From: an uncultured Aquimarina sp.
GTDB lineage: Bacteria > Bacteroidota > Bacteroidia > Flavobacteriales > Flavobacteriaceae
Assembly: GCF_947495315.1 (NCBI RefSeq)
Contig: NZ_CANLYD010000004.1
Span: 1 to 64,000, forward strand
Direction of reading: 5' to 3'
Length of the DNA: 64,000 nt
In this document: positions 1 through 64,000 of the stretch, piece after piece
Numbering within the stretch: position 1 is the first letter of the stretch
Layout: the number at the start of each line of letters is the position of its first letter
The notes under the pieces: generated by a model
Told to the model about the DNA's origin: nothing
The model's input: only the letters and a program-made list of their open reading frames with translations
Databases searched by the model: none
Position numbers and translations under genes: made by a program

Positions 1-844
1 TGGATTGGCTAATCAATTGAGAAATCGGTTCTCCGTTCCCATCTATTTGTGTTAACACAGGATTCCAAAAGTATTGTTTGGTATTAGTATCTGTGCTATA
101 ATATAAATAGTTTCTAAATCGAGCTGTAGAGGTATTATTTCTCCATTTATAATCAGTTCCATTTAACACTTTGATACCATTGCTATCATAGACGCCACTG
201 ATGCCACTATTACCACCTGTATAGGTATGTGGATGCACTACGCCTACCAATAAGTACCATTGATTGATGTTAGGCATATCTCCTGACCAGAAATAAGGAT
301 TGTTATTAGCAGAACCACTAAGATTGTTTACATTTTGAGTACCGTGATAGGTTCTTCCATCCTGTGATCCGGTACGTTTTACCCAAACGGTATACCGATA
401 GGTTACATTTTTATCTACCGGGATATAATCGGTATTCCAACCTCCATCAGCATTACTAGCTACATCATTTCCACATTTCCATAACAACGATTGTTCTCCA
501 AATGGATTAGCTTCAAAAATTCTTTCATTTTCAGAAACTTCTCCATTTCTATTAAACAAAGCTGTTCCTCCAGCACCTACATTCCAATCATCGGTCCAAT
601 TCAGGATATTTGTACTTTGGCCTTGTCCACCTGCTCTCACTGCGATCGATTGCTTGGCTCTACCCAATCCATCAAAATAGTTCACAGATTCAACCTTATC
701 GTTTTCCAATACCTGATCTTGCGCTCCTTCCTGAACTGCTTTCTGATAGGTAGTAGTTTTTACGTAGTTTTCTGTCTGTGTCTGTGCACTGATTGCTGTA
801 CTGATTAATACAGCAATGGCTAAAAATAAATTTTTAATTTTCAT
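1..844 (-). CDS. RHS/YD-repeat family surface protein, DUF6443-type N-terminus (partial, C-terminus outside window)
   Basis: The frame opens with ATG at 844 and runs off the left edge, so only the first ~281 residues are visible. Residues 1-19 form a signal peptide (MKIKNLFLAIAVLISTAISA). It is followed by ENYVKTTTYQKAVQ and VESVNYFDGLGRAKQSIAV, the opening typical of DUF6443 proteins that precede RHS cores in Bacteroidota. A lectin/jelly-roll-like stretch with 'TYRYTVWVKRTGSQDG' and 'WYLLVGVVHPHTY' follows. The gene starts 7 bp after the stop of the 1228-aa RHS-like gene upstream, so the two are probably co-transcribed. Family knowledge: such proteins are exported and often end in variable, sometimes toxic, C-termini. 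That end is not visible here, so a toxin role is only possible. Confidence 0.75.
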   Translation of the reverse strand, partial: MKIKNLFLAIAVLISTAISAQTQTENYVKTTTYQKAVQEGAQDQVLENDKVESVNYFDGLGRAKQSIAVRAGGQGQSTNILNWTDDWNVGAGGTALFNRNGEVSENERIFEANPFGEQSLLWKCGNDVASNADGGWNTDYIPVDKNVTYRYTVWVKRTGSQDGRTYHGTQNVNNLSGSANNNPYFWSGDMPNINQWYLLVGVVHPHTYTGGNSGISGVYDSNGIKVLNGTDYKWRNNTSTARFRNYLYYSTDTNTKQYFWNPVLTQIDGNGEPISQLISQS

Positions 845-851
845 CACTGTA

Positions 852-3800
852 TTAGTTGTCTTTATAATTATATTCATTCTCTGATAGAATATTTCCATCT
901 TGATCTTTTACTTTTACGAATCGATTAAATCCATCATACTGATAATACATCGTATATCCTTTTGGGTCTGTGATACTGGTTACTCCAATCATGGGATCAT
1001 AGGTGTAAGAAGTGATCAGTGCATTGGGCACTGCATCTCTAAGCTGATCTAGTTTTTCTCTCAGTGTACCTTCTGCACCAGCATAACCAATCGTATTATC
1101 ATTATCCAGATTGGATTGAGATTTGATGGTTGCTACGTGCGATGCTATTTGACTATAACTTGCATTTTCTATTTTGGCTACAGGATACCTGTCATCATAT
1201 CCCCAGATATAAATACTGGATGCTCCATTAGTTTGTGATATTTCTAGTGGATTTCCCTGGGTATCATACTGATGATATCGCATACGTGGTTCTAATGCTG
1301 CATTGCCTTTACTCGTGTGTATGTATTCCGGAGATACATGTTTTTCACTACCCCATAATTTATAATCTGTTCTTTGTTTAGCCAGTAGGATGTTTTCAGT
1401 ACCTTGTTTGGTATACTGCTCTACTTGTAAAGGCATCCCAATACGATAGGTATCGATCATTACATCAATAGCTTTGTTGGCATTAAGAGGCAAGGTACCG
1501 AGCGCTGCTCTATCCTGAGGATAATACATTTTAGAGATCCCGATCTCCCCATTGTTTTTGGTGGTTTGCGTACGCGTCATTTGTTTATGGGTATCGTTAT
1601 CATAGAAGTATTCTATTTTTTGCTCTATGATCTGATCCTCAAAAAACTGTTTTTCGGTTTTTGATTCTAATCGTGTCCATACGGGTGTTAAGCGGTACTT
1701 GTTAGCGAAATACTTGGTATATGGTCCTAATTCTCCTCCTCCAAAACAACCACCCACTACTGGGTCAGCAAGTGAGACGGAAATAGTATACGTACCATTT
1801 CCGTATATTTTTTTCTTACAGGCTTGATGGGCAACTGCCTCTGGGATCATAAAGACGCCATTGTGTGGCATGGTAGTGCTCAACGTTTGTTGTGAGTAGC
1901 TTTGTGAACTTTGCTGCACCATTTTTCTCTGATCGTTATAGTGGGTAGTGGTTCTCAGTCTTCCGTTTAGATGGTATCTGGGGAAATAAGGGCGGTTTGC
2001 CACTGCTACGCCATCATCTTGATTATAAAAACTATAGACAGTATGTCCTTGATATTGATCACCTTTGAATCGTATTTCGGAAACATTTGTATAAGCGATA
2101 TTGTATTTTGCTTTTGGAGCTAAATTATTGCTATAAAACTTGTACAAATTCACATCAGGTACATTGACACCGTCACGCACAAGACCATTATGTATTTCTA
2201 CATCGGAGAAAAACAGTTTTTGGTGCACCACCCCGGAAGAAGCATAGTTACCTTCTATAATACTAGGAGTAATTACTCCATTTTCAGGCAACGTATTATA
2301 ATAATAATACTTAGTCAATACATCAGTAGCATTTTCTGAAGGTTTGTCTTCTGTTTTAACCAATCGTAAACCTCCTATCATATTGTTTCTGCTTATCTCC
2401 TGTTCTACTAGCAGGTCATACTGAACATTCAAAGCTGTATTAGCATTTCCATTGACTAGTAAAATGCGATAATCTCCTTCTTCTAATTGTAAAATAAAAT
2501 CACTATCAGGAGTCGTACTGAAGTATACAATCTTTGGGTTGCTAGCAGGATTACTGCTCATAATATCACAATAGGTTAATGGGGCTTCTCCAGTATCACA
2601 AATAGTGTAGGTATCACCTGGCACAGAAAGGGAACATCCATTAGGTTGTAATCCAAGATCAGGGCAAGGACGTGTCTCACACTGCCCCGTTCCTATTCGA
2701 GATTTATATACACAAACAAATGTTACTCCATTATTAGCTAATGGATTGCCGGGATCATAATTGTTGAATGTGGCATCAAAAGCAATTGCTTTATTTGCAT
2801 TTAAAGCATCAATGGTAAACTCCCCATTGGCAATATTCTGAAGATTGTTTAAATATGAAACATCATCAACATTAGGACAATCATCGAGATCATTGGTACT
2901 GGCTATGGGGTTGTCACTCCCTCCCTGAACCGCAGTGGTGTATCTTTGTAGATTCGTATTGGTTTGTTCTTCTAAAGGACCACTATGTCCGTTAAAAAAG
3001 AATTCAGTGCTTCCTCCGGTAGGATAGGTAATTTTTTGTAGCGTTCCGTTAATTGCAAATTCCGGTTTAGATGTGCGGTCAGACCCTGGGAAGTCATAAT
3101 CTAATCGGCTCAATCCATATTGTTGATTAAAAAGAAACAAGTTCCCCACCACATTGGTGATATGTGCTCCTCCACCATTATAATATCCCCAAAGATCCAT
3201 ATAATGAGAACTTATGTGAGGAAGTTGTGTCGGGTTAAAATAGTCAAAACTATGCGTTTTCTCTTTAGGAGTTGTAGGTGATGTATTAACAGTTCCGTTA
3301 TCACGAAACACCTCAATCTCACGAATTGCATCTAGTTTTAAACGTTTATCACCTGCTGGATATATCCCAGAACCGGATTCTGATACGAAATATGAATAAT
3401 CAAATTCAAAGGATTTTATAGGCTGTCCTAAAATGTTATAGGAATTGACACTGGTAATCGCAGATTGCCCAAGCAAATCTTCTCGCTGTAGACTACTTCC
3501 AAAATCTACTGCCAACTTACCATTATGAAAAATAGCTGTTGGGTTAAATTGTTTGATCTTATAGATCGTTTGCTTATGTTGTTCTACAATTTCTTGTGTA
3601 AAAACTGAAGAATTCACGTTTTGATAAAATTGAACAATATGGTCTAAAGGCAACCGCTGATTCTCTGCATAGTAGGCTCCATTACCGTAGTAGTATACGA
3701 TTGTATCTTCTTTATCAGCAGTTTCTATCTTGGTAACATACCAACTGGAGATGTATTCTGCGGTATATTCATTCTGTTGTGTGCTATAGGATGTATGGGT

Positions 3801-4538
3801 AAATTCTGCTTTGGCAAACTCATAGCGCGTTCCCTGGGTATCAGTAATGATCCAATTGGTGATCTGATCCCCTAACAGGGTATAATCAATTTTGACTTCT
3901 GGATTATCAATACAAAAAATTTGATATTTTCCATTTTCAGTTACATCATAGTTAATTCCAATGGTTCCCGATAGTCCGTTAATAGAAAAACTAAAGGTAT
4001 CTGCCTGGATATCGATATTGTTCATACTATAATTAGTTAATAAAGCATCTGCAGCATTCATAGCCTCTACGGTAGAAAAAGTGCCCATATATGCATTATT
4101 GTAGGCAGCATCAAGACCTGCCCGAGTGCCAGGATCAGTAATTTTAGCATAAGTCCCATCTGCTTGATCAGGAAGTCCATGTACCTTACGAGAAACTACC
4201 CCGCCATAGTTCAGGTTCCATCCCAAACCAACCTTAGTAGCTAATTGATTTACCTTGATCCCAGAAGCATAGTAGGTCATGGATATGGGGAGTGAAATAC
4301 TTTTTCCCGAAATCTCACAAATTGGAATCGAAATATTAGGAGTACCTGTATATTGATTCAATGGAACATTTCCATATTTAATAAAAGCTGCTGCTTCCGG
4401 AGAGTTAGGAATGGAGATATTCCTGGATAATTCTGCTGTATAGTCAAATGCAGTGTTCCCACCACTGTCATCACCAGATTGTGCATATCCCAAATTCGTG
4501 ATTAAAAAGAGTGTGAGAAATAATGAAATATTTTTCAT
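852..4538 (-). CDS. Large exported RHS-like (YD-repeat) protein
   Basis: 1228 aa with signal peptide MKNISLFLTLFLITNLGYAQ. The N-terminal ~550 residues have the 'ISIPICEISGKSISLPISMTYY' signature seen in Bacteroidota RHS-associated proteins, i.e. an SpvB/TcaB-like beta-rich shell. A Cys-rich insert lies near residues 565-665 (paired Cys in CETRPCPDLGLQPNGCS). The C-terminus has YD repeats: 'YTYDPMIGVTSITDPKGYT' and 'YYQYDGFNRFVKVKDQDGN'. There is no clear toxin domain; it stops right after the last YD repeat, and the next gene (start 844) probably supplies the DUF6443/RHS partner. Expected in the envelope or outside the cell. It lies inside the element bounded by the tRNA fragment at 7793. 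Confidence 0.8.
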   Translation of the reverse strand: MKNISLFLTLFLITNLGYAQSGDDSGGNTAFDYTAELSRNISIPNSPEAAAFIKYGNVPLNQYTGTPNISIPICEISGKSISLPISMTYYASGIKVNQLATKVGLGWNLNYGGVVSRKVHGLPDQADGTYAKITDPGTRAGLDAAYNNAYMGTFSTVEAMNAADALLTNYSMNNIDIQADTFSFSINGLSGTIGINYDVTENGKYQIFCIDNPEVKIDYTLLGDQITNWIITDTQGTRYEFAKAEFTHTSYSTQQNEYTAEYISSWYVTKIETADKEDTIVYYYGNGAYYAENQRLPLDHIVQFYQNVNSSVFTQEIVEQHKQTIYKIKQFNPTAIFHNGKLAVDFGSSLQREDLLGQSAITSVNSYNILGQPIKSFEFDYSYFVSESGSGIYPAGDKRLKLDAIREIEVFRDNGTVNTSPTTPKEKTHSFDYFNPTQLPHISSHYMDLWGYYNGGGAHITNVVGNLFLFNQQYGLSRLDYDFPGSDRTSKPEFAINGTLQKITYPTGGSTEFFFNGHSGPLEEQTNTNLQRYTTAVQGGSDNPIASTNDLDDCPNVDDVSYLNNLQNIANGEFTIDALNANKAIAFDATFNNYDPGNPLANNGVTFVCVYKSRIGTGQCETRPCPDLGLQPNGCSLSVPGDTYTICDTGEAPLTYCDIMSSNPASNPKIVYFSTTPDSDFILQLEEGDYRILLVNGNANTALNVQYDLLVEQEISRNNMIGGLRLVKTEDKPSENATDVLTKYYYYNTLPENGVITPSIIEGNYASSGVVHQKLFFSDVEIHNGLVRDGVNVPDVNLYKFYSNNLAPKAKYNIAYTNVSEIRFKGDQYQGHTVYSFYNQDDGVAVANRPYFPRYHLNGRLRTTTHYNDQRKMVQQSSQSYSQQTLSTTMPHNGVFMIPEAVAHQACKKKIYGNGTYTISVSLADPVVGGCFGGGELGPYTKYFANKYRLTPVWTRLESKTEKQFFEDQIIEQKIEYFYDNDTHKQMTRTQTTKNNGEIGISKMYYPQDRAALGTLPLNANKAIDVMIDTYRIGMPLQVEQYTKQGTENILLAKQRTDYKLWGSEKHVSPEYIHTSKGNAALEPRMRYHQYDTQGNPLEISQTNGASSIYIWGYDDRYPVAKIENASYSQIASHVATIKSQSNLDNDNTIGYAGAEGTLREKLDQLRDAVPNALITSYTYDPMIGVTSITDPKGYTMYYQYDGFNRFVKVKDQDGNILSENEYNYKDN

Positions 4539-4909
4539 AAAATACGATTTAATAATTTTGCCTTACTTACTTTTTAGATTACAAACTAGCCCCTTTTTTG
4601 ATGTGTTTCAAAATTGTTTACCAGTTGTAATTTGTCTTCTCTATGCATGTGTTTTGAGAAGTAGAATTGTTACCTCTGTTTTTTACTTTTTTTCTTATAA
4701 TTTTATAAGATGCCTTAATATGAATTATTATTACTTGTTTATTGTAAAAGCATTTTTCACTAGAACAAACTTAAATCGAACAAATAGAATTAAAGTCCCA
4801 AATAGTGTTCTAAACAAGATTTAGGACAAACATCCATTACATTTAGGACTGTTTGGGTTCGAAATAAATCATTTATTTCGGGTTTTGAATTAAATCTAGA
4901 GTAGAATAT
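4539..4909. other. Intergenic region, AT-rich, no gene
   Basis: 371 bp between the RHS-like operon start and the AraC gene stop. It should hold the promoter of the RHS operon on the minus strand, but I find no exact TAnnTTTG box. Short plus-strand frames here are low-complexity and not convincing. Confidence 0.4.
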
Positions 4910-6004
4910 TTAAAATTTTGAACGATATGCGGAAGGTGTGTTTTGGGTTTCTTTCTTAAAAGCAGTGTAAAAATTTGATTTGGAATTAAAACCAGATTCA
5001 TATCCAATAGCTTCAATTGTATAGTTTTTGAATTCAGGATTACTAAGTATATTTTTTGCCCGCTCAACTCTAAGCCCATTTATAAAATCGGTGAAACTTT
5101 GATTAGCATTTTTATTAATAATTTTCGATAAATGACTTATACTTATATCAAACTTATTTGCTATTAACTCCAAACTTAAATTTGGATTAACATATAGTTT
5201 CTCACTAACAATGGTTTTTTCAATTTCAAGAAAAAGTTCATTTGAAACCTCTGATGTTATGCTAGAAGTAACATCATCAAAATTTTTACTTCTTATTTCA
5301 AAGCGCTGATTTATTATTCTTGTTTCGATTATGCCTTTGAAAACTATCCAATACACTAAAATTGAAATAATAATCCATAGTAGGTAGTATTTGGCTAGAT
5401 CATTTTCCAACCTGGCTATATTCTCTTTGATAGCAAATAACCAAGAACAACAAGTAATAATTCCAATTACTAAAATATGCTTTAACCATTTTGTCCTAGC
5501 TTTTATTTTTCTAATATCAAAACTTTTTCTTTGCTTTTCATAATTAAATATTTGAAATAAAGCTATAGAAATCAATATAATAGAAAACACTAATGAAAAG
5601 TACTCTTCAATAGTAAAAAGTATATTTAAATAGTCTTTGAATATTGATATAAATTCAACTAATGACCTTAGGATTAAACTGATAATAAAAGGAACAAAAA
5701 GAAATGCTAAAACTTTAAATGATTGTTCAATTTTTAAGTATGTTACAACAAATACATAAAACATTGGCGTTATCAAAAACTCAAAGGGAATTTGAAAAAA
5801 CAATTTCTCAACTAAATTAATATCTATGATTAAATATTGCAGATTATTAAAGGATAACGCTAAAGCAGTTCCGACAAGAAAATAATTAGATACTACTCTA
5901 TAGTTTTTATTGAAAAAAACAATGAAACTAAATACAAAACCTTGAAAAATTCCCAGTAAAATAATAACATTAAAAATATTGAAGTTCAATTCTTGAGTTC
6001 CCAC
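4910..6004 (-). CDS. AraC-family transcriptional regulator with N-terminal membrane domain
   Basis: About 364 aa. The first ~240 residues form about seven hydrophobic helices (e.g. VIILLGIFQGFVFSFIVFF, YYLLWIIISILVYWIVF). The last ~100 residues are an AraC HTH pair: 'LSLELIANKFDISISHLSKIINK' and 'IEAIGYESGFNSKSNFYTAFKKETQNTPSAYR'. This is the usual Bacteroidota membrane-sensing AraC layout. No ATG lies near the N-terminus: the frame could open at TTG 6025, but a perfect TACTTTTG -7 box covers 6023-6030, so that TTG would be upstream of the transcript. GTG at 6004 is a better start (TTG 5989 is a further option). The ligand is unknown. It sits inside the tRNA-bounded element, between RHS genes and integrase. 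Confidence 0.8.
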   Translation of the reverse strand: MGTQELNFNIFNVIILLGIFQGFVFSFIVFFNKNYRVVSNYFLVGTALALSFNNLQYLIIDINLVEKLFFQIPFEFLITPMFYVFVVTYLKIEQSFKVLAFLFVPFIISLILRSLVEFISIFKDYLNILFTIEEYFSLVFSIILISIALFQIFNYEKQRKSFDIRKIKARTKWLKHILVIGIITCCSWLFAIKENIARLENDLAKYYLLWIIISILVYWIVFKGIIETRIINQRFEIRSKNFDDVTSSITSEVSNELFLEIEKTIVSEKLYVNPNLSLELIANKFDISISHLSKIINKNANQSFTDFINGLRVERAKNILSNPEFKNYTIEAIGYESGFNSKSNFYTAFKKETQNTPSAYRSKF

Positions 6005-6022
6005 ATATTTTATTTTAGTGCA

Positions 6023-6030
6023 CAAAAGTA
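6023..6030 (-). promoter_or_regulatory. Bacteroidota -7 box (TACTTTTG) of the AraC gene
   Basis: Reverse complement of 6023-6030 reads TACTTTTG, an exact match to TAnnTTTG. Transcription would start near 6016, about 12 bp before GTG 6004. No TTG is found at the right -33 distance. Confidence 0.4.
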
Positions 6031-6389
6031 TTAAAGTGCGATTAATAACTATAATATTTGCTATTTATTTATAGGGAATAAATAGCAATATATTGGTTTT
6101 AAAGGATAATAAAAACAATACTGTAATTGAAAATCTTTGAATTCTCTTACGTAATTTTTTTAAAAACGAAAGTAACAACATTAATAAGTGTCATTAATAG
6201 TCTAAATGTTACTACCAATTAGATAAATACTATATAACTAACTTAAAAAATGATAAATTTTTAGCTATTTAAAATATAGGACTATTGTGTAAAACTAATC
6301 CTAGATATTCGTTGAAACTGTTTAAAAGTCATGAAAATCTTACTGATCCCATTTTTGCAATTTAAGATCTGGGAATTAGAGTTGTATTG
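6031..6389. other. Intergenic region between integrase stop and AraC promoter
   Basis: About 360 bp, very AT-rich. It holds the upstream part of the AraC promoter and the 3' flank of the integrase. I see no ORF, hairpin terminator or RNA gene. Confidence 0.35.
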
Positions 6390-7619
6390 TTAAAAATTAA
6401 TCACGCTATCTAATGCTTCATCCGTATCCTTATGAATAAAATTACCTTGATAACCAATGGTAGTTGTTAAGTGAGAATGTCTATATAGTTTTTGGAGCAT
6501 CTGCGGGGATATTTTATCACCAGCAATATTACCAAATGAGTGCCTTGCAATGTGGGTAGTTACCTTTTTGTCAATTTCTGCAAGTCTGGCAATTTCTTTC
6601 AGATATTTATTAAACTTTTTGACAGCAGTTTTGACCTTGGCATTGATGTCTTTAGGGTCTTTTTGGTTTGCTTTTTTTAGTTCAGGAAAAATGTAATCGT
6701 GTTTGCTTTTTTTATCGTGACGATAATAATTGATTATTGACTTTACTTTATCCGATAATTTTAAAGAATCTACTTTATTGTTCTTGTTCATTCGATATAT
6801 AATTCGATCATCCTGGATATCTGACCATCTAACATTCAGAACATCAGAAATTCTAATACCAGCCAAATAAAATGAAAAAAGGAATACATTTCGGGTATGC
6901 CAAATAGGGGAGTAGTGTTCCAATTCTAATGATTCAATATCAGAAATCTCCTTTTCATCTAATCCTACCTTTACAGTTTCAGGAAACTTGATCTGGATTT
7001 TGTTTTTTCCAAATGGGTAATCCTTTTGATCGGCTCTTCCTTCTGTAATGGCTCGATTAAATAGAGTTCTTATCACTACAAATGTATTCATTACTGATCG
7101 TTCTGCGGATATCTTTCCACGCTGATTAGTTTTGGTCAATATGTAGGTTTTAAAACGTTTTAAAAGCGCAGTATCGATTTCATGAAATTGGATGTCTGAA
7201 CCTTTAAGAAATTCTCTAAATAGTTTTATTCTACTCCCATCTGGGTTTGCTCTATTGAATTTTCCTTGTGCATTAAGTTCGGTGATGTATTGTTCCGCTA
7301 GTTTAAAAAATGAGCTGTCTTTTCTTCCATCTTTAAGTCCATTAACAATATCTGCAGCAGTGAATGATTTTCGTTTGGTTTCAAATTCTAGGATAAGATC
7401 ATTAGCTTCTGCAAGCTTTTGTATGATACGATGATTTAAACGTTGTGAATTAGGATGTGATTTTTTTACACGCATTTGATTGTCATCCCAATGTTTTTCT
7501 GCCAACCAATCAAAGAATAGATAACTAGCTTTTCTACTATGTGTAATTCTAAGAGATAGGAGGTGAGTTCCATCCTCTTTTTTCTTGCCTTTATATAACA
7601 TTAATTTGGTAGTCGCCAT
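6390..7619 (-). CDS. Site-specific tyrosine recombinase (integrase)
   Basis: 409 aa, the usual length for Bacteroidota element integrases. Residues ~1-95 resemble the arm-binding domain (KLMLYKGKKKEDGTHLLSLRITHSRK), ~100-200 the SAM-like core-binding domain and ~215-405 the catalytic domain. Visible catalytic residues: R256 (AGIRISDVL), H356-x-x-R359 (HIARHS), H381 (YRHSHL) and Tyr390 (TTIGYQ); the beta-hairpin Lys lies around 270-280. The gene starts 174 bp from a tRNA-Leu 3' fragment, and tandem 11-bp repeats lie between them. It most likely catalyses integration and excision of the element that includes the RHS genes. Whether it also acts on the spacer repeats of the gene array further right is unknown. 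Confidence 0.93.
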   Translation of the reverse strand: MATTKLMLYKGKKKEDGTHLLSLRITHSRKASYLFFDWLAEKHWDDNQMRVKKSHPNSQRLNHRIIQKLAEANDLILEFETKRKSFTAADIVNGLKDGRKDSSFFKLAEQYITELNAQGKFNRANPDGSRIKLFREFLKGSDIQFHEIDTALLKRFKTYILTKTNQRGKISAERSVMNTFVVIRTLFNRAITEGRADQKDYPFGKNKIQIKFPETVKVGLDEKEISDIESLELEHYSPIWHTRNVFLFSFYLAGIRISDVLNVRWSDIQDDRIIYRMNKNNKVDSLKLSDKVKSIINYYRHDKKSKHDYIFPELKKANQKDPKDINAKVKTAVKKFNKYLKEIARLAEIDKKVTTHIARHSFGNIAGDKISPQMLQKLYRHSHLTTTIGYQGNFIHKDTDEALDSVINF

Positions 7620-7642
7620 ACCGATATTTTGCTTTTAGAATG

Positions 7643-7650
7643 CAAATATA
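7643..7650 (-). promoter_or_regulatory. -7 box (TATATTTG) of the integrase gene
   Basis: Reverse complement reads TATATTTG, an exact TAnnTTTG match 24 bp upstream of the integrase ATG. The -33 element is not obvious. Confidence 0.4.
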
Positions 7651-7658
7651 ATCAATCT

Positions 7659-7680
7659 AGTTTCAACATAGTTTCAACAT
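7659..7680. repeat. Two tandem 11-bp repeats (AGTTTCAACAT) near the att site
   Basis: AGTTTCAACAT occurs twice head to tail, upstream of the integrase gene and ~110 bp from the tRNA fragment. Position and form suit integrase arm-type or excisionase binding sites; they also overlap the integrase promoter. The function is inferred. Confidence 0.5.
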
Positions 7681-7792
7681 TTTGTGGTTTTTATTGGTTT
7701 TTTACGATTTTATAAATGTTTGGTAAGTATTTATTTTATTAGTGTTTATCGGATATTATAGTGTTTTTAGGTTTTTTTAAGCATGTAAAAAC

Positions 7793-7849
7793 TTGGACTT
7801 AAAATCCAATGTCCATTAGGACGTACGGGTTCAAGTCCCGTCCCGAGTA
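7793..7849 (+). other. attR-like 3' fragment of tRNA-Leu(UAA)
   Basis: Reads as the 3' part of a class II tRNA. Anticodon stem TTGGA/TCCAA (7793-7797/7805-7809) encloses loop CTTAAAA with anticodon TAA at 7800-7802. The variable arm is GTCC-ATTA-GGAC, the T-arm ACGGG-TTCAAGT-CCCGT (7825-7841), then acceptor strand CCCGAGT and discriminator A (7849). No D-arm or 5' acceptor strand lies upstream; the sequence there is AT-rich and unrelated. A bare tRNA 3' end next to an integrase is the classic distal att site left when an element inserts into a tRNA 3' end. The plus orientation places the element to the left and an intact tRNA-Leu gene outside the window. Confidence 0.85.
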
Positions 7850-7852
7850 CTT

Positions 7853-7896
7853 AAAGCCTTCTTAATCTTTTGATTTTGAAGGCTTTTTTGTTTTTA
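7853..7896 (+). terminator. Rho-independent terminator of the original tRNA-Leu locus
   Basis: AAAGCCTTC (7853-7861) pairs perfectly with GAAGGCTTT (7878-7886), followed by a T-run. It starts 4 bp after the tRNA fragment, as expected for native chromosome beyond the att site. Confidence 0.85.
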
Positions 7897-8280
7897 GACG
7901 TTTCTTTACAATGCCAATATTTAGATTTTTTTTTGGTAAAACATACAAGCCGGGTGTTTGGGAAAAACTTCTCTGTTTGACAAAAAGAAAAAGACTAATA
8001 TCCTTTCATAAAAGCCTTTTGAGACTTTAAAGTATAAAATTGCTAAAAAACTTGTGCAGAAGATTCGATAATGCTTTAGCATTACTAATCATACAACTTT
8101 AATAAATAAAGTATGCTTATAGCCTTTTTAAGGTGTTTAACAGCGTTTATTATTGGTGTGTATTAAAACTTTAAATAATGGGATTAAATTACTCTAAAAA
8201 GATAATTTTAACAAATATAAAGGGTAACATTTCGGTTAGTAAATACATTAATGTCTTAATGAAACAAAAATAAAGTAAAA
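7897..8280. other. Intergenic region upstream of the astacin-like protease gene
   Basis: 384 bp without a convincing gene. ATGAAACAAAAAT occurs at 8259-8271 and again at 8281-8293. The first copy encodes only MKQK then stop; the second is the real protease start. This looks like a local duplication of the gene start and may affect initiation. Confidence 0.4.
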
Positions 8281-10044
8281 ATGAAACAAAAATTTTTAAC
8301 GCTAATTATTATGTTAATTGTGCTATTTCTTAATTCCTGTAGCCCTAATGATATAGAAGATGAATTGCAAAATTTTCAGGAAAACAATACATCTGTGAGA
8401 ATAAAAAAAGAAATTTTGATAAACGGACAGACAACTATTGTAGAAGAACGGAAAGATGGTTATTTATTTGAGGGAGATATAATTATTCCTAAAAATTCAC
8501 AAGCTAAGAGTAGCGGTTTTAATCTTTCTTCTACTAGTTTGTGGCCAACAAATGTAATACCTTATGAAATAGAACCTGGTATTCAAAATCCTTCCAGAAT
8601 TATAAAAGCCATTAATGAAATACAGAATAAAACTTTCTTAAGATTTGTAGAGCGTGATAACCAGGATGCATATTTGTATTTCAAATCAAACATTGAAAAT
8701 TTTGCTGGAATTGGTTATATAGGACGACGCAATAATATTAATATTAACGATGGTGCTTCTTATGAAGTTGTAATACACGAAATAGGACACACATTAGGTT
8801 TGCTGCACGAACATACCAGATCAGATCGAGATGAATTTATAAATATAATTTATGAAAATATAGTTCCAGAATATTTTCCCATTTTCAAAAAAGTAAATGA
8901 AGATAGCCGAGTAACGAACTTTACTCCATTTGATTTCGAAAGCGTCATGATGTATAGTGCATATCAAGGTACCAAAAACTCTGAACCCACTATAACTAAA
9001 AAAGATGGTAGTCTGTTTAGTAAAAATATTAGAGGTTTATCTCCAAATGATGCTTTGGGATTAAACATCATGTATCCTAATGATGATAAATTAACTCTGG
9101 AGCATTGGGCTCATAGACAAGGAAGTATATTTTCAGATTCTCAAATATGGATGTCCGGAGATTTCAATGGTGATGGCAAAGACGACTTTGCAAAAATATT
9201 AGAAAGTAATCATATGGCCATTATCGATGTACACATATCCAACGGAACTGATTTTTCATTTAGTAGATGGGCCTTCCAGCAAGGAGGTTTATACGGAACT
9301 GAAAAATGGGTAGTAGGTGACTTTAATGGAGATGGTATGGATGATATTGCAAAAGCTTTCCCGGATAGAGGTAAAGCAAGTTTAGACGTTCATATTTCCA
9401 ACGGAAATAAATTCTTTATACAACGCTGGGCAACACGTCAGGGAGGATTCTGGGATTCTCAAAAATGGTTTACTGGAGATTTCAATGGAGATGGGAAAGA
9501 CGATATGGCAAAAGTTTTTAATAATAATGGACTAGCAGATATCGATGTGCATCTTTCAAATAATAATAGCTTTTCAATACAACGTTGGGCAACCGGACAA
9601 GGTGGATTCTGGGATTCTCAAAAATGGTTTACCGGAGATTTCAATGGAGATGGGAAAGACGATATGGCAAAAGCTTTTAATAATGATGGACTAGCAGATA
9701 TCGATGTGCATCTTTCAAATAACAATAGCTTTTCAATACAACGTTGGGCAACTGAACAAGGGGGATTCTGGGATGCTCAAATATGGATGTCAGGCGATTT
9801 TAATGGTGATGGCAAAGATGATGCTGCCAAAGTTTTCAAAGATGATAATTATTTGGGATATATAGATGCACACTTTTCGAATGGAAGTAATTTTTCTATG
9901 GAACGCATGTCAACTAGACAAGGAGGTTTGTATGGCAAAGAAAAATGGGCTACAGGTGATTTTAATGGTGATGGAAAGGATGATTTTACTAAATCTTTTA
10001 ATAATAATGGATTACCAAACATAGATGTACATCTAGTAAAATAA
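8281..10044 (+). CDS. Lipoprotein astacin-family (M12A) metalloprotease with six FG-GAP/VCBS-like repeats
   Basis: 587 aa. Residues 1-20 are a lipoprotein signal with lipobox LNSC (Cys20). The catalytic domain, ~85-265, carries the astacin zinc signature HEIGHTLGLLHEHTRSDR (His166, Glu167, His170, His176) and the Met-turn SVMMY at ~221-225. Residues ~276-587 are six copies of a ~53-residue unit, W(A)xxQGG...GDFNGDGKDD...DVHxSN, each with the Ca2+-loop motif DFNGDGKDD typical of FG-GAP/VCBS repeats. Units 3 and 4 are almost identical in DNA (159-bp period). Probably a surface-anchored protease whose repeat tail binds a substrate or partner. It is the first gene to the right of the att site. 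Confidence 0.92.
   Translation: MKQKFLTLIIMLIVLFLNSCSPNDIEDELQNFQENNTSVRIKKEILINGQTTIVEERKDGYLFEGDIIIPKNSQAKSSGFNLSSTSLWPTNVIPYEIEPGIQNPSRIIKAINEIQNKTFLRFVERDNQDAYLYFKSNIENFAGIGYIGRRNNININDGASYEVVIHEIGHTLGLLHEHTRSDRDEFINIIYENIVPEYFPIFKKVNEDSRVTNFTPFDFESVMMYSAYQGTKNSEPTITKKDGSLFSKNIRGLSPNDALGLNIMYPNDDKLTLEHWAHRQGSIFSDSQIWMSGDFNGDGKDDFAKILESNHMAIIDVHISNGTDFSFSRWAFQQGGLYGTEKWVVGDFNGDGMDDIAKAFPDRGKASLDVHISNGNKFFIQRWATRQGGFWDSQKWFTGDFNGDGKDDMAKVFNNNGLADIDVHLSNNNSFSIQRWATGQGGFWDSQKWFTGDFNGDGKDDMAKAFNNDGLADIDVHLSNNNSFSIQRWATEQGGFWDAQIWMSGDFNGDGKDDAAKVFKDDNYLGYIDAHFSNGSNFSMERMSTRQGGLYGKEKWATGDFNGDGKDDFTKSFNNNGLPNIDVHLVK
9106..10041 (+). repeat. Six tandem ~159-bp coding repeats
   Basis: Units begin at 9106, 9268, 9427, 9586, 9745 and 9907 (159-162 bp spacing, always in frame). 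The units at 9427 and 9586 differ at only a few positions, pointing to a recent duplication and possible copy-number variation. Confidence 0.9.
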
Positions 10045-10320
10045 AGAAGTCTATAAAGGCGTAAGATACAGACCAATTATCTAAAGCTTTTGTATTCATA
10101 TAAATATAAACTTCATCCATTCATACCTTTTTTTTAAATTCATTAAGCAGGTATTCTAGTTGGAATTTAAAGAAAAGGTATGAATGGAAAAAATATAAAC
10201 ATTTTATGCTAAGAAAATCTAAATCTTTACAAAGTTTATTGATATAAACTAATGGAACTTGTCCGTTGTTGATCGCAGGGCATTATTTTTGTTTGATTGG
10301 GCTTGTACAACTTGGGTAAT

Positions 10321-10503
10321 TTAGTTGGAAACAGTTTCTATTATACCAAAAGCCCGATAAATCAATCGCACTTCCCAAGGATATAATAATTGTCGTCTCC
10401 CCGTATCCAATTCTTTGATTTCTTTCAATTTTCTGCGTAAAGTCTGTCGGCTGATGCCTAAAAATTCGCTTAATTCCTGTTTTGTAGTGAAGGTAAATCG
10501 CAT
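10321..10503 (-). CDS. Small helix-turn-helix DNA-binding protein
   Basis: 60 aa. Residues ~8-30 (KQELSEFLGISRQTLRRKLKEI) form a clear HTH like those of excisionase/Mor-type small regulators. The rest (LLYPWEVRLIYRAFG) suggests a short C-terminal helix. Its start is followed upstream by a 10-bp-period tandem repeat (10511-10550) that could be its operator. It lies beside a LEA-like gene and a truncated gene, so it looks like the control gene of a decayed mobile element. Function is inferred from the HTH only. Confidence 0.7.
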   Translation of the reverse strand: MRFTFTTKQELSEFLGISRQTLRRKLKEIKELDTGRRQLLYPWEVRLIYRAFGIIETVSN

Positions 10504-10510
10504 ATTTTAT

Positions 10511-10550
10511 TGTCTATTAATGTCCTTTAATGTGTATTAGTGTTGTGAAG
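10511..10550. repeat. Tandem 10-bp repeats (TGTnnnTTAA-like), putative operator
   Basis: Four consecutive 10-mers: TGTCTATTAA, TGTCCTTTAA, TGTGTATTAG, TGTTGTGAAG; the last is degenerate. One unit per helical turn directly upstream of the HTH gene suits cooperative repressor binding or an iteron-like site. The role is inferred. Confidence 0.5.
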
Positions 10551-10701
10551 AGTTACATCGTGTAAAAAAGCACTCCATAACCTTCCGTATACTCTTAATT
10601 TACTGCTCTTTTTGTAAAAAACAACTTTTATTTTCCAAAGAATATTACGCCCTTTTTTCATCCGTTTTTTCCACTTTACTTTGACTGAAATTCAGTACAA
10701 A

Positions 10702-11163
10702 ATGTTTAAATGGATCGCTGGCGGATTAGCCACTTTTTTTTCGATACGATATTTATCCCGTTTGCAAAAAGCGAGTACGAATATCACCTCTAGAATTCGG
10801 GTACGTATCCATAAGGTGAACCTAACGGGTATTGAATTAAAAGCTGTGGTACAATTGCAGAATCCCAATCCAGTAGCATTGCGGTTACAACATCCTTTTG
10901 TTAAGATTTTGCATAACAATAAATTACTCGGAAGTTCTACTGTGGAGAATACCGTGATTGAGATTCCTGAAAACAGCCAAAAGGATTTTGACTTGCATAT
11001 TCAATCCGCAGGATGGCTAACACTCATTCAGATATTGGGAACCAGAGTTGCCAGTGATATCCGCAACGGAAATCCAATCGCCTTAGATATACAAACCCAG
11101 ATCATCACCCGTGTTAACGGATTGCCATACGAACAAACCGAGAATATTATCCTACAACTCTGA
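10702..11163 (+). CDS. LEA14-like (late-embryogenesis-abundant type 2) membrane-anchored protein
   Basis: About 153 aa from ATG 10702; the same frame extends to TTG 10681, which is less likely. Residues ~4-22 (WIAGGLATFFSIRYLSRL) are a membrane anchor. Residues ~30-150 have the LEA14/WHy beta-sandwich pattern: 'VNLTGIELKAVVQLQNPNPVALRLQHP' and 'VIEIPENSQKDFDLHIQ'. The stop overlaps the ATG of the next gene (ATGA at 11162-11165), so the two are translationally coupled. Family knowledge: LEA14-like proteins bind or stabilise partners without a defined enzyme activity. In flavobacteria I associate this pair with small integrated elements (memory, moderate certainty). Confidence 0.65.
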   Translation: MFKWIAGGLATFFSIRYLSRLQKASTNITSRIRVRIHKVNLTGIELKAVVQLQNPNPVALRLQHPFVKILHNNKLLGSSTVENTVIEIPENSQKDFDLHIQSAGWLTLIQILGTRVASDIRNGNPIALDIQTQIITRVNGLPYEQTENIILQL

Positions 11164-11402
11164 TGAAAGCACAACATAAAAGACATATAAGCAATTCCCG
11201 AAGCTTTGATCATTTGATCCCCAAAAGTGCTCAAAAGGATACAGTCATTATAGGTCCTGGAAAAGCCAAGTTGGAAGATACCCTACAACTGATGCAACTT
11301 GTAGTGCGGGAGACATTAAACGATAGCCAGAAGTTGGCAGTTAAATTAAGAGGCCATAATGTGACTAACACTTGTCATAACATCTGGATTATAGGTTTAT
11401 AA
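11163..11402 (+). pseudogene. Truncated gene: N-terminus of a larger element-associated protein
   Basis: A 79-aa frame overlapping the LEA-like stop (ATGA). Residues ~1-72 (PKSAQKDTVIIGPGKAKLEDTLQLM, ...LNDSQKLAVKLRG) look like a real folded N-terminus. As I recall it, homologues continue for hundreds of residues into a transglutaminase-like domain after a motif like CHNIW. Here the frame ends a few residues past CHNIW, at TAA 11400, where the pseudogene and array region begins. I read this as truncation near 11388. A genuine 79-aa protein is the alternative. Confidence 0.5.
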
Positions 11403-11470
11403 ATCCGAAATGACAAGGGAGAAGTCGATTTGTTTGTCTCGTAGTTTTAAAAGGGCTTAAAATTATTTTT

Positions 11471-11710
11471 TTAGGATTTTATAATTTTTGTGTTGCCACA
11501 ACTTGAGCACCACCAATACTCTTTATTATTATCTTTTAGTTTAGAGTCCATTTTCTTTTTGCAGTTGGAACAAATACGTTGATCGATTTCATTTTCGAAT
11601 GCCTGATAATAACATTTATAACAACCTCATTCAGTCAGTGATGTGTCTTCACTGTTAATACTCCAGGTGAAAGCATCTTCTTGGCATTTCGGGCAAATTT
11701 GTGTAGCCAT
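11471..11710 (-). pseudogene. Zinc-ribbon protein gene with an in-frame TGA stop
   Basis: An 80-codon frame from ATG 11710 to TAA 11471 is interrupted by TGA at 11629-11627 (codon 28). Around it: MATQICPKCQEDAFTWSI..SLTE-stop-GCYKCYYQAF..ICSNCKKK..YWWCSSC. The four CxxC knuckles show that both halves belong to one protein. The stop sits where Trp (TGG) would fit, a single G-to-A change. The length and remaining frame are intact, so the inactivation is recent. It is the leftmost unit of the cassette-like array, and no spacer repeat is left at its 3' side. Confidence 0.8.
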
Positions 11711-11736
11711 TCTGTACTATTATTTAACTTTTTGTG

Positions 11737-11839
11737 TCAATCTATCCACTCAATTTCGTGACCTACTTCTCCTACTTCATTCCAAACCTCTTTAGGTAGA
11801 TCGTATCTGATATTTAAAATTGCAATGATGTTCTTCCAT
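11737..11839 (-). pseudogene. Broken small gene (one-base frameshift at the start)
   Basis: The frame ending at TGA 11737 reads KNIIAILNIRYDLPKEVWNEVGEVGHEIEWID. The only ATG (11839-11837), which is part of the spacer repeat, is one base out of frame: ATGGAAGAAC here versus an expected ATGAAGAAC. The unit sits directly behind a repeat copy (11838-11856), as a cassette should. An inserted G appears to have killed it; it may also be 3'-truncated, because 33 residues is short. Confidence 0.55.
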
Positions 11840-11854
11840 CAGTTTATTGAACTT

Positions 11855-12487
11855 TTAAAAATTATCAAGCCATGATTCGATACCATACTCAAGAGAATCT
11901 ATTGATTTTAGTTTGTTTAAGTTAATCTTTTGATCATATAATATTCCGGGACTTGGAATGTAACAGGTGGCATTTGTGCAATAACTCTTAAAAGCGTCTT
12001 GAGACATAGATGCTGTTAAAAAAACAAATTTTCCTTTTTCTAATTTATATAAGCCTTCTTTTTCTAATTCTTTTGTCTTCAAATACAACTCCTCATCTTC
12101 TGGATATTCATAGTGTTTTTCACTTCCGTCTTTCTTAGTTGATACAATTAAACCTCGTTCTAATGGCGATATGAAAAATTGAGTATTCACAAATAATAAA
12201 GTATCGTTCCTATAGTCCGATTCATATGGAACTAGTAAAACAGTTGAATCCCTTAAATTTCCTATAACTTTCATCGCTCTAGTACGATTCTCAGAACAAT
12301 TAAATACCGCTCTATTTAGATATATATCATTATTGAGATACAGCGTATCGCTAGTGATTATTCTATTTAATGAATCATCATCTAACTTTATTAGTTTTTC
12401 TGTAGAATATAGTCCAAGATAACACCTATGAGTAATACAAGATGTAAAAACGAACAATATTAATAATGTCCCAAATTTAGTATTCAT
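11855..12487 (-). CDS. Array gene: putative lipoprotein of unknown function
   Basis: 210 aa from ATG 12487: MNTKFGTLLILFVFTSCITHR is a lipoprotein signal with Cys at the FTSC box. The frame extends upstream to ATG 12550, 3 bp from a repeat copy, but that adds 21 residues before the signal, so 12487 is preferred. The body is mixed polar, beta-rich sequence with several Cys (FNCSENR, SYCTNATCY) and no family I recognise. The TAA stop abuts the repeat at 11838-11856. Probably an envelope lipoprotein, possibly with an immunity or defence role by context only. Confidence 0.7.
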   Translation of the reverse strand: MNTKFGTLLILFVFTSCITHRCYLGLYSTEKLIKLDDDSLNRIITSDTLYLNNDIYLNRAVFNCSENRTRAMKVIGNLRDSTVLLVPYESDYRNDTLLFVNTQFFISPLERGLIVSTKKDGSEKHYEYPEDEELYLKTKELEKEGLYKLEKGKFVFLTASMSQDAFKSYCTNATCYIPSPGILYDQKINLNKLKSIDSLEYGIESWLDNF

Positions 12488-12573
12488 TGGTTTATCTAAT
12501 TCCTTTTCTAATCCAGTTATCGACTGGCTATGTAATATTCTATAATTCATATTATCGTTTTATTGAACTTTGT

Positions 12574-12969
12574 TTATCCTTTGAGTATGGTGTTTTTGTA
12601 ATCGATCCACTTTTTAATATCGTCCTTGGATTTTTCGATATTAAAAAAATTCGGTGTTGAACCATCCGCAGCTTTCAAGTCAAGTGTTTCCAAGATATTC
12701 CCAATGCAAGGTGTTGCTAATTCGCTTCCTCTGACATGCATTACAAAACCATTGATAACCTCAGAATCCCCCATATTAAACTCAATAGAAAAAAACTCGT
12801 TTTCCAAAATACCCCATGAAGGGTCAGAAAAATTCACCATTGGCTCTATCATCTTAATTTTCTTGATTACTTCGGATCGCTTTCCAATGAATTTTGATTT
12901 AAAATCATCAGGAATCTCATCTAATGTTTCATATTTCCCCCAATCTTGTGCAAACAAATCCCAACTCAT
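12574..12969 (-). CDS. Array gene: immunity-like cytoplasmic protein
   Basis: 131 aa with no signal or membrane segment. It begins MSWDLFAQDWGKYETLDEIPDDF and carries GRR-like 'IGKRSEVIKKIK', 'DPSWGILENEFFSIEFNMGD' and 'GFVMHVRGSE'. I recognise this as a small, widely scattered family found as stand-alone genes and near polymorphic toxins, suggesting an immunity protein; that is family memory, not proof. It is separated from the next array gene by 23 bp consisting of the spacer repeat (12554-12571). Acidic (many Asp/Glu), as many immunity proteins are. Confidence 0.75.
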   Translation of the reverse strand: MSWDLFAQDWGKYETLDEIPDDFKSKFIGKRSEVIKKIKMIEPMVNFSDPSWGILENEFFSIEFNMGDSEVINGFVMHVRGSELATPCIGNILETLDLKAADGSTPNFFNIEKSKDDIKKWIDYKNTILKG

Positions 12970-13002
12970 TTTGTTATTTTTTTTATCGGTTCTTTGAACG
13001 TA

Positions 13003-13383
13003 TTAATACTTAAAAAAATAAATTGTCTTTCTATATTCTTCATAATTTCTTAAATCGACTTGAGAGTATTTTGTTTTTTTTGATGAATAATATACGGTAA
13101 TTTTATCTCCAACACTTTTCCAAAATACACCTCTACAATAGACATAAACTTCACCATAGTAAACTTTGTTGTTAACAATGTATTTGTATCTAAGGCGACA
13201 ACTCACATTTCCTTTTTTCGGAATATATTCAATTATTTCTCCGGTAGTTTCTTTTCTATAATTGGCAACTAAATAGTCTTTATAAGCAAAAAACACACCA
13301 AATACCAAAAACAGTAGAATACCTATACGTAATAATATTTCTTTTGTTGTTAAATCAAGCAAACTTCGTTTTAATTTAAACAT
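13003..13383 (-). CDS. Array gene: DUF3592-like membrane protein
   Basis: 126 aa. One N-terminal transmembrane helix (~17-36, EILLRIGILLFLVFGVFFAY) precedes a soluble part with 'TTGEIIEYIPKKGNVSCRLRYKYIVNNKVYYGEVYV', a DUF3592-like beta pattern. It ends in a degenerate spacer copy (12985-13000, GTTCAAAGAACCGATAA on the coding strand). Two Cys (SCRLR, YCRG) could pair outside the membrane. Function unknown. Confidence 0.7.
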   Translation of the reverse strand: MFKLKRSLLDLTTKEILLRIGILLFLVFGVFFAYKDYLVANYRKETTGEIIEYIPKKGNVSCRLRYKYIVNNKVYYGEVYVYCRGVFWKSVGDKITVYYSSKKTKYSQVDLRNYEEYRKTIYFFKY

Positions 13384-13450
13384 ATATTAAAATTAACTTT
13401 TGATTAATCAAAATCAAAAAAAATAAGTAATCGTGTTATAGTTTATCGGT

Positions 13451-13576
13451 TTATTGAACTTTAGCGTAAATTAAATATCCCACAAATAAAAGTAGAATCA
13501 GAATTGCAAGTATTACTGATAATCTTTTATTGCTATTAATTATCCCAGCAATTAAATCAAGTAGCGTTTCAATCAT
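13451..13576 (-). CDS. Array gene: 41-aa single-span membrane peptide
   Basis: Frame MIETLLDLIAGIINSNKRLS followed by the hydrophobic helix VILAILILLLFVGYLIY and ending AKVQ-stop. Both ends lie in spacer repeats: the ATG overlaps the repeat at 13575-13592, and the final GTT CAA TAA is part of the repeat at 13445-13462. This is the clearest case of the repeat supplying both start and stop. Size and topology resemble small toxin/holin-like peptides, but function is unknown. Confidence 0.6.
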   Translation of the reverse strand: MIETLLDLIAGIINSNKRLSVILAILILLLFVGYLIYAKVQ

Positions 13577-13683
13577 CGTTTTATTGATCTTTAAGTATTT
13601 GGATACCTTTAAGCGCGAGTGATATCAGAAATGAGTATAGGGTTATCTATTTTTAGGCTCGAGTAAGGCTTGTTTACAAAACA

Positions 13684-14208
13684 TCAATTATTACAAGCTG
13701 CTAGTATAAATTTGAGATTGCCATGTTCAAAAGATTCTAACATAGCTTTATGTTTTTTTCGTTTGCTCTTACCTAAAAATTGAAAATCTTTATTGGGAGT
13801 AGAATACAAGAGTTGTAAGTCTCTTTTAGATTTAGAAAAATTAAGATGCCATACCAATTTTTCTAATTTCACACGTACTTCAATAACCGAGTCCGAAGGA
13901 AAACCACTATACTTACCATAAATATAGGTTCCTTCATAATCGTTATTTATTTTTTCTATTGATTCTATAAAAAGCTCTTTGTAATCAATATCGATATTTC
14001 TAAAGGTATATCCTTCTTTATAATTCCCTCTTTTTTCACTCTGGAATACATTGCTTTCATCGTCCCAAATAAAATATATTGTTTTTTTGCATTCTACTTG
14101 CGATGCTAATTTTTTGATTTCTTTATGAGATTTGCAGCCTAGTAGACTAAGTAAAACTATTATTAACGCTGAACACAACTTAATACTTAATAAATTCTTT
14201 TTAAACAT
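13684..14208 (-). CDS. Array gene: putative lipoprotein
   Basis: 174 aa from ATG 14208 (MFKKNLLSIKLCSALIIVLLSLLGCKS, lipobox LLGC). The frame extends to ATG 14256, but that would put 16 polar residues before the signal. The mature part has 'KKTIYFIWDDESNVFQSEKRGNY', 'EGTYIYGKYSGFPSDSVIEV' and 'KLEKLVWHLNF', with no family recognised. Directly downstream (13647-13683) lies a second short repeat shared with the 3' flank of the next lipoprotein gene (14366-14400). Confidence 0.7.
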   Translation of the reverse strand: MFKKNLLSIKLCSALIIVLLSLLGCKSHKEIKKLASQVECKKTIYFIWDDESNVFQSEKRGNYKEGYTFRNIDIDYKELFIESIEKINNDYEGTYIYGKYSGFPSDSVIEVRVKLEKLVWHLNFSKSKRDLQLLYSTPNKDFQFLGKSKRKKHKAMLESFEHGNLKFILAACNN

Positions 14209-14499
14209 ATTTTTACAACAGCTTAAATGTATGATCCCTTTTTTTAATGGCAACAAATATAGTCCTTCATTCGATAGATTGCTAAATTTTTAGAATAGAT
14301 ACTGATTTGCATTCATAGGATAATTATTTACAGTGCTTTTGTAGATAATGTTAAAATTAAGTAGCCTATTTTAGGCCTATTCAGGTTTGTTTACAACAAT
14401 GGAATAGGTTTACTAGTACGCAATGTATAATTATTATGTTATTCTTAGACTATGACTTGGGACACTACTTTACATAAGATACATTGTTGGTAATAGTTT
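14209..14499. other. Array intergenic region with a secondary repeat
   Basis: 291 bp. 14366-14400 (CTATTTTAGGCCTATTCAGG...TTGTTTACAACAAT) resembles 13647-13683 (CTATTTTTAGGCTCGAG...TTGTTTACAAAACAT). Both follow array lipoprotein genes. No ORF or 18-bp spacer copy is seen here. Confidence 0.45.
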
Positions 14500-15297
14500 T
14501 TAAAACACATCGAATAGAATAGTTCCATTATCATCATAAATAAAATTCCAAGTTTTTTTCTCTTCACTTACTAAATCGTTATTAGAATTAAATACTTTCT
14601 TTTCATATTCAGAGTAATTGTTTTCTGTTAAAGAACGATAAAAAGTTTCTTCAAAAATATTAAGATTTTTCACTAGGTTTATACTATTGTCATAATTACT
14701 GAAAACCTCTAAGGTCTTTTTACTCAATTGATTTCTATTATATTCTAAACTTACAATACTATCTAAATTTCCATTTGAATTATAATAAAAAACAGATTCT
14801 CTAGGGTTGAATTGGTTTCGAGAGGTTGTTTTCATGATTTTTCCAATAGAATTATATTGATAATCAATTGTGTCTTGTGTTGTAGGGAAAGTTGTCTCAA
14901 CAATTTTAGAAGTAATTTTCCCTTGTTGATTTAAAAATAGAGTTCTTTTAAATTTTGCAATTTGATAATTTAAAGAAGTTGTTTTTCTTTCTATTAAAAT
15001 CCTATTACTATTTTGAGAAATTGAATCAAATATTTCTTTTGAAAATGTGTAGTCAAATCCACTTGTAGGACTTATGTAAAGTAGTCCACCAACCCTTTTT
15101 ATTATTCTATTCTGTTCATCATAGATTATATTAACTAAATTATCCAATTGGGAGTTGTTTAAAACTCCTTGCGGATATTGCATATAGCGAAAATAATAAT
15201 TATCAATAACGACTTCATTATTGATAGGGTTTAGGCTCTCATCATTAGAACAGTTTACAAGAGAAAATATGAATAAAACAAAAATTACTCTTTTCAT
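14500..15297 (-). CDS. Array gene: lipoprotein with YD/RHS-like repeat pattern
   Basis: 265 aa. Signal MKRVIFVLFIFSLVNC with lipobox LVNC. The body alternates 'NIIYDEQNRIIKRVGG', 'DTIDYQYNSIGKIMKTTSRNQ', 'SVFYYNSNGNLDSIVSLEYN' and 'WNFIYDDNGTILFDVF', the degenerate YD-type hairpin repeat common in Bacteroidota lipoproteins. A group II intron relic sits just upstream of the start (15331-15412), and the nearest spacer repeat is beyond it at 15469. Envelope location expected; function unknown. Confidence 0.75.
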   Translation of the reverse strand: MKRVIFVLFIFSLVNCSNDESLNPINNEVVIDNYYFRYMQYPQGVLNNSQLDNLVNIIYDEQNRIIKRVGGLLYISPTSGFDYTFSKEIFDSISQNSNRILIERKTTSLNYQIAKFKRTLFLNQQGKITSKIVETTFPTTQDTIDYQYNSIGKIMKTTSRNQFNPRESVFYYNSNGNLDSIVSLEYNRNQLSKKTLEVFSNYDNSINLVKNLNIFEETFYRSLTENNYSEYEKKVFNSNNDLVSEEKKTWNFIYDDNGTILFDVF

Positions 15298-15330
15298 TGA
15301 TTCTGGGTTAAATTATTACTAAGGTTAAAT

Positions 15331-15412
15331 GTAAAGTAGGCAAGGAAATTTTTACCCCCAAGCCTCTCACAGAACCAATACGTAATAGTCTCAAATCATA
15401 TGGCTCTTCTTA
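15331..15412 (-). other. Relic of a group II intron 3' end (domains V and VI)
   Basis: On the minus strand 15406-15372 begins GAGCCATATGATTTGAG and ends TTACGTATTGGTTC. This matches the domain V pattern GAGCCGUAU...ACGUACGGUUC (AGC triad, closing GGUUC) with a one-base insertion in the 3' strand. It is followed by TGTGAGAGGCTTGGGGGTAA...CCTTGCCTAC, which resembles the domain VI/3' end of Bacteroidota introns. No reverse transcriptase or upstream domains remain, so it is a dead remnant. Recognition is by memory of the consensus. Confidence 0.6.
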
Positions 15413-15487
15413 TAAAAATCTAAATTACATCATTAATTAGTATATACAATTTTCCAGTGGCAAAATCAATCGTTTTATTGAACTTTA

Positions 15488-15745
15488 TTAGTTTTCATCG
15501 TCTTTAATAAGTTTAAAAAAATCTTCATTAAAAGGATTTCTTTCATTCTTAAATTGCGAATAATATTCATTTTCATATACCATTTTCGCACTAGTATCTG
15601 CATTTTTATTAAATACAGCAGAAAAAATAAAAATCGATAGAGTGTGATAGGTCTTTTTTTCTGCTAAGTAATCAATTAGCATATTACTACTATAACCGTT
15701 TTCTACTAATTTTTTAGCTTTTGATATTTCGTCCTTTATATCCAT
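15488..15745 (-). CDS. Array gene: small helical protein
   Basis: 85 aa with no signal: MDIKDEISKAKKLVENGYSS then 'MLIDYLAEKKTYHTLSIFIFSAVFNKNADTSAKMVY'. Predicted all-helical and acidic. The stop lies 2 bp from the repeat at 15469-15486, and the ATG is 6 bp from the repeat at 15752-15769, so this is a complete cassette. Size and acidity fit an immunity protein, but no family is recognised. Confidence 0.7.
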   Translation of the reverse strand: MDIKDEISKAKKLVENGYSSNMLIDYLAEKKTYHTLSIFIFSAVFNKNADTSAKMVYENEYYSQFKNERNPFNEDFFKLIKDDEN

Positions 15746-15780
15746 TCAAGAATCGTTTTATTGAACTTAATGTTTTCATA

Positions 15781-15969
15781 TTACCCTAAATCACCTGGTA
15801 TAAAATCTTGATCACTTTCATTAAGATAAGTAATCTTTGAAGAAAGACTTAAATCTACAGATAAACTATTACTTGGGCGAGCTTCAATCGGTCCTGATTT
15901 ACCAAAGATTTTAATCATTAATTGGCGGTCTAATATTTTGACCCCTTTAACCTTTTTTAGTTGCTTCAT
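15781..15969 (-). CDS. Array gene: small protein, leader-peptide-like N-terminus
   Basis: 62 aa. The N-terminus (MKQLKKVKGVKILDRQLMIKIFGKSG) resembles class II bacteriocin/natural-product leaders (LKxVKGVxxLxRxxMKxIxGG), but the cleavage site reads GKSG, not GG. The C-terminal part (SLSVDLSLSSKITYLNESDQD) has no Cys. It lies between the repeat at 15752-15769 and a degenerate copy near 15975. Either a decayed peptide precursor or an unrelated small cytoplasmic protein. Confidence 0.5.
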   Translation of the reverse strand: MKQLKKVKGVKILDRQLMIKIFGKSGPIEARPSNSLSVDLSLSSKITYLNESDQDFIPGDLG

Positions 15970-15986
15970 AATGTTTAATCGTAAAA

Positions 15987-16634
15987 TTAATGTTCTTCGT
16001 GTTCTGGATTAGGAAATCTCTTAAAGCCAATAGAGTCTAAATATTCTATTATACCTCTCTTTTCAGAAACTATATTCTCATCTATTACACTTTCATTCCT
16101 TTCAAAACTGAATAAACCCCAATTTATATTTTCATACCTTTTTGAAGTATCAATTTCAGCAACAGCTGCGCTCCAAGTTGTATGATTAGAAAATATCTTA
16201 TTCCTTAATATCTCTTCTTTTGCTCCATACCAATAATTCAACTGTTTTAAAGCACTTAATCTAGGTTTATCAAGTTTCTCTCTTGACATACTATCGAATA
16301 GTTCTTTGCTTCTTCTTATCTGGAAAATTTTTCTTATTCCTTCTATCCATTTATCATTAGTAGGATAAGACTCTTCAATTATGTCAAGACCCAATAAAAT
16401 ATCTTCACTATCTTTTTTATTAATTAACTCTAAAACAAGTTTAGCTCTTTCTCGGTTTATAGTTTCAATAGAAGACTTTTTATTCAATATAGAATCTGGC
16501 TTTTGAATAATGAAAAAGAAAAAAATAGTCCCGCAGATAATTAAAGCACTTTTAATAAGATCATGATATAATCGTATTCTAGAGTTCTTTGTTTCGTTCT
16601 GTATATTTTCTATCTCCGCTTCTTCTTTATTCAT
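15987..16634 (-). CDS. Array gene: single-span membrane protein
   Basis: 215 aa. An N-terminal cytoplasmic stretch (~1-28) and one transmembrane helix (~29-45, SALIICGTIFFFFIIQK) precede a helical, charged C-terminal domain of ~165 residues (e.g. EDILLGLDIIEESYPTNDKWIEGI). The ATG is embedded in the repeat copy at 16633-16650 (ATCGTTTATTTAGATTTT on the plus strand). No family recognised. The topology, a small anchor with a large soluble domain, recurs in this array (17687, 18467). Confidence 0.7.
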   Translation of the reverse strand: MNKEEAEIENIQNETKNSRIRLYHDLIKSALIICGTIFFFFIIQKPDSILNKKSSIETINRERAKLVLELINKKDSEDILLGLDIIEESYPTNDKWIEGIRKIFQIRRSKELFDSMSREKLDKPRLSALKQLNYWYGAKEEILRNKIFSNHTTWSAAVAEIDTSKRYENINWGLFSFERNESVIDENIVSEKRGIIEYLDSIGFKRFPNPEHEEH

Positions 16635-16649
16635 CGTTTATTTAGATTT

Positions 16650-17543
16650 TTAATTTTCTTTGTACAAATACATAAGGTATTCTATTGATTTTATTATGTC
16701 TGGCATAGATTTTTCAACATCAATAGACTTATCAAATAGTAATATCAATTCTTTTCCTGCTCTTTTATCTTGAGGTTGGTCAATATCAAAAATAATAATT
16801 GCAGCTTCTTCATTTTCTGTTTCTATTTTAAGAGAACAACTAGATTCTTTCTGAATGAATTCAATATTCCTTATTTTTTTTAGGGGTAAAAAAAAACCTT
16901 TTTGAAAGGTCTTTTTTTTTGATGATTTTATAATCTGAACGCCTGATAAATAGTATGCACCTTTAATGCTTACTACTTCATTGAATTCTTGTAATACAAG
17001 CACATCTTCTTCATCAATACGATATTTTTCAAACCTATAATTAATCCAATCTATAGCCTTCTTTTCTTCAAATTTTCTTTGAGAAAGTGCTTTTCTTTTT
17101 TCTGTAGATTTATCAATAGTTAATATTCCATTTTCTATTGAGATTTTTCCTAACTTATTTATTGCAGACATACCTAGTAAAAGAGGAGCATTCTGTTCAT
17201 GAACGACTGTTGCTATTACATTTTCAATCACTATATCTTCAAATTCTATTCTTCTTAATATTACTTTTGTTCCTTCATCTATTTGTCCGCTTGCTATTTG
17301 GTAGTTAACAGACTCTTTAATATCGTTTTCTGTGAGCAAGCCTTGTTTTAACAAAAAATTCGCCTCTGTTATTGAAATCGTTACGTTTGATGCCCCCGTA
17401 TCAAAAATAAATTTCATAGGTATCCCATTAACCTCGCAAGGAACTTTAAATACTCCTTTTTCTTGATCAAGGTTTACTGTTATTTGGGAAAAACTTGTTG
17501 AGCAAGTAAGCAAAAATGATATGTATACTAAAATTTTTCTCAT
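16650..17543 (-). CDS. Retropepsin-like aspartic protease
   Basis: 297 aa. Signal peptide ~1-19 (MRKILVYISFLLTCSTSFS). The clan AA domain, ~22-145, carries the catalytic motif FIFDTGASNVTIS and the flap-region partner 'PLLLGMSAINKLGKISIENG'. Such domains act as dimers. The C-terminal ~140 residues are a separate alpha/beta domain with no family I know. It lies in the array with repeats on both sides (16633-16650; 17670-17687 further upstream). Periplasmic location expected; the substrate is unknown. The gene is large for the array and could be a resident rather than a cassette. Confidence 0.85.
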   Translation of the reverse strand: MRKILVYISFLLTCSTSFSQITVNLDQEKGVFKVPCEVNGIPMKFIFDTGASNVTISITEANFLLKQGLLTENDIKESVNYQIASGQIDEGTKVILRRIEFEDIVIENVIATVVHEQNAPLLLGMSAINKLGKISIENGILTIDKSTEKRKALSQRKFEEKKAIDWINYRFEKYRIDEEDVLVLQEFNEVVSIKGAYYLSGVQIIKSSKKKTFQKGFFLPLKKIRNIEFIQKESSCSLKIETENEEAAIIIFDIDQPQDKRAGKELILLFDKSIDVEKSMPDIIKSIEYLMYLYKEN

Positions 17544-17686
17544 AAATCACCTTTCTATATTTTTCGTATAGTGTATTGCCCAAATCTTGATCCTTATCCC
17601 AAAATAGTTTTTTACATACCACACAGTTTCTTCTACCAACTTCATAATATCAGTTGTTGACAATTTGTTATCGTTTATTTGAACTT

Positions 17687-18154
17687 TTAGTTTTTAAGTT
17701 GTTTTATTTTCTTCCATTCTTTATCCATGAGTATTTTTCCATATATTACTACTTGAGGTGCATATTCGGCATATTTCTGATCACCATTTTTTGCTCTAGT
17801 TAATGTTTGTGCCATTAATTCTATAAGCTTACTAGAATCTTCATCTTCGGGATGAACAAGCATTGAAATTTCGTTCATAGAACGAAATAGAGTTTGTAGA
17901 TTATTGTTGGAAACCTTGTTCAAAGGGTTATTTGATGTTTCAGAGATAATTTCAATTTCACCTAAGAATATTGCCACATTCTTTCTAAGATTATTTATCC
18001 ACTCCTGCCTTTTATTAGCTATTTGTACCTTACGATCTAATTTAGAATTCCTGGTATTGACAAAGAGAACTATGAACCCAAGAAAAATTGTCCCAATTCC
18101 AATAAATAGATTCCCTAGATCTATCCAACTCTTATTAATTATTTCTTCACTCAT
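17687..18154 (-). CDS. Array gene: membrane-anchored helical protein
   Basis: 155 aa. One transmembrane helix (~12-32, LGNLFIGIGTIFLGFIVLFV), then a basic linker (NTRNSKLDRKVQIANKRQEW) and a helical domain 'INNLRKNVAIFLGEIEIIS'. Both ends abut spacer repeats: the stop at 17687 touches the copy at 17670-17687, and the ATG overlaps the copy at 18153-18169, whose coding strand reads GTTCAACAAAACGATG. Function unknown. Confidence 0.75.
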   Translation of the reverse strand: MSEEIINKSWIDLGNLFIGIGTIFLGFIVLFVNTRNSKLDRKVQIANKRQEWINNLRKNVAIFLGEIEIISETSNNPLNKVSNNNLQTLFRSMNEISMLVHPEDEDSSKLIELMAQTLTRAKNGDQKYAEYAPQVVIYGKILMDKEWKKIKQLKN

Positions 18155-18173
18155 CGTTTTGTTGAACTTCTTT

Positions 18174-18449
18174 TTATTTTTTGTCAGCTACTCTAATTTC
18201 AAGCTCTTCAATATCATTAGTTAATATTTTTTCAATGTTGCTTAAAGAAACTTGAAACCAATATTCTCTTTTATTTTGGTCATAATAACTAAAACAAAAC
18301 TCACTTTCAGTAGCATCAAATCCTCCATTATAATTATCAGTCTGAAACATATCATAACTTTCTATCAATTCACATTGAAAAATCGTTAATTCTCTGTTGA
18401 CTATTTCCTTACAGACTTCTTTGAATTCAGGATCTACCTTTAATTTCAT
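18174..18449 (-). CDS. Array gene: small cytoplasmic, immunity-like protein
   Basis: 91 aa from ATG 18449 (MKLKVDPEFKEVCKEIVNRE). A TTG at 18470 would extend it 7 residues into the repeat, so ATG is preferred. 'GGFDATESEFCFSYYDQNKREYWFQVSLSNIEKIL' is a compact alpha/beta pattern seen in small immunity proteins. Acidic, no signal. The spacer copy 18470-18487 lies upstream and 18153-18169 downstream. Confidence 0.7.
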   Translation of the reverse strand: MKLKVDPEFKEVCKEIVNRELTIFQCELIESYDMFQTDNYNGGFDATESEFCFSYYDQNKREYWFQVSLSNIEKILTNDIEELEIRVADKK

Positions 18450-18466
18450 TCTATAATTATGTTTTA

Positions 18467-18910
18467 TCAATCGTTTTTTATCTTTTTAAGTTCTTTTTTT
18501 AAATCATTCAGTTCTTGATTTATTCGCTCAATATCTCTTTCTCTGAAAGTATCCTTAGTTTTTAGCTCAATAATTACTTTTTCTTGTTCATGTACTGTGT
18601 TTTTCAAATTATCAGGTTTCTCCTTTCCAAAAAATACACTTATACAAAATAGAACTACTCCTATTAATGCAGTAATTGCTTGCCAATTAAAGTATGGATT
18701 TGGTGATTTGTTTTTTCCTTTCCCACTAAGTCCTTGTCCACCCAAAAATATACTTAGCACAAAGCAGAGAAAAGCCGAACCAGCTGTCAAATAATACCAA
18801 GGTCCTATTTCTCTTTTCTCAATAATGAAAACCGCAAAAGCCCCAATTACTGTAATCATCGTCAAGGACGCAGAAATAATTTGAGTACTAATTGTTGAAT
18901 TTTTGCTCAT
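18467..18910 (-). CDS. Array gene: membrane protein with C-terminal coiled coil
   Basis: 147 aa from ATG 18910, whose ATGA overlaps the stop of the upstream gene; ATG 18916 is two codons earlier. Three hydrophobic helices (~11-31, ~41-60, ~77-95) precede a coiled coil ~105-147 (ELKTKDTFRERDIERINQEL, NDLKKELKKIK). The end is instructive: AAA AAC GAT TGA, where the repeat sequence AAAACGATTGA encodes the last residues and the stop. Function unknown. Confidence 0.7.
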   Translation of the reverse strand: MSKNSTISTQIISASLTMITVIGAFAVFIIEKREIGPWYYLTAGSAFLCFVLSIFLGGQGLSGKGKNKSPNPYFNWQAITALIGVVLFCISVFFGKEKPDNLKNTVHEQEKVIIELKTKDTFRERDIERINQELNDLKKELKKIKND

Positions 18911-19338
18911 CCCCAAACTTTTAGTTTAGTACATTCTAATTCTTTCCATAATTCATCTATGGTTCCCATTATGACATGTCCACTTATTTCATTTTTTTTT
19001 GAATAATTCGACTGAATTTTTGATTTATTTATAATAGTTTTTATATCGGATTGAATATCATTTTCCAAATTGAAATATCCCTCTTTTCGTGATTTATCTA
19101 TCAGCAAGTATCTGCTCTCTAAAATTGGTTTAATAATCATTTGATGAAAATTAGTTAGCAGAAAATATTTTGCATCAGGTCTAAGAATTTCGTCTCTATT
19201 TGCTAAATCAATATATCTTCTAATTGACCTTACTAAATAATATTCTTCACTGGTAAATCTTCTTCTTTCTCTTAAATCAAGTTCATACAGATAATCTGCA
19301 TATAAAATCTCGTATATGTCGTAGTATTCTTTTCTCAT
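18907..19338 (-). CDS. Array gene: hypothetical cytoplasmic protein
   Basis: 143 aa, no signal, rich in Tyr/Arg: MRKEYYDIYEILYADYLYEL, then 'RRRFTSEEYYLVRSIRRYIDLANRDEI' and 'DAKYFLLTNFHQMIIKPILESRYLL'. The helical character and a 4-bp stop/start overlap with the downstream membrane protein suggest the two work as a pair. The start lies 22 bp from the spacer copy at 19361-19378. No family recognised; by position this two-gene unit could be one cassette. Confidence 0.7.
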   Translation of the reverse strand: MRKEYYDIYEILYADYLYELDLRERRRFTSEEYYLVRSIRRYIDLANRDEILRPDAKYFLLTNFHQMIIKPILESRYLLIDKSRKEGYFNLENDIQSDIKTIINKSKIQSNYSKKNEISGHVIMGTIDELWKELECTKLKVWG

Positions 19339-19376
19339 TTTTGTTTTATTGTGCCTAACAATCGTTTTATTGAACT

Positions 19377-19529
19377 TTAAAATAATATAAAATCTAGAAT
19401 AAGGTAAGAAGCAAATATTATTATCATAAACTGCTTATTCGATATTCCTAGTTTGAAATTTCTTATAATTTTATCAGATCGCATTGCAATCACGGAGATT
19501 ACAATAATTGCTATTATCGTTTTAATCAT
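19377..19529 (-). CDS. Array gene: 50-aa small membrane protein
   Basis: MIKTIIAIIVISVIAMRSDK, then IIRNFKLGISNKQ and a second hydrophobic stretch FMIIIFASYLILDFILF, stop TAA 19377. Two short transmembrane segments. The stop overlaps the spacer copy 19361-19378 and the start is 14 bp from the copy at 19544-19561. Small and strongly hydrophobic; coding status rests on length, frame and cassette position. Confidence 0.5.
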   Translation of the reverse strand: MIKTIIAIIVISVIAMRSDKIIRNFKLGISNKQFMIIIFASYLILDFILF

Positions 19530-19559
19530 CTTCAAGAATATTCATTGTTTTATTGAACT

Positions 19560-19919
19560 TTAATTATTAGAGAAGTACTCAAAAAGATCCTTGGAGTTTT
19601 TAATAACAACCAAGGCATCTTTTGTCAAACCTAAATACTTTTTAATTTTTCCTGGTAATTTCTCATTAATCGTAATCTTTTCTTCTTCTGTTAATTCTAT
19701 GAAATCATAAATCCAATTTTCAAAATATCGCCTTCCATTAACTGTTAATGTCTGTGCACTATAATACTTAGTGTATCCTTCTGTATAAATCTAATTCAAT
19801 GCAGTACGATAATCCTAATAATCAAATTCATCTCCAAACAATTCTTTAATTTCTGTTTGTAAGTAGCCATTATATGATTTGCTGGTTTGTCCCTTAGTAT
19901 CAATGTAAACTTTAAACAT
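19560..19919 (-). pseudogene. Array gene broken by two in-frame TAG codons
   Basis: A 120-codon frame from ATG 19919 (MFKVYIDTKGQTSKSYNGYL) to TAA 19560 (..KNSKDLFEYFSNN) has TAG at 19817-19815 (codon 35) and at 19793-19791 (codon 43). Downstream the frame stays protein-like ('YTKYYSAQTLTVNGRRYFENWIYDF', 'ITINEKLPGKIKKYLGL'), so length and frame are preserved. Decay is the simple reading; both stops are amber, but nothing else suggests recoding. The stop abuts the repeat copy 19544-19561. Confidence 0.75.
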
Positions 19920-19987
19920 TATGAGATGAACGTATAATTCTCTAGTATTAATTAATTTAAGGATTTGATTCATAGTTATTTTAAACT

Positions 19988-20821
19988 TTACATTGAATTC
20001 GTTTTAAGTTGTTTCTCCAATATATTATGACGAATTAATCGTATAATATCCCTTAAAGATTTAAAATATTTAGTTAATTCCTGATCGGTCAAAACGATTT
20101 TGTCATTTAGATGAAATTTGTTTCCAAATTGCGAAACTAGCTTCTCACTTACTCGATTACCGTTATGTATTATACAATTTCGTACAAGATACATTTCAAC
20201 TAAATTTTCATCTAAGGTTATATCGAAACCTATCTTAGATAAATGTTTAAACCAATCTTGGATCGAACCATACATAATATCATTGACTTTTCTACCAATA
20301 ATAGTTTGCAAAGTATTTCCTTCTAATAGACTTTCTATTAATTCATCGTCTTTGAATGTGCTTTTTTGCGATTTTAAAGCTTTAGGGAATCTTTCCAAAT
20401 GATCTTGTATTGTAGAACCAATGAAATTCTCAAGAAGAAGTGAATAAGTTACTACCAATTGATTAAGAGCAATTTTATGAATCTCATTAAGCATTTCAGG
20501 TTTTTTAAATTTTAGGGCCTTTATTGAGATAATATTCGCTCCTCTAACTCCATTGATCGTAGGAAGTGTAGAAATTGTAGGAAATGTCTTATCTGTTGAA
20601 TCTTCATAAAGACGACTTAATCTTTTTAATAAATCATTCAGTTTTTCATCATCTTTAAATACATCTAACCCAATTAAACTAGCATAATACAATTTTTGAG
20701 CTGATTCCAGATTTTCATTAAAATCGTTCCAATACTTATTATTATATTCCTCTATTAATAATTCGTATTTGTCTTTAGTTGTATTCCAATCTTTTATTTT
20801 TTTTTCAATATTTATCCTCAT
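19988..20821 (-). CDS. HEPN-like helical protein at the right end of the main array block
   Basis: 277 aa, all-helical, no signal. Near residues ~209-222 is LVRNCIIHNGNRVS, an R-N-x3-H motif (Rx4H) characteristic of HEPN ribonucleases and RiboL-PSP-type domains. The N-terminal half (IKDWNTTKDKYELLIEEY, ESAQKLYYASLIGLDVF) is probably a helical scaffold. A degenerate spacer copy (19972-19989) lies at its stop and none upstream, so it marks the 5' edge of this block. HEPN proteins are common in toxin-antitoxin and anti-phage systems; no adjacent MNT antitoxin is seen. Confidence 0.65.
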   Translation of the reverse strand: MRINIEKKIKDWNTTKDKYELLIEEYNNKYWNDFNENLESAQKLYYASLIGLDVFKDDEKLNDLLKRLSRLYEDSTDKTFPTISTLPTINGVRGANIISIKALKFKKPEMLNEIHKIALNQLVVTYSLLLENFIGSTIQDHLERFPKALKSQKSTFKDDELIESLLEGNTLQTIIGRKVNDIMYGSIQDWFKHLSKIGFDITLDENLVEMYLVRNCIIHNGNRVSEKLVSQFGNKFHLNDKIVLTDQELTKYFKSLRDIIRLIRHNILEKQLKTNSM

Positions 20822-21128
20822 TTATTAATGTGTATCAACTTTCAATTTAAGGCTCTAGACCGAAGCTATCTTTTTATTTAATACTTTAAACAAATAACCC
20901 CATACCCGAAGAAATCTACAGACATGGGGTGGTTCATGATTTTTGTTGCTTCTAAATTAGGAAAATAAAATGAATAGACTATTTTTTCCCTCCATTTTTT
21001 ATAATGTGCCTTTTGCAAATCAAATTTTGAGAAGAAGTGCTAAAGAGAGTATCTCTAGATAATATAATGGTTCATTTAAGTGTTATTTGGTAAACTTATA
21101 CAATGAACCGCTTTAATAAACTCTTTGG

Positions 21129-21183
21129 ACTTCGAGGTAGAATTTCTGAGATCCCGCCCCGAAGGCGGGATTAGTTCAACTAT
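21129..21183 (-). repeat. Dispersed palindromic repeat, copy 1
   Basis: The minus strand reads ATAGTTGAACTAATCCCGCC, then a TTCGGGGCGGGATCTCAG hairpin arm and TCTACCTCGAAGT. The same element occurs on the plus strand at 52317-52372. Hairpin core ATCCCGCC/GGCGGGAT. Probably a REP/MITE-like non-coding element. Confidence 0.7.
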
Positions 21184-21317
21184 CTATTTTGATGCAACGC
21201 TACGCGATTTTTCAACATAGAAGTTTCACTAAAACCACCGTATTTTTGGAGTAAGTCAAAGAGATTTTTTTTGGTATAATAATCATCTTTTGATACATCA
21301 TAGATTCCATTAAGCAT
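21180..21317 (-). CDS. Doubtful 45-aa ORF, possibly a gene remnant
   Basis: MLNGIYDVSKDDYYTKKNLF then DLLQKYGGFSETSMLKNRVALHQNR. The composition is protein-like, but it ends in the first bases of the dispersed repeat, so it may be a 3'-truncated remnant. No family recognised. Confidence 0.22.
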   Translation of the reverse strand: MLNGIYDVSKDDYYTKKNLFDLLQKYGGFSETSMLKNRVALHQNR

Positions 21318-21365
21318 ATTGATACCAATTCATAAAACAATAGCCAATATCAATACAATCTCTTC

Positions 21366-22055
21366 TTACAAGAATTTTTTCATAAAATTACTCTTATAAG
21401 CCCTGCCTAAAGGAATTGTGTTCTGATGTATTAAATAAATTTGATTACCAGACACTCTCTCAATTTTTGTGGTGTTGATGATGTATGATTTATGTACTCT
21501 CATAAATTTTTTCGAAGGCAAAAGTTCCTCCCAGTAACGCAGTCTTTCGGATGATACGTGTTTTTTGTTTTGTAGGTGAAGTTCCGTGTAATCGGCATCA
21601 GATACTATGTGGGAAATATCATCAATAAGAATACGTACCAGGTCGTAACCTACTTTCACATACACTTCATTCATTTCTGTGGTCTCCGCACTCGGAATTA
21701 AATTTTGCTGTTTGGTCTCGACCTTCGAAATGGCTTTAATAAATCGCTGAAATGAAAATGGTTTCAATAAATAATCCACCACATCAAATTCATAACTTTC
21801 TAAAGCATACTCAGAGAAAGCTGTTGTAAGAATAACCTGAGGTGGATTGGATAGCGTTTTTAAGAAGTCAATACCGGATATCTTAGGTAAATGAATGTCT
21901 AAAAAAATGACATCTACTTTGGTCAATTTCATCATTTCCATAGCTTCCAGAGCATCAGTAAAAGTTCCTATGAGTGTTAGCGAACCTATATCTTCAATGT
22001 ATTTTTTTAAAATACGTTGTGCAGGTAGTTGATCTTCTATGATGATGCATTTCAT
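21366..22055 (-). CDS. LytTR-family response regulator
   Basis: 229 aa. Receiver domain ~1-115 with acidic pocket E7/D8, phosphoacceptor Asp53 (VIFLDIHLP) and conserved Lys in DYLLKPF. The C-terminal LytTR DNA-binding domain is ~130-229 (SERLRYWEELLPSKKFMRVHKSYIINTTKIE). The start overlaps the kinase stop by one base (TAATG), so they form an operon. Such YehT/AlgR-like regulators bind paired sites upstream of target genes; the divergent TonB-dependent receptor is the obvious candidate target. Confidence 0.93.
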   Translation of the reverse strand: MKCIIIEDQLPAQRILKKYIEDIGSLTLIGTFTDALEAMEMMKLTKVDVIFLDIHLPKISGIDFLKTLSNPPQVILTTAFSEYALESYEFDVVDYLLKPFSFQRFIKAISKVETKQQNLIPSAETTEMNEVYVKVGYDLVRILIDDISHIVSDADYTELHLQNKKHVSSERLRYWEELLPSKKFMRVHKSYIINTTKIERVSGNQIYLIHQNTIPLGRAYKSNFMKKFL

Positions 22056-23068
22056 TATTCCTGAGACTTTTTTAGATCGATGGTTAATTCAACTTCATAT
22101 GTTTCTTCATTAGCCTTAATCTGTAATGTATGTGCCTTTGGATATATAATAGCAAGCCGTTTTTTTACATTTTCCAAGCCAATTCCACTATCTAAATTAT
22201 TTGTATTGGTTTGCGTTTTATAGGTGTTCGAACATTTAAAATAAAGCAATCCGTCCTCAGTAATCTTAATATCTACAAGAATAATTATACCACCCGTTTG
22301 ACTAGAACTTCCGTGTTTCAAAGCGTTTTCAAGAAAAGCAATCAAAATAAGTGGAGCTATCCGAAAATTTGATTGGGCGATACTTTTCGAGAAAGTAACG
22401 GTGCCACGCCCTTCTATTTGCAAACGCCCAAGGTTGATAAAGTTTTCTAATTGTTCTACCTCTTTTGAGAGCGAAACGTATTTTGCCTTGCACTCATAAA
22501 GCATATATCGTAGCACACCCGATAACTCTAGGATAACCTCTGGTGTGCGTGGGGATTTTTCGATGGCATATGAATACAGGTTATTCATATTATTGAACAA
22601 GAAGTGAGGATTAATTTGCGACTTTAGGAATTGTAGTTCGCTTTCCTTTACATAGTCTTTTAATTCTTTGACCTCTTTTTGTTTGATAAGGGCATCCCAG
22701 CCAAATTTGAATCCTGCCAGGACCGATAAAGTTGGCAAAGTGCTCATAAGATTATACGCTACTCCCAGGAACCTGGTACCGCGCGTATCTGGGAAATAGA
22801 TTTTTTCTAATATAACTTCTTCCACAAAAATTACCCATACCACCACCAATGCAACATATAATGTAAACTTCAAGTATGCTCCGGGATATAGAAATTTAGG
22901 AAGAAGTACGTAATTGACCACAAGGCCCGCAATTACAAAATTCAAAAAGAACACATATTGATAAGGTTTTATTTCAGGATTACGACGATCAAATGAATAA
23001 AAAGTAAATACCACGATATGCAATATCACCTGAAACCAAACCTCTTTATTTAAGAATATTTTTTTCAC
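22055..23068 (-). CDS. YehU/LytS-type sensor histidine kinase
   Basis: 337 aa. Four transmembrane helices within ~1-140 lack a periplasmic sensor domain. They are followed by the His_kinase domain with phospho-His motif SQINPHFLFNNMNNLYSY and a HATPase region (APLILIAFLENALKHGSSSQ; GIGLENVKKRL). The pairing with the LytTR regulator is standard for this class. A perfect TATATTTG -7 box lies at 23095-23088. The signal is unknown; membrane helices suggest lipid or envelope sensing. Confidence 0.93.
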   Translation of the reverse strand: MKKIFLNKEVWFQVILHIVVFTFYSFDRRNPEIKPYQYVFFLNFVIAGLVVNYVLLPKFLYPGAYLKFTLYVALVVVWVIFVEEVILEKIYFPDTRGTRFLGVAYNLMSTLPTLSVLAGFKFGWDALIKQKEVKELKDYVKESELQFLKSQINPHFLFNNMNNLYSYAIEKSPRTPEVILELSGVLRYMLYECKAKYVSLSKEVEQLENFINLGRLQIEGRGTVTFSKSIAQSNFRIAPLILIAFLENALKHGSSSQTGGIIILVDIKITEDGLLYFKCSNTYKTQTNTNNLDSGIGLENVKKRLAIIYPKAHTLQIKANEETYEVELTIDLKKSQE

Positions 23069-23087
23069 AATATCAAAAGCTGTATAA

Positions 23088-23095
23088 CAAATATA
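23088..23095 (-). promoter_or_regulatory. -7 box (TATATTTG) of the kinase/regulator operon
   Basis: Exact TAnnTTTG match on the minus strand, 20 bp upstream of the kinase ATG. No TTG at the expected -33 distance was found. Confidence 0.4.
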
Positions 23096-23281
23096 GTTTT
23101 TGCTTTTCCAACTATAAGATTTAAAAGGTAATCCTCTTAATAATCACTATAAACGGCAGATCTATCGAGGTCAATGACAATAATGTCGTTTGTCGGATTA
23201 GAATAGTTGTTTACCCAAATGGATTTTTATAAATCTATTCTTCTTCTTTTCTTTGGATAATCAAATTATAATTAAAGTATA

Positions 23282-25645
23282 ATGAACATACGGTTTCTTT
23301 TAATACTATTATTTTTTACAGTTGGAGTCTGGGCTCAAAATGAAGAAATACTAGTTTCTGGATCGTTGGTTGAAGCCGAAACTGGTCAACCTATCCCTTA
23401 TGCTACCGTTGTTTTAATTGATACAAATTCTAAAGCTACAATTTCTGGAGCTATAACCGATGATAATGGTTTATTTGAGATAAAAACTACAAAAAAAGAT
23501 TTTTATGTTGAAATAAGTTTTATAGGATTTAAAACCATTCAACTTCGAGATTTTAGCATAAACGACAATAAAGTTGACTTAGGTATAATTAAACTTTATC
23601 AAGACAGCCAAACATTGGATGAGGTTGTCGTTAGAGGAGAAGTTTCTAAAACAGAGTTCAAATTGGATAAACGTGTTTTTAACGTTGGAAAAGACCTAAG
23701 TACTGCAGGAGCTAGTGCATTAGAGGTACTTAACAATGTACCATCAGTTAATGTGAATATAGAAGGAGAGATAAGTTTGCGAGGAGCCGGAGGAGTCCAA
23801 ATCTTGATTAATGGAAAACCCTCTGTATTAGCTGATGAATCAAGCAATGCCTTGGGAACCATTACAGCAGATATGATTCAAAGTATCGAGGTAATCACCA
23901 ACCCTTCTGCCAAATATGAAGCCTCAGGTACTTCAGGGATTTTAAATATCATCTTAAAAAAAGAAGAGAAAAAAGGTTGGAACGGTTCTGTTTCACTCAA
24001 TACTGGTATACCTGATAATCATAGTATAGGAGCTAGCCTTAACCGCAGAACTGAAAAATTTAATCTGTTTACTCAAATGGGAGCAGGCTATCGTTCACTG
24101 CCAAGAGATAATGAGGCGATCAACCGAAACCTAGAAAATGGTGAAGTAGTTTTTAGTGAGGGAGAGAACTTTAGAAATGAGACTTTTTTCAACATTACGT
24201 TGGGTACAGACTATCATTTAAATAAATACAACGTTTTTACGCTTTCAGGAAACTTCGCCTACGAAATTGAGGATCAGCCTTCTGAAACTAACTTTCGTTT
24301 TTTTGATGCAAGTAATACCTTGGTATCTCGATGGGTGCGAGACGAAACTACCGAAGCTACTAATCCCAAATGGCAGTATGAGTTTAATTGGAAAAAGGAA
24401 TTTAAAAATAATAAAGACCATACGTTTCAACTAAGTGCTTTAGGGAGTTTCTTCGGAAAAGATCAGTCTTCCTTATTTACAGATACTACTTTAGAAGGAG
24501 AAAATGTAGATAATAATCAACGCACCGCTACTAATTTTCAGCAAGCAGATTTTACCTTCAAAGCAGATTATACCAATCCATTAACTAAAGAATATGCTAT
24601 AGAGACCGGAGCGCAATATGTTATAAACGATGTAGGAAATGATTTTGAGGTTGAGGATCTTATTAATGGAGAATTTGTAATCAATGAAAACCTGACCAAT
24701 GACTTTGAATGGAATCAAAAGGTATTGGGAGTTTATGGAACTATAGCTTATGAAAATGAGATCTGGGGAATTAAGGCAGGATTACGTGTAGAAAATACTG
24801 ATTTAGAAACTTTATTAGCAAATACCAACGAAGGCAACTCTCGAAATTTCACCAATTTTTTCCCTAGTTTTCATACCTCTTATACGTTTAGCGAGAAGTT
24901 TTCATTGCAGGCTGGTTACTCAAAACGTATATTCAGGCCTAGGCTTTGGGATTTGAATCCTTTTTTCAACATTCGAAATAATTTCAATATCCGAACGGGA
25001 AATCCAGAATTACAACCGGAGTTTACTAATTCCTACGAATTAACGAGTATTTATAAAATTGGAAAGGCAAGTATGAGTTCCAGTTTGTACCATCGCTATA
25101 CGACAGATGTGGTAGAACGAGTATCGACTTTTGTCGATAATGTGAATTTTACTACTCCTGAAAATATTGGTACGAATTCTTCTATAGGTTTTGAAACAAA
25201 TGGAAAGTATAATCCTGTAAAATGGTTGACTTTTACCGGGGATTTCAATTTTAATTATTTTGACAGAAAGGGAACTTTCGAAGGCCAGGTTTTTGACTTT
25301 ACAGGGAATCAATGGTCCACTCGCTTAGGTTCGAAAATTAGCTTGCCCGCAGATATCGACTTAGAATTGAATGGTAACTATCGCTCTGGATTTGAAACTG
25401 TCCAAGGGGAACAAAGTGGTTTTGCCTTTCTAGATATAGGGATGCGTAAAAAAATCTTAAAGGGTAAAATAGTAGCAAATCTAGGTGTCCGTGATGTTTT
25501 TGCTTCCAGAATTCAAGAACGTTTTGTGAATCAACCTACTTTTGAAACCTACAATTTTGGGCAACGTGGACGCTTTATTACTTTTGGACTAAGCTATGCT
25601 TTTGGCAAAGGAGAGGCAATGACGTATTCGGGGAGAAGAAGGTAA
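23282..25645 (+). CDS. TonB-dependent receptor / outer-membrane beta-barrel family protein
   Basis: 787 aa. Signal peptide ~1-18 (..FFTVGVWAQ). A CarboxypepD_reg-like domain, ~23-110, has 'GSLVEAETGQPIPYATVVL' and 'VEISFIGFKTIQL'. The plug, ~115-215, includes 'ALEVLNNVPSVNVNIEGEIS' and 'ILINGKPS', typical of the barrel_3 family. The barrel follows (ITNPSAKYEASGTSGILNIIL, NPFFNIRNNFNIRTGNPELQPEF) and ends FGLSYAFGKGE. Members take up peptides, siderophores or unknown ligands, or act with the adjacent two-component system. It diverges from that system across 213 bp. No SusD partner is present. Confidence 0.93.
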   Translation: MNIRFLLILLFFTVGVWAQNEEILVSGSLVEAETGQPIPYATVVLIDTNSKATISGAITDDNGLFEIKTTKKDFYVEISFIGFKTIQLRDFSINDNKVDLGIIKLYQDSQTLDEVVVRGEVSKTEFKLDKRVFNVGKDLSTAGASALEVLNNVPSVNVNIEGEISLRGAGGVQILINGKPSVLADESSNALGTITADMIQSIEVITNPSAKYEASGTSGILNIILKKEEKKGWNGSVSLNTGIPDNHSIGASLNRRTEKFNLFTQMGAGYRSLPRDNEAINRNLENGEVVFSEGENFRNETFFNITLGTDYHLNKYNVFTLSGNFAYEIEDQPSETNFRFFDASNTLVSRWVRDETTEATNPKWQYEFNWKKEFKNNKDHTFQLSALGSFFGKDQSSLFTDTTLEGENVDNNQRTATNFQQADFTFKADYTNPLTKEYAIETGAQYVINDVGNDFEVEDLINGEFVINENLTNDFEWNQKVLGVYGTIAYENEIWGIKAGLRVENTDLETLLANTNEGNSRNFTNFFPSFHTSYTFSEKFSLQAGYSKRIFRPRLWDLNPFFNIRNNFNIRTGNPELQPEFTNSYELTSIYKIGKASMSSSLYHRYTTDVVERVSTFVDNVNFTTPENIGTNSSIGFETNGKYNPVKWLTFTGDFNFNYFDRKGTFEGQVFDFTGNQWSTRLGSKISLPADIDLELNGNYRSGFETVQGEQSGFAFLDIGMRKKILKGKIVANLGVRDVFASRIQERFVNQPTFETYNFGQRGRFITFGLSYAFGKGEAMTYSGRRR

Positions 25646-25818
25646 ATGAAGTGATCTTAAAATTCGAAAGTCAATTAACAATTATCAATCTTATATGAAC
25701 TTTATAATTTTACCAGTAGTTAATCCTGAGTTTAGTTTACTTTATATTGTTTAAAAAAATGATCAATAACAAAATTGATTACAAAACAATGAAATAGACT
25801 ATCAAAAATCATGAAACC

Positions 25819-26059
25819 ATGACAATATCCAAAGATTATAAAGGGGATAAATTGATAATGGATGGTGTATTCCTAATAAAGTAGATATTTAATCGAGCAG
25901 TAAAGAGCAGAACCTAAACTTATCATAAAAGATGGTGAAAATTTACGATTCAAAAGAAAACCTACATTTGTGATGGACTCTACAAGTAATAATTATACAT
26001 TAAAATATCAATCAAAGGGAATGGACTCACTGATACTTTGGAGAAGCACCAGATCATAG
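25819..26059 (+). pseudogene. Decayed gene remnant after the TonB-dependent receptor
   Basis: Fragments in different frames look like one former protein: MTISKDYKGDKLIMDGVFLI from ATG 25819, and 'PKLIIKDGENLRFKRKPTFV' then 'MDSTSNNYTLKYQSKGMDSL' ending at TAG 26057. No intact frame joins them. Function unknown; the call is from composition only. Confidence 0.35.
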
Positions 26060-26131
26060 CATACGAAAACCAGAAGAACTCCTAACTGAACATCAAGAAA
26101 AAATCACGCTGTAATTACTCGGACGGATACA

Positions 26132-26163
26132 TTTTGAACCTCTCGAATTCGAGAGGTTCAAAA
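26132..26163. terminator. Perfect 32-bp palindrome, probable bidirectional terminator
   Basis: Arms TTTTGAACCTCTCGAA (26132-26147) and its exact complement (26148-26163) meet without a loop base. Flanking T/A tracts are short (4). It lies between the receptor side and the minus-strand peptide gene, so it may stop both; it could also be a protein-binding dyad. Confidence 0.55.
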
Positions 26164-26240
26164 ATGACAGTATCATATAAAAGTTAGTAGTCGGTATACA
26201 AATTTTTCTCACATCGAAAAAAAGAATAATAAAGAAACAA

Positions 26241-26402
26241 TTAATATTGACTACAATTGCAAGTTGTTTCAAAATTTTCAGGTAAACTATCCCTGCAAAA
26301 TGCTCGACATATATCGTGCATAGTATGCCCACCTATAATGAATTGTTGTTCTGGTTTGTTTAGTGTTTGAACACCTTTAATATTTAAAACTGATTTTAAC
26401 AT
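26241..26402 (-). CDS. Double-glycine-leader peptide, bacteriocin-like precursor
   Basis: 53 aa. Leader residues 1-25 are MLKSVLNIKGVQTLNKPEQQ then FIIGG: the LxxxxGVxxLxxxxQxxIxGG pattern of class II bacteriocin/RiPP precursors cut after GG by peptidase-containing ABC exporters. The predicted core (28 residues, from HTMHDICRAFC) has four Cys (positions 32, 36, 48, 50), so two disulfides or thioethers are possible. No exporter or modifying enzyme lies nearby. Found by reading; the frame runs from ATG 26402 to TAA 26241. Confidence 0.75.
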   Translation of the reverse strand: MLKSVLNIKGVQTLNKPEQQFIIGGHTMHDICRAFCRDSLPENFETTCNCSQY

Positions 26403-26645
26403 GATAATATATTTATATTTAGTTAATAAAACATAACTAATATAGATAAAAAGAGATGATTAACCTACAAAAACCACAAATATAAGAACCTGTCAAAGAA
26501 TCATCATTTTTTCAAACTCTTTGCTTTTTTAGAACTAGATTCGAGAAATACGTTGAAGAATCCATATTGTCAAGCAAAAAACTGAAAGAAAACTCTTCAT
26601 ATTTAGGTTATCGTTTATTTGAGCTTTTATTTTTACCAATCTAAC
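26403..26645. other. Intergenic region upstream of the peptide gene, with one spacer copy
   Basis: 243 bp. It should hold the promoter of the minus-strand peptide gene. The spacer repeat at 26610-26627 (coding strand AAAGCTCAAATAAACGAT) follows the stop of the DUF427 gene. Nothing else seen. Confidence 0.4.
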
Positions 26646-27215
26646 TTACCAATGTTCCGTTCCCATTTCCCCTTTAAAAGGGCCTACTAAGTCTGGAGTG
26701 ATCCATCCTGCATAAAATTTACTAGCTTGTGCTTCGACCCGTTTTCCATCTATATAACATTCAAGATGCTGAGGATAGAATGCTATATGATCTTTTAATG
26801 CTGAAAATTCTGAAAAAGGATTCGGATAGGACCAAGCAATGGGTTGGTCGATCAAGGTTTTTAAAGTCCAATAAATTGCATTTCCTTTCCATTCACACAT
26901 GGAGGTCTTACCAAGTATTTTTACCAATTTGTTTATTTCAATATCAGATTTTGGTATATAATATGTTGGTGGACTAGCAGTCTCTAAAACAGCTAAAGAA
27001 TTGTGAGAATCTGCTATCTTTTTACCTTGATAATTCACTGTTATTTGTTTGTTGATTTTTTCGATAATTGGAGGGCATGGAAAATCCCAAACGGATCGCT
27101 GACCCTTTTTTGGTGTTATTGCAAATGGAGGTCTTTCTTTACCCGTATTGCTCCAGCTGTCACGAGCCTTCTCTAACCAATTTATCGTCGTTCTTGTTTT
27201 ATCCTTTCGTTTCAT
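26646..27215 (-). CDS. DUF427 domain protein
   Basis: 189 aa, longer than a bare DUF427 (~95). The N-terminal ~70 residues are basic (MKRKDKTRTTINWLEKARDS, ..SVWDFPCPP). DUF427 follows at ~75-180: 'KKIADSHNSLAVLETASPPTYYIP', 'TSMCEWKGNAIYW', 'AWSYPNP', 'HIAFYPQHLECYIDGKRV'. Members have a small beta-tent fold of unclear function. The spacer lies on both sides (26610 and 27235), so it appears to be a cassette. A second, unrelated DUF427 gene lies at 51959. Confidence 0.88.
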   Translation of the reverse strand: MKRKDKTRTTINWLEKARDSWSNTGKERPPFAITPKKGQRSVWDFPCPPIIEKINKQITVNYQGKKIADSHNSLAVLETASPPTYYIPKSDIEINKLVKILGKTSMCEWKGNAIYWTLKTLIDQPIAWSYPNPFSEFSALKDHIAFYPQHLECYIDGKRVEAQASKFYAGWITPDLVGPFKGEMGTEHW

Positions 27216-27262
27216 AGATTTAGCCTAAATATTCATCAGTTTATTGAATTTTATTAGATGTT

Positions 27263-27451
27263 TTATAGTTTTTTAAAAACCCAATATTTGCCTAATGGGC
27301 CAGCAGGCTCTAACCCGCATCTTTCCGCCAATTCTAGGTCTTCTTCTGTCACTATTTCAATTATATCTGGACAATTGTTGTCATCATCTGATTTACAAGA
27401 ACCAAGCAGGTAAACAAACGATACGGCAAGTAATATTTTATAATTTTTCAT
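27263..27451 (-). CDS. Array gene: small lipoprotein
   Basis: 62 aa. Signal MKNYKILLAVSFVYLLGSCKSD with lipobox LGSC. The mature part is ~43 acidic residues (IEIVTEEDLELAERCGLEPAG) with two further Cys. The ATG lies in the spacer copy at 27450-27468 (AAACTGATG) and the stop is 11 bp from the copy at 27235-27252: a complete minimal cassette. Small acidic lipoproteins of this kind can act as periplasmic immunity or lysis factors; nothing specific is recognised. Confidence 0.7.
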   Translation of the reverse strand: MKNYKILLAVSFVYLLGSCKSDDDNNCPDIIEIVTEEDLELAERCGLEPAGPLGKYWVFKKL

Positions 27452-27672
27452 CAGTTTATTTAAACTTTTATATCTTTTCTTTTTATTGGAGTATGATTCT
27501 AATTAAGGTCTTCAGTTTATTAAATTTTCCTTGTTTTTTTAATAGAAATAACAAACATTATCCCAAAAACATGGTTGTTCAGCCACAAACTTTAAACTAA
27601 GGTCCTCATCATTCAATATTTTATTATCAAAATAAATAATTTAAAGTATTATTAATTATAATACTATATATT

Positions 27673-27804
27673 ATGTTAGAAAAACTGTTAAATTTACAAA
27701 ATGTTCAAGTTTTAAATAAACAAGAACAACGCTCCGTCAAAGCAGGCTCCAATGTTCTTTGTGTAAAATACCCAGGTACTTTTCTATGTGTTGCCGATGA
27801 GTAA
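27673..27804 (+). CDS. Bacteriocin-like leader peptide precursor (43 aa)
   Basis: Frame MLEKLLNLQNVQVLNKQEQR then SVKAGSNVLCVKYPGTFLCVADE, ATG 27673 to TAA 27802. Residues 1-25 match the leader of the other peptide gene (LLNLQNVQVLNKQEQ versus VLNIKGVQTLNKPEQQ), with AG in place of GG at the cleavage site. The predicted core of ~18 residues has two Cys (30 and 39) that could form a ring. It is the only plus-strand gene in this block. No exporter nearby. Confidence 0.65.
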   Translation: MLEKLLNLQNVQVLNKQEQRSVKAGSNVLCVKYPGTFLCVADE

Positions 27805-27919
27805 AAGCTAGAACTTAAAAGGTTATCCAATAAGTATTTAAAACGATCCGTTTGAGTGCAGTCGAAATATTATTAATCATCAGAATGATAAAGTTCCAAC
27901 AGCGCCCAAACGGGTCCGT

Positions 27920-28091
27920 TTATTGAACTTTTGTTAATTTGATTCCTCTTTTATTTAAACCTTCAATTAAAGAAGGTGTTTTTAGTATTGTAGCTTCAAA
28001 ATCAATCTTTCCATTCTTATGTTTTATACATATATCATTCTCTACAATACAGGGAAATAATATCTCTCCAACTGTTTTCTGAACTATTCAT
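27920..28091 (-). pseudogene. Array gene with a lost start (frameshift)
   Basis: The open frame 28087-27920 reads VQKTVGEILFPCIVENDICI, KHKNGKIDFEATILKTPSLI, EGLNKRGIKLTKVQ-stop. The stop is GTT CAA TAA of the spacer at 27915-27932. The only ATG (28091, inside the spacer at 28090-28106) is in another frame and reaches a stop after 18 codons. A small frameshift near the start, or loss of the 5' end, is likely. Confidence 0.6.
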
Positions 28092-28095
28092 CAGT

Positions 28096-28488
28096 TTATT
28101 TAACTCTATTTGTTGTAATCGGATTACTCATTAATCCAACAATTTTAATTACTTCGCATTCACCTGTTTTAGTCCCTTCCATGAAATAACCTTTTGTTCC
28201 AACTCTTATTCTCTCTTGATGATAAGATCTAAGTTCATTATTTACAATCCACATTCGGGCTATTGCTTCTCTTTTGGCAACTTCTAATCCTATTAAATTA
28301 CTGGTCATATCTTCAAACTCCGACCATATCATAAAAATCCCTTTCATTTTATGGTCAGTATGTTCATACCAAAAATCAGAACGTATTCCTTGAAAAGGGA
28401 GTGATTTTCGTCCTCCTTCATCTTTAGAATAAAACCTATATTTTACTTTAAAGTCTTTAGGATAACCTAGCCTTTGTTCTGACTTGTC
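28096..28488 (-). pseudogene. 5'-truncated array gene
   Basis: An open frame without a start codon runs from just after TAG (28491-28489) to TAA 28096: KSEQRLGYPKDFKVKYRFYS, KDEGGRKSLPFQGIRSDFWY, EHTDHKMKGIFMIWSEFEDM, ..TNRVK-stop. An internal ATG at 28347 gives 83 residues, but the sequence before it is equally protein-like and in frame. The gene has therefore probably lost its 5' end, and this position marks the right edge of the second array block. The stop is again supplied by the spacer (GTT AAA TAA). Confidence 0.6.
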
Positions 28489-28747
28489 CTAAAATTGCCT
28501 GACATTAGTATCATAAATTTGACCTAGAGTAAATAACTATCTTCTGACCTCTATAAAAGTATTAAGTCAAAGCAACTTTGCAGTAGTAATACTTCATTTT
28601 ACCATGAGGTAAAAAAGATTATCCTCTTAAAACGATAAAAATTGCCTTTTATCGGAAATCCACATTTTTATAAAGTTTTATATTCATTTTTAGGAAGTTA
28701 GAGTGTTAATTTCATTATGAATTTAGAAACAAATCTGAGATTAAAAA
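28489..28747. other. Intergenic region at the right edge of the array
   Basis: 259 bp, AT-rich. No spacer copy, ORF or hairpin seen. It holds the break point of the truncated gene and the promoter of the 73-aa plus-strand gene. Confidence 0.35.
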
Positions 28748-28969
28748 ATGAAAGAGGAGTTAAGCATTTCGGATTTAAGACAGGTTATACGTAACCTAAT
28801 TACTTTCATCGCGGTGGATGGAAAGGAATATGTAAATGATGATAAAAAGCGTGAATATGTGGCAAATTACGTACTTCTTTTGGCAAAAATTATTAATCAG
28901 ATAGATCAAGAAGAGCAAACTTCTTTAATTCAAAATATTTCGGATGATATATCTAACTATATGGAGTAG
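28748..28969 (+). CDS. Small acidic helical protein of unknown function
   Basis: 73 aa: MKEELSISDLRQVIRNLITF, IAVDGKEYVNDDKKREYVAN, then YVLLLAKIINQIDQEEQTSL. Predicted four short helices, no signal. It has its own terminator (29009-29047), so it is a single-gene unit. No family recognised. It is the first plus-strand gene to the right of the array block. Confidence 0.65.
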   Translation: MKEELSISDLRQVIRNLITFIAVDGKEYVNDDKKREYVANYVLLLAKIINQIDQEEQTSLIQNISDDISNYME

Positions 28970-29008
28970 GGGGATAGTTTTTGGACTATATTTTATTATG
29001 TTAGATTT

Positions 29009-29047
29009 GGAAAGCCTTTTTTTTCATTAAGAAAGGCTTTCTTTTTT
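29009..29047 (+). terminator. Rho-independent terminator
   Basis: GAAAGCCTT pairs with AAGGCTTTC (loop of T/A), followed by a T6 run. It terminates the 73-aa gene. Confidence 0.8.
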
Positions 29048-29109
29048 ATTTGGTATTAGTCACATAACTTTAATATATTGAACATCGAAATCCCGAAATC
29101 GAAGATAAA

Positions 29110-30231
29110 GTGACTGAGCAAGAACGAATTGAGCAGCTAGAGCAAGAAAAACAGCAACTCCAAGATCAATTAGATCAAATAAAAAAAAGAAAAGAAAAGA
29201 AAAAGAGTATTGGATTTTGGATACTTAAAAAATCTAGCGTACCCCTTCTTGGGATAAGACTGAAAGGTAGTATTAATAATGCTATTACAGAGTATAAAGA
29301 AACCAAATCTGTATCTGTGGATACGGTTTCTGACGTGTCCTCTAATATTATTTGGCGTATTACTAGAATTGGCCTTTTTGGGTTACTTGTAACACTCATT
29401 CCTTCTGTTATCCTAATATATCAGACAAAACTCGTTATCAATCAGAATAGACTAGTAGATAACCAAAATGAATTGATAGAAGCGGAAAGAAGATCTTCTT
29501 TGGTTTTTATTATGGATAACCTACTTTCTGATCTTAGCGAAGAACTTAAGTATAAAGGATCTAGCGAGCGTAATATTAGTCCGGTTTTAGAAGCTAGAAT
29601 AGCAAGTTTATCCAGAGCGATGAAACCTTATAAGTATAAAGAAGACGGAGAGCTGATTGATAAAAAAATAAGCCCAGAAAAAGGACAGTTATTATTTAGT
29701 CTAATAAGAAGTAATCTGGCAGATCAGTCATATAGGGAGATCTTGGATGCTTCAGATTTTAGCTATACCTATTTTAAAGATATATTTTTGGGTAGAGGAG
29801 TGAATCTTAGATATGTTAATTTAAGTCATTCAAATTTGTCCGAAGTAAATTTACCCGCGGCTAATTTGGAAAGAAGTGAATTGACGGAAGCGAATATGGA
29901 AAAAATAAACCTTTCTGATGCTATCCTGAAAAGAGCTAATCTTACGAATGCTAACCTTAGTAATTCAGAGTTATTAAGTTCTGATCTAACTAATGCCAAG
30001 CTATACGGAGCGGATCTAACAGAAGCAGATTTAACTGAAGCTATTTTATGGGGTGCGAAGTTGGAGGATGCTAACCTAACGGATGCAGTATTGGATAATG
30101 CTATCGTACATCGACAAGATTGGATAACGTATGTAACAGATTCATTGGATCTAAAAGGAGCCAGATCGATTCAAGATAAGTATAGAGTTAAAAAGCAAGG
30201 AAAACAGCAGTTTATTCTTGTTGCAAGGTAG
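29110..30231 (+). CDS. Pentapeptide-repeat protein with coiled coil and membrane anchor
   Basis: 373 aa from GTG 29110 (no nearby ATG). Residues 1-30 are a Gln/Glu/Lys coiled coil (EQLEQEKQQLQDQLDQIKK). A transmembrane helix at ~88-106 (GLFGLLVTLIPSVILIYQ) and a second coiled coil follow. The pentapeptide repeats (A(D/N)Lxx) cover ~220-330: 'LSHSNLSEVNLPAANLERSEL' and 'ADLTEADLTEAILWGAKLEDA', forming a right-handed quadrilateral beta-helix. The stop region overlaps the convergent membrane gene by 20 bp. Probably a membrane-bound scaffold; no enzymatic motif. Confidence 0.88.
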   Translation: MTEQERIEQLEQEKQQLQDQLDQIKKRKEKKKSIGFWILKKSSVPLLGIRLKGSINNAITEYKETKSVSVDTVSDVSSNIIWRITRIGLFGLLVTLIPSVILIYQTKLVINQNRLVDNQNELIEAERRSSLVFIMDNLLSDLSEELKYKGSSERNISPVLEARIASLSRAMKPYKYKEDGELIDKKISPEKGQLLFSLIRSNLADQSYREILDASDFSYTYFKDIFLGRGVNLRYVNLSHSNLSEVNLPAANLERSELTEANMEKINLSDAILKRANLTNANLSNSELLSSDLTNAKLYGADLTEADLTEAILWGAKLEDANLTDAVLDNAIVHRQDWITYVTDSLDLKGARSIQDKYRVKKQGKQQFILVAR

Positions 30232-30676
30232 AAGATGAATCTATCTCCTGGTTTTTAAAGATGAGACTGTGAATTTTATCAACTAGCCAATTTCCAGCTG
30301 GAAAATACAAAGCAAAAAATAGAGCCATTCCTAAACTGAAATTTTGAGGACTAAATAGTTGATCAAGAATGTTATTTGGATAGACATAAGAAGTTTGTAG
30401 CCAGTATCCTAAAAATTCTAGTATCCCCATAGCTACTAAACCGTATGCATATTGATTAAAGAAGTTATATTCTTTTAGCATAATAGATATAGGAACCATA
30501 TACAAAATATAACAAGTGATAACCTGCCACCAGTTGGCAAATTTTGCTATCTCCATTTCGGCTCCAAATTGATTCATTCCTAATCCCCATAAAAAATAGA
30601 TAGTAATATAAGAGAAAAGCAAAGTTTTAGGAGTCTGTCCTAACTTTTTTAGATTTCGAAATAGGATGTCTTTCAT
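30212..30676 (-). CDS. Four-helix inner-membrane protein
   Basis: 154 aa with four hydrophobic helices: TLLFSYITIYFLWGLGMNQF, WWQVITCYILYMVPISIML, YAYGLVAMGILEFLGYWL and LGMALFFALYFPAGNWLVD. The start is 2 bp after the methyltransferase stop, so they form an operon. In flavobacteria such a pair can accompany type III polyketide synthase genes, but no synthase is present here. The 3' end overlaps the pentapeptide gene tail-to-tail. Confidence 0.65.
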   Translation of the reverse strand: MKDILFRNLKKLGQTPKTLLFSYITIYFLWGLGMNQFGAEMEIAKFANWWQVITCYILYMVPISIMLKEYNFFNQYAYGLVAMGILEFLGYWLQTSYVYPNNILDQLFSPQNFSLGMALFFALYFPAGNWLVDKIHSLIFKNQEIDSSSTLQQE

Positions 30677-30678
30677 AA

Positions 30679-31383
30679 TTAAAGGTCAATTTTTGTTAAG
30701 GTTCTAAACCAGGGTTTTTTACTAATACTATAGTTTTTTACATTACTTTCATTTAGAATAAAATCCAATTCGCTACGCGTAAAAGCTCTTTGGATAGCTA
30801 CTAATCCATCTTTTTTTGCGATACTGGAAATCGGCATGATATAACTAGAATATTTAAATAATCTATAGGCAATTTTACTTCTTCTTAATTCACTGAATAT
30901 AACATGGCTAATTCCTTTTTGTTGTGCTTTTTTTAAAAAGATTGGTAAATCACCATCCTTAAAGTGATACATAAAATGACTACTGATAAGGATATCACAT
31001 TTTGGGATAGAGAAATGTTTGTCTAAAATATCATCAGTTTTAAACTTTACAATACTATGATTTTTGCATTTAGAAGTTGCATAAGCAATACTTTGCGGGT
31101 TACCGTCTATTCCAAGAAACGAAGTTTTTACATTATTCCGGTTTAGTTTTTTGAATATGTAATGAATACTATCACCTCCACCACAGCCCAAGTCTATAAT
31201 ATGAAAAGTCTTTTTCTCTGGGTTTGCCAGGCAATACTCAAGTAAACTATTAGTTAATTGCCTGTGATTTCCAAAGATTGTATTGATGAACTTTAGACTA
31301 GATAGCGTCTGTAACAATACCTCACCAGATAAAGATAGGTTATCCAATTGTTCAGTTGAATGTGCGCGCGTATTAAAATTCAA
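30679..31383 (-). CDS. SAM-dependent class I methyltransferase
   Basis: 234 aa. The SAM-binding motif I is HIIDLGCGGGDSIHYI (~55-70), motif II 'FLGIDGNPQSIAYA' and the post-motif 'CDILISSHFMYHF'. The C-terminal part (AFTRSELDFILNES) is a family-typical cap. Substrate unknown; methyltransferases of this type often modify small aromatic or polyketide products. It forms an operon with the membrane protein downstream. Confidence 0.85.
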   Translation of the reverse strand: MNFNTRAHSTEQLDNLSLSGEVLLQTLSSLKFINTIFGNHRQLTNSLLEYCLANPEKKTFHIIDLGCGGGDSIHYIFKKLNRNNVKTSFLGIDGNPQSIAYATSKCKNHSIVKFKTDDILDKHFSIPKCDILISSHFMYHFKDGDLPIFLKKAQQKGISHVIFSELRRSKIAYRLFKYSSYIMPISSIAKKDGLVAIQRAFTRSELDFILNESNVKNYSISKKPWFRTLTKIDL

Positions 31384-31453
31384 AATCTATAGCAAGTATT
31401 TGTTTTCCTAAGTCTCAATATTAATAATAACTTTACATTTAAAAGAGAATTTT

Positions 31454-32029
31454 ATGAATAAAGAGTTTTTAAATCAAATCATAAGAGAACGTCGAGCCAT
31501 ATTTCCTTCTCAATATAATGATAAACCTGTTTCAAAAGAGTTTATTAAGGTTTTATTAAAAAACGCGAATTGGGCACCAACGCATAGATTAACGGAACCA
31601 TGGCGTTTTAAAATTGTGCAAGGAGAAGCAAAAGATCGTTTAGGAGTATTCTTATCCGATACGTACACTGATATTACTCCAGAGGAAAGCTTTTCGCCTT
31701 TTAAGCATAAAAAGATTATGAATAAGTGTGCGTCTGCTAGTGCGATTATAGTAATATGTATGCAACGTGACCCTAAAGAAAGGGTTCCTGAATGGGAAGA
31801 AGTTGCAGCTACAGCAATGGCAGTTCAGAACATGTGGCTTACTTGTGCAGCCAATGAGGTAGGTTGCTATTGGAGTAGTCCTGCATTGATAAAATATATG
31901 AATGAATTTTTCGAATTTGAAGAAGGAGAACGTTGTTTAGGCTTTTTGTATTTAGGAAATTATGATAAAAATGAAGTGGTAAATTCTAAACGAAATTCTA
32001 TTGAAGAAAAGGTAGAATGGCATGATTAA
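31454..32029 (+). CDS. Nitroreductase family protein
   Basis: 191 aa. FMN-binding motifs of the nitroreductase fold: 'IIRERRAIFPSQY', 'NANWAPTHRLTEPWRFKIV', 'AAVAMQNMWLTCAANEVGCYW' with slight variation (AATAMAVQNMWL), and 'CLGFLYLGNYD'. Predicted to be a cytoplasmic NAD(P)H-dependent flavoenzyme reducing nitro or quinone compounds; the substrate cannot be read from sequence. It has its own terminator (32034-32065) and diverges from the methyltransferase. Confidence 0.92.
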   Translation: MNKEFLNQIIRERRAIFPSQYNDKPVSKEFIKVLLKNANWAPTHRLTEPWRFKIVQGEAKDRLGVFLSDTYTDITPEESFSPFKHKKIMNKCASASAIIVICMQRDPKERVPEWEEVAATAMAVQNMWLTCAANEVGCYWSSPALIKYMNEFFEFEEGERCLGFLYLGNYDKNEVVNSKRNSIEEKVEWHD

Positions 32030-32033
32030 AAAC

Positions 32034-32065
32034 AAAAAAACCATCCGCGGCGGCGGATGGTTTTT
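32034..32065. terminator. Bidirectional terminator between nitroreductase and lipoprotein genes
   Basis: AACCATCCGC (32039-32048) pairs with GCGGATGGTT (32053-32062), with an A-run before and a T-run after. Confidence 0.85.
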
Positions 32066-32087
32066 ACATATATACTTCTTCTGTATA

Positions 32088-32441
32088 TTATTGCTTTTTT
32101 AATGCATCGGTAGCTTTGCTAGCTCCTTCTTTTACAGCATCAGCACCTTCTTTCACAGCGTCTGTTGCAGCTTCAACTGCATCACCAGCAGCTTCTTTTG
32201 CAGCATCAACAGCTCCGTCTACTGCTTCACCAGCGGCTGCTTTTACAGAATCAACTGCTTCACCAGCAGCTTCTTTTACTTCCTCAACAGCTTCTTTCGC
32301 TTCTTCTTTTACTTCTTCAGCTGCTTCTTTTACTTCTTCCACAGCGTCATTAGCAGCATCCTCAGCGTTCTTTGTATCTCTACAAGAGGTTACTGAAACT
32401 GCTAACGTTAGAGCAATTGCTCCTAAAAATAATCTTTTCAT
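32088..32441 (-). CDS. Ala/Glu-rich amphipathic-repeat lipoprotein
   Basis: 117 aa. Signal MKRLFLGAIALTLAVSVTSC with lipobox VTSC. The rest is one long, highly repetitive amphipathic helix built from 'EEVKEAAxEAVD' and 'AAKEAAGDAVEAATDAVKEG' units in an 11-residue-like period, as in YtxH/apolipoprotein-like proteins. It probably lies along the membrane or peptidoglycan surface and may act in stress. The opposite strands give long false ORFs because of the repetition. Confidence 0.85.
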   Translation of the reverse strand: MKRLFLGAIALTLAVSVTSCRDTKNAEDAANDAVEEVKEAAEEVKEEAKEAVEEVKEAAGEAVDSVKAAAGEAVDGAVDAAKEAAGDAVEAATDAVKEGADAVKEGASKATDALKKQ

Positions 32442-32476
32442 AATTGATAGATTTAGTTAATTGGGTTATTGAACGC

Positions 32477-32484
32477 CAAATTTA
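32477..32484 (-). promoter_or_regulatory. -7 box (TAAATTTG) of the lipoprotein gene
   Basis: Exact TAnnTTTG match on the minus strand, 36 bp upstream of the ATG at 32441. Confidence 0.45.
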
Positions 32485-32494
32485 ACATTTTATT

Positions 32495-33268
32495 TTATAT
32501 TTCGTTTTTTTCTATCAAGTATTTCCAATAGCGCTTGGGAAGATGCTGTAGATGCAGTTTTGAGTTTTTTCTGGATTTAATATTAACGCTGTTAAAATAA
32601 GTTTGCCATAGCTTCTGAAAATCTAACTCGTTATCAGCGTAGTTTTCCTTTTGAACACTTGTGTTTAGTTTTGAAAAAAAATCTAAGGTTATTATGTCTA
32701 CTTTATCAAGATCATAATATAATCCATAGGATCGCTTGATATCATAGATTAACCATTTTTGGTCTGCATATCGATCTTTGAAGTGATATATCAACAATGG
32801 TAAAACATTAAAGTCGGGCTCTATAGTTGAAACAAAAATATCATCTTTTGTTCGTTGGAATCGAACGAAAGCCTCCATCCTATGTTTTTCTCTTCCAACC
32901 ATTTTAGCTACTTGACTGATTTTAAGGATATCTTTATTGCTGTAGTCAATAAGAGTAGCATTAGGTGTGTCGAAAATATTCTTAATATAGCATAGAAGCG
33001 TATTTTCTACTCCTTTAATTTCGCTTAGAAAAGCTTTGAAAAGAATTTTCTGTTGCGAGGATGGTATTTTAGTTTTTATACCCTTCCATACCCGATTAGA
33101 TTTTGTTTCATCAGTAATAATTGTTTCAGAAATTGTAAATAGCTGATTATTGGATTCAGATTCTTTTCTAATAATGGGAGTACCTATTTTTTGCTCATAT
33201 ACAGTAAATACACAGGTTAAGAATCCATCAAAACTTCCGTCATATAATAAAATAGTTTGTGGATTCAT
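32495..33268 (-). CDS. TIGR03915-family putative DNA repair protein (DUF4130)
   Basis: 257 aa. It begins 'TILLYDGSFDGFLTCVFTVYE', the family's N-terminal signature, and has 'HRMEAFVRFQRTKDDIFVSTIEPDFNVLPLL', 'FKDRYADQKWLIYDIKRSYGLYYD' and 'LPKRYWKYLIEKN'. Family knowledge: it is always paired with the radical SAM protein TIGR03916 and sometimes fused to a uracil-DNA-glycosylase-like domain. Here the pair is 11 bp apart. It is the third gene of the operon facing the LexA-like repressor. Confidence 0.92.
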   Translation of the reverse strand: MNPQTILLYDGSFDGFLTCVFTVYEQKIGTPIIRKESESNNQLFTISETIITDETKSNRVWKGIKTKIPSSQQKILFKAFLSEIKGVENTLLCYIKNIFDTPNATLIDYSNKDILKISQVAKMVGREKHRMEAFVRFQRTKDDIFVSTIEPDFNVLPLLIYHFKDRYADQKWLIYDIKRSYGLYYDLDKVDIITLDFFSKLNTSVQKENYADNELDFQKLWQTYFNSVNIKSRKNSKLHLQHLPKRYWKYLIEKNEI

Positions 33269-33279
33269 GTCTGGATTTG

Positions 33280-34539
33280 CTAGAAAAGACTCAATTGATT
33301 AGTAAAATACTTAGTGTGTTTACTTTTGGAAGTTTTTAGAATGATATTCTTTAGCGTATATGGAGTTATATCTTTGTGGTAAAAGTCTTTAGAGTTACAT
33401 ATAATGAAATGTTGTGCTCTGTTTAATGCGATACCAATTGCTTTGAGATGTGTCCAATCTAATTTTCTGAATTTTCTTGCCTGTAGTATTTTTGAAACTG
33501 ATTGCATCCCAATTCCAGGTATTCTAGCTAAAATGTTTTTGTCCGCTTTGTTAATGTCAACTGGGAAAAAATCCAAATTACGTAATGCCCAGCTTAACTT
33601 GGGGTCAATATCAAGTGCTAAGTTTTTATATTGGTCATTTAATAATTCGCTTACAGAAAATCCGTAAAATCTTAATAACCAATCAGTTTGATATAATCTG
33701 TTTTCTCGAAGAATAGGCACTTCGGTTTGTAAAGAAGGTAAACGATTATCAGTCGTAACCGGAACATAACCAGAGTAATATACCCTTCGCATATTAAATT
33801 TTTTGTAATAGTAGGTGGCAGAATACATAATGTCCTTATCGCTTTCTCCCGTAGCACCAATAATCATTTGAGTGCTTTGTCCTGCGGGAGCATACCTAGG
33901 TGTGCTTTTTATGATTTTTCGTTCTGCTTTATACTGAAGGATTTCGTTTTTTACCTTTTGCATTGGTTTTATAAAATCCTCGTGTTTTTTATCAGGTGCT
34001 AAAAGTTTAAGTCCCGATATAGTAGGTATTTCTATATTAACACTAAGACGATCCGCATACAATCCAGCTTCTCTCATGAGTTCATCACTGGTCCCTGGAA
34101 TCGATTTTAAATGAATATATCCGTTAAAATTCTCTTCTAACCGAAGTTTTTTGGCAACTGCAACCAATCGTTCCATAGTATAATCAGAATTTTTAAAAAT
34201 TCCTGAACTAAGAAACAATCCTTCTATGTAATTTCTACGATAAAAATTAATGGTGAGATCTACAACCTCTTGTATTTTAAAGGCTGCTCTTTTTATATCG
34301 TTACTTTTTCTTGTAACACAGTACGCACAGTCAAAAATACAATGATTGGTGAGCAAAATTTTTAATAGAGATACACAACGACCATCTTCGGTATAACTAT
34401 GACATATGCCCATGCCTGTGTTATTACCTATGCCTTTATTGGTGTTTTCTCTTTTTCCTCCACTACTAGCACAGGATACATCATACTTGGCGGCATCCGC
34501 AAGAATCGAAAGCTTTTCACGCATTCTCTCAAACGACAT
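33280..34539 (-). CDS. Putative DNA modification/repair radical SAM protein (TIGR03916)
   Basis: 419 aa. The radical SAM cluster motif CVTRKSNDIKRA is preceded by CHSYTEDGRCVSLLKILLTNHCIFDCAYC, i.e. CxxxCxxC as CIFDCAYC (~70-80). The C-terminal helix-hairpin-helix (ILARIPGIGMQSVSKILQARKF, ~330-352) binds DNA. The start overlaps the DUF559 gene by 11 bp, and the TIGR03915 partner follows. Predicted to process damaged or modified DNA. Operon control by the palindromic operators at 34934-35000 would make it damage-inducible (inference). Confidence 0.93.
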   Translation of the reverse strand: MSFERMREKLSILADAAKYDVSCASSGGKRENTNKGIGNNTGMGICHSYTEDGRCVSLLKILLTNHCIFDCAYCVTRKSNDIKRAAFKIQEVVDLTINFYRRNYIEGLFLSSGIFKNSDYTMERLVAVAKKLRLEENFNGYIHLKSIPGTSDELMREAGLYADRLSVNIEIPTISGLKLLAPDKKHEDFIKPMQKVKNEILQYKAERKIIKSTPRYAPAGQSTQMIIGATGESDKDIMYSATYYYKKFNMRRVYYSGYVPVTTDNRLPSLQTEVPILRENRLYQTDWLLRFYGFSVSELLNDQYKNLALDIDPKLSWALRNLDFFPVDINKADKNILARIPGIGMQSVSKILQARKFRKLDWTHLKAIGIALNRAQHFIICNSKDFYHKDITPYTLKNIILKTSKSKHTKYFTNQLSLF

Positions 34540-34909
34540 ACCTGCTTCTATTGGATAGCTTAATTTGATGTTTTAAAGCTCTGAAAATTTCTTCTATATC
34601 TACCAGAATTTGATAATCTGTAAAACGTAATACTGTTATCCCTAAGGAATGAATGTGTAGTTTTTTCGGAGTATCTTGACTATAAACTTCGGAGAATTCG
34701 TGTGCGTATCCATCAATCTCCAGAGCAATTTTTAATGAAGGACAGTAAAAATCAAAAGTGTAGTTGTGAATCTTATGGTTTCTTTTAAAGAGAAATCCTT
34801 TTTCGATTAACCGTTTGTAAAGTTCCTCTGTAGCAGGAATTGAATTGTTTAATGAATATCGAATAGTTTTTTCTGATTCTGGTCGGTGTAAAACAATTTG
34901 TGATGTCAT
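34529..34909 (-). CDS. DUF559 (Vsr-like) endonuclease domain protein
   Basis: 126 aa. The PD-(D/E)XK-like fold of DUF559: 'FKRNHKIHNYTFDFYCPSLKIALEIDGYAHEF' (D, E-x-D core) and 'KKLHIHSLGITVLRFTDYQI'. Relatives include very-short-patch-repair nucleases; many stand-alone copies are uncharacterised. It is the first gene of the repair operon, translationally coupled to the radical SAM gene, and its promoter overlaps the operators. Role in repair inferred from context. Confidence 0.88.
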   Translation of the reverse strand: MTSQIVLHRPESEKTIRYSLNNSIPATEELYKRLIEKGFLFKRNHKIHNYTFDFYCPSLKIALEIDGYAHEFSEVYSQDTPKKLHIHSLGITVLRFTDYQILVDIEEIFRALKHQIKLSNRSRYVV

Positions 34910-34933
34910 ATGGATTTAGTTAACTAGTAATTT

Positions 34934-35000
34934 TTCCAAATTTATGGAAATATTCCAACAAAATAAAAATGAAACTGTGTTAAAATTGGAAATATTCCAA
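34934..35000. promoter_or_regulatory. Two palindromic operators between the repair operon and the LexA-like repressor
   Basis: TTGGAAATATTCCAA at 34986-35000 and TGGAAATATTCCA at 34945-34957, dyad centres 42 bp apart (four helical turns). A third half-overlapping dyad, TTCCA-n6-TGGAA, starts at 34934. The first covers the -33 TTG (34986-34988) of the plus-strand promoter; the second adjoins the minus-strand -7 box TAAATTTG (34944-34937). The layout suits coordinated autorepression and operon repression. Confidence 0.75.
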
Positions 35001-35015
35001 AAAAGAGTATATTTG
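34986..35015 (+). promoter_or_regulatory. Promoter of the LexA-like repressor: TTG-N19-TATATTTG
   Basis: -33 TTG at 34986-34988, then exactly 19 bp to TATATTTG at 35008-35015: the complete flavobacterial consensus. The right operator overlaps the -33 element. Confidence 0.7.
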
Positions 35016-35076
35016 TTACATAATTATCCCAAATCAGAGTAACAGAAATGTATACTAATTTATAAATCAGAGTTGT

Positions 35077-35844
35077 ATGGATAATTTAACTAACCAAACC
35101 ATTCAACGCTTTAAATCGATCCGTGAGGAAAATCATTTTACACAATCTGATTTTGCCAGAGTTCTGAATATTAAGAATTCTACTGCGGATATAGAAAGAG
35201 GGAAAACGAAAATTTCGGGAAAAGTCGTTTCTAAATTACTTCAGGAATTTGGAGTAAATCCTCTTTGGTTGTTTGGCGAGAGTGAGCAAAAGAGAATCCA
35301 GTTGCATAATGGTGATGTAGCACCAAAAATAGTTACTGTAGATTCAGAAAATAATGAGAATATAGTTCTTGTTAATGTAAAAGCAGCAGCTGGTTATCCG
35401 CATAACGTTCAGGATGTGGATTGGTATCAGCAACTACCTGCTTTTGATATTCCTCTTCCGGAATATAGAAATGCTACGTATAGAGGTTTTCAGGTAGAAG
35501 GTGATAGCATGTTACCTGTTTTAGAGCCCAAAGAATGGGTTATAGGTAGAGCGGTAAATAATCTTTCTGAGTTAAGAAGTAATGCGCTTTATGTAGTTGT
35601 ATTGCAGGATAGTGTAGTGGTGAAAAAAGTGAGGAAAAATGAGGATTCTTCTGTGTTGACATTAATTTCACTAAATACTGACTATTTGCCATATACCATT
35701 CAAACACATCAGGTTGTAGAGGTTTGGGAGGTGAATAGCAAGCTTAGTTTCAATATTGATGCGAATTCTGATGCAGCAAGTATTAAGCAGTTGCAAGATG
35801 CGATGTTAACGCTTACTTCGGAAGTTAGAAGTTTGAAAAATTAA
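35077..35844 (+). CDS. XRE-HTH / S24 peptidase (LexA/CI-like) repressor
   Basis: 255 aa. HTH_3 ~7-62 (FKSIREENHFTQSDFARVLN, IKNSTADIERGKTKISGKVV). The S24/LexA domain at ~100-225 has the Ala-Gly scissile site in 'NVKAAAGYPHN', catalytic Ser in 'VEGDSMLPVLEP' and Lys in 'DSVVVKKV'. A short helical tail follows. Such proteins self-cleave on RecA* and derepress their targets. It faces the DUF559/radical SAM/TIGR03915 operon across twin operators, so a small DNA-damage regulon is likely. It is called LexA-like because Bacteroidota vary in true LexA. Confidence 0.9.
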   Translation: MDNLTNQTIQRFKSIREENHFTQSDFARVLNIKNSTADIERGKTKISGKVVSKLLQEFGVNPLWLFGESEQKRIQLHNGDVAPKIVTVDSENNENIVLVNVKAAAGYPHNVQDVDWYQQLPAFDIPLPEYRNATYRGFQVEGDSMLPVLEPKEWVIGRAVNNLSELRSNALYVVVLQDSVVVKKVRKNEDSSVLTLISLNTDYLPYTIQTHQVVEVWEVNSKLSFNIDANSDAASIKQLQDAMLTLTSEVRSLKN

Positions 35845-36836
35845 GTAATAAACCCGTGTTTTCTAGCATGTTCTTCAGCTTCTTGTGATGAATGAACAAG
35901 AAGGATAGGAGTGGTGGTAAAAGAATTGATGATCTTTATGATTCTTTTTTCTTTTCTTTTATGATTCACACTTCTCAAGTAGATTGCTAAAATTCTATTT
36001 GGGTATTTTGTTGCTATTTCAGTATAGATATCCGCATCTTTTTCTCCACTATCTCCGATAAGAATAAATTTTAAATTGGGATATATTTTTATAAGATTTA
36101 AAATTTCAGATTGTTTATGAGGCGCTTTAGGTTTGGGTGTTTTATCAAAGGGTGTTCTAAAATCTCTTAGCAGAATAGGACCTTCAGGAAAATAGTGTTT
36201 TTTCAGAAAAGCTGTTAAGTAATCATATAAATTCCAAGGGCTATTACTAACATAAAATATAGGATTAACAGATATAGTGTTTTTACCTAGTTTTAACTTT
36301 TGATAGAATTGAACGGTTCCTTCCAAAGGCAATCTTCTGTCAAAATTTTTAAAAAAAGTATTCGCAATCACTCTCCATTTGAACAATGAAGCAACTCCAG
36401 TATGCAAAATAGTATCATCAATATCACTGATGACGCCATATGATGCATTTTTAGAAGGTGTTAACATTCTTCCTTCGAATATGTTATCCTGTATGATCCT
36501 TTTGTTATTGCTCTTGTAGGAAACAATATAGGGTATCCACCCATCTTTATCTATTAATTCAATAGAATCGGATAAAAGTTCATCAAAACTATAATATCCT
36601 TCGAGGTCTGTGGCTGTGGAGAATTTTTGACCGTTTGATAGTTTTAGCTCAACACGTGCTTTTCTTATTTCATCGCTTTCAAACTGTTTAAAGATATTAT
36701 ATAATGTTTTAAGAATCCCTGTATTACCATCAAAATTAATGTTCTCGTCTTCTAAAGCTCTGCCTGTAGCTCTTAATCTGGTTGTTGTACCATACCCTAG
36801 ATAAGAATTAATTCGTAATGGTTTTTTTTTGAACAT
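35841..36836 (-). CDS. App1-family phosphatidate phosphatase-like protein (DUF2183)
   Basis: 331 aa. The catalytic HAD motif is 'GVISDIDDTILHTGVASLFK' (DxDxT-type). Further motifs: 'NPIFYVSNSPWNLYDYL' (motif II Ser), 'HKQSEILNLIKIYPNLKFIL' and 'IGDSGEKDADIYTEIA' (motif III). Homologues of yeast App1 dephosphorylate phosphatidate; bacterial substrates are unproven. It overlaps the repressor gene tail-to-tail by 4 bp. No signal peptide, so cytoplasmic. Confidence 0.92.
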   Translation of the reverse strand: MFKKKPLRINSYLGYGTTTRLRATGRALEDENINFDGNTGILKTLYNIFKQFESDEIRKARVELKLSNGQKFSTATDLEGYYSFDELLSDSIELIDKDGWIPYIVSYKSNNKRIIQDNIFEGRMLTPSKNASYGVISDIDDTILHTGVASLFKWRVIANTFFKNFDRRLPLEGTVQFYQKLKLGKNTISVNPIFYVSNSPWNLYDYLTAFLKKHYFPEGPILLRDFRTPFDKTPKPKAPHKQSEILNLIKIYPNLKFILIGDSGEKDADIYTEIATKYPNRILAIYLRSVNHKRKEKRIIKIINSFTTTPILLVHSSQEAEEHARKHGFIT

Positions 36837-36880
36837 AGAATTTTCTTAAAGAAGTTTAAACGACTTCGAAGTATAAAGAT

Positions 36881-36912
36881 AAAAAACCCCGCTAATTAGC
36901 GAGGTTCTTTAG
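36881..36912 (-). terminator. Terminator of the hppA gene
   Basis: On the minus strand ACCTCGCTAATTAGCGGGGT folds into a stem followed by TTTTTT. It lies just after the hppA stop. Confidence 0.8.
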
Positions 36913-36929
36913 TGGATAGCTTTTAAAAA

Positions 36930-39335
36930 TTATTTTATAGAAGCTCTAATTTCTTCAATTTTAGTTTTCACTTCTTCTTCGGTGCCTTTTAGTTTTTTGG
37001 TTTCTACAAAAGTCTTACCATTTTCAGTTTTTGTGATAGTGACTTCGGCATTACCCATATCTCCATTCATATTCATTTTAACTTCAATTTGTTTTTCAAC
37101 TGGGTCAGAAGATGATTTCGTCTCAATAACTTCAATTTCGTTAGTCGCTACTGCGGTTTCAGAAGTGTGACCACCAAGAATAGGAGCAATTACAAGCCCT
37201 ATAAGACAAGTTAGTTTAATCAATATGTTCATAGATGGTCCTGAAGTATCTTTGAAAGGATCTCCAACTGTATCACCGGTCACGGCAGCTTTATGAGCAT
37301 CAGAACCTTTGTAAGTCATCTCTCCATTAATTTCTACACCAGCTTCAAATGATTTTTTTGCGTTATCCCATGCACCACCAGCATTGTTTTGAAATATTGC
37401 CCATAAAACACCAGATACAGTAACTCCTGCCATATATCCTCCTAACATTTCGGCAATTGCTAAGGTGTCCATTCCGAATAATAATGGAACAAATGCTATT
37501 ACTAAAGGAAATCCAATAGTTAGTAGTCCAGGTAACATCATTTCCTTTAAAGAAGCTTGTGTCGAAATTGCAACACACTTATCATATTCAGGTTTTCCTG
37601 TACCTTCCATAATTCCTGGGATGTCTCTAAACTGACGACGTACTTCCTGCACCATTTCCATTGCTGCTTTCCCAACGGCATTCATTGCTAAGGCAGAAAA
37701 TACTACGGGTACCATTCCTCCAACAAATAACATTGCTAATACGGGAGCTTTAAAAATATTAATCCCATCTATTCCTGTAAAAGTTACATACGCGGCAAAT
37801 AAAGCTAAAGATGTTAATGCAGCAGAAGCAATAGCAAAACCTTTTCCAGTTGCGGCGGTTGTGTTTCCAACTGAATCTAAGATATCAGTACGTTCTCGTA
37901 CGATTGGTTCTTGTTCACTCATTTCTGCAATTCCTCCAGCATTATCGGATATAGGTCCGAATGCATCAATTGCTAATTGCATAGCTGTTGTGGCCATCAT
38001 AGCAGAGGCTGATAAAGCCACTCCATAAAATCCTGCAAAGGCATAAGATGCCCAGATGGCTCCTGCAAATAATAATACAGAAGGGAATGTAGAAATCATA
38101 CCAGTTGCCAAACCTGCTATAATATTGGTTCCCGCACCTGTGCTTGACTGTTGTACAATTTTAAGGATTGGAGATTTACCTAATCCCGTGTAGTACTCAG
38201 TTACTGATGAAATTACAGCTCCAACTATTAGTCCAACAAGTGTTGCATAAAATACACGCATTGCAGAAATCTCTATAAGTCCTTCTCCAAAGAACTCCAT
38301 TTTCATTGTTTCAGGAAGCATCCACTTGCACAAACCGAAACAAGCTGCTGCTACCAATATAATTGATGTCCAGTTACCAACATTAAGTGCTCCCATTACT
38401 TGAGCTTCTTTAGCATCGTTACTTTTAATTTTTACCAACATAGTACCAATAACAGAAATAATAATTCCTGCACCGGCAATTGCCATTGGCAATAAGATTG
38501 GACCAATACCTCCAAAAAGATCAGAGATTGCACCTCCCATATCTTTGATCACATAGTTTCCTAGTACCATTGCAGCTAATACCGTGGCTACATAAGAACC
38601 AAATAAATCAGCACCCATACCTGCAACATCACCAACATTATCTCCAACGTTATCTGCAATTGTAGCAGGGTTACGTGGGTCGTCTTCAGGAATACCGGCT
38701 TCGACTTTACCTACTAAATCTGCTCCTACATCAGCTGCTTTAGTATAGATACCTCCACCTACACGAGCAAATAAAGCAATAGATTCAGCCCCCAAAGAAA
38801 ACCCGGCTAAAGTCTCAAGAACAATAGTCATGTCCATTGTATTGGTCCATTCTCCACCCATAAAAAAGTGAAAAAAGAATATGAAGAAAGCGGTCAAGCC
38901 TAATACAGCTAAACCTGCAACACCAAGTCCCATTACAGTACCACCTCCAAAAGAAATTTTAAGTGCATTTGGTAAACTGGTACGAGCAGCTTGCGTTGTT
39001 CTTACATTAGTTTTTGTAGCTATTTTCATTCCTATGTTACCTGCAAAAGCAGAGAAAACTGCTCCGAATATAAAAGCAATTACAATTAACCAATGAGTAG
39101 TAGGTACTACAAAAGAAACAATTGTTAGTAATACACTAACTATCACCACAAATATCGCAAGTAATTTGTACTCTGCATTTAGAAAAGCTAAGGCTCCTTC
39201 GTAGATATGATCCGAAATTTCTTTCATTTTACCATCACCGGCATCTTGTTTCATTACCCAAGATTTTTTAACCAGCATATAAATAAGCCCTAATAGTGCC
39301 AAAACAATTGGCATATAAATCATATTTGATTCCAT
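36930..39335 (-). CDS. hppA: Membrane-bound ion-translocating pyrophosphatase
   Basis: 801 aa, ~16 transmembrane helices. Catalytic motifs: '[20 protein letters not shown]' (~190), '[20 protein letters not shown]' and '[16 protein letters not shown]' near the C-terminus. '[18 protein letters not shown]' (Ala rather than Lys) suggests the K+-dependent type, which includes Na+ pumps. It hydrolyses PPi and pumps Na+ and/or H+ across the inner membrane. Unusual: ~60 residues after the last helix form a charged soluble tail ([20 protein letters not shown], ..[17 protein letters not shown]). The soluble PPase gene lies just upstream, so two PPi-removing enzymes sit together. Confidence 0.95.
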
Positions 39336-39389
39336 TAAATGTGTTTTTAGTTAATTAGTGGCTAAATGTAGTAAAATAAAGCTAAAAAG

Positions 39390-39427
39390 AAAAAGCGCAA
39401 TATTTCTAAGAAAATATTGCGCTTTTA
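39390..39427 (-). terminator. Terminator of the ppa gene
   Basis: AAAGCGCAATATTT pairs with AAATATTGCGCTTT (near-perfect 14-bp stem), with A/T tracts on both sides. It lies between ppa and hppA, so the two are probably separate transcripts. Confidence 0.85.
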
Positions 39428-39447
39428 TTTATTTTTTGTATAGACTT

Positions 39448-39978
39448 TTAGTGAATACTAAATAAACCTTCAGGTTTATTTGGTATATCCTCAAAACGTT
39501 TTACACAGTCATTGATGATTTTCTTAGCTTCATCTATATTACCCCATCCACCAACATCAACTTTCTTTTTCTCAAGATCTTTATAAACCTGGAAAAAATG
39601 TTCTATTTCTTTTATTAGATGTGGATTCATTTCTTTTAGATCTGCTAATCGACTAGCGATAGGATCAGCTACTGGTACACAGATAATTTTTTCGTCTGGA
39701 CCTTTTTCATCCGCCATATGGAAAACACCTATTGGTTTTACTTCCATTACACATCCAGGAAAAGTAGGTTCTGTTACTAATACCAGAACATCTAGTGGGT
39801 CTCCATCCAATGCTAAAGTTTCTGGTATGAATCCATAATCTGCAGGATACATCATAGAAGAAAAAATCATGCGATCATATCGGATCTTTTTTATATCAAA
39901 ATCGTATTCATACTTATTACGACTTCCTTTTGGTATTTCGATTAGTACATCGAAACTTTCACGGGTTGCTGCGCTCAT
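39448..39978 (-). CDS. ppa: Inorganic pyrophosphatase
   Basis: 176 aa from ATG 39978 (MSAATRESFDVLIEIPKGSR), the normal family length. The frame extends to 40047, but the -7 box TATATTTG at 40012-40005 lies inside that extension, so the shorter start is right. Family I signature: 'YPADYGFIPETLALDGDPLDVLVL' with the D-G-D-P-L-D metal site; 'EIPKGSRNKYEYD' and 'IKEIEHFFQVYKDLE' are also typical. Cytoplasmic PPi hydrolysis that pulls biosynthetic reactions forward. Confidence 0.95.
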   Translation of the reverse strand: MSAATRESFDVLIEIPKGSRNKYEYDFDIKKIRYDRMIFSSMMYPADYGFIPETLALDGDPLDVLVLVTEPTFPGCVMEVKPIGVFHMADEKGPDEKIICVPVADPIASRLADLKEMNPHLIKEIEHFFQVYKDLEKKKVDVGGWGNIDEAKKIINDCVKRFEDIPNKPEGLFSIH

Positions 39979-40004
39979 ATTCTTATTCTCATTTTTATGG
40001 GCGG

Positions 40005-40012
40005 CAAATATA
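40005..40012 (-). promoter_or_regulatory. -7 box (TATATTTG) of ppa
   Basis: Exact TAnnTTTG match 27 bp before ATG 39978; it decides against the longer start at 40047. Confidence 0.5.
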
Positions 40013-40185
40013 AGTATTACAAGGGGTTGGTTAAAATTTATAACCAAAAATAATGGGTATATGTGCTAAATTTTAATGTTATGGTAACCTACAAGCTTTT
40101 CGTAAAATGTTTTTGATGATTTTCAGAACGAAATCACTAATAATTCGTACGGATAAATTAGTGCTGACGAATTTATTTCTGGTTT

Positions 40186-42684
40186 TTAGAAATAGAATCC
40201 AAAGGATCCTGTTACCCCAAAATCACGCGCATCAGGATTATCAAAGTAATTTCCTCTAAAGTGGAAGTCAATTCTGAAGATTTTAAAGATATTTCCAACC
40301 CCAACACTATATTCCCAATATATTTCATCATCAGGAGCTCCTACAGTTTGTAAAAAGCCAGAAGCATCCAGAGCAATGTTTTCATCAGATAGTTCTCCCC
40401 ATACTCCACGAACACCAACAAGTTCACGTAGGTTTAATTTTCTAAGTAATGGTATTCTAGAAAAAATTCTACCATTGAAGTTATGTTCAATATGAACTGC
40501 AGCATAGGTGTCAGTCACAAATTCATAAAAGTTCAATAATGGGAATGTGTTCTGAATTGATAAATACGTTTGATTACCCGGTACTACGCTTAATAGTCCA
40601 AGCGGAACTTCTCCAAAAGTCTTTCCTACTTCTAAAGAGCTGTTTAGAACTCCAAATCCACCAATGTTCCAAGGTTGGCGATAGAAAAATTGAAGTTTTT
40701 GATATTCAAAATCACTTTCTAATATATGGTCTAAACCTAAAGAGTAATTAAGGAATAATTGAGCAAAGTCGCCATCATTAACGGTAACTCTATCTACACC
40801 ATATCCAGTAGTTTTTCGTTTTGGGTAGTATGCTAGCGTAGTCGAAATTTCTGCCTGTTTTATTTCTGATCTTAGTTCACCTGTATCGGGATCAATAAAA
40901 TCTAAACTAAACAAGTTACCATCTGCGGGTTTCAATGTTCTGAAAGAGCCTGTAACTCCAAGAGTAAAGTTCTTTCTAGGTTCTATTTGCATAGAAAAGG
41001 CAGATAGGTTAATAGAAGTCAATCTACTGTTATCTCCTGTTGCTACAATAGAGGAAGATGCTAAACTTCTACCTTCTACATCATTGGTATTGGTAAGACT
41101 GGCTCCAAGTTGTTCTACATCTCTTCGATTCCCTGCAGAAACGATTAATCTAGATTTTCGGTCTACAAGATACTTTCCAGAAATTCCATACTTAAATTTA
41201 TTGTCCCTAAAGCCGTAGGCACCATATCCTTCTATTCTCCATCGATCATTTGCTGTGAAATATGTTCTACCTCCAGCTCTCAATCTAAAACCCTCTATAG
41301 TGTTATAACCAATAGTAGAAAATAATGGACCAAAATCCCAGCCATTAAATTCTACATAACCTGTAGCTAGTATGGTTCCAATATTATATAATCTTTTAAA
41401 TGCTTTAACTGTTTTTAAGGTATCTAAAAGTTTATATACTTTTTGTTCGTCTTTGTTTAGGTCTTCCATTCTGGCATTTGTCCAAAATGAATCATCACGA
41501 TTATAAATTTCTTGATTATAAGGGTCTACTTGGCTCTGATAGAATTTTCTGTCTTTCTTCTGATCAAATTTATAATTATCGTAAAGAGTTGTTCTTTTAC
41601 CATATACTCCTCTGGATTTTTCTTTTTTATTGAAGGCGAAATCAGACTGAAAGTAATCTTTTGTAATTAAAAATATAGAATCGTTAAGAACATCAAATTC
41701 CTGTTCAATATATAGGTCTTTTACCCAGTTAATATTAGCACTCTTAGTAACTTCTAGATTAATTTCTTTGATTGCCCAGGTCGTATCGTTTACCCAAAAA
41801 TCTCCTTTAAAGGTTAGTTCATTTTTTCTTCTTGGGTAATAGATAATGTTATAGCACCATTTATCACCAATGTAAGCACTATCAGAAAGGACATAGTTAT
41901 ACACGCTGATTCCGGTTCTGGATAATGGACTTGTAAAACTTTTGTCAAAGAACTTTAGATAATTATCATAGATATCGTAATCAGAGTATAGGTCTTTTAC
42001 GAAAGCAATAAGCGTTTGGTTATCACTAAAACCTGCATTTTTGTTTCCATTCAGCACTTCTTTAAGTTCGTTAAGTTCATTATCACCATATACTTTGGAT
42101 ATAGCCTCATTCAGAAAAATGGGAAGGTATGTTTTTCCGGTTATTCTTGAAGTATCGATATCTTCAAAAATAAATTCCATACCATTAAAAATCCTACTAT
42201 TTACCAATGCACTATCAATAGTATTAAGGTCAAATTCTAACTTTTCATACTTATCGTAGTTGTATTGCTTGAATTTCTTAACGCCATTTACTCTTCTATT
42301 ATCCCAAATTTTACGAAGGATATCTATAGCAGGGTTATTTTTTTTAGAGGTTTTACCCTTGTATATAACAACTTCATCCAGAGAAGCTGCTTCTTCTTCC
42401 AGAGCAACCTCCATGTTGTAAGTAGTTCGTTTAGAAAGTTTTATTGTTTTTGTTTCAAAACCAATAAAAGAAACTTTAACACTATTATGATTTTGATCAG
42501 ATTCCATATAGAACTTACCATTTTCATCTGTAATAGTTCCTATTGTAGAATTTACAAAAACAATGTTTGCGAAAGGGACAGCTTGTTTGTTACTGTCATA
42601 TACATGACCACTTACTTTGGTCTGTCCGAAAATGAAAGAGCTGCTAAATGCAAAAAATAAAAACCCTAAAACCCAATATCTCAT
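40186..42684 (-). CDS. DUF5686 / CarboxypepD_reg-like outer-membrane protein
   Basis: 832 aa. Signal peptide ~1-20 (..FFAFSSSFIFGQ). A carboxypeptidase-regulatory beta domain, ~24-100, has 'GHVYDSNKQAVPFANIVFVN' and 'VKVSFIGFETKTIKL'. The DUF5686 domain, ~115-832, includes 'INLEVTKSANINWVKDLYIEQEF' and ends in a barrel (FRIDFHFRGNYFDNP..GSFGFYF). Widespread in Bacteroidota outer membranes with unknown function; TonB-receptor-like without a plug. Monocistronic by spacing. Confidence 0.92.
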   Translation of the reverse strand: MRYWVLGFLFFAFSSSFIFGQTKVSGHVYDSNKQAVPFANIVFVNSTIGTITDENGKFYMESDQNHNSVKVSFIGFETKTIKLSKRTTYNMEVALEEEAASLDEVVIYKGKTSKKNNPAIDILRKIWDNRRVNGVKKFKQYNYDKYEKLEFDLNTIDSALVNSRIFNGMEFIFEDIDTSRITGKTYLPIFLNEAISKVYGDNELNELKEVLNGNKNAGFSDNQTLIAFVKDLYSDYDIYDNYLKFFDKSFTSPLSRTGISVYNYVLSDSAYIGDKWCYNIIYYPRRKNELTFKGDFWVNDTTWAIKEINLEVTKSANINWVKDLYIEQEFDVLNDSIFLITKDYFQSDFAFNKKEKSRGVYGKRTTLYDNYKFDQKKDRKFYQSQVDPYNQEIYNRDDSFWTNARMEDLNKDEQKVYKLLDTLKTVKAFKRLYNIGTILATGYVEFNGWDFGPLFSTIGYNTIEGFRLRAGGRTYFTANDRWRIEGYGAYGFRDNKFKYGISGKYLVDRKSRLIVSAGNRRDVEQLGASLTNTNDVEGRSLASSSIVATGDNSRLTSINLSAFSMQIEPRKNFTLGVTGSFRTLKPADGNLFSLDFIDPDTGELRSEIKQAEISTTLAYYPKRKTTGYGVDRVTVNDGDFAQLFLNYSLGLDHILESDFEYQKLQFFYRQPWNIGGFGVLNSSLEVGKTFGEVPLGLLSVVPGNQTYLSIQNTFPLLNFYEFVTDTYAAVHIEHNFNGRIFSRIPLLRKLNLRELVGVRGVWGELSDENIALDASGFLQTVGAPDDEIYWEYSVGVGNIFKIFRIDFHFRGNYFDNPDARDFGVTGSFGFYF

Positions 42685-42810
42685 CTAATATTTTTATAAA
42701 CTTATAATAATTGATGTAAAGCTCATTTGGTGTCACAATTTTCAGGCCACTTTTAAAAATGATAAGTTTTGGCGTTAAAAATAGTGAAACGCAAATTAAC
42801 AGGGTTCATT

Positions 42811-43788
42811 TTATTTATACATTACTTTTTTGACAGCTTTAACAACATCTTTACTATTTGGTAACCATTCTTCAAATAAAACAGGAGAATATGGAGTAGG
42901 GGTATCTGCTGTGTTTATTTTTATAATAGGAGCATCCAAATAATCAAAAATATTAGATTGAACTTGGTATGTGATTTCCGAAGCAATATTAGCAAGAGGC
43001 CACGCTTCTTCAAGTATGACTAATCGATTTGTTTTTTTTACGGAAGCAAAAATTGCATCCAGATCAAGAGGACGAACTGTCCTTAGGTCAATAATTTCAC
43101 AAGAAATATTTTCTTTAGCGAGCTCATCTGCTGCTTTATAGGCTTCTTTAATTATTTTTCCGAAGGAAACAATAGTTACATCATTACCTTCTCTTTTGGT
43201 CTCTGCTACACCAAGAGGAATCGTATATTCACCTTCTGGTACTTCACCTTTATCTCCATACATTTGCTCACTTTCCATAAAAATAACTGGATCGTTATCA
43301 CGAATAGCAGATTTTAATAATCCTTTAGCATCTTTTGGATTAGATGGGATCACAACTTTCAAGCCTGGAGTATTAGCGAACCAATTCTCAAAAGCTTGGG
43401 AATGTGTAGCACCTAATTGACCAGCTGAAGCTGTAGGACCTCTAAAAACGATCGGAATGTTAAACTGACCTCCACTCATCTGACGCATTTTTGCAGCATT
43501 ATTGATAATTTGATCAATACCAACTAATGAAAAGTTAAAAGTCATATATTCTACAATAGGACGATTGCCATTCATAGCACTTCCTATTGCGATTCCAGAA
43601 AAGCCTAATTCAGAAATAGGAGTATCAATAACCCTGTCTGATCCAAACTCATCGAGCATTCCTTTACTAGCCTTATAAGCTCCATTATACTCAGCCACTT
43701 CTTCACCCATTAAGTAAATAGACTCATCTCTGCGCATTTCTTCGCTCATTGCTTCGCAAATTGCTTCTCTGAATTGTATCGTTTTCAT
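42811..43788 (-). CDS. pdhB: Pyruvate dehydrogenase E1 component, beta subunit
   Basis: 325 aa. Transketolase pyrimidine-binding domain ~1-175 ('IYLMGEEVAEYNGAYKASKG', 'VIDTPISELGFSGIAIGSAM', 'FRGPTASAGQLGATHSQAFE') and the C-terminal domain ~195-315 ('IIDLRTVRPLDLDAIFASVK', 'NRLVILEEAWPLANIASEI'). It forms the E1 heterotetramer with PdhA, which is not in the window, and decarboxylates pyruvate with thiamine diphosphate. It diverges from etfBA across a region with a 22-bp palindrome. Confidence 0.95.
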   Translation of the reverse strand: MKTIQFREAICEAMSEEMRRDESIYLMGEEVAEYNGAYKASKGMLDEFGSDRVIDTPISELGFSGIAIGSAMNGNRPIVEYMTFNFSLVGIDQIINNAAKMRQMSGGQFNIPIVFRGPTASAGQLGATHSQAFENWFANTPGLKVVIPSNPKDAKGLLKSAIRDNDPVIFMESEQMYGDKGEVPEGEYTIPLGVAETKREGNDVTIVSFGKIIKEAYKAADELAKENISCEIIDLRTVRPLDLDAIFASVKKTNRLVILEEAWPLANIASEITYQVQSNIFDYLDAPIIKINTADTPTPYSPVLFEEWLPNSKDVVKAVKKVMYK

Positions 43789-43822
43789 TTATAAAATAAT
43801 TATTTTTGTGCTACACGAAAGG

Positions 43823-43830
43823 CAAAAGTA
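43823..43830 (-). promoter_or_regulatory. -7 box (TACTTTTG) of pdhB
   Basis: Exact TAnnTTTG match on the minus strand, 35 bp upstream of the ATG. No clear -33 TTG. Confidence 0.45.
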
Positions 43831-43869
43831 GCAATTAATACCCTTTACTGATCACTGAAAATTGAAAAA

Positions 43870-43891
43870 TTTACTATGCATGCATAGTAAA
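43870..43891. promoter_or_regulatory. Perfect 22-bp palindrome between pdhB and etfB
   Basis: Half-site TTTACTATGCA (43870-43880) with its exact complement in 43881-43891. It lies ~20 bp upstream of a near-consensus -7 box for etfB (TACTTTCG, 43908-43915), i.e. over its -33 region. The form fits a TetR-family operator of fatty-acid or acyl-CoA metabolism; the regulator is not in the window. Confidence 0.7.
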
Positions 43892-43952
43892 TTCGACATT
43901 TTATTCGTACTTTCGCTTTTATTATTAAATTCTCAAAAAATACCTATATAAA

Positions 43953-44699
43953 ATGAAGATATTAGTTTGTATTAGCCATGTGCCAGACACTACTTCTAAA
44001 ATTAATTTTACAGAAGGTGACACTAAGTTTGACACAAATGGAGTACAGTTTGTAATTAATCCTAATGATGAATTCGGATTGACCCGTGCTATGTGGTTTA
44101 AGGAAAAGCAAGGTGCATCTGTTGATGTAGTAAATGTTGGTGGAGCAGAAACAGAACCTACTCTAAGAAAAGCGCTAGCAATCGGAGCAGATAATGCGAT
44201 TAGAGTAAATACAGAGGCTACTGATGGTTTTTATGTAGCCAAGCAATTAGCAAAAGTAGTGCAGGATGGAGGTTATGATCTTGTAATTGCAGGAAGAGAG
44301 TCAATTGATTATAACGGTGGTATGGTGCCTGGAATGTTAGCTGCCCTAACAGGAGCTAATTTTGTGAACACTTGTATTGGGTTAGAAGTAGAAGGAGACA
44401 AAGCTACTGCTATTCGCGAGATTGATGGCGGAAAAGAAACTTCTACAACAAAATTACCACTTGTTGTTGGTGGTCAAAAAGGTTTAGTAGAAGAAAGCGA
44501 TCTTCGTATTCCTAATATGAGAGGGATTATGATGGCACGTAAAAAGCCACTTACTGTTGTAGATGCGGTTGAAACTGCTCAGGAAACAAAGGCTGTAAAG
44601 TTTGAAAAACCAGCTCCAAAAGGTGAGGTGACTTTAGTTTCTCCGGATAACGTAGGTCAGTTAGTAGAGTTATTACATAACGAAGCCAAAGCAATATAA
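43953..44699 (+). CDS. etfB: Electron transfer flavoprotein, beta subunit
   Basis: 248 aa. ETF beta/FixA fold: 'MKILVCISHVPDTTSKINF', 'ALAIGADNAIRVNT', 'DLVIAGRESIDYNGGMVPGM' (AMP site) and the signature 'DLRIPNMRGIMMARKKPLTV'. Accepts electrons from acyl-CoA dehydrogenases and passes them to ETF:quinone oxidoreductase, with EtfA encoded 53 bp downstream. The promoter region carries the 22-bp palindrome. Confidence 0.96.
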   Translation: MKILVCISHVPDTTSKINFTEGDTKFDTNGVQFVINPNDEFGLTRAMWFKEKQGASVDVVNVGGAETEPTLRKALAIGADNAIRVNTEATDGFYVAKQLAKVVQDGGYDLVIAGRESIDYNGGMVPGMLAALTGANFVNTCIGLEVEGDKATAIREIDGGKETSTTKLPLVVGGQKGLVEESDLRIPNMRGIMMARKKPLTVVDAVETAQETKAVKFEKPAPKGEVTLVSPDNVGQLVELLHNEAKAI

Positions 44700-44752
44700 T
44701 AATATAAAGGAATACCTATTCGTTATAGGTTCAATATAAAAAAATAGTATAT

Positions 44753-45721
44753 ATGTCAGTTTTAGTATACACAGAGAGTGAAGGAGGAAAGTTTAAAAAA
44801 GCAGCCTTCGAAGTAGCATCTTATGCAAAAGAGGTTGCTAATATGCTTGGCACTACTGTTACCGCCGTTAGTGTTAATGCCGATGATAGTAGTGAGCTTG
44901 GGAATTATGGTGTGGATAAAGTATTAGAAATTAAGAATGATAAACTAGCTACTTTTAATGCAAAAGCATATGCCGATTCATTAAAACAAGCAGCAGATAA
45001 AGAAGGAGCTAAAGTAGTAGTAGTAAGTTCTAGTGCGGATAGTAAGTTTTTAACATCTATGTTAGCTGTAAATCTTAATGCAGGATATGCTTCTAATGTT
45101 GTTGCTTTGCCAGAAAGTGCTTCTCCTTTTACTGTAAAGAGAACAGCTTTTACTAATAAAGCATTTAACTTTACCGAAATCTCAACAGATGTTAAGATTA
45201 TAGGATTGTCAAATAATGCTTTTGGACTTAAAGAAGCTTCAGGTGCTGCGGCTGCTGAAGGGTTTGATCCCTCATTATCTGATGAAGATTTTACAGTTAA
45301 TGTAACTTCAGTAGATAAAGCTACGGATAAAGTCTCTATAGCAGATGCAGAAGTTGTGGTTTCTGGAGGAAGAGGTCTTAAAGGACCAGAAAACTGGGGA
45401 ATGATAGAGGAACTTGCGGATGTTCTTGGAGCAGCTACAGCTTGCTCTAAACCAGTTAGTGATATGGGGTGGAGACCTCACGGAGAACATGTTGGTCAAA
45501 CAGGAAAACCTGTGGCAACTAACTTGTATATCGCTGTAGGAATTTCAGGAGCTATTCAGCATCTCGCAGGGATTAATTCTAGTAAGGTGAAAGTAGTTAT
45601 CAATAATGATCCGGAAGCGCCGTTCTTTAAGGCAGCAGATTATGGGATTGTTGGTGATGCCTTTGAGGTAGTACCTCAGTTAATCGAAAAATTAAAGGAA
45701 TTTAAGGCGAATAACGCATAA
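44753..45721 (+). CDS. etfA: Electron transfer flavoprotein, alpha subunit
   Basis: 322 aa. N-terminal ETF domain ~1-180. The C-terminal FAD domain ~195-320 has 'DAEVVVSGGRGLKGPENWGM', 'ACSKPVSDMGWRPHGEHVGQTGKPV' and 'YIAVGISGAIQHLAGI..SKVKVVINNDPEAPFF', the ETF-alpha signature. Forms the FAD-containing heterodimer with EtfB. A strong terminator follows (45747-45796). Confidence 0.96.
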   Translation: MSVLVYTESEGGKFKKAAFEVASYAKEVANMLGTTVTAVSVNADDSSELGNYGVDKVLEIKNDKLATFNAKAYADSLKQAADKEGAKVVVVSSSADSKFLTSMLAVNLNAGYASNVVALPESASPFTVKRTAFTNKAFNFTEISTDVKIIGLSNNAFGLKEASGAAAAEGFDPSLSDEDFTVNVTSVDKATDKVSIADAEVVVSGGRGLKGPENWGMIEELADVLGAATACSKPVSDMGWRPHGEHVGQTGKPVATNLYIAVGISGAIQHLAGINSSKVKVVINNDPEAPFFKAADYGIVGDAFEVVPQLIEKLKEFKANNA

Positions 45722-45746
45722 TTTTCATAAATTGTGCCCAATCAAG

Positions 45747-45796
45747 GGCTGTTTGAACTTAGGTAAAGTCCATTTGTTCAAACAGCCTTTTTTTTA
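45747..45796 (+). terminator. Terminator of etfBA
   Basis: GGCTGTTTGAAC (45747-45758) pairs perfectly with GTTCAAACAGCC (45776-45787), then T8. The T-run ends just before the next gene. Confidence 0.9.
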
Positions 45797-45808
45797 TTGA
45801 AAATTACT

Positions 45809-46426
45809 ATGAGTTTAGTTCGTCTGAACATAAAAGGAATATCGTACAGTCAAACCCAAAATGGTGCTTATGCACTAATTTTAAGTGAGGTAGATGGAGA
45901 AAGAAAATTACCAATTGTTATTGGTGCATTCGAAGCGCAATCCATAGCAATTGCGTTAGAGAAGGAGATTAAACCTCCCCGTCCATTAACTCATGATTTA
46001 TTTAAAAACTTCGCTGATCGATTTGATGTAGTTGTTAAGCAAGTAATTATACATAAACTGGTAGACGGCGTTTTTTATTCTAGTATCATTTGTGAGCGTG
46101 ATAAGATCGAAGAGATTATTGATGCTAGAACCAGTGATGCTATTGCTTTAGCATTACGTTTTCAAGCGCCTATATTTACGTACAAGAATATTTTAGATCA
46201 AGCAGGAATTTATCTAAAAGTAAATCCTAAAAAGGATGATGAAGACGATCCCGAAAGCTTGTTGGTAGACGAATTAGTTTCTGACGATGTGGAAATGGTT
46301 GGTAAGGAAACCAGTTATCAGGATTTGTCTCTTGAGGAACTGAATCGTATGCTTGAGCAAGCAGTTGCTAATGAGGACTATGAATTAGCAGCAAGAATCA
46401 GAGATGAAATTTCAAAACGTGGTTAA
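45809..46426 (+). CDS. Bifunctional nuclease family protein (DUF151) with UVR motif
   Basis: 205 aa from ATG 45809; a TTG at 45797 lies at the terminator T-run and is unlikely. DUF151 domain ~1-140: 'YALILSEVDGERKLPIVIGAFEAQSIAIALE', 'RPLTHDLFKNF', 'RTSDAIALALRFQAPIFTYKNIL'. The C-terminal UVR-type hairpin ~170-205 is 'LSLEELNRMLEQAVANEDYELAARIRDEISKR'. Related proteins have RNase/DNase activity and the UVR motif suggests protein contacts. Cytoplasmic. Confidence 0.92.
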   Translation: MSLVRLNIKGISYSQTQNGAYALILSEVDGERKLPIVIGAFEAQSIAIALEKEIKPPRPLTHDLFKNFADRFDVVVKQVIIHKLVDGVFYSSIICERDKIEEIIDARTSDAIALALRFQAPIFTYKNILDQAGIYLKVNPKKDDEDDPESLLVDELVSDDVEMVGKETSYQDLSLEELNRMLEQAVANEDYELAARIRDEISKRG

Positions 46427-46481
46427 ATTTTGATCACTTTTACCACATATTCCGAAATATTATAATATTACTTCTATTTTT

Positions 46482-48242
46482 ATGAAAAAAGGACTATTAT
46501 TTTTCCTGTTATCATTATTTGCTTTTACTGTAATCTCGGCTCAATCTATTCAGGATTCAGTTAAAGTTGAAATTGATGAACCTCATTCAAGAACCTCTTT
46601 TTGGCAGGTTTCAGAGTATATATCCTATTTTAATTATCCAGATAGTATTTCAGGAAGTAAAGAGTTTATTAAAGGGAAAGATTTTTTTGAGTTAAAAAAT
46701 GACGGGTCTTATAGCTCATTGGTAAGCAAAGCATTTACAAGTGGTTATTGGATTCAGAATAACAATTTGATTGTTTTAAAGCAAAAAGTTCCTAAAGTTG
46801 TTGATGTGTACTATGAAGTTATTGATGAATCTTCAAATACTATAGGGCTTAAAAAAGGAAATGAGGTAATTTCATTAATATCTAAATCACATCCTTCTTA
46901 TGTTGAACTGGATAGCGTTCAAGATGAGATTATTCCAAGTCAGGGGTTTTCTTTTACCAGTCTATGGAGAGGGGTTTTAGGTATGATTGTATTGTTGCTA
47001 ATAGCGTATCTTTTTAGTAGTAATAGAAAAGCTATTAATTGGAAAACCGCAGGAATAGGTCTTGGTGCTCAATTACTTTTAGCCTTTGGAGTTCTTAAAG
47101 TAGGTTTTGTACAAGCTGCTTTTGAGTTTGTTGGAAGCATTTTTGTTGCAATACTTAATTATACAGTTGCAGGAAGTGAGTTTTTGTTAGGAGGTATTAT
47201 GGATATTAATTCGTATGGTTTCATATTTATTTTTCAAGTATTACCAACAATTATCTTCTTTTCGGCATTAACATCGTTGCTTTTTTATCTTGGAATAATC
47301 CAAAAAATCGTGAAACTACTTGCTTGGGTTCTTACTAAATTATTGAGAATTTCTGGAGCGGAAAGCTTAAGTGTCGCTGGAAATATTTTTTTAGGACAAA
47401 CGGAAGCACCCTTAATGATAAAGGCATATTTAGAGCGAATGAATCGTTCTGAAATATTATTAGTTATGGTTGGAGGAATGGCTACAGTAGCCGGAGGTGT
47501 GTTAGCCGCTTATATAGGTTTTTTGGGAGGTGATGATGAGGCTTTAAAATTGGTTTTTGCTAAACATTTATTAGCGGCATCAGTTATGGCAGCGCCTGGT
47601 GCTGTAGTAATCTCCAAAATTTTGTATCCACAAACAGAGAAGTTTGATTCAAATATAGAAGTAACACAAGATAAAATTGGTTCTAATGTACTTGATGCCA
47701 TTTCTAATGGAACTACTGAAGGACTAAAACTAGCTGCTAATGTAGGGGCTATGTTATTAGTTTTTGTAGCTTTAATCGCAATGCTTAATGGAATTTTAGG
47801 ATGGGTTGGCGAAGTAACCACCTTAAGTTCTTTTATTGCTGAAAATACTCCCTATGATAAATTCTCTTTAGAATCCATTCTGGGAACTGTTTTTGCTCCT
47901 TTGATGTGGCTGATTGGTGTGGCTAAGGAAGATATGATGCTTATGGGGCAGTTATTAGGGATCAAATTAGCGGCAAGTGAGTTTGTAGGGTATATACAAT
48001 TAGCGGATCTGAAAAATGCTGCAAATCCTCTACATCTTACCTACAATAAGTCCGTAATTATGGCGACATATATGTTGTGTGGTTTTGCAAATTTTGCATC
48101 TATAGGAATTCAAATTGGAGGGATTGGATCGCTTGCTCCAGGACAAAGAAAAACATTATCAGAGTTTGGAATGAAAGCACTAATCGGAGGAACCATCGCT
48201 TCATTATTGTCAGCTACGATCGCCGGAATGATTATTGGATAA
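46482..48242 (+). CDS. NupC-family nucleoside transporter with N-terminal extension
   Basis: 586 aa. Residues ~1-20 are a signal peptide (MKKGLLFFLLSLFAFTVISA), and ~20-160 an extracytoplasmic beta domain ('GSKEFIKGKDFFELKNDGSYSS'). The concentrative nucleoside transporter core follows: 'LRISGAESLSVAGNIFLGQTEAPLMIKAYL', 'VMVGGMATVAGGVLAAYIGFL' and 'TYMLCGFANFASIGIQIGGIGSLAP'. Imports nucleosides by H+ or Na+ symport. The extension is typical of Bacteroidota homologues. Its neighbour thyA makes a nucleotide-metabolism theme. Confidence 0.93.
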   Translation: MKKGLLFFLLSLFAFTVISAQSIQDSVKVEIDEPHSRTSFWQVSEYISYFNYPDSISGSKEFIKGKDFFELKNDGSYSSLVSKAFTSGYWIQNNNLIVLKQKVPKVVDVYYEVIDESSNTIGLKKGNEVISLISKSHPSYVELDSVQDEIIPSQGFSFTSLWRGVLGMIVLLLIAYLFSSNRKAINWKTAGIGLGAQLLLAFGVLKVGFVQAAFEFVGSIFVAILNYTVAGSEFLLGGIMDINSYGFIFIFQVLPTIIFFSALTSLLFYLGIIQKIVKLLAWVLTKLLRISGAESLSVAGNIFLGQTEAPLMIKAYLERMNRSEILLVMVGGMATVAGGVLAAYIGFLGGDDEALKLVFAKHLLAASVMAAPGAVVISKILYPQTEKFDSNIEVTQDKIGSNVLDAISNGTTEGLKLAANVGAMLLVFVALIAMLNGILGWVGEVTTLSSFIAENTPYDKFSLESILGTVFAPLMWLIGVAKEDMMLMGQLLGIKLAASEFVGYIQLADLKNAANPLHLTYNKSVIMATYMLCGFANFASIGIQIGGIGSLAPGQRKTLSEFGMKALIGGTIASLLSATIAGMIIG

Positions 48243-48400
48243 AAATTATAGACTTTTTTTGTAGGAAACGCATTTATGAAATAGGTTTTACAACTATTTC
48301 ATAATCTACATATTAATAGATATCTAGAAACCTATTTTTTGTATATTTGACGGGAATTAGTGTTTATTTAACAAACTCAAAAGAAAGTTATTAACGGAAT

Positions 48401-49225
48401 ATGAAGCAATATCTTGATCTGGTGCGTCACGTGCTGGAAAATGGCAATGAAAAAGGAGATCGAACTGGAACAGGCACTAAAAGTGTTTTTGGTTACCAAA
48501 TGCGTTTTGATCTGAGTGAAGGCTTTCCAATGGTTACTACAAAGAAATTACATCTTAAATCAATTATTTATGAGTTGTTATGGTTTCTGAATGGGGATAC
48601 CAATGTTAAGTACTTACAAGAGAATGGAGTTCGTATTTGGAATGAATGGGCAGATGAAAATGGAGATCTAGGACCTGTTTATGGGCACCAATGGCGTAAT
48701 TGGAATGGTGATGAAATTGATCAGATTAAAGAAATCATAGATGCGTTAAAGAATAATCCTAACAGTAGAAGAATGTTGGTGTCAGCTTGGAATCCTAGCG
48801 TTTTACCAGATACCTCAAAATCTTTTTCTGAAAATGTAGCAAATGGTAAAGCAGCATTGCCTCCTTGTCACGCTTTTTTTCAGTTTTATGTTGCAGATGG
48901 AAAACTATCCTGTCAACTATATCAAAGAAGCGCTGATATATTTCTGGGAGTACCATTCAATATAGCATCTTATGCCTTGTTTACTATGATGATGGCACAA
49001 GTATGCGGATATGAAGCAGGAGAGTTTATACATACGTTTGGAGATGCTCATATATATAATAATCATATAGAACAATTAGAATTACAGTTATCCAGAACCC
49101 CAAGAAAATTACCAACGATAAGGATCAATCCTGAGGTGAAAAATATTTTTGGCTTCGTTTTTGATGACTTCATATTGGAAGACTATAATCCGCACCCTCA
49201 TATAAAAGGTGCAGTTGCAGTTTAA
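48401..49225 (+). CDS. thyA: Thymidylate synthase
   Basis: 274 aa, standard ThyA length. '[33 protein letters not shown]' (folate/dUMP site), '[15 protein letters not shown]', the nucleophile in '[14 protein letters not shown]', then '[25 protein letters not shown]' and '[11 protein letters not shown]'. Converts dUMP to dTMP with methylene-THF. A DHFR fusion (57312) that could recycle the folate lies ~8 kb away. Probably co-transcribed with the TonB-like gene, 23 bp downstream. Confidence 0.97.
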
Positions 49226-49248
49226 CCCCCAAAATTTAAACTGATTTT

Positions 49249-49677
49249 ATGATGAAAAAACTACTACTTATTGTAACAATTTTATGCTCAACTTTTTTGT
49301 TTTCCCAGGATAATATTATTCTGTCTAAGGAGAATGCAAATGAAAAAGGAATAACACCAATGTGGCCTAAATGTGAAGATTCTAGACAAGGCCCACTTAA
49401 GTGTTTTGATAATAATTTGAGAAATCACATTATTAGAAATTTTAGATACCCCGAAATTGCCGAAAAGGATGGATTAGAGGGTACCGTTACTGTAGAGTTT
49501 ATAATAAATAATAAAGGGAAGCCTGAGGTAATAGATGTAAAAGGTGCTCATAGATATCTTCAGAGAGAAGCCGTTAGAATTATACGAGCAATTCCTAAGA
49601 TGAAACCTGGTAAATGGGGTAAAAAGCCTATCGCAGTTGCTTATGAAGTGCCAATTACTTTTATTAAACCAAAATAA
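49249..49677 (+). CDS. Energy transducer TonB-like protein
   Basis: 142 aa. Signal peptide ~1-19 (MMKKLLLIVTILCSTFLFSQ). The TonB C-terminal domain is ~55-140: 'RNFRYPEIAEKDGLEGTVTVEFIINNKGKPEVIDVKGAH', 'LQREAVRIIRAIPKMKPGKWGKKPIAVAYEVPITF'. There is no N-terminal membrane anchor with a Pro-rich linker, so it is a stand-alone periplasmic TonB_C protein rather than a classical TonB. Confidence 0.88.
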   Translation: MMKKLLLIVTILCSTFLFSQDNIILSKENANEKGITPMWPKCEDSRQGPLKCFDNNLRNHIIRNFRYPEIAEKDGLEGTVTVEFIINNKGKPEVIDVKGAHRYLQREAVRIIRAIPKMKPGKWGKKPIAVAYEVPITFIKPK

Positions 49678-49740
49678 ATATTTGGGTATTTTTAACATTG
49701 GATTAACTCTGCTATAAAGTAGTGGCAAGATAAAAATGAT

Positions 49741-49748
49741 TAAATTTG
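49741..49748 (+). promoter_or_regulatory. -7 box (TAAATTTG) at the egtB start
   Basis: Exact TAnnTTTG match. Transcription would begin near 49754, inside the terminator's 5' arm, giving a ~28-nt leader that cannot form the full hairpin. Confidence 0.45.
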
Positions 49749-49781
49749 AGTGTATTCGTAAACCGAATGCACTCTTTTTTT
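49748..49781 (+). terminator. Terminator of thyA operon ending at the egtB start codon
   Basis: GAGTGTATTCG (49748-49758) pairs with CGAATGCACTC (49764-49774; one G-U/T mismatch), then T7 to 49781. The egtB ATG begins at 49782. Confidence 0.85.
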
Positions 49782-50948
49782 ATGGTAATAACTGATAATT
49801 TACTTTCTTCTTTGTTAGAGACTAGAGCTCATTCAGAAGAAATTTGTGCTTCACTTCAGACAGAAGATTACGTGGTTCAGCCCATAGTAGATGTTTCTCC
49901 TCCAAAATGGCACTTAGGTCATACTACTTGGTTTTTTGAAGAGTTTATCCTCTCTAAATATAAAGCTGGTTATACTCGGTTTCACGATAATTTTGCATAT
50001 GTTTTCAATAGTTATTATGAAAGTATCGGTAAACGAGTGATAAGAACTAATAGAGGAAATCTTTCCAGGCCTACCGTTAGTGAAGTATACGAGTATAGAG
50101 ATTACGTAACTAATAATTTACATTCTTTATTAGAAGAAGTGGATACTAAAGAAATTAGATCTCTTGTAGAGATAGGTATTCATCACGAGAAACAACATCA
50201 GGAATTATTACTCACAGATATTAAGTATATATTAGGAAACAATCCATTATTGCCAAAGTATAATGATACTTTTAACGAAAACCCTAAGGTGCAATCTTCT
50301 TCAGAGTATCACACTATGAGAGAAGGGGTATATGAGATTGGTTATAAAGGAAAGGACTTTTGTTATGATAATGAATTAGGAGTTCATAAAGTATTTCTAG
50401 AAGAATTTAGCATAGCCAACAGTCTTGTAACAAATAAAGAGTATTTAGAATTTATTGATGATGATGGGTATGAGAATAGTCTTTTATGGCACGCGGAAGC
50501 TTGGGATTGGATAAAGAATAATCATATAAAAACACCTTTGTACTGGCATGAAATTGATACAGGGTATCATCAATATACGTTAAGAGGATTGAAAACTCTA
50601 GATCTTAATGCTCCAGTAACACACATATCTTATTATGAAGCATTTGCTTTTTCTCAATGGAAAGGAGAACGTATTCCGACAGAATTTGAATGGGAAGCAG
50701 CGCAACAATTTTTTGATTGGGGATCAAGATGGGAGTGGACAGAAAGTGCTTATCTACCTTATCCTAATTATTCCAAAGCTCCTGGAGCTCTTGGCGAGTA
50801 TAACGGCAAGTTCATGGTTAATCAAAAAGTACTTAGAGGAGGGTCTATAGCTACTCCCAAAAATCATACAAGACCAACATATCGTAACTTTTTTCACCCG
50901 CAGCTAAGATGGCAATTTAATGGATTGCGATTAGTAAAAAATAAATAA
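49782..50948 (+). CDS. egtB: Ergothioneine/ovothiol-type sulfoxide synthase EgtB
   Basis: 388 aa from ATG 49782 (MVITDNLLSSLLETRAHSEE); the frame extends to TTG 49746, but that lies in the terminator. DinB-like domain ~10-150 with iron ligands in 'WHLGHTTWFFEEF' and 'HHEKQHQELLLTD'. The FGE-sulfatase domain is ~170-388 ('NKEYLEFIDDDGYE', 'THISYYEAFAFSQWKGERIPTEFEWEAA', 'RWEWTESAYLPYP', 'FHPQLRWQFNGLRLV'). Couples a thiol to hercynine (or histidine, for OvoA-like enzymes) using Fe(II) and O2. EgtD follows 9 bp downstream. Thiol donor type cannot be read with certainty. Confidence 0.92.
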   Translation: MVITDNLLSSLLETRAHSEEICASLQTEDYVVQPIVDVSPPKWHLGHTTWFFEEFILSKYKAGYTRFHDNFAYVFNSYYESIGKRVIRTNRGNLSRPTVSEVYEYRDYVTNNLHSLLEEVDTKEIRSLVEIGIHHEKQHQELLLTDIKYILGNNPLLPKYNDTFNENPKVQSSSEYHTMREGVYEIGYKGKDFCYDNELGVHKVFLEEFSIANSLVTNKEYLEFIDDDGYENSLLWHAEAWDWIKNNHIKTPLYWHEIDTGYHQYTLRGLKTLDLNAPVTHISYYEAFAFSQWKGERIPTEFEWEAAQQFFDWGSRWEWTESAYLPYPNYSKAPGALGEYNGKFMVNQKVLRGGSIATPKNHTRPTYRNFFHPQLRWQFNGLRLVKNK

Positions 50949-50957
50949 CCCCAATAC

Positions 50958-51932
50958 ATGGATTCAAAAGATCAAAACGTATTAACTTGTACTTTCGGTA
51001 AAGAAGTACACGAAGGACTAACGACTTTTCCTAAATATTTATCTTCTAAATTCTTTTATGATGAAGTAGGGGATAAGCTTTTTCAAAAGATAATGGATTT
51101 ACCGGAATATTATCTTACTAATGCCGAATATGATATTTTTCAATTACATAAAGCCGATATTTTACAAAGTTTCGATACCCATAAAGAAGGTTTTGATCTT
51201 GTAGAATTAGGTGCTGGTGATGGTAAAAAAACAAAGGTATTACTAAACGAATTACTTGATCAAAAATATTCTGTTACCTATCATCCAATAGATATTAGTG
51301 AAAATGCGATTGACGGATTAGTTAAAAATCTTTTTAAGGAATTACCTAGTCTTAGTGTGCAAGGTCAGATAGGAGAATATTTTGAAGTCTTAGATAGGTT
51401 AAAACATATTAGTGATCGTAAAAAAGTGATTATGGTTTTAGGATCTAATATAGGTAACCTATTACATCCAAGGGCTATTCAGTTTTTGAAAAAGTTGAAT
51501 GCCGTAATGCATCCGGATGATCTTATATTTATGGGTTTTGATCAAAAGAAACATCCGCAGAAAGTTTTGGATGCTTATAACGACAAATCTGGTGTGACTG
51601 CAGCATTTAATAAAAATGTTTTGGCAAGAATCAATAAAGAACTCGATGGTAATTTTGATTTAGATTCTTTTATCCATTGGGAGGTATATGATCCGGAAAC
51701 CGGTACGGCCAAAAGTTATCTTGTAAGCACAAAAAAGCAAACTGTAGATATTGATTGTTTGTCGTTACAAGTACATTTTGAAGCTTGGGAAAGTATTCAT
51801 ACGGAGATTTCTCAGAAGTATGATGATGATACAGTTAAATGGTTAGCAGAGGAGTCTGGGTTTAAGATTACTGGTACTTTTACTGATGAAAATAAGTATT
51901 ATAAGAATTACGTGTTTAAAAAATCGAAATAG
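50958..51932 (+). CDS. egtD: L-histidine N-alpha-methyltransferase EgtD
   Basis: 324 aa. 'KYLSSKFFYDEVGDKLFQKIMDLPEYYLTNAE' is the family opening. SAM motif 'DLVELGAGDGKKTKVLL', then 'VTYHPIDISENAIDGLV', 'VIMVLGSNIGNLLHPRA' and 'SFIHWEVYDP'. Trimethylates histidine to hercynine, the EgtB substrate, which supports the ergothioneine assignment for the pair. EgtC and EgtE-type genes are not adjacent; they may be elsewhere or replaced. Confidence 0.95.
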   Translation: MDSKDQNVLTCTFGKEVHEGLTTFPKYLSSKFFYDEVGDKLFQKIMDLPEYYLTNAEYDIFQLHKADILQSFDTHKEGFDLVELGAGDGKKTKVLLNELLDQKYSVTYHPIDISENAIDGLVKNLFKELPSLSVQGQIGEYFEVLDRLKHISDRKKVIMVLGSNIGNLLHPRAIQFLKKLNAVMHPDDLIFMGFDQKKHPQKVLDAYNDKSGVTAAFNKNVLARINKELDGNFDLDSFIHWEVYDPETGTAKSYLVSTKKQTVDIDCLSLQVHFEAWESIHTEISQKYDDDTVKWLAEESGFKITGTFTDENKYYKNYVFKKSK

Positions 51933-51958
51933 ATTTTTTTGATTTAAAAAATAAAAAT

Positions 51959-52240
51959 ATGAAAGCAATTTGGAATAATGAGATTGTTGCGGAAAGTAAT
52001 GATACAAAGGTGATTGAAAATAATCATTATTTTCCGCCAGAAGCGATTAAAAAAGAATTTTTTAAATCAAGCGAAACTCATACTAATTGCCCTTGGAAAG
52101 GAGTGGCATCGTACTATACTGTTACCGTAAACGGTAAAGAAAATATGGACGCAGCCTGGTATTATCCGGAAACTAGTGATCTAGCTAAACAAATAAAGGG
52201 ATACGTGGCATTCTGGAAGGGTATTGAGGTTGTAGAATAA
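51959..52240 (+). CDS. DUF427 domain protein in the egt operon
   Basis: 93 aa, a bare DUF427: 'MKAIWNNEIVAESNDTKVIENNHYFPPEAIK', 'SSETHTNCPWKGVASYYTVTVNG', 'DAAWYYPETSDLAKQIKGYVAFWKGIEV'. It begins 26 bp after egtD with no terminator between, so it is co-transcribed. Function unknown. A second, larger DUF427 gene lies in the cassette block (26646). Confidence 0.92.
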   Translation: MKAIWNNEIVAESNDTKVIENNHYFPPEAIKKEFFKSSETHTNCPWKGVASYYTVTVNGKENMDAAWYYPETSDLAKQIKGYVAFWKGIEVVE

Positions 52241-52316
52241 TAGCCACAACCTCAATATCTTTTTTTATTAGTGAAACTCTGTTTTGAAAAGTTGCATAGC
52301 AATACATTCAAAATGG

Positions 52317-52372
52317 ATAGTTGAACTAATTCCGCTTTTTCAGCGGGATCTCAGGTTTAATACCTCGAAGCT
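52317..52372 (+). repeat. Dispersed palindromic repeat, copy 2
   Basis: ATAGTTGAACTAATTCCGC, TTTTTCAGCGGGATCTCAG, then ATACCTCGAAG. Same element as 21129-21183, opposite orientation, with a weakened hairpin (CCGC/GCGG). It lies downstream of the egt operon with a further CTCGAAGCTTGCTTCGG hairpin (52364-52380). Confidence 0.7.
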
Positions 52373-52436
52373 TGCTTCGGAATTTTAAAACTATTTTCAA
52401 TTGAATACCTTGTATGCTTGCATCGAGGTAGTTTAT

Positions 52437-52733
52437 TTAAAGTACAAGTAAACTGTTCTCGGTAGCAGCAAAATCGTTCCACTGATATCCATCAGCCTCA
52501 GATTCATTAGTCCATTGTCCGTCTACAACATATTTAAATTCGAATTTCTGATCTTTCGGTAGATTCAAAGTTCCCTTAAACGTGCCATTTTTTAACTTCT
52601 TTAATACTGTAGCTTCAGTATTCCATTCATTAAATTCTCCTGCTACACAAACATTAATTGCTTCTTTCGCTGGAACTGAAAAAGTTACTTTGCAGATTGG
52701 CTTTGATTTTAAGTATTGCTTGGTTATTGCCAT
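52437..52733 (-). CDS. Isoamylase early-set / CBM48 (AMPK1-like) glycogen-binding protein
   Basis: 98 aa. 'KVTFSVPAKEAINVCVAGEFNEWNTEATVLKKLKNGTFKGTLNLPKDQKFEFKYVVDGQWTNE' is the CBM48/E-set pattern with conserved W and GxFN. It binds glycogen-like alpha-glucans; as a stand-alone module its partner is unknown. No signal peptide, so cytoplasmic. Confidence 0.9.
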   Translation of the reverse strand: MAITKQYLKSKPICKVTFSVPAKEAINVCVAGEFNEWNTEATVLKKLKNGTFKGTLNLPKDQKFEFKYVVDGQWTNESEADGYQWNDFAATENSLLVL

Positions 52734-52953
52734 AATTTTAGTTTATAATTAATTTTCTGTTAATAAAATCTAGGTGAAATTAGTATAAAACATCAAAACA
52801 GAAAAGAGTAAACTGTCAGATTTTCAATAATTTAATCAACATTTAACAATTAAATATTAACGATAACGATGTAGTTATTATTCTAAAATTTTAATGTTAG
52901 AATATTCTATTGCATTTTGATGTTTTGCGCTTTTAACTTGGCAAAATTTAGCA

Positions 52954-55848
52954 TTAGTGCTTAACCATAAACTTTATATTTTGGGTTTCTTTTTTTAGAT
53001 ATTTAGCTGATAATATGTAAAGACCATTTGATAAACCGGATATTTCAATATTGTTTTTTTCGGTTGCCAATTTTTGAGGATCAATTGTCATCTGTTTTCT
53101 TCCTTGTAAATCATAGATGTTGATTACTACAATTTTATTAGTATTGCTATGAGGTGTTAGGATAGACATTTTATTACTAACAGGGTTAGGAAATAGTTTT
53201 ATATCCTCTTCATTAGTAATTATAAAGTTTCTATTCGCTTGATTATCTACATCAATTAATTTCCATTTGGTACAATTACCTGTATATCCTTGAGATACTT
53301 GTGTAATTGGAATAGAATCATCAATAATTGAAGAGCACCCTTGCGACCTAATCCAGCTATTTGTTTGTCTATTTTGGATTCTAAAATATCCTTCTTCATC
53401 TGTTGCAACTAATTTCCACTGCTCACACCATCCAAAAGAAGCTGGACCTACCTGTACTATTTCAATAGAGTCATTAGAAGTGTTGCTACAATCTTTTGGT
53501 CGGTATCTTCCATTCGTGGCTTTATTTTGTAGGAAGTAATATCCATCATCGGTAGGAATAAATTCAAACATTGTACAGTTTCCTGTATTATTAGTAGAAG
53601 TGACAACTACCGGAATGGTTTCGCTATAGTCATTAGAACATCCTTTTGTTCTTATCCATTGTTTGTTAGCTTTATTTTCTAATCTCCATAGTGCTTCACT
53701 AATATCTATTTCTGTGTCATTATTTATAGCGCTAATATTAATTTCTTGAAGATCATCAAAACGACTATTCCAATTTTCATTTTCTGGAACTATATAAGAT
53801 AACCATTTATAATCGTTATCCGCTATTGGTATATCTTGATTTATTACAACTTCAATTTCTAAACTATCTGTTCCTGCAGGAACTGTAGTGATCGCAACAC
53901 CATAGTTGGTCCACGGAGCTCTATTAAGTTGTAGGGAAACAATGATATCTCTAGTTGCCGATGCTGAATACTCTAAATTTATTATTCCAGTATCACCGGG
54001 AGAAACTGTGTCAGGACCATCTATCGATACAATTTCATCGTTTATTTGATTTTGTGACCACCATAAATTGCCAAAATTTTCTATTTGAGAGAAATCACGA
54101 GGCTTAACCCATGTTGCATAAATTGAACCAATAACATTTTCTACACCTTGAGAAGCAGTTTGCCATTGGTCGAAATTTAGATTGACATCAGCATCATAAA
54201 ATGCGCCTACAATTTGTTTAAAACCTAGATCGGAGAAAAATTTAAGAGATTTAGTGCCTTTATCAATAATTTTTTGGCCCTCCCACCAGGTTGCAAGTAT
54301 AACTTTATTGGGATCCACGGTTACCCAAGATTGATCTAATGTGTTGTTAACTTGATAATAGTCGGCAATAGCATTATGTCCAGGATCGATCATATCACTC
54401 CAAAAATAATATGCTGCATTCGGTGCTACTTCAAAAAGATCATTAAAAGCTCGCTCAATACTATTGGCCAGAGCAGCACCAGAAGTTTCGAATTGCTCAT
54501 TGTCAAGAGGCTCCCATCCTCCTGTTCTTATTTCTGAATAGTTGAGCATAAATCCATCCGGTTGAAAATCATTATAAAGTTTTTGGTGTATTGTACGCAT
54601 TCTGATATATATCTCAGGATGATTCCAAGAAGCAGATATCTGTCCACTTGCAGTTGGAAGCCCATGATATCCGTTTATTTTTACGATATCACCTTCTTTT
54701 ATGTTAGCAGAATTACTTATTATTATTTTAGGTGCTAAATGTTGAGTATCAAATGCTCCAGGAAATCCAGAGATACCTAATTGATCATCTTTTATTGAAG
54801 TAACATCAGATCCAAATGAAAGTGTTTGACCATTACTGTGTTTTAAAGATTTTGGTAAATCTTCTCGATTTAACCAGTTAAGCGTAGGAGAATCTATAAC
54901 TTCTATATCATCCCACCAAATAGTCCCTTGTTGACCTCCAAAAACAGCTAATGCTAGATTAACTTGTGTCGCATTTAAGCTATTAAATGCAATACGAACT
55001 TCTTCCCAACCAACCGTGGTTAGATTGTTGGATCCGTTGTAGTATTTTCTACCTCCATTATCGTTAGGAAGAGATAAATGTAAATTTGTTAAGGTACGCT
55101 CTCTGTTATTCTCATCTCTTATAAGAGCTGCTAAGTTTCTAGCAGTTAAATTCTCAGTTTTGATCCAAAACTTCAATGTATATTGATGAAATGGTTTAAC
55201 ATCAAAAACTGTAAAAATTCTTGAATCTTCATTGTTAACCGCTTCTGCTCTAAAAGATGCACTACCACTTTTTTTAATAATTGTATCAATAAAAGTACGT
55301 TCTCCTATTGCGTCTTGGAAACCCCATTGAAGAACTTTGTTTCCGTCAAAATTTTCAAAATCTCCATTAACTAGATTAGAAGATTTAACGGGTTTAAGCT
55401 CACCATTTATGGCTTGCAATTCTTGTTCTTCAATTGGATAACCAGTAGTTAAATTGGGGTCAGAGGCTATTAATGAACCGGCAAAACCCATAGTAATGGT
55501 AATGAAATGTAATTTCATTCCTCTTTCTTTAATTCCATCGACTAATACTCGGATTCTTTCGTCCCATTTCGATCCTGCCGTTCCATTAAGACCATAAGAG
55601 TTTAATTTAGAATCTGAGTATAATACAGTATTGGCTCCTGCTGCTTTCGCTCTGTCTATGTAAACGAATAAATCCTCAGGAGTATCTACTACTAGATTAG
55701 CGGACATATGTAATACTTTATCTTCTTGACCAACTACTTTAGCAATTATATTATTTGAGTTGCTATTTGATATGGGTGTTTCTTGTGAAGTGCTTAAAAA
55801 AGTGACAAATAAAAATAGAGATGTGAGAAATAAGTTGAGTTTTTTCAT
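52954..55848 (-). CDS. Large secreted hydrolase-like protein with three ricin-like repeats and T9SS sorting domain
   Basis: 964 aa. Signal peptide ~1-21. The N-terminal TIM-barrel-like region (~45-130, 'VDTPEDLFVYIDRAKAAGANTVL', 'RVLVDGIKERGMKLHFITI') resumes at ~390-620 ('DGFMLNYSEIRTGGWEP', 'ATWWEGQKIID') and encloses a CBM4-like insert (~155-320, 'GTIWWDDIEVID'). Three ~50-residue beta-trefoil-like repeats lie at ~725-870 ('WRLENKANKQWIRTKGCS', 'YYFLQNKATNGRYRPKDCS', 'YFRIQNRQTNSWIRSQGCS'). The C-terminus (FPNPVSNKMSIL..NGLYIL) is a type A T9SS signal. Probably a polysaccharide-active enzyme; the exact GH family is not recognised. Confidence 0.8.
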   Translation of the reverse strand: MKKLNLFLTSLFLFVTFLSTSQETPISNSNSNNIIAKVVGQEDKVLHMSANLVVDTPEDLFVYIDRAKAAGANTVLYSDSKLNSYGLNGTAGSKWDERIRVLVDGIKERGMKLHFITITMGFAGSLIASDPNLTTGYPIEEQELQAINGELKPVKSSNLVNGDFENFDGNKVLQWGFQDAIGERTFIDTIIKKSGSASFRAEAVNNEDSRIFTVFDVKPFHQYTLKFWIKTENLTARNLAALIRDENNRERTLTNLHLSLPNDNGGRKYYNGSNNLTTVGWEEVRIAFNSLNATQVNLALAVFGGQQGTIWWDDIEVIDSPTLNWLNREDLPKSLKHSNGQTLSFGSDVTSIKDDQLGISGFPGAFDTQHLAPKIIISNSANIKEGDIVKINGYHGLPTASGQISASWNHPEIYIRMRTIHQKLYNDFQPDGFMLNYSEIRTGGWEPLDNEQFETSGAALANSIERAFNDLFEVAPNAAYYFWSDMIDPGHNAIADYYQVNNTLDQSWVTVDPNKVILATWWEGQKIIDKGTKSLKFFSDLGFKQIVGAFYDADVNLNFDQWQTASQGVENVIGSIYATWVKPRDFSQIENFGNLWWSQNQINDEIVSIDGPDTVSPGDTGIINLEYSASATRDIIVSLQLNRAPWTNYGVAITTVPAGTDSLEIEVVINQDIPIADNDYKWLSYIVPENENWNSRFDDLQEINISAINNDTEIDISEALWRLENKANKQWIRTKGCSNDYSETIPVVVTSTNNTGNCTMFEFIPTDDGYYFLQNKATNGRYRPKDCSNTSNDSIEIVQVGPASFGWCEQWKLVATDEEGYFRIQNRQTNSWIRSQGCSSIIDDSIPITQVSQGYTGNCTKWKLIDVDNQANRNFIITNEEDIKLFPNPVSNKMSILTPHSNTNKIVVINIYDLQGRKQMTIDPQKLATEKNNIEISGLSNGLYILSAKYLKKETQNIKFMVKH

Positions 55849-55944
55849 GACATTTTTGTGTTTACGATTTAAGAAAATTGGGTAATTTATTTGGTTATAT
55901 TGTTATAACAAGAAAGATACTTCTTTGCCTGTACATATGTGGAT

Positions 55945-55984
55945 ACCAAAACAATGTTTGGTGAATACCAATTTGTGGTTGTCT
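55945..55984. promoter_or_regulatory. Paired dyads upstream of the secreted hydrolase gene
   Basis: ACCAAAACAATGTTTGGT (55945-55962) has 6-bp arms; ACCAATTTGTGGT follows at ~55967-55979, both preceded by AT. Two adjacent dyads ~100 bp upstream of the start suggest an operator for substrate-dependent control. The rest of 55849-56161 shows no gene. Confidence 0.4.
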
Positions 55985-56161
55985 TTTATGATTTTGTGGC
56001 TGGTAATTGGTTTATAGCAACTGCTTAAATATTCTAAAAATTATGCCATTTTTGAGATCTTAGTAAAAATCACTTATTATGTATTTTGGCACGATATCTA
56101 TTTGCGTTACCTTTCTACAGGTACTGTAGAAATAGCGTACTCTTTTGGTAAGAAAAACTTT

Positions 56162-57232
56162 TTAAATGTTGGCTAATAATTTATCAATATCATTGATAGT
56201 ATTGTAAAAATGAAGACTTACTCTAATACCACCTCCTCTGAGAGATGTAATAATGTTTTTTTCTTTTAGAATATTATATAATTTTTGATCCCCTTTTAAA
56301 TTAAAGATTGTACTATGATTTTCTCGGATGACAACATCCTTTTCTAATAGGTTTAAATTTGCCAATTCGGTTTTAGCGTACTCACCCAACCCACTTAGAT
56401 GTTCTTCGATTACAGAAAGTCCTATTTTAGAAATAAACTGTAGGGAATATTGTAGACTTCCGAAGTTAAATGTATCTAAGTGTCCACATTCATATCGAGC
56501 TCTTAGATTTGTATATGAAGAATCGTAGTTGACATCAGAGGCTGCTTTTTTATATGCATTAGGTGTAATTTGATCAAGAACATCTTTTTTGAACAATATA
56601 AAACCGTTTCCATACCCTCCTAATAACCATTTATATCCACTACACCCCAGAATGTCAATTCCTGATGTATTAAAATTAAAAACCTTAGTTCCACAAAATT
56701 GTGTAGCATCCGCAATGATTAGTAGATCAGGGTTCTTTAGTTTTAGTTGTTTCAGGAAATTAAGATCAATAGCAATTCCGTTAATATATTGTACCAAACT
56801 AAAAGCAAAAACATCGGGTGTGTGTTTTGCTACTGCTTCTTCAATATTTTGTTCTAAAGATGCGTTTACTTTAGCATAACAAACTTTAAAACCTTTATTG
56901 ATTACGGAAAAGTTTACGGAAGGATAATCCTCATCCAAGAGAAGCACTTTTTTGTTTTTTTCTAATCCGTTTAGGATAGTATTGAAGCCCAAAGAAAAGT
57001 TAGGGGTTAACACAGTGTTTTGTAATTCACATCCAAAAAAATCCCCTACTGACTTTCTTACACTATTTAAAAAGTCTTGTTGCTTATCTCTGAATATGCT
57101 TCCGCCAATAAGGAAATCAAGATCATGCTCTTGTCTATAATCTAATAAGGAATCATATAGTAATCCGGAGGATGCTGTATTAAGGTAAGTATTTTGTGAA
57201 AGTACGGGAAATTCTTTTCTTAAATTCTTCAT
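56162..57232 (-). CDS. Class V aminotransferase (cysteine desulfurase-like)
   Basis: 356 aa. PLP fold-type I: 'NTYLNTASSGLLYDSLLDYR', 'LTPNFSLGFNTILNGL', 'LLIIADATQFCGTKVFNFN' (Asp of the cofactor site) and the PLP-Lys in 'GCSGYKWLLGGYGNGFILF'. It lacks the C-terminal Cys loop typical of IscS, so a SufS/CsdA-like or kynureninase-like substrate is open. Monocistronic; it diverges from the DHFR fusion gene. Confidence 0.88.
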   Translation of the reverse strand: MKNLRKEFPVLSQNTYLNTASSGLLYDSLLDYRQEHDLDFLIGGSIFRDKQQDFLNSVRKSVGDFFGCELQNTVLTPNFSLGFNTILNGLEKNKKVLLLDEDYPSVNFSVINKGFKVCYAKVNASLEQNIEEAVAKHTPDVFAFSLVQYINGIAIDLNFLKQLKLKNPDLLIIADATQFCGTKVFNFNTSGIDILGCSGYKWLLGGYGNGFILFKKDVLDQITPNAYKKAASDVNYDSSYTNLRARYECGHLDTFNFGSLQYSLQFISKIGLSVIEEHLSGLGEYAKTELANLNLLEKDVVIRENHSTIFNLKGDQKLYNILKEKNIITSLRGGGIRVSLHFYNTINDIDKLLANI

Positions 57233-57311
57233 AAGTTAGTTTAGGGCTTTTTGGCAAAACCTTTATATTTACTTGCACATATTAATCAAGCATTACTAAG
57301 GTACTATTAAA

Positions 57312-58256
57312 ATGTTTTCAAAAAGAAAAGAAACTCCACAAATTGACCCTGTACAGCGAGAATTGTATGAACATGCTCGTAAACGAATTATTCAAAAGAA
57401 AAGACTATTTCAGCATTTTATTGTTTTTTTAGTTGGATCTATTTTTTTGGTTATTCTTAACTTATTAATAGGGGTTGGTAAAGAAATTACTTTTTTCGGT
57501 TTAGACTGGTATGCGGTAGCTATTGTTTGTTGGGCATTCCTTTTTGCTTTACATTTTTGTAACGTATGGTTGTTTCATAAGTTTATGGGAGCTGAGTGGA
57601 CAAGTAATCAGATGGAACGATTGATAGCTAAACAAAAAGCAGAAATTGCACTAATCCAAAAGGATGTAGATCTTATGTATCCGAAAGATGAGCTAGTTAA
57701 AAAGAAGGAGGAATTTATTAAACAGCAACAACCAAAGGTTATTGAGAAGCCAGTAGAGTCAAAATCTAATCGAATAATTACGATGATTGCTGCAGCTGGA
57801 GAAAATAATGCATTGGGTAAAGACAATGATCTGGTTTGGCATTTGCCTGATGATTTTAAACGTTTTAAACAATTGACTACGGGTCATCATATTATTATGG
57901 GACGCAAAACTTTTGAATCCTTTCCAAAGCCATTGCCGAATCGTGTACATGTCGTAATTACACGAAATCAGGATTATAAACCAGAAGGTGCCGTAGTCGT
58001 ACATTCTATGGATGCGGCCTTAGAAATAGCAAAAGATGATCCACAACCATTTATCATCGGTGGAGGAGAGATTTATAAAATTGGAATGGAATATTCTGAT
58101 TGTATAGAGCTTACTAGAGTACACGGGACATTCGAAGCGGATACTTTTTTTCCTGAAATAAACCCTGAAATCTGGACAATTGAAAATAAAGAACTTCATG
58201 GAGCAGATGAGCGACATGAGTTTGCGTTTACGTATTTGACTTATAAGAAGAAGTAA
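57312..58256 (+). CDS. 2TM-domain / dihydrofolate reductase fusion protein
   Basis: 314 aa against ~160 for ordinary DHFR. Residues ~10-110 are a 2TM domain with helices ~33-52 (LFQHFIVFLVGSIFLVILNL) and ~62-84, followed by a basic coiled linker ~100-148. DHFR occupies ~153-314: 'ITMIAAAGENNALGKDNDLVWHLPDDFKRFKQLT', 'IIMGRKTFESFPKPLPNR', 'FIIGGGEIYKIGM', 'ELTRVHGTFEADTFFP'. All usual DHFR motifs are intact, so it should make tetrahydrofolate, tethered to the inner membrane. There is no stop or restart between the halves. Confidence 0.93.
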   Translation: MFSKRKETPQIDPVQRELYEHARKRIIQKKRLFQHFIVFLVGSIFLVILNLLIGVGKEITFFGLDWYAVAIVCWAFLFALHFCNVWLFHKFMGAEWTSNQMERLIAKQKAEIALIQKDVDLMYPKDELVKKKEEFIKQQQPKVIEKPVESKSNRIITMIAAAGENNALGKDNDLVWHLPDDFKRFKQLTTGHHIIMGRKTFESFPKPLPNRVHVVITRNQDYKPEGAVVVHSMDAALEIAKDDPQPFIIGGGEIYKIGMEYSDCIELTRVHGTFEADTFFPEINPEIWTIENKELHGADERHEFAFTYLTYKKK

Positions 58257-58264
58257 ATTTTACA

Positions 58265-59116
58265 TTGCTATCGAAACAAATAATAGAACACTTTGAGAAT
58301 CTACTTTGTGAAAAAGTAATAAAGACAAGAACGCTGTCCGGAGGCGATATTAATGAGGTTTATTTGTTAATTACTCAAGCTAAGAAATTAGTTGTAAAGC
58401 TTAATAGCGTTTCTAGGTTTCCGGGAATGTTTGAGGCAGAAGCAAAGGGACTGCAGGAATTAAGGAAAGCAAACATTTTTACCATTCCAGAAGTACTACA
58501 TTATGGGAAATATAACGATAATGCTTTTTTGCTATTGGAGTATATTGAATCCGGAAATAAAGTAGAAGATTTTTGGTCCCTATTTGGAGAACAACTGGCT
58601 ATTTTGCACCAAAATAATAAACCTTATTTTGGTTTTGAAAGTGATAATTACATTGGTAGTTTACCTCAATATAATATGAAGTCATATTCGGCAGCGGATT
58701 TTTATATTACGCAACGATTACATCCACAATTCGCCTTAGCTGCGAAAAATGGTTTTTCTTTTCAGAATCTGGATAGCTTTTATAAAAGTATTGAAACCAA
58801 AATTCCAAATGAAGCATCGAATTTGATTCATGGAGATCTATGGAATGGTAATTTTATGATTGGTCAGGATGGACTTCCTTGTCTAATAGATCCTGCGGTG
58901 GCTTTTGCTCCTAGAGAAATGGATATTGCTATGATAAAGCTTTTTGGAGGTTTTGATCAGGAATTGTTTAAGGTGTATAATGAGGCTTTTCCTCTAGTTG
59001 AAAATTGGGAAGAAAGAATTGCTATTTGGCAATTATACTATTTGCTAGTGCATCTTAATCTGTTTGGTAGCACATACTACAATAGCATTACACATATTTT
59101 AAATAAGTATACATGA
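58265..59116 (+). CDS. Fructosamine kinase family protein
   Basis: 283 aa from TTG 58265 (no ATG nearby); the start lies 8 bp after the DHFR fusion stop. Kinase-like fold: 'TLSGGDINEVYLL', 'LVVKLNSVSRFPGMFEAEAKGLQEL', 'LLLEYIESGN', the catalytic 'NLIHGDLWNGNFMI' and metal site 'CLIDPAVAFAPREMDIAM'. Phosphorylates ketoamine adducts on glycated proteins (fructosamine-3-kinase type) for repair. Confidence 0.93.
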   Translation: MLSKQIIEHFENLLCEKVIKTRTLSGGDINEVYLLITQAKKLVVKLNSVSRFPGMFEAEAKGLQELRKANIFTIPEVLHYGKYNDNAFLLLEYIESGNKVEDFWSLFGEQLAILHQNNKPYFGFESDNYIGSLPQYNMKSYSAADFYITQRLHPQFALAAKNGFSFQNLDSFYKSIETKIPNEASNLIHGDLWNGNFMIGQDGLPCLIDPAVAFAPREMDIAMIKLFGGFDQELFKVYNEAFPLVENWEERIAIWQLYYLLVHLNLFGSTYYNSITHILNKYT

Positions 59117-59158
59117 AATTTCTGTAGGTTAACTAATCTCCACTTTCAACTTTATACT

Positions 59159-59166
59159 TACTTTTG
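59159..59166 (+). promoter_or_regulatory. -7 box (TACTTTTG) of fabD
   Basis: Exact TAnnTTTG match 23 bp upstream of the fabD ATG (59190). Confidence 0.45.
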
Positions 59167-59189
59167 TTAAAATTTTAAATACACAATAC

Positions 59190-60071
59190 ATGAAAGCATA
59201 TGTTTTTCCAGGTCAAGGGGCTCAATTTTCAGGAATGGGTCTGGATTTATATGAAAATTCAGAAATTGCAAAAGACCTTTTTGATAAAGCCAATGATATT
59301 TTAGGTTTCGAGATTACCAAAATCATGTTTGAAGGAACTGCTGATGAGTTGAAACAAACTAAAGTGACTCAGCCGGCGATCTTTTTACATTCTGTAATTC
59401 TTAGTAAAGTATTGGGCGATAGTTTTCAACCTGATATGGTTGCTGGGCATTCATTAGGTGAGTTTTCAGCGTTAGTAGCTAATGGAACATTGAATTTTGA
59501 AGATGCACTGAGACTAGTTTCTAAAAGAGCATTGGCAATGCAGCATGCTTGTGAATTACAACCTTCTACAATGGCAGCAGTTCTAGGATTAGATGATGAG
59601 GTAGTAGAAAAAGGATGTGAAGAAATTGATGGAGTAGTAGTTGCAGCAAATTATAATTGCCCTGGTCAATTAGTGATCTCAGGAGAAGTAGAAGCTATAG
59701 AAAAAGCTTGTGAATTGATGAAGGAAAAAGGTGCTCGTAGAGCGTTAGTATTACCGGTTGGAGGTGCATTTCATTCACCATTAATGGAACCTGCAAGAGA
59801 AGAGTTAGCAGCAGCAATTGAAGCAACAACTTTTAATACACCAAATTGTCCGATTTATCAAAATGTGACTACCACGGCTGTTACTGATCCCGAAGAAATT
59901 AAAAAGAATCTGATTGCACAATTAACTGCTCCCGTAAAATGGACGCAAAGTGTGAAAAATATGATGAAGGATGGCGCAACATCTTTTACAGAAGTTGGTC
60001 CCGGAAAAGTATTATCGGGATTGGTTAAAAAAGTAGATCGATCTATGGAAACGATTTCTGCTTCGATCTAG
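59190..60071 (+). CDS. fabD: Malonyl-CoA:ACP transacylase
   Basis: 293 aa. 'AYVFPGQGAQFSGMG', nucleophile motif 'GHSLGEFSALVANG', 'LVISGEVEAIEKACE', 'LPVGGAFHSPLMEPAREEL' (catalytic His) and 'VKWTQSVKNMM..FTEVGPGKVLSGLV'. Loads malonyl groups on ACP for fatty-acid synthesis in the cytoplasm. A terminator follows at 60102. Confidence 0.96.
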   Translation: MKAYVFPGQGAQFSGMGLDLYENSEIAKDLFDKANDILGFEITKIMFEGTADELKQTKVTQPAIFLHSVILSKVLGDSFQPDMVAGHSLGEFSALVANGTLNFEDALRLVSKRALAMQHACELQPSTMAAVLGLDDEVVEKGCEEIDGVVVAANYNCPGQLVISGEVEAIEKACELMKEKGARRALVLPVGGAFHSPLMEPAREELAAAIEATTFNTPNCPIYQNVTTTAVTDPEEIKKNLIAQLTAPVKWTQSVKNMMKDGATSFTEVGPGKVLSGLVKKVDRSMETISASI

Positions 60072-60101
60072 TAGAATAGAAGAAAATACTAAAGATATTA
60101 G

Positions 60102-60135
60102 AACCTCGAAGTTAATTAAGCTTTGAGGTTTTTTT
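60102..60135 (+). terminator. Terminator of fabD
   Basis: AACCTCGAAG pairs with CTTTGAGGTT (one mismatch), followed by T5 after the stem. Confidence 0.8.
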
Positions 60136-60202
60136 ATGGTGTGCTAATCTGCGCTACTTACAAAAAGAATTTCACGACTTATGTTATGTGTTCGAGAAGT
60201 AT

Positions 60203-60721
60203 TTAGTTCCTGATATTTTTAGACTTTCCCCCTTTAAATTTAGTTTCAAGATATATTTGTTTCCATTTTCCATCTACATAATCTCCAACCTTAAAATTAT
60301 AAGTGGAATCATTTACGTATTCCCACATATCAGTTACTAGCGATTCTCCATATTGATATTGATAGATAAGGTTTTTTCCTTCCACTGTAACAGTTCCTTC
60401 AGTTACACCTCCAAAAATATCAAACTCCCAAAACTTAATAGTTTTCGTTTCTGTGTCAAATTTTCTGATACCGTGATTACGCCAACCGTATTTTGTTTGT
60501 TTTTGATCAGTAAACCCTTTGGATTTTGCAATGACTAAGGTGTTGTTTAAATCAAACCTGAAGATGGTTTCTTGCTTAAATATAGTGCCATCTCCCCATT
60601 TGCCTTCAGCTTTCCATTCTTTTCCTATTAAATTTTTAAATATAGAAAGATCGGTTTCCTGACTCTGGGTAGATATGGAAATAGTAACTATCAGAAAAAA
60701 AATTTTAATCGTTCTCATCAT
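60203..60721 (-). CDS. Exported DUF1579/lipocalin-like protein
   Basis: 172 aa. Signal peptide ~1-20 (MMRTIKIFFLIVTISISTQS). The body reads 'FKNLIGKEWKAEGKWGDGTIFKQETIF', 'TIKFWEFDIFGGVTEGTVTVEGKNLIYQYQYGES', a beta-barrel pattern like DUF1579 proteins ('GxW...G' opening). It is the last gene of the esterase/GH31 group on the minus strand, 16 bp after the esterase. Role unknown, probably periplasmic. Confidence 0.7.
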   Translation of the reverse strand: MMRTIKIFFLIVTISISTQSQETDLSIFKNLIGKEWKAEGKWGDGTIFKQETIFRFDLNNTLVIAKSKGFTDQKQTKYGWRNHGIRKFDTETKTIKFWEFDIFGGVTEGTVTVEGKNLIYQYQYGESLVTDMWEYVNDSTYNFKVGDYVDGKWKQIYLETKFKGGKSKNIRN

Positions 60722-60737
60722 TATCTTTTAAATTTTG

Positions 60738-61628
60738 TTATTCATTAGTAAATAACCACTCAATTGCCGAAGTAAAATGCCCTTTCCAAAAGGCTTCGTT
60801 GTGTTCGCCTTCAGGATCGATGATTATATGGATGTTTTCTTTAGGATGATTCGATGACAGGATTTGAGTAAACATTTTTTCAGTGTTTTCTGCCATTCCT
60901 TGTCCTTCTTTTTTACCAACCAATAAGAATAATCGAGCTTCTTCAGGAATAGGATTATTTTGTGTAAATGTAAAAACATCTTCAGAATACCAATAAGACG
61001 GAGAAAAGATTCCTGCTTTGCTGAAAACTTCAGGGTATTCGTAGATTGCATAGTGAGAAATTAATCCGCCCATAGAACTTCCCATAATCGCTGTATTATC
61101 TTTATCAGCTAATGTTCTGTAGTTGTTGTCTATATATGGTTTAATTTGATTTACGATAAACTTCATATATGCTTCGCCTTCTGCTTCACCAAACTCTGAG
61201 TTTTTCCAAGGACTTAGCTCATTCATGCGTTTTTCGGCTCCATTATCTATTCCAACGACAATAAGTTCTAAACCAGATGTTTTTGCCAGTTGGTTAAGGC
61301 TTTCATCCACTCCCCATTCTCCGGAATATGCGGTGAGCTTGTCAAACAAATTTTGCGCGTCGTGCATATAAAGCACCGGATATTTTTTATCGGAGGTATT
61401 ATAACCAGGTGGTACATAAATTCGAATCTGTCGGTTGCGATCTAAGCTGGCTATCTCGAATTGTTTTTCTAATACATTAACATTGGTTTGTGCAGTAGAT
61501 GCTTTTTTGGTTTCAACTGCTTGAGAAGCTTCGGTTTCTGTAACAATTCCTTCTGTTTTTTCCTTATGTGTTTTACATTGTAATACCATTACGGACAAGA
61601 TGATTAATAAAAGATATTTGGTTTTCAT
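60738..61628 (-). CDS. Lipoprotein esterase, alpha/beta hydrolase (putative esterase D family)
   Basis: 296 aa. Signal MKTKYLLLIILSVMVLQC with lipobox VLQC. The esterase domain, ~55-296, has 'IRIYVPPGYNTSDKKYPVLYMHDAQNLF', nucleophile 'AIMGSSMGGLISHYAIYEYP' (GxSxG), 'FLLVGKKEGQ' and catalytic His in 'EGEHNEAFWKGHF'. Such enzymes hydrolyse acyl or feruloyl esters on carbohydrates. Next to a GH31 glycosidase it suggests de-esterification of the same substrate (inference). Confidence 0.9.
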   Translation of the reverse strand: MKTKYLLLIILSVMVLQCKTHKEKTEGIVTETEASQAVETKKASTAQTNVNVLEKQFEIASLDRNRQIRIYVPPGYNTSDKKYPVLYMHDAQNLFDKLTAYSGEWGVDESLNQLAKTSGLELIVVGIDNGAEKRMNELSPWKNSEFGEAEGEAYMKFIVNQIKPYIDNNYRTLADKDNTAIMGSSMGGLISHYAIYEYPEVFSKAGIFSPSYWYSEDVFTFTQNNPIPEEARLFLLVGKKEGQGMAENTEKMFTQILSSNHPKENIHIIIDPEGEHNEAFWKGHFTSAIEWLFTNE

Positions 61629-61679
61629 ATTAATAAATAGATTTTTGATCGATGATTTTATTCTTTTATGTAGGATGAT

Positions 61680-64000
61680 TTACTCTTTATTTGTGAAAAT
61701 TAGGTCAGCGTTTACATTATGATTTTTAGAAACTACAACTAATATCTTACTAGTCTTATCCCAAAATTGACCAGATTCTTCTTTGTCAAGTTCATTTAAA
61801 GAATTAACTACTTTTATTTTTTTGTTGTTTAATACCAGATTTATAGGTTTATGAATTCCATGAAAGAATAGTTTATAGCTTCTCTTTGATATAGCTTCTT
61901 TGTAATTACCTATTACTTTATGTATAATCAGTTTATTGTTGTTTTCGATATATTCTATTTTGGTATTTCTATACTCACTTTTGGTTCTAAACTTTTCACT
62001 TGTATTATCATCTTCATACAGTGTAAATTGCGAATCTTTACCTGTATAGATATGAATATTTAATTCAGATGGATCTAGGGTAAAAGTGCTCTGCGCATAA
62101 TTGTATTTTGGAATTATAGCCCCTTCTTTTACAAATAGTGGTATTTCTCCAAAATTAGCTTTGTGTTGAATAGTTTGACCTCCATCTAGAAGATTATCGG
62201 TCCAATAGTCATACCATTTATCACCTGGTGGCAGCCATATATCTAGAATAGAATCGTTTGGTGAATATGAGGGTGCTATTAATAGTTCGGCTCCCCACAT
62301 ATATTGTAAATCATATTTCCAAGCTTCTGGTGTATCTTGATAATCAATTACCATAGCTCTTGCCATAGGTATACCGGTTTTGTGAGCTTGATGAGCATAA
62401 GTATAGATATATGGCATCATTTCATATCTCATTTTTCCATATGTAAGCGCTACATCCTGACTGTTTTTTGATCTATCCAAAGGCCAACGTTTATTCTCTC
62501 CCATACCGTGAGGTCGCCAGATAGGTGTAAAGCTACCAAAAGCCATGGCCCATTGTGTATAAAAACTATCATCTGGACCTGGAGGTCTAAAACCTCCGGC
62601 ATCATGATTGAAATAAGGAAAGCCTGACAACCCAGATGTTTGTAATGATCTTATAGTGGATTTCATCCAATCCCAATCACATTTGATATCCCCAATCCAA
62701 TGTGTTGCATATCGCTGAGCTCCTGCTGACATGGATCTTACCCATACGTAGGGTCTTTTTGATTCTCCAATTCCTGGAATGGAGGTGTTGTTTTTATTGT
62801 CCCATCCTTCCTGCACTATGGCTTTTGAAATAAGAAAAGGATAATAGTTTTCATTTTCTGCCCAACTTCTTCCATTGGCACATATAATACTATCATTTAA
62901 TTGCCATAGATCATCTGTTTCATCAATCCAAAGGGCATCTCCTGGATATTCCAATTTAGGGTCAAATGACTTTTTGTAGAAGAGTTCCCATATCCATTTA
63001 CGAGTTAATGGATTGGAATAATCCGGAGCACTTTTGCCATAATGTTCGGTATACTTTTCAGCATCAGGTATGTTGTATTCTGACTTCCATCCTTCAGATA
63101 AAGCAGCATTATTTCTATTAAAATCCAATGTTATGGTGACATTGTTTTCTTTGCACCATACAGCGAATGCCTTAGGGTCGGGAGTACGAGTAGGATCCCA
63201 TTCAAACCAAGAATCTGACCATGCGCCAGAACCAGCTCTCCATCTATTGTCATTGACCAGATGATCAAGTGGGAATCCGGCATTTCTATGTTCTTTAATT
63301 TTGTTTTTCCACCATTCAACTCCTTTGTGTTTAGGATCCCCTTTATCCGAAAGTTGAAGCCCAAATATTGACCGTTGAGGTAGTCTTGGCCTCCCGGTTA
63401 ATTGTGTATATCTGTCTAGTATGCTTTTAAATTCAGGTCCAAAAATAAAGTAATAATCCATTTGTCCCTGAAACCCTTTGGTATCAATATTAAACTTGTA
63501 TTGATTGTCTTTTCCAAAATTAAAATCATGTTGAAAAGTACTATTCAGAAAAACTCCATATCCTTTATTTGACAGATAGAAAGGGACTGTTAATACTCCT
63601 TGTGGAGCACCCCAATCTACAAGTCCATCTCCGTAGTTACAACTAACCCTTTTTCCCTTTAGGTCAATAGACTCTACTCTTCCAAATGATTGGTAACCCA
63701 TACCGCAAAAATGTTCTAGGTTGTCGAACGCAAAATCATTTGAGATCTTGTTTTCTTTCCAGTAGATTCCATTTTTCTCGGATAGTAATTCTTGACCTTT
63801 TTTTGTATCACGAATTTTGAATTTCATTGGAGATTTTTGCAATTCGATCTGAAGTTTCTTTTTTGATCCAACCTTGATTATGAATAGCTTATCTTTTTCT
63901 TCTATTTCATATACACCGTTAAGATGATGATCCGTCACCATTTCATAATGGTTATTTGCAAAAAAAGATTCGTTTTTTCTTATCCAATGAATTCTAAAAA
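61680..64000 (-). CDS. Glycoside hydrolase family 31 enzyme (5' end beyond the window)
   Basis: At least 773 residues visible. ATG 63941 gives 753, but the frame stays open to the right edge with protein-like sequence (FRIHWIRKNESFFANNHYE) belonging to the N-terminal galactose-mutarotase-like domain. The TIM barrel, ~160-560, has the nucleophile region 'GDALWIDETDDLWQ', then 'PYVWVRSMSAGAQRYATHWIGD' and acid/base 'GFPYFNHDAGGFRP'. C-terminal beta-sandwiches end the protein. GH31 includes alpha-glucosidases and alpha-xylosidases; specificity is not readable. The signal peptide must lie outside the window. Confidence 0.9.
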   Translation of the reverse strand, partial: FRIHWIRKNESFFANNHYEMVTDHHLNGVYEIEEKDKLFIIKVGSKKKLQIELQKSPMKFKIRDTKKGQELLSEKNGIYWKENKISNDFAFDNLEHFCGMGYQSFGRVESIDLKGKRVSCNYGDGLVDWGAPQGVLTVPFYLSNKGYGVFLNSTFQHDFNFGKDNQYKFNIDTKGFQGQMDYYFIFGPEFKSILDRYTQLTGRPRLPQRSIFGLQLSDKGDPKHKGVEWWKNKIKEHRNAGFPLDHLVNDNRWRAGSGAWSDSWFEWDPTRTPDPKAFAVWCKENNVTITLDFNRNNAALSEGWKSEYNIPDAEKYTEHYGKSAPDYSNPLTRKWIWELFYKKSFDPKLEYPGDALWIDETDDLWQLNDSIICANGRSWAENENYYPFLISKAIVQEGWDNKNNTSIPGIGESKRPYVWVRSMSAGAQRYATHWIGDIKCDWDWMKSTIRSLQTSGLSGFPYFNHDAGGFRPPGPDDSFYTQWAMAFGSFTPIWRPHGMGENKRWPLDRSKNSQDVALTYGKMRYEMMPYIYTYAHQAHKTGIPMARAMVIDYQDTPEAWKYDLQYMWGAELLIAPSYSPNDSILDIWLPPGDKWYDYWTDNLLDGGQTIQHKANFGEIPLFVKEGAIIPKYNYAQSTFTLDPSELNIHIYTGKDSQFTLYEDDNTSEKFRTKSEYRNTKIEYIENNNKLIIHKVIGNYKEAISKRSYKLFFHGIHKPINLVLNNKKIKVVNSLNELDKEESGQFWDKTSKILVVVSKNHNVNADLIFTNKE

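Follow-up and report, generated by a model that had tools for sequence, protein, structure and literature searches.

S24-family repressors with a CI-like N-terminus drive the SOS response in Bacteroidetes (PMC8565304). One group of these repressors, found mainly in Flavobacteriaceae, has GGA-N5-TCC as its target, and its member from Salegentibacter agarivorans (WP_075324850.1) bound this motif in gel shifts (PMC8565304). Mitomycin C induced the predicted SOS genes, recA excepted. The stated targets are the repressor gene, SplB, dinB together with a gene for polymerase III alpha, and a repair operon of two genes, COG1573-COG4277 (PMC8565304).

The window analyzed here is a stretch of 64,000 nucleotides from an uncultured Aquimarina sp., and it contains a locus of this type. 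The locus is best explained as the autoregulated lexA locus of the Aquimarina SOS response, with a DUF559 operon, dinB-dnaE and an SplB-type gene under the same control; the probability of this reading is put at roughly 0.86. The operator sites, their spacing and conservation, the homology and catalytic residues of the repressor and the other promoters that carry sites are established here, and they support a LexA-like repressor whose two operators would serve both the repressor gene and a divergent repair operon. The locus would then be a clean and conserved example of a Bacteroidetes SOS switch. The type of system has already been published, and the additions specific to the genus look new: the window has a fixed 42 bp operator pair and DUF559 as the first divergent gene, unlike the published group, and neither Aquimarina nor DUF559 appears in the main text of PMC8565304. 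No title among the literature matches listed concerns this locus.

The repressor gene is at positions 35077–35844 on the plus strand and encodes a predicted 255 amino acid S24-family protein. Domain assignments and alignment show an HTH_3 domain (PF01381, 36.3 bits) and a Peptidase_S24 domain (PF00717, 38.7 bits), both above the Pfam cut-off. The winged-helix domain of canonical LexA has the accession PF01726 (PMC8565304); it is not among the Pfam families of the repressor at E ≤ 0.001, where HTH_3 and HTH_19 are found. The protein is like canonical LexA in its S24 peptidase domain and cleavage residues, but unlike it in having an N-terminal HTH_3 of the phage-repressor type. A preliminary description of the window, made from the sequence alone, had proposed that a LexA-like repressor keeps its Ala-Gly, Ser and Lys, and this is borne out by the alignment, in which Ala105, Gly106, Ser144, Lys183 and Lys184 are invariant in 13 of 13 sequences. 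The repressor is single-copy in the genome (E ≤ 0.001). It is 99–96% identical to the nearest named Aquimarina records among the matches listed and 62% identical to the protein of S. agarivorans DSM 23515 (locus L163). By sequence comparison it is the orthologue of the non-canonical, GGA-N5-TCC binding LexA of Flavobacteriaceae. Features in common with the S. agarivorans LexA are the CI-like HTH_3 and S24 domains, the Ala-Gly and Ser-Lys residues and GGA-N5-TCC sites at its own promoter, and dinB-dnaE and SplB-type targets are shared with the group (PMC8565304). The LexA-like assignment is backed by homology to a protein tested with gel shifts and mitomycin C, by the retained sites, and by other promoters with paired sites.

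Transcribed divergently, on the minus strand, is a tightly packed operon of three genes. The first encodes a 126 aa DUF559 protein (34529–34909; PF04480, 54.4 bits, cut-off 20.6), the second a 419 aa TIGR03916 radical SAM protein (33280–34539; 662 bits, cut-off 343.5) and the third a 257 aa putative DNA repair protein of the TIGR03915/DUF4130 type (32495–33268; 279.5 bits, cut-off 112.25). The TIGR03916 and TIGR03915 genes are adjacent and both curated models are exceeded. We take COG4277 to be the TIGR03916 family, and hence the COG1573-COG4277 operon to be the radical SAM/TIGR03915 pair. The likeness to that uracil-DNA glycosylase (UDG) base-excision operon lies in the name of TIGR03916, rSAM_link_UDG. 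However, Pfam finds a UDG domain neither in the TIGR03915 protein of the window (DUF4130 only) nor in the radical SAM protein (Radical_SAM and an HHH_3 below cut-off), and the window has the extra DUF559 gene ahead of the pair. DUF4130 is described as a predicted mutagenesis-related enzyme that is linked with SplB-like radical SAM proteins and UDGs (PMC3765255). For the poorly understood TIGR03916/TIGR03915 pair, the present reading offers a testable and probably damage-inducible operon.

The control region, positions 34910–35076, is the gap between the two divergent transcription units. It displays two palindromes, operator A, ATGGAAATATTCCAA, at 34944–34958 and operator B, TTGGAAATATTCCAA, at 34986–35000. 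Both are perfect GGA-N5-TCC sites in the own promoter of the repressor, both spell GGA-AATAT-TCC, and they are 42 bp apart from start to start. Operator B is a perfect TTGGAAN3TTCCAA. The repressor gene is preceded by the promoter TTG-N19-TATATTTG (34986–35015, plus strand), whose -33 element overlaps operator B and takes its TTG from it; this is a promoter type of Bacteroidetes. Operator A adjoins the DUF559 operon's -7 box, TAAATTTG, at 34937–34944 on the minus strand (read from 34944 to 34937). The preliminary description had reported the palindrome pair and the position of each palindrome with respect to a promoter; the observation is confirmed on all three counts and that description is accurate. 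The 42 bp pair may have been derived from a triple array, which in other genera has spacings of 18–19 and 22–23 bp. The numbers fit, and a middle site is not seen between A and B in the window.

Single occurrences of the motif are unimpressive and hardly exceed controls. When up to three mismatches are allowed, 81 places match in the window where 69.9 are expected, and 10 of 100 shuffles attain 81. Genome-wide, TGGAAN3TTCCA occurs 17 times and its reversed control 14 times; the 15-mer, with one mismatch at most, occurs 50 times and its control 44 times. The promoter pattern alone is attained in 21 of 100 shuffles. Counting of single motifs is therefore weak, and pairing, position and conservation were used instead. 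Pairing and conservation exceed chance. In 46 genomes of the genus, a search with a gap of 3–33 gave 77 exact pairs and none of the reversed pattern. An exact pair is present in 35 of the 46 genomes; the 11 that have none include 7 of the 41 good-quality genomes.

Conservation was analyzed in 37 related loci (L118–L153 and L156), taken from the best 80 matches of a contig scan; 35 are labeled Aquimarina, one is a Bacteroidia MAG and one Flavobacteriaceae bacterium RhTr2. Sites A and B are found in all 37, with a spacing of 42 bp in 34, 41 bp in two and 40 bp in one. The repressor promoter pattern TTG-N17-23-TAnnTTTG is retained in 35 of the 37 and a TAnnTTTG box adjoins site A in every one. 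Compared with the window, site A averages 0.91 identity and site B 0.97, against averages of 0.74 for the spacer and 0.56 for the leader. That the palindromes are chance products of AT-rich DNA with no function, as the near-control counts of single motifs would allow, is scarcely credible in view of the 77 to 0 count of pairs and this distribution of identity.

In the proposed SOS switch, the repressor bound at site B would mask its own promoter at the -33 element, and bound at site A it would mask the -7 region of the DUF559/radical SAM/TIGR03915 operon. The 42 bp spacing is about four helical turns and may place two cooperatively binding repressors on one face of the DNA. RecA filaments on damaged DNA would bring about self-cleavage of the repressor at Ala105-Gly106, for which Ser144 and either Lys183 or Lys184 are the predicted residues. 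Both promoters would then fire, as would the paired-site promoters of dinB-dnaE and the SplB-type gene.

It may be argued that both palindromes serve autoregulation of the repressor only, and that the operon is constitutive and its position incidental. This is unlikely, although a convincing -33 TTG for the DUF559 operon is not seen at the usual distance when the region is read by eye, and two or more sites are also present at repressor promoters that lie beside another gene or beside none of these genes. The constant TAnnTTTG box next to site A speaks for a role in operon control, and regulation of the COG1573-COG4277 operon is predicted in PMC8565304. Family-wide data given below also bear on this point.

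A close repressor, defined by at least 44% identity, is present in 54 of 149 genomes of the family (one with an internal stop). Thirty-eight repressor loci were checked, 30 from the close-repressor set and eight from the TIGR03916 set. A GGA-N5-TCC core lies within 300 bp in 37 of the 38, and at least two sites are found in 35; resampled controls gave a mean of 1.8 (maximum 7) for one site and 0.05 (maximum 1) for two or more. The exception, G080, has two sites farther away, beside its radical SAM gene (L099). TIGR03916 is found in 33 of the 149 genomes, and 30 of its loci were examined. In 18 of them the repressor is part of the locus, and at least two sites are present in every case. In four genomes the TIGR03916 gene is unlinked and a close repressor is located elsewhere; paired sites precede the gene in two of these (L096, L098), which is contrary to autoregulation only, and sites are absent before it in the other two (L094, L100). 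In eight genomes that have no close repressor, none of the TIGR03916 loci has sites. Thus the sites track the repressor, with exceptions. The absence of sites from those eight genomes also argues against the suggestion that the palindromes are operators of a different, unlinked regulator, as does binding of the motif by the S. agarivorans orthologue in gel shifts (PMC8565304). Binding by the window repressor itself is a prediction, which leaves some room for such a regulator; it is nevertheless very improbable.

The preliminary description had proposed a three-gene operon, and this holds for the window; across the 37 related loci, however, it is DUF559 that is constant (present in all 37) and not the radical SAM pair. 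Within the flank covered (about 2.3 kb), no radical SAM gene is found in six loci (L124, L132, L146, L150, L152 and L153), and two others (L143 and L147) have just a fragment of it, with DUF559 and the operators kept. Repressor and operators are thus constant, as is DUF559 in these 37 loci, and the radical SAM gene is optional. In a further locus, L262, a fragment of the radical SAM gene likewise lies beside a retained DUF559 gene and operators. DUF559 was not found (E ≤ 1e-4) in 29 repressor loci of other genera (L021–L049) or in 30 radical SAM loci (L088–L117). In 10 of the 29 other-genus loci a TIGR03915-like gene adjoins the repressor and the locus contains no radical SAM gene (L026, L027, L031, L037, L038, L040, L041, L043, L044 and L046); the gene in L038 was scored as TIGR03915, with 218 bits. 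None of these ten genomes is among the 33 that bear TIGR03916. The TIGR03916/TIGR03915 pair is therefore not obligatory.

DUF559 is grouped with the Vsr-like PD-(D/E)XK nucleases, and its putative active-site residues are D53, E64, D66 and H70. In the 37 loci, position 53 is Asp in 26, Asn in 10 and His in one, whereas E64 is present in 36, D66 in 37 and H70 in 36. Nuclease activity is uncertain because of the substitutions of Asp53. VsrA of Caulobacter is a Vsr-like DUF559 protein whose gene is reported to be DNA-damage inducible (PMC12907096), and the window protein resembles it in domain and in predicted regulation. However, Caulobacter belongs to another phylum and uses another repressor, the window gene is divergent from a lexA-like gene, and the Asp53 substitutions are to be set against the comparison. 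Six more DUF559-like stretches are found in the genome (C15:79475, C11:41073, C1:359408, C11:27107, C9:183094 and C4:109980), two of them inside frames of more than 1000 residues.

All 50 places in the genome with up to one mismatch to the 15-mer were checked against mechanically predicted open reading frames. Forty are within open reading frames, one is at the 3′ end of an open reading frame (C13:9745) and nine are in promoters; of the 17 exact TGGAAN3TTCCA sites, seven are in promoters and ten within open reading frames. The nine promoter places are the window pair, a pair on C2, one member of a pair on C13, a pair on C21, and two lone sites, C14:156715 and C11:208624. The C2 pair (529109/529130) is between a PA0069-family radical SAM gene, which we take to be SplB-type, and a TIR-domain gene. 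The C13 pair (184529/184548), whose other member has two mismatches, precedes a DinB-type polymerase gene, which is followed downstream by a gene for polymerase III alpha. The C21 pair (77049/77080) has one mismatch in each site and precedes a 112-residue open reading frame, and the two single sites precede two related 105-residue open reading frames. The expectation that the motif would occur at other repair promoters, assessed at promoters with exact 13-mer sites or 15-mer sites with up to one mismatch, is thus upheld for dinB-dnaE and the SplB-type gene but fails for recA and for a second dinB, whose promoters have no site. These two promoters, the near-control single-motif counts, the site-free L094 and L100 and the 11 of 46 genomes lacking a pair are the points against the SOS-locus reading. 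An exact TGGAAN3TTCCA is also present at window positions 4362–4374, inside a 1228-residue open reading frame. It follows a coding repeat and is probably not an operator, since a similar palindrome occupies the corresponding position in related open reading frames on C8 and C9.

Of the 77 exact pairs in the genus, 75 are listed by spacing (counted by eye), with 33 at 42 bp, 15 at 31 bp, 15 at 21 bp and 12 at 19 bp, and gene context was examined for 57. The 42 bp class has the repressor and DUF559 in 16 of 16 cases and the 19 bp class has dinB in 11 of 11. In the 21 bp class an SplB-type gene is present in 12 of 15, a TIR gene in 13 of 15 and both in 10. Of the 15 cases in the 31 bp class, 14 have the 112-residue gene and one has a relative of the 105-residue open reading frame. 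Since the members of a class are in essence orthologous copies of a single promoter, the pairs represent only some four independent cases. The 21, 31 and 42 bp spacings approximate whole numbers of helical turns and so hint at cooperative binding on the same face.

The TIR-domain protein has 329 residues and is encoded opposite the PA0069-family gene (C2:529109–530178), with paired operators 21 bp apart (L005, L266, L300). Its nearest PADLOC models are PDC-S66 and, weakly, ThsB, and its AlphaFold model is poor (mean pLDDT 44.1). A profile of the protein matches the window's genome alone among the 149 sampled family genomes (E ≤ 0.001). The 112-residue protein (C21:77049–77556; L086, L299) has conserved His and Cys residues and operators 31 bp apart. 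Its profile has no match in the other 148 family genomes (E ≤ 0.001). There is no NCBIfam match at E ≤ 1, Pfam matches are weak (best E 0.1) and, for the first member, below cut-off, and the AlphaFold model (mean pLDDT 75.7) has no PDB match at E ≤ 0.001. The regulon probably also holds these two proteins, their control by the operators being a prediction, and they would extend SOS control to genes with no assigned role.

A tentative proposal, given slightly less than even odds, is that the Aquimarina repressor has gained genus-specific targets (the nuclease-like DUF559 protein, the immune-like TIR protein encoded opposite the SplB-type gene, and the conserved 112-residue protein) by way of pairs at 42, 31, 21 and 19 bp, and that it binds cooperatively in the manner of phage CI. 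DNA damage would then turn on a candidate TIR effector along with repair. Three of the four spacings are near whole helical turns and DUF559 outlasts the radical SAM gene.

The two 105-residue open reading frames (L007, L077) each have one operator approximately 35 bp upstream, and no phage relatives were found in phage records or PHROGs. In G159 a relative carries its operators as a pair (L244). In G154 the same 34 bp operator pair is found twice, 32 kb apart (C1:3065923 and C1:3098205; L273 and L274), one copy beside a TIR gene only and the other beside an SplB-type gene only. This looks like a rearrangement via the shared promoter.
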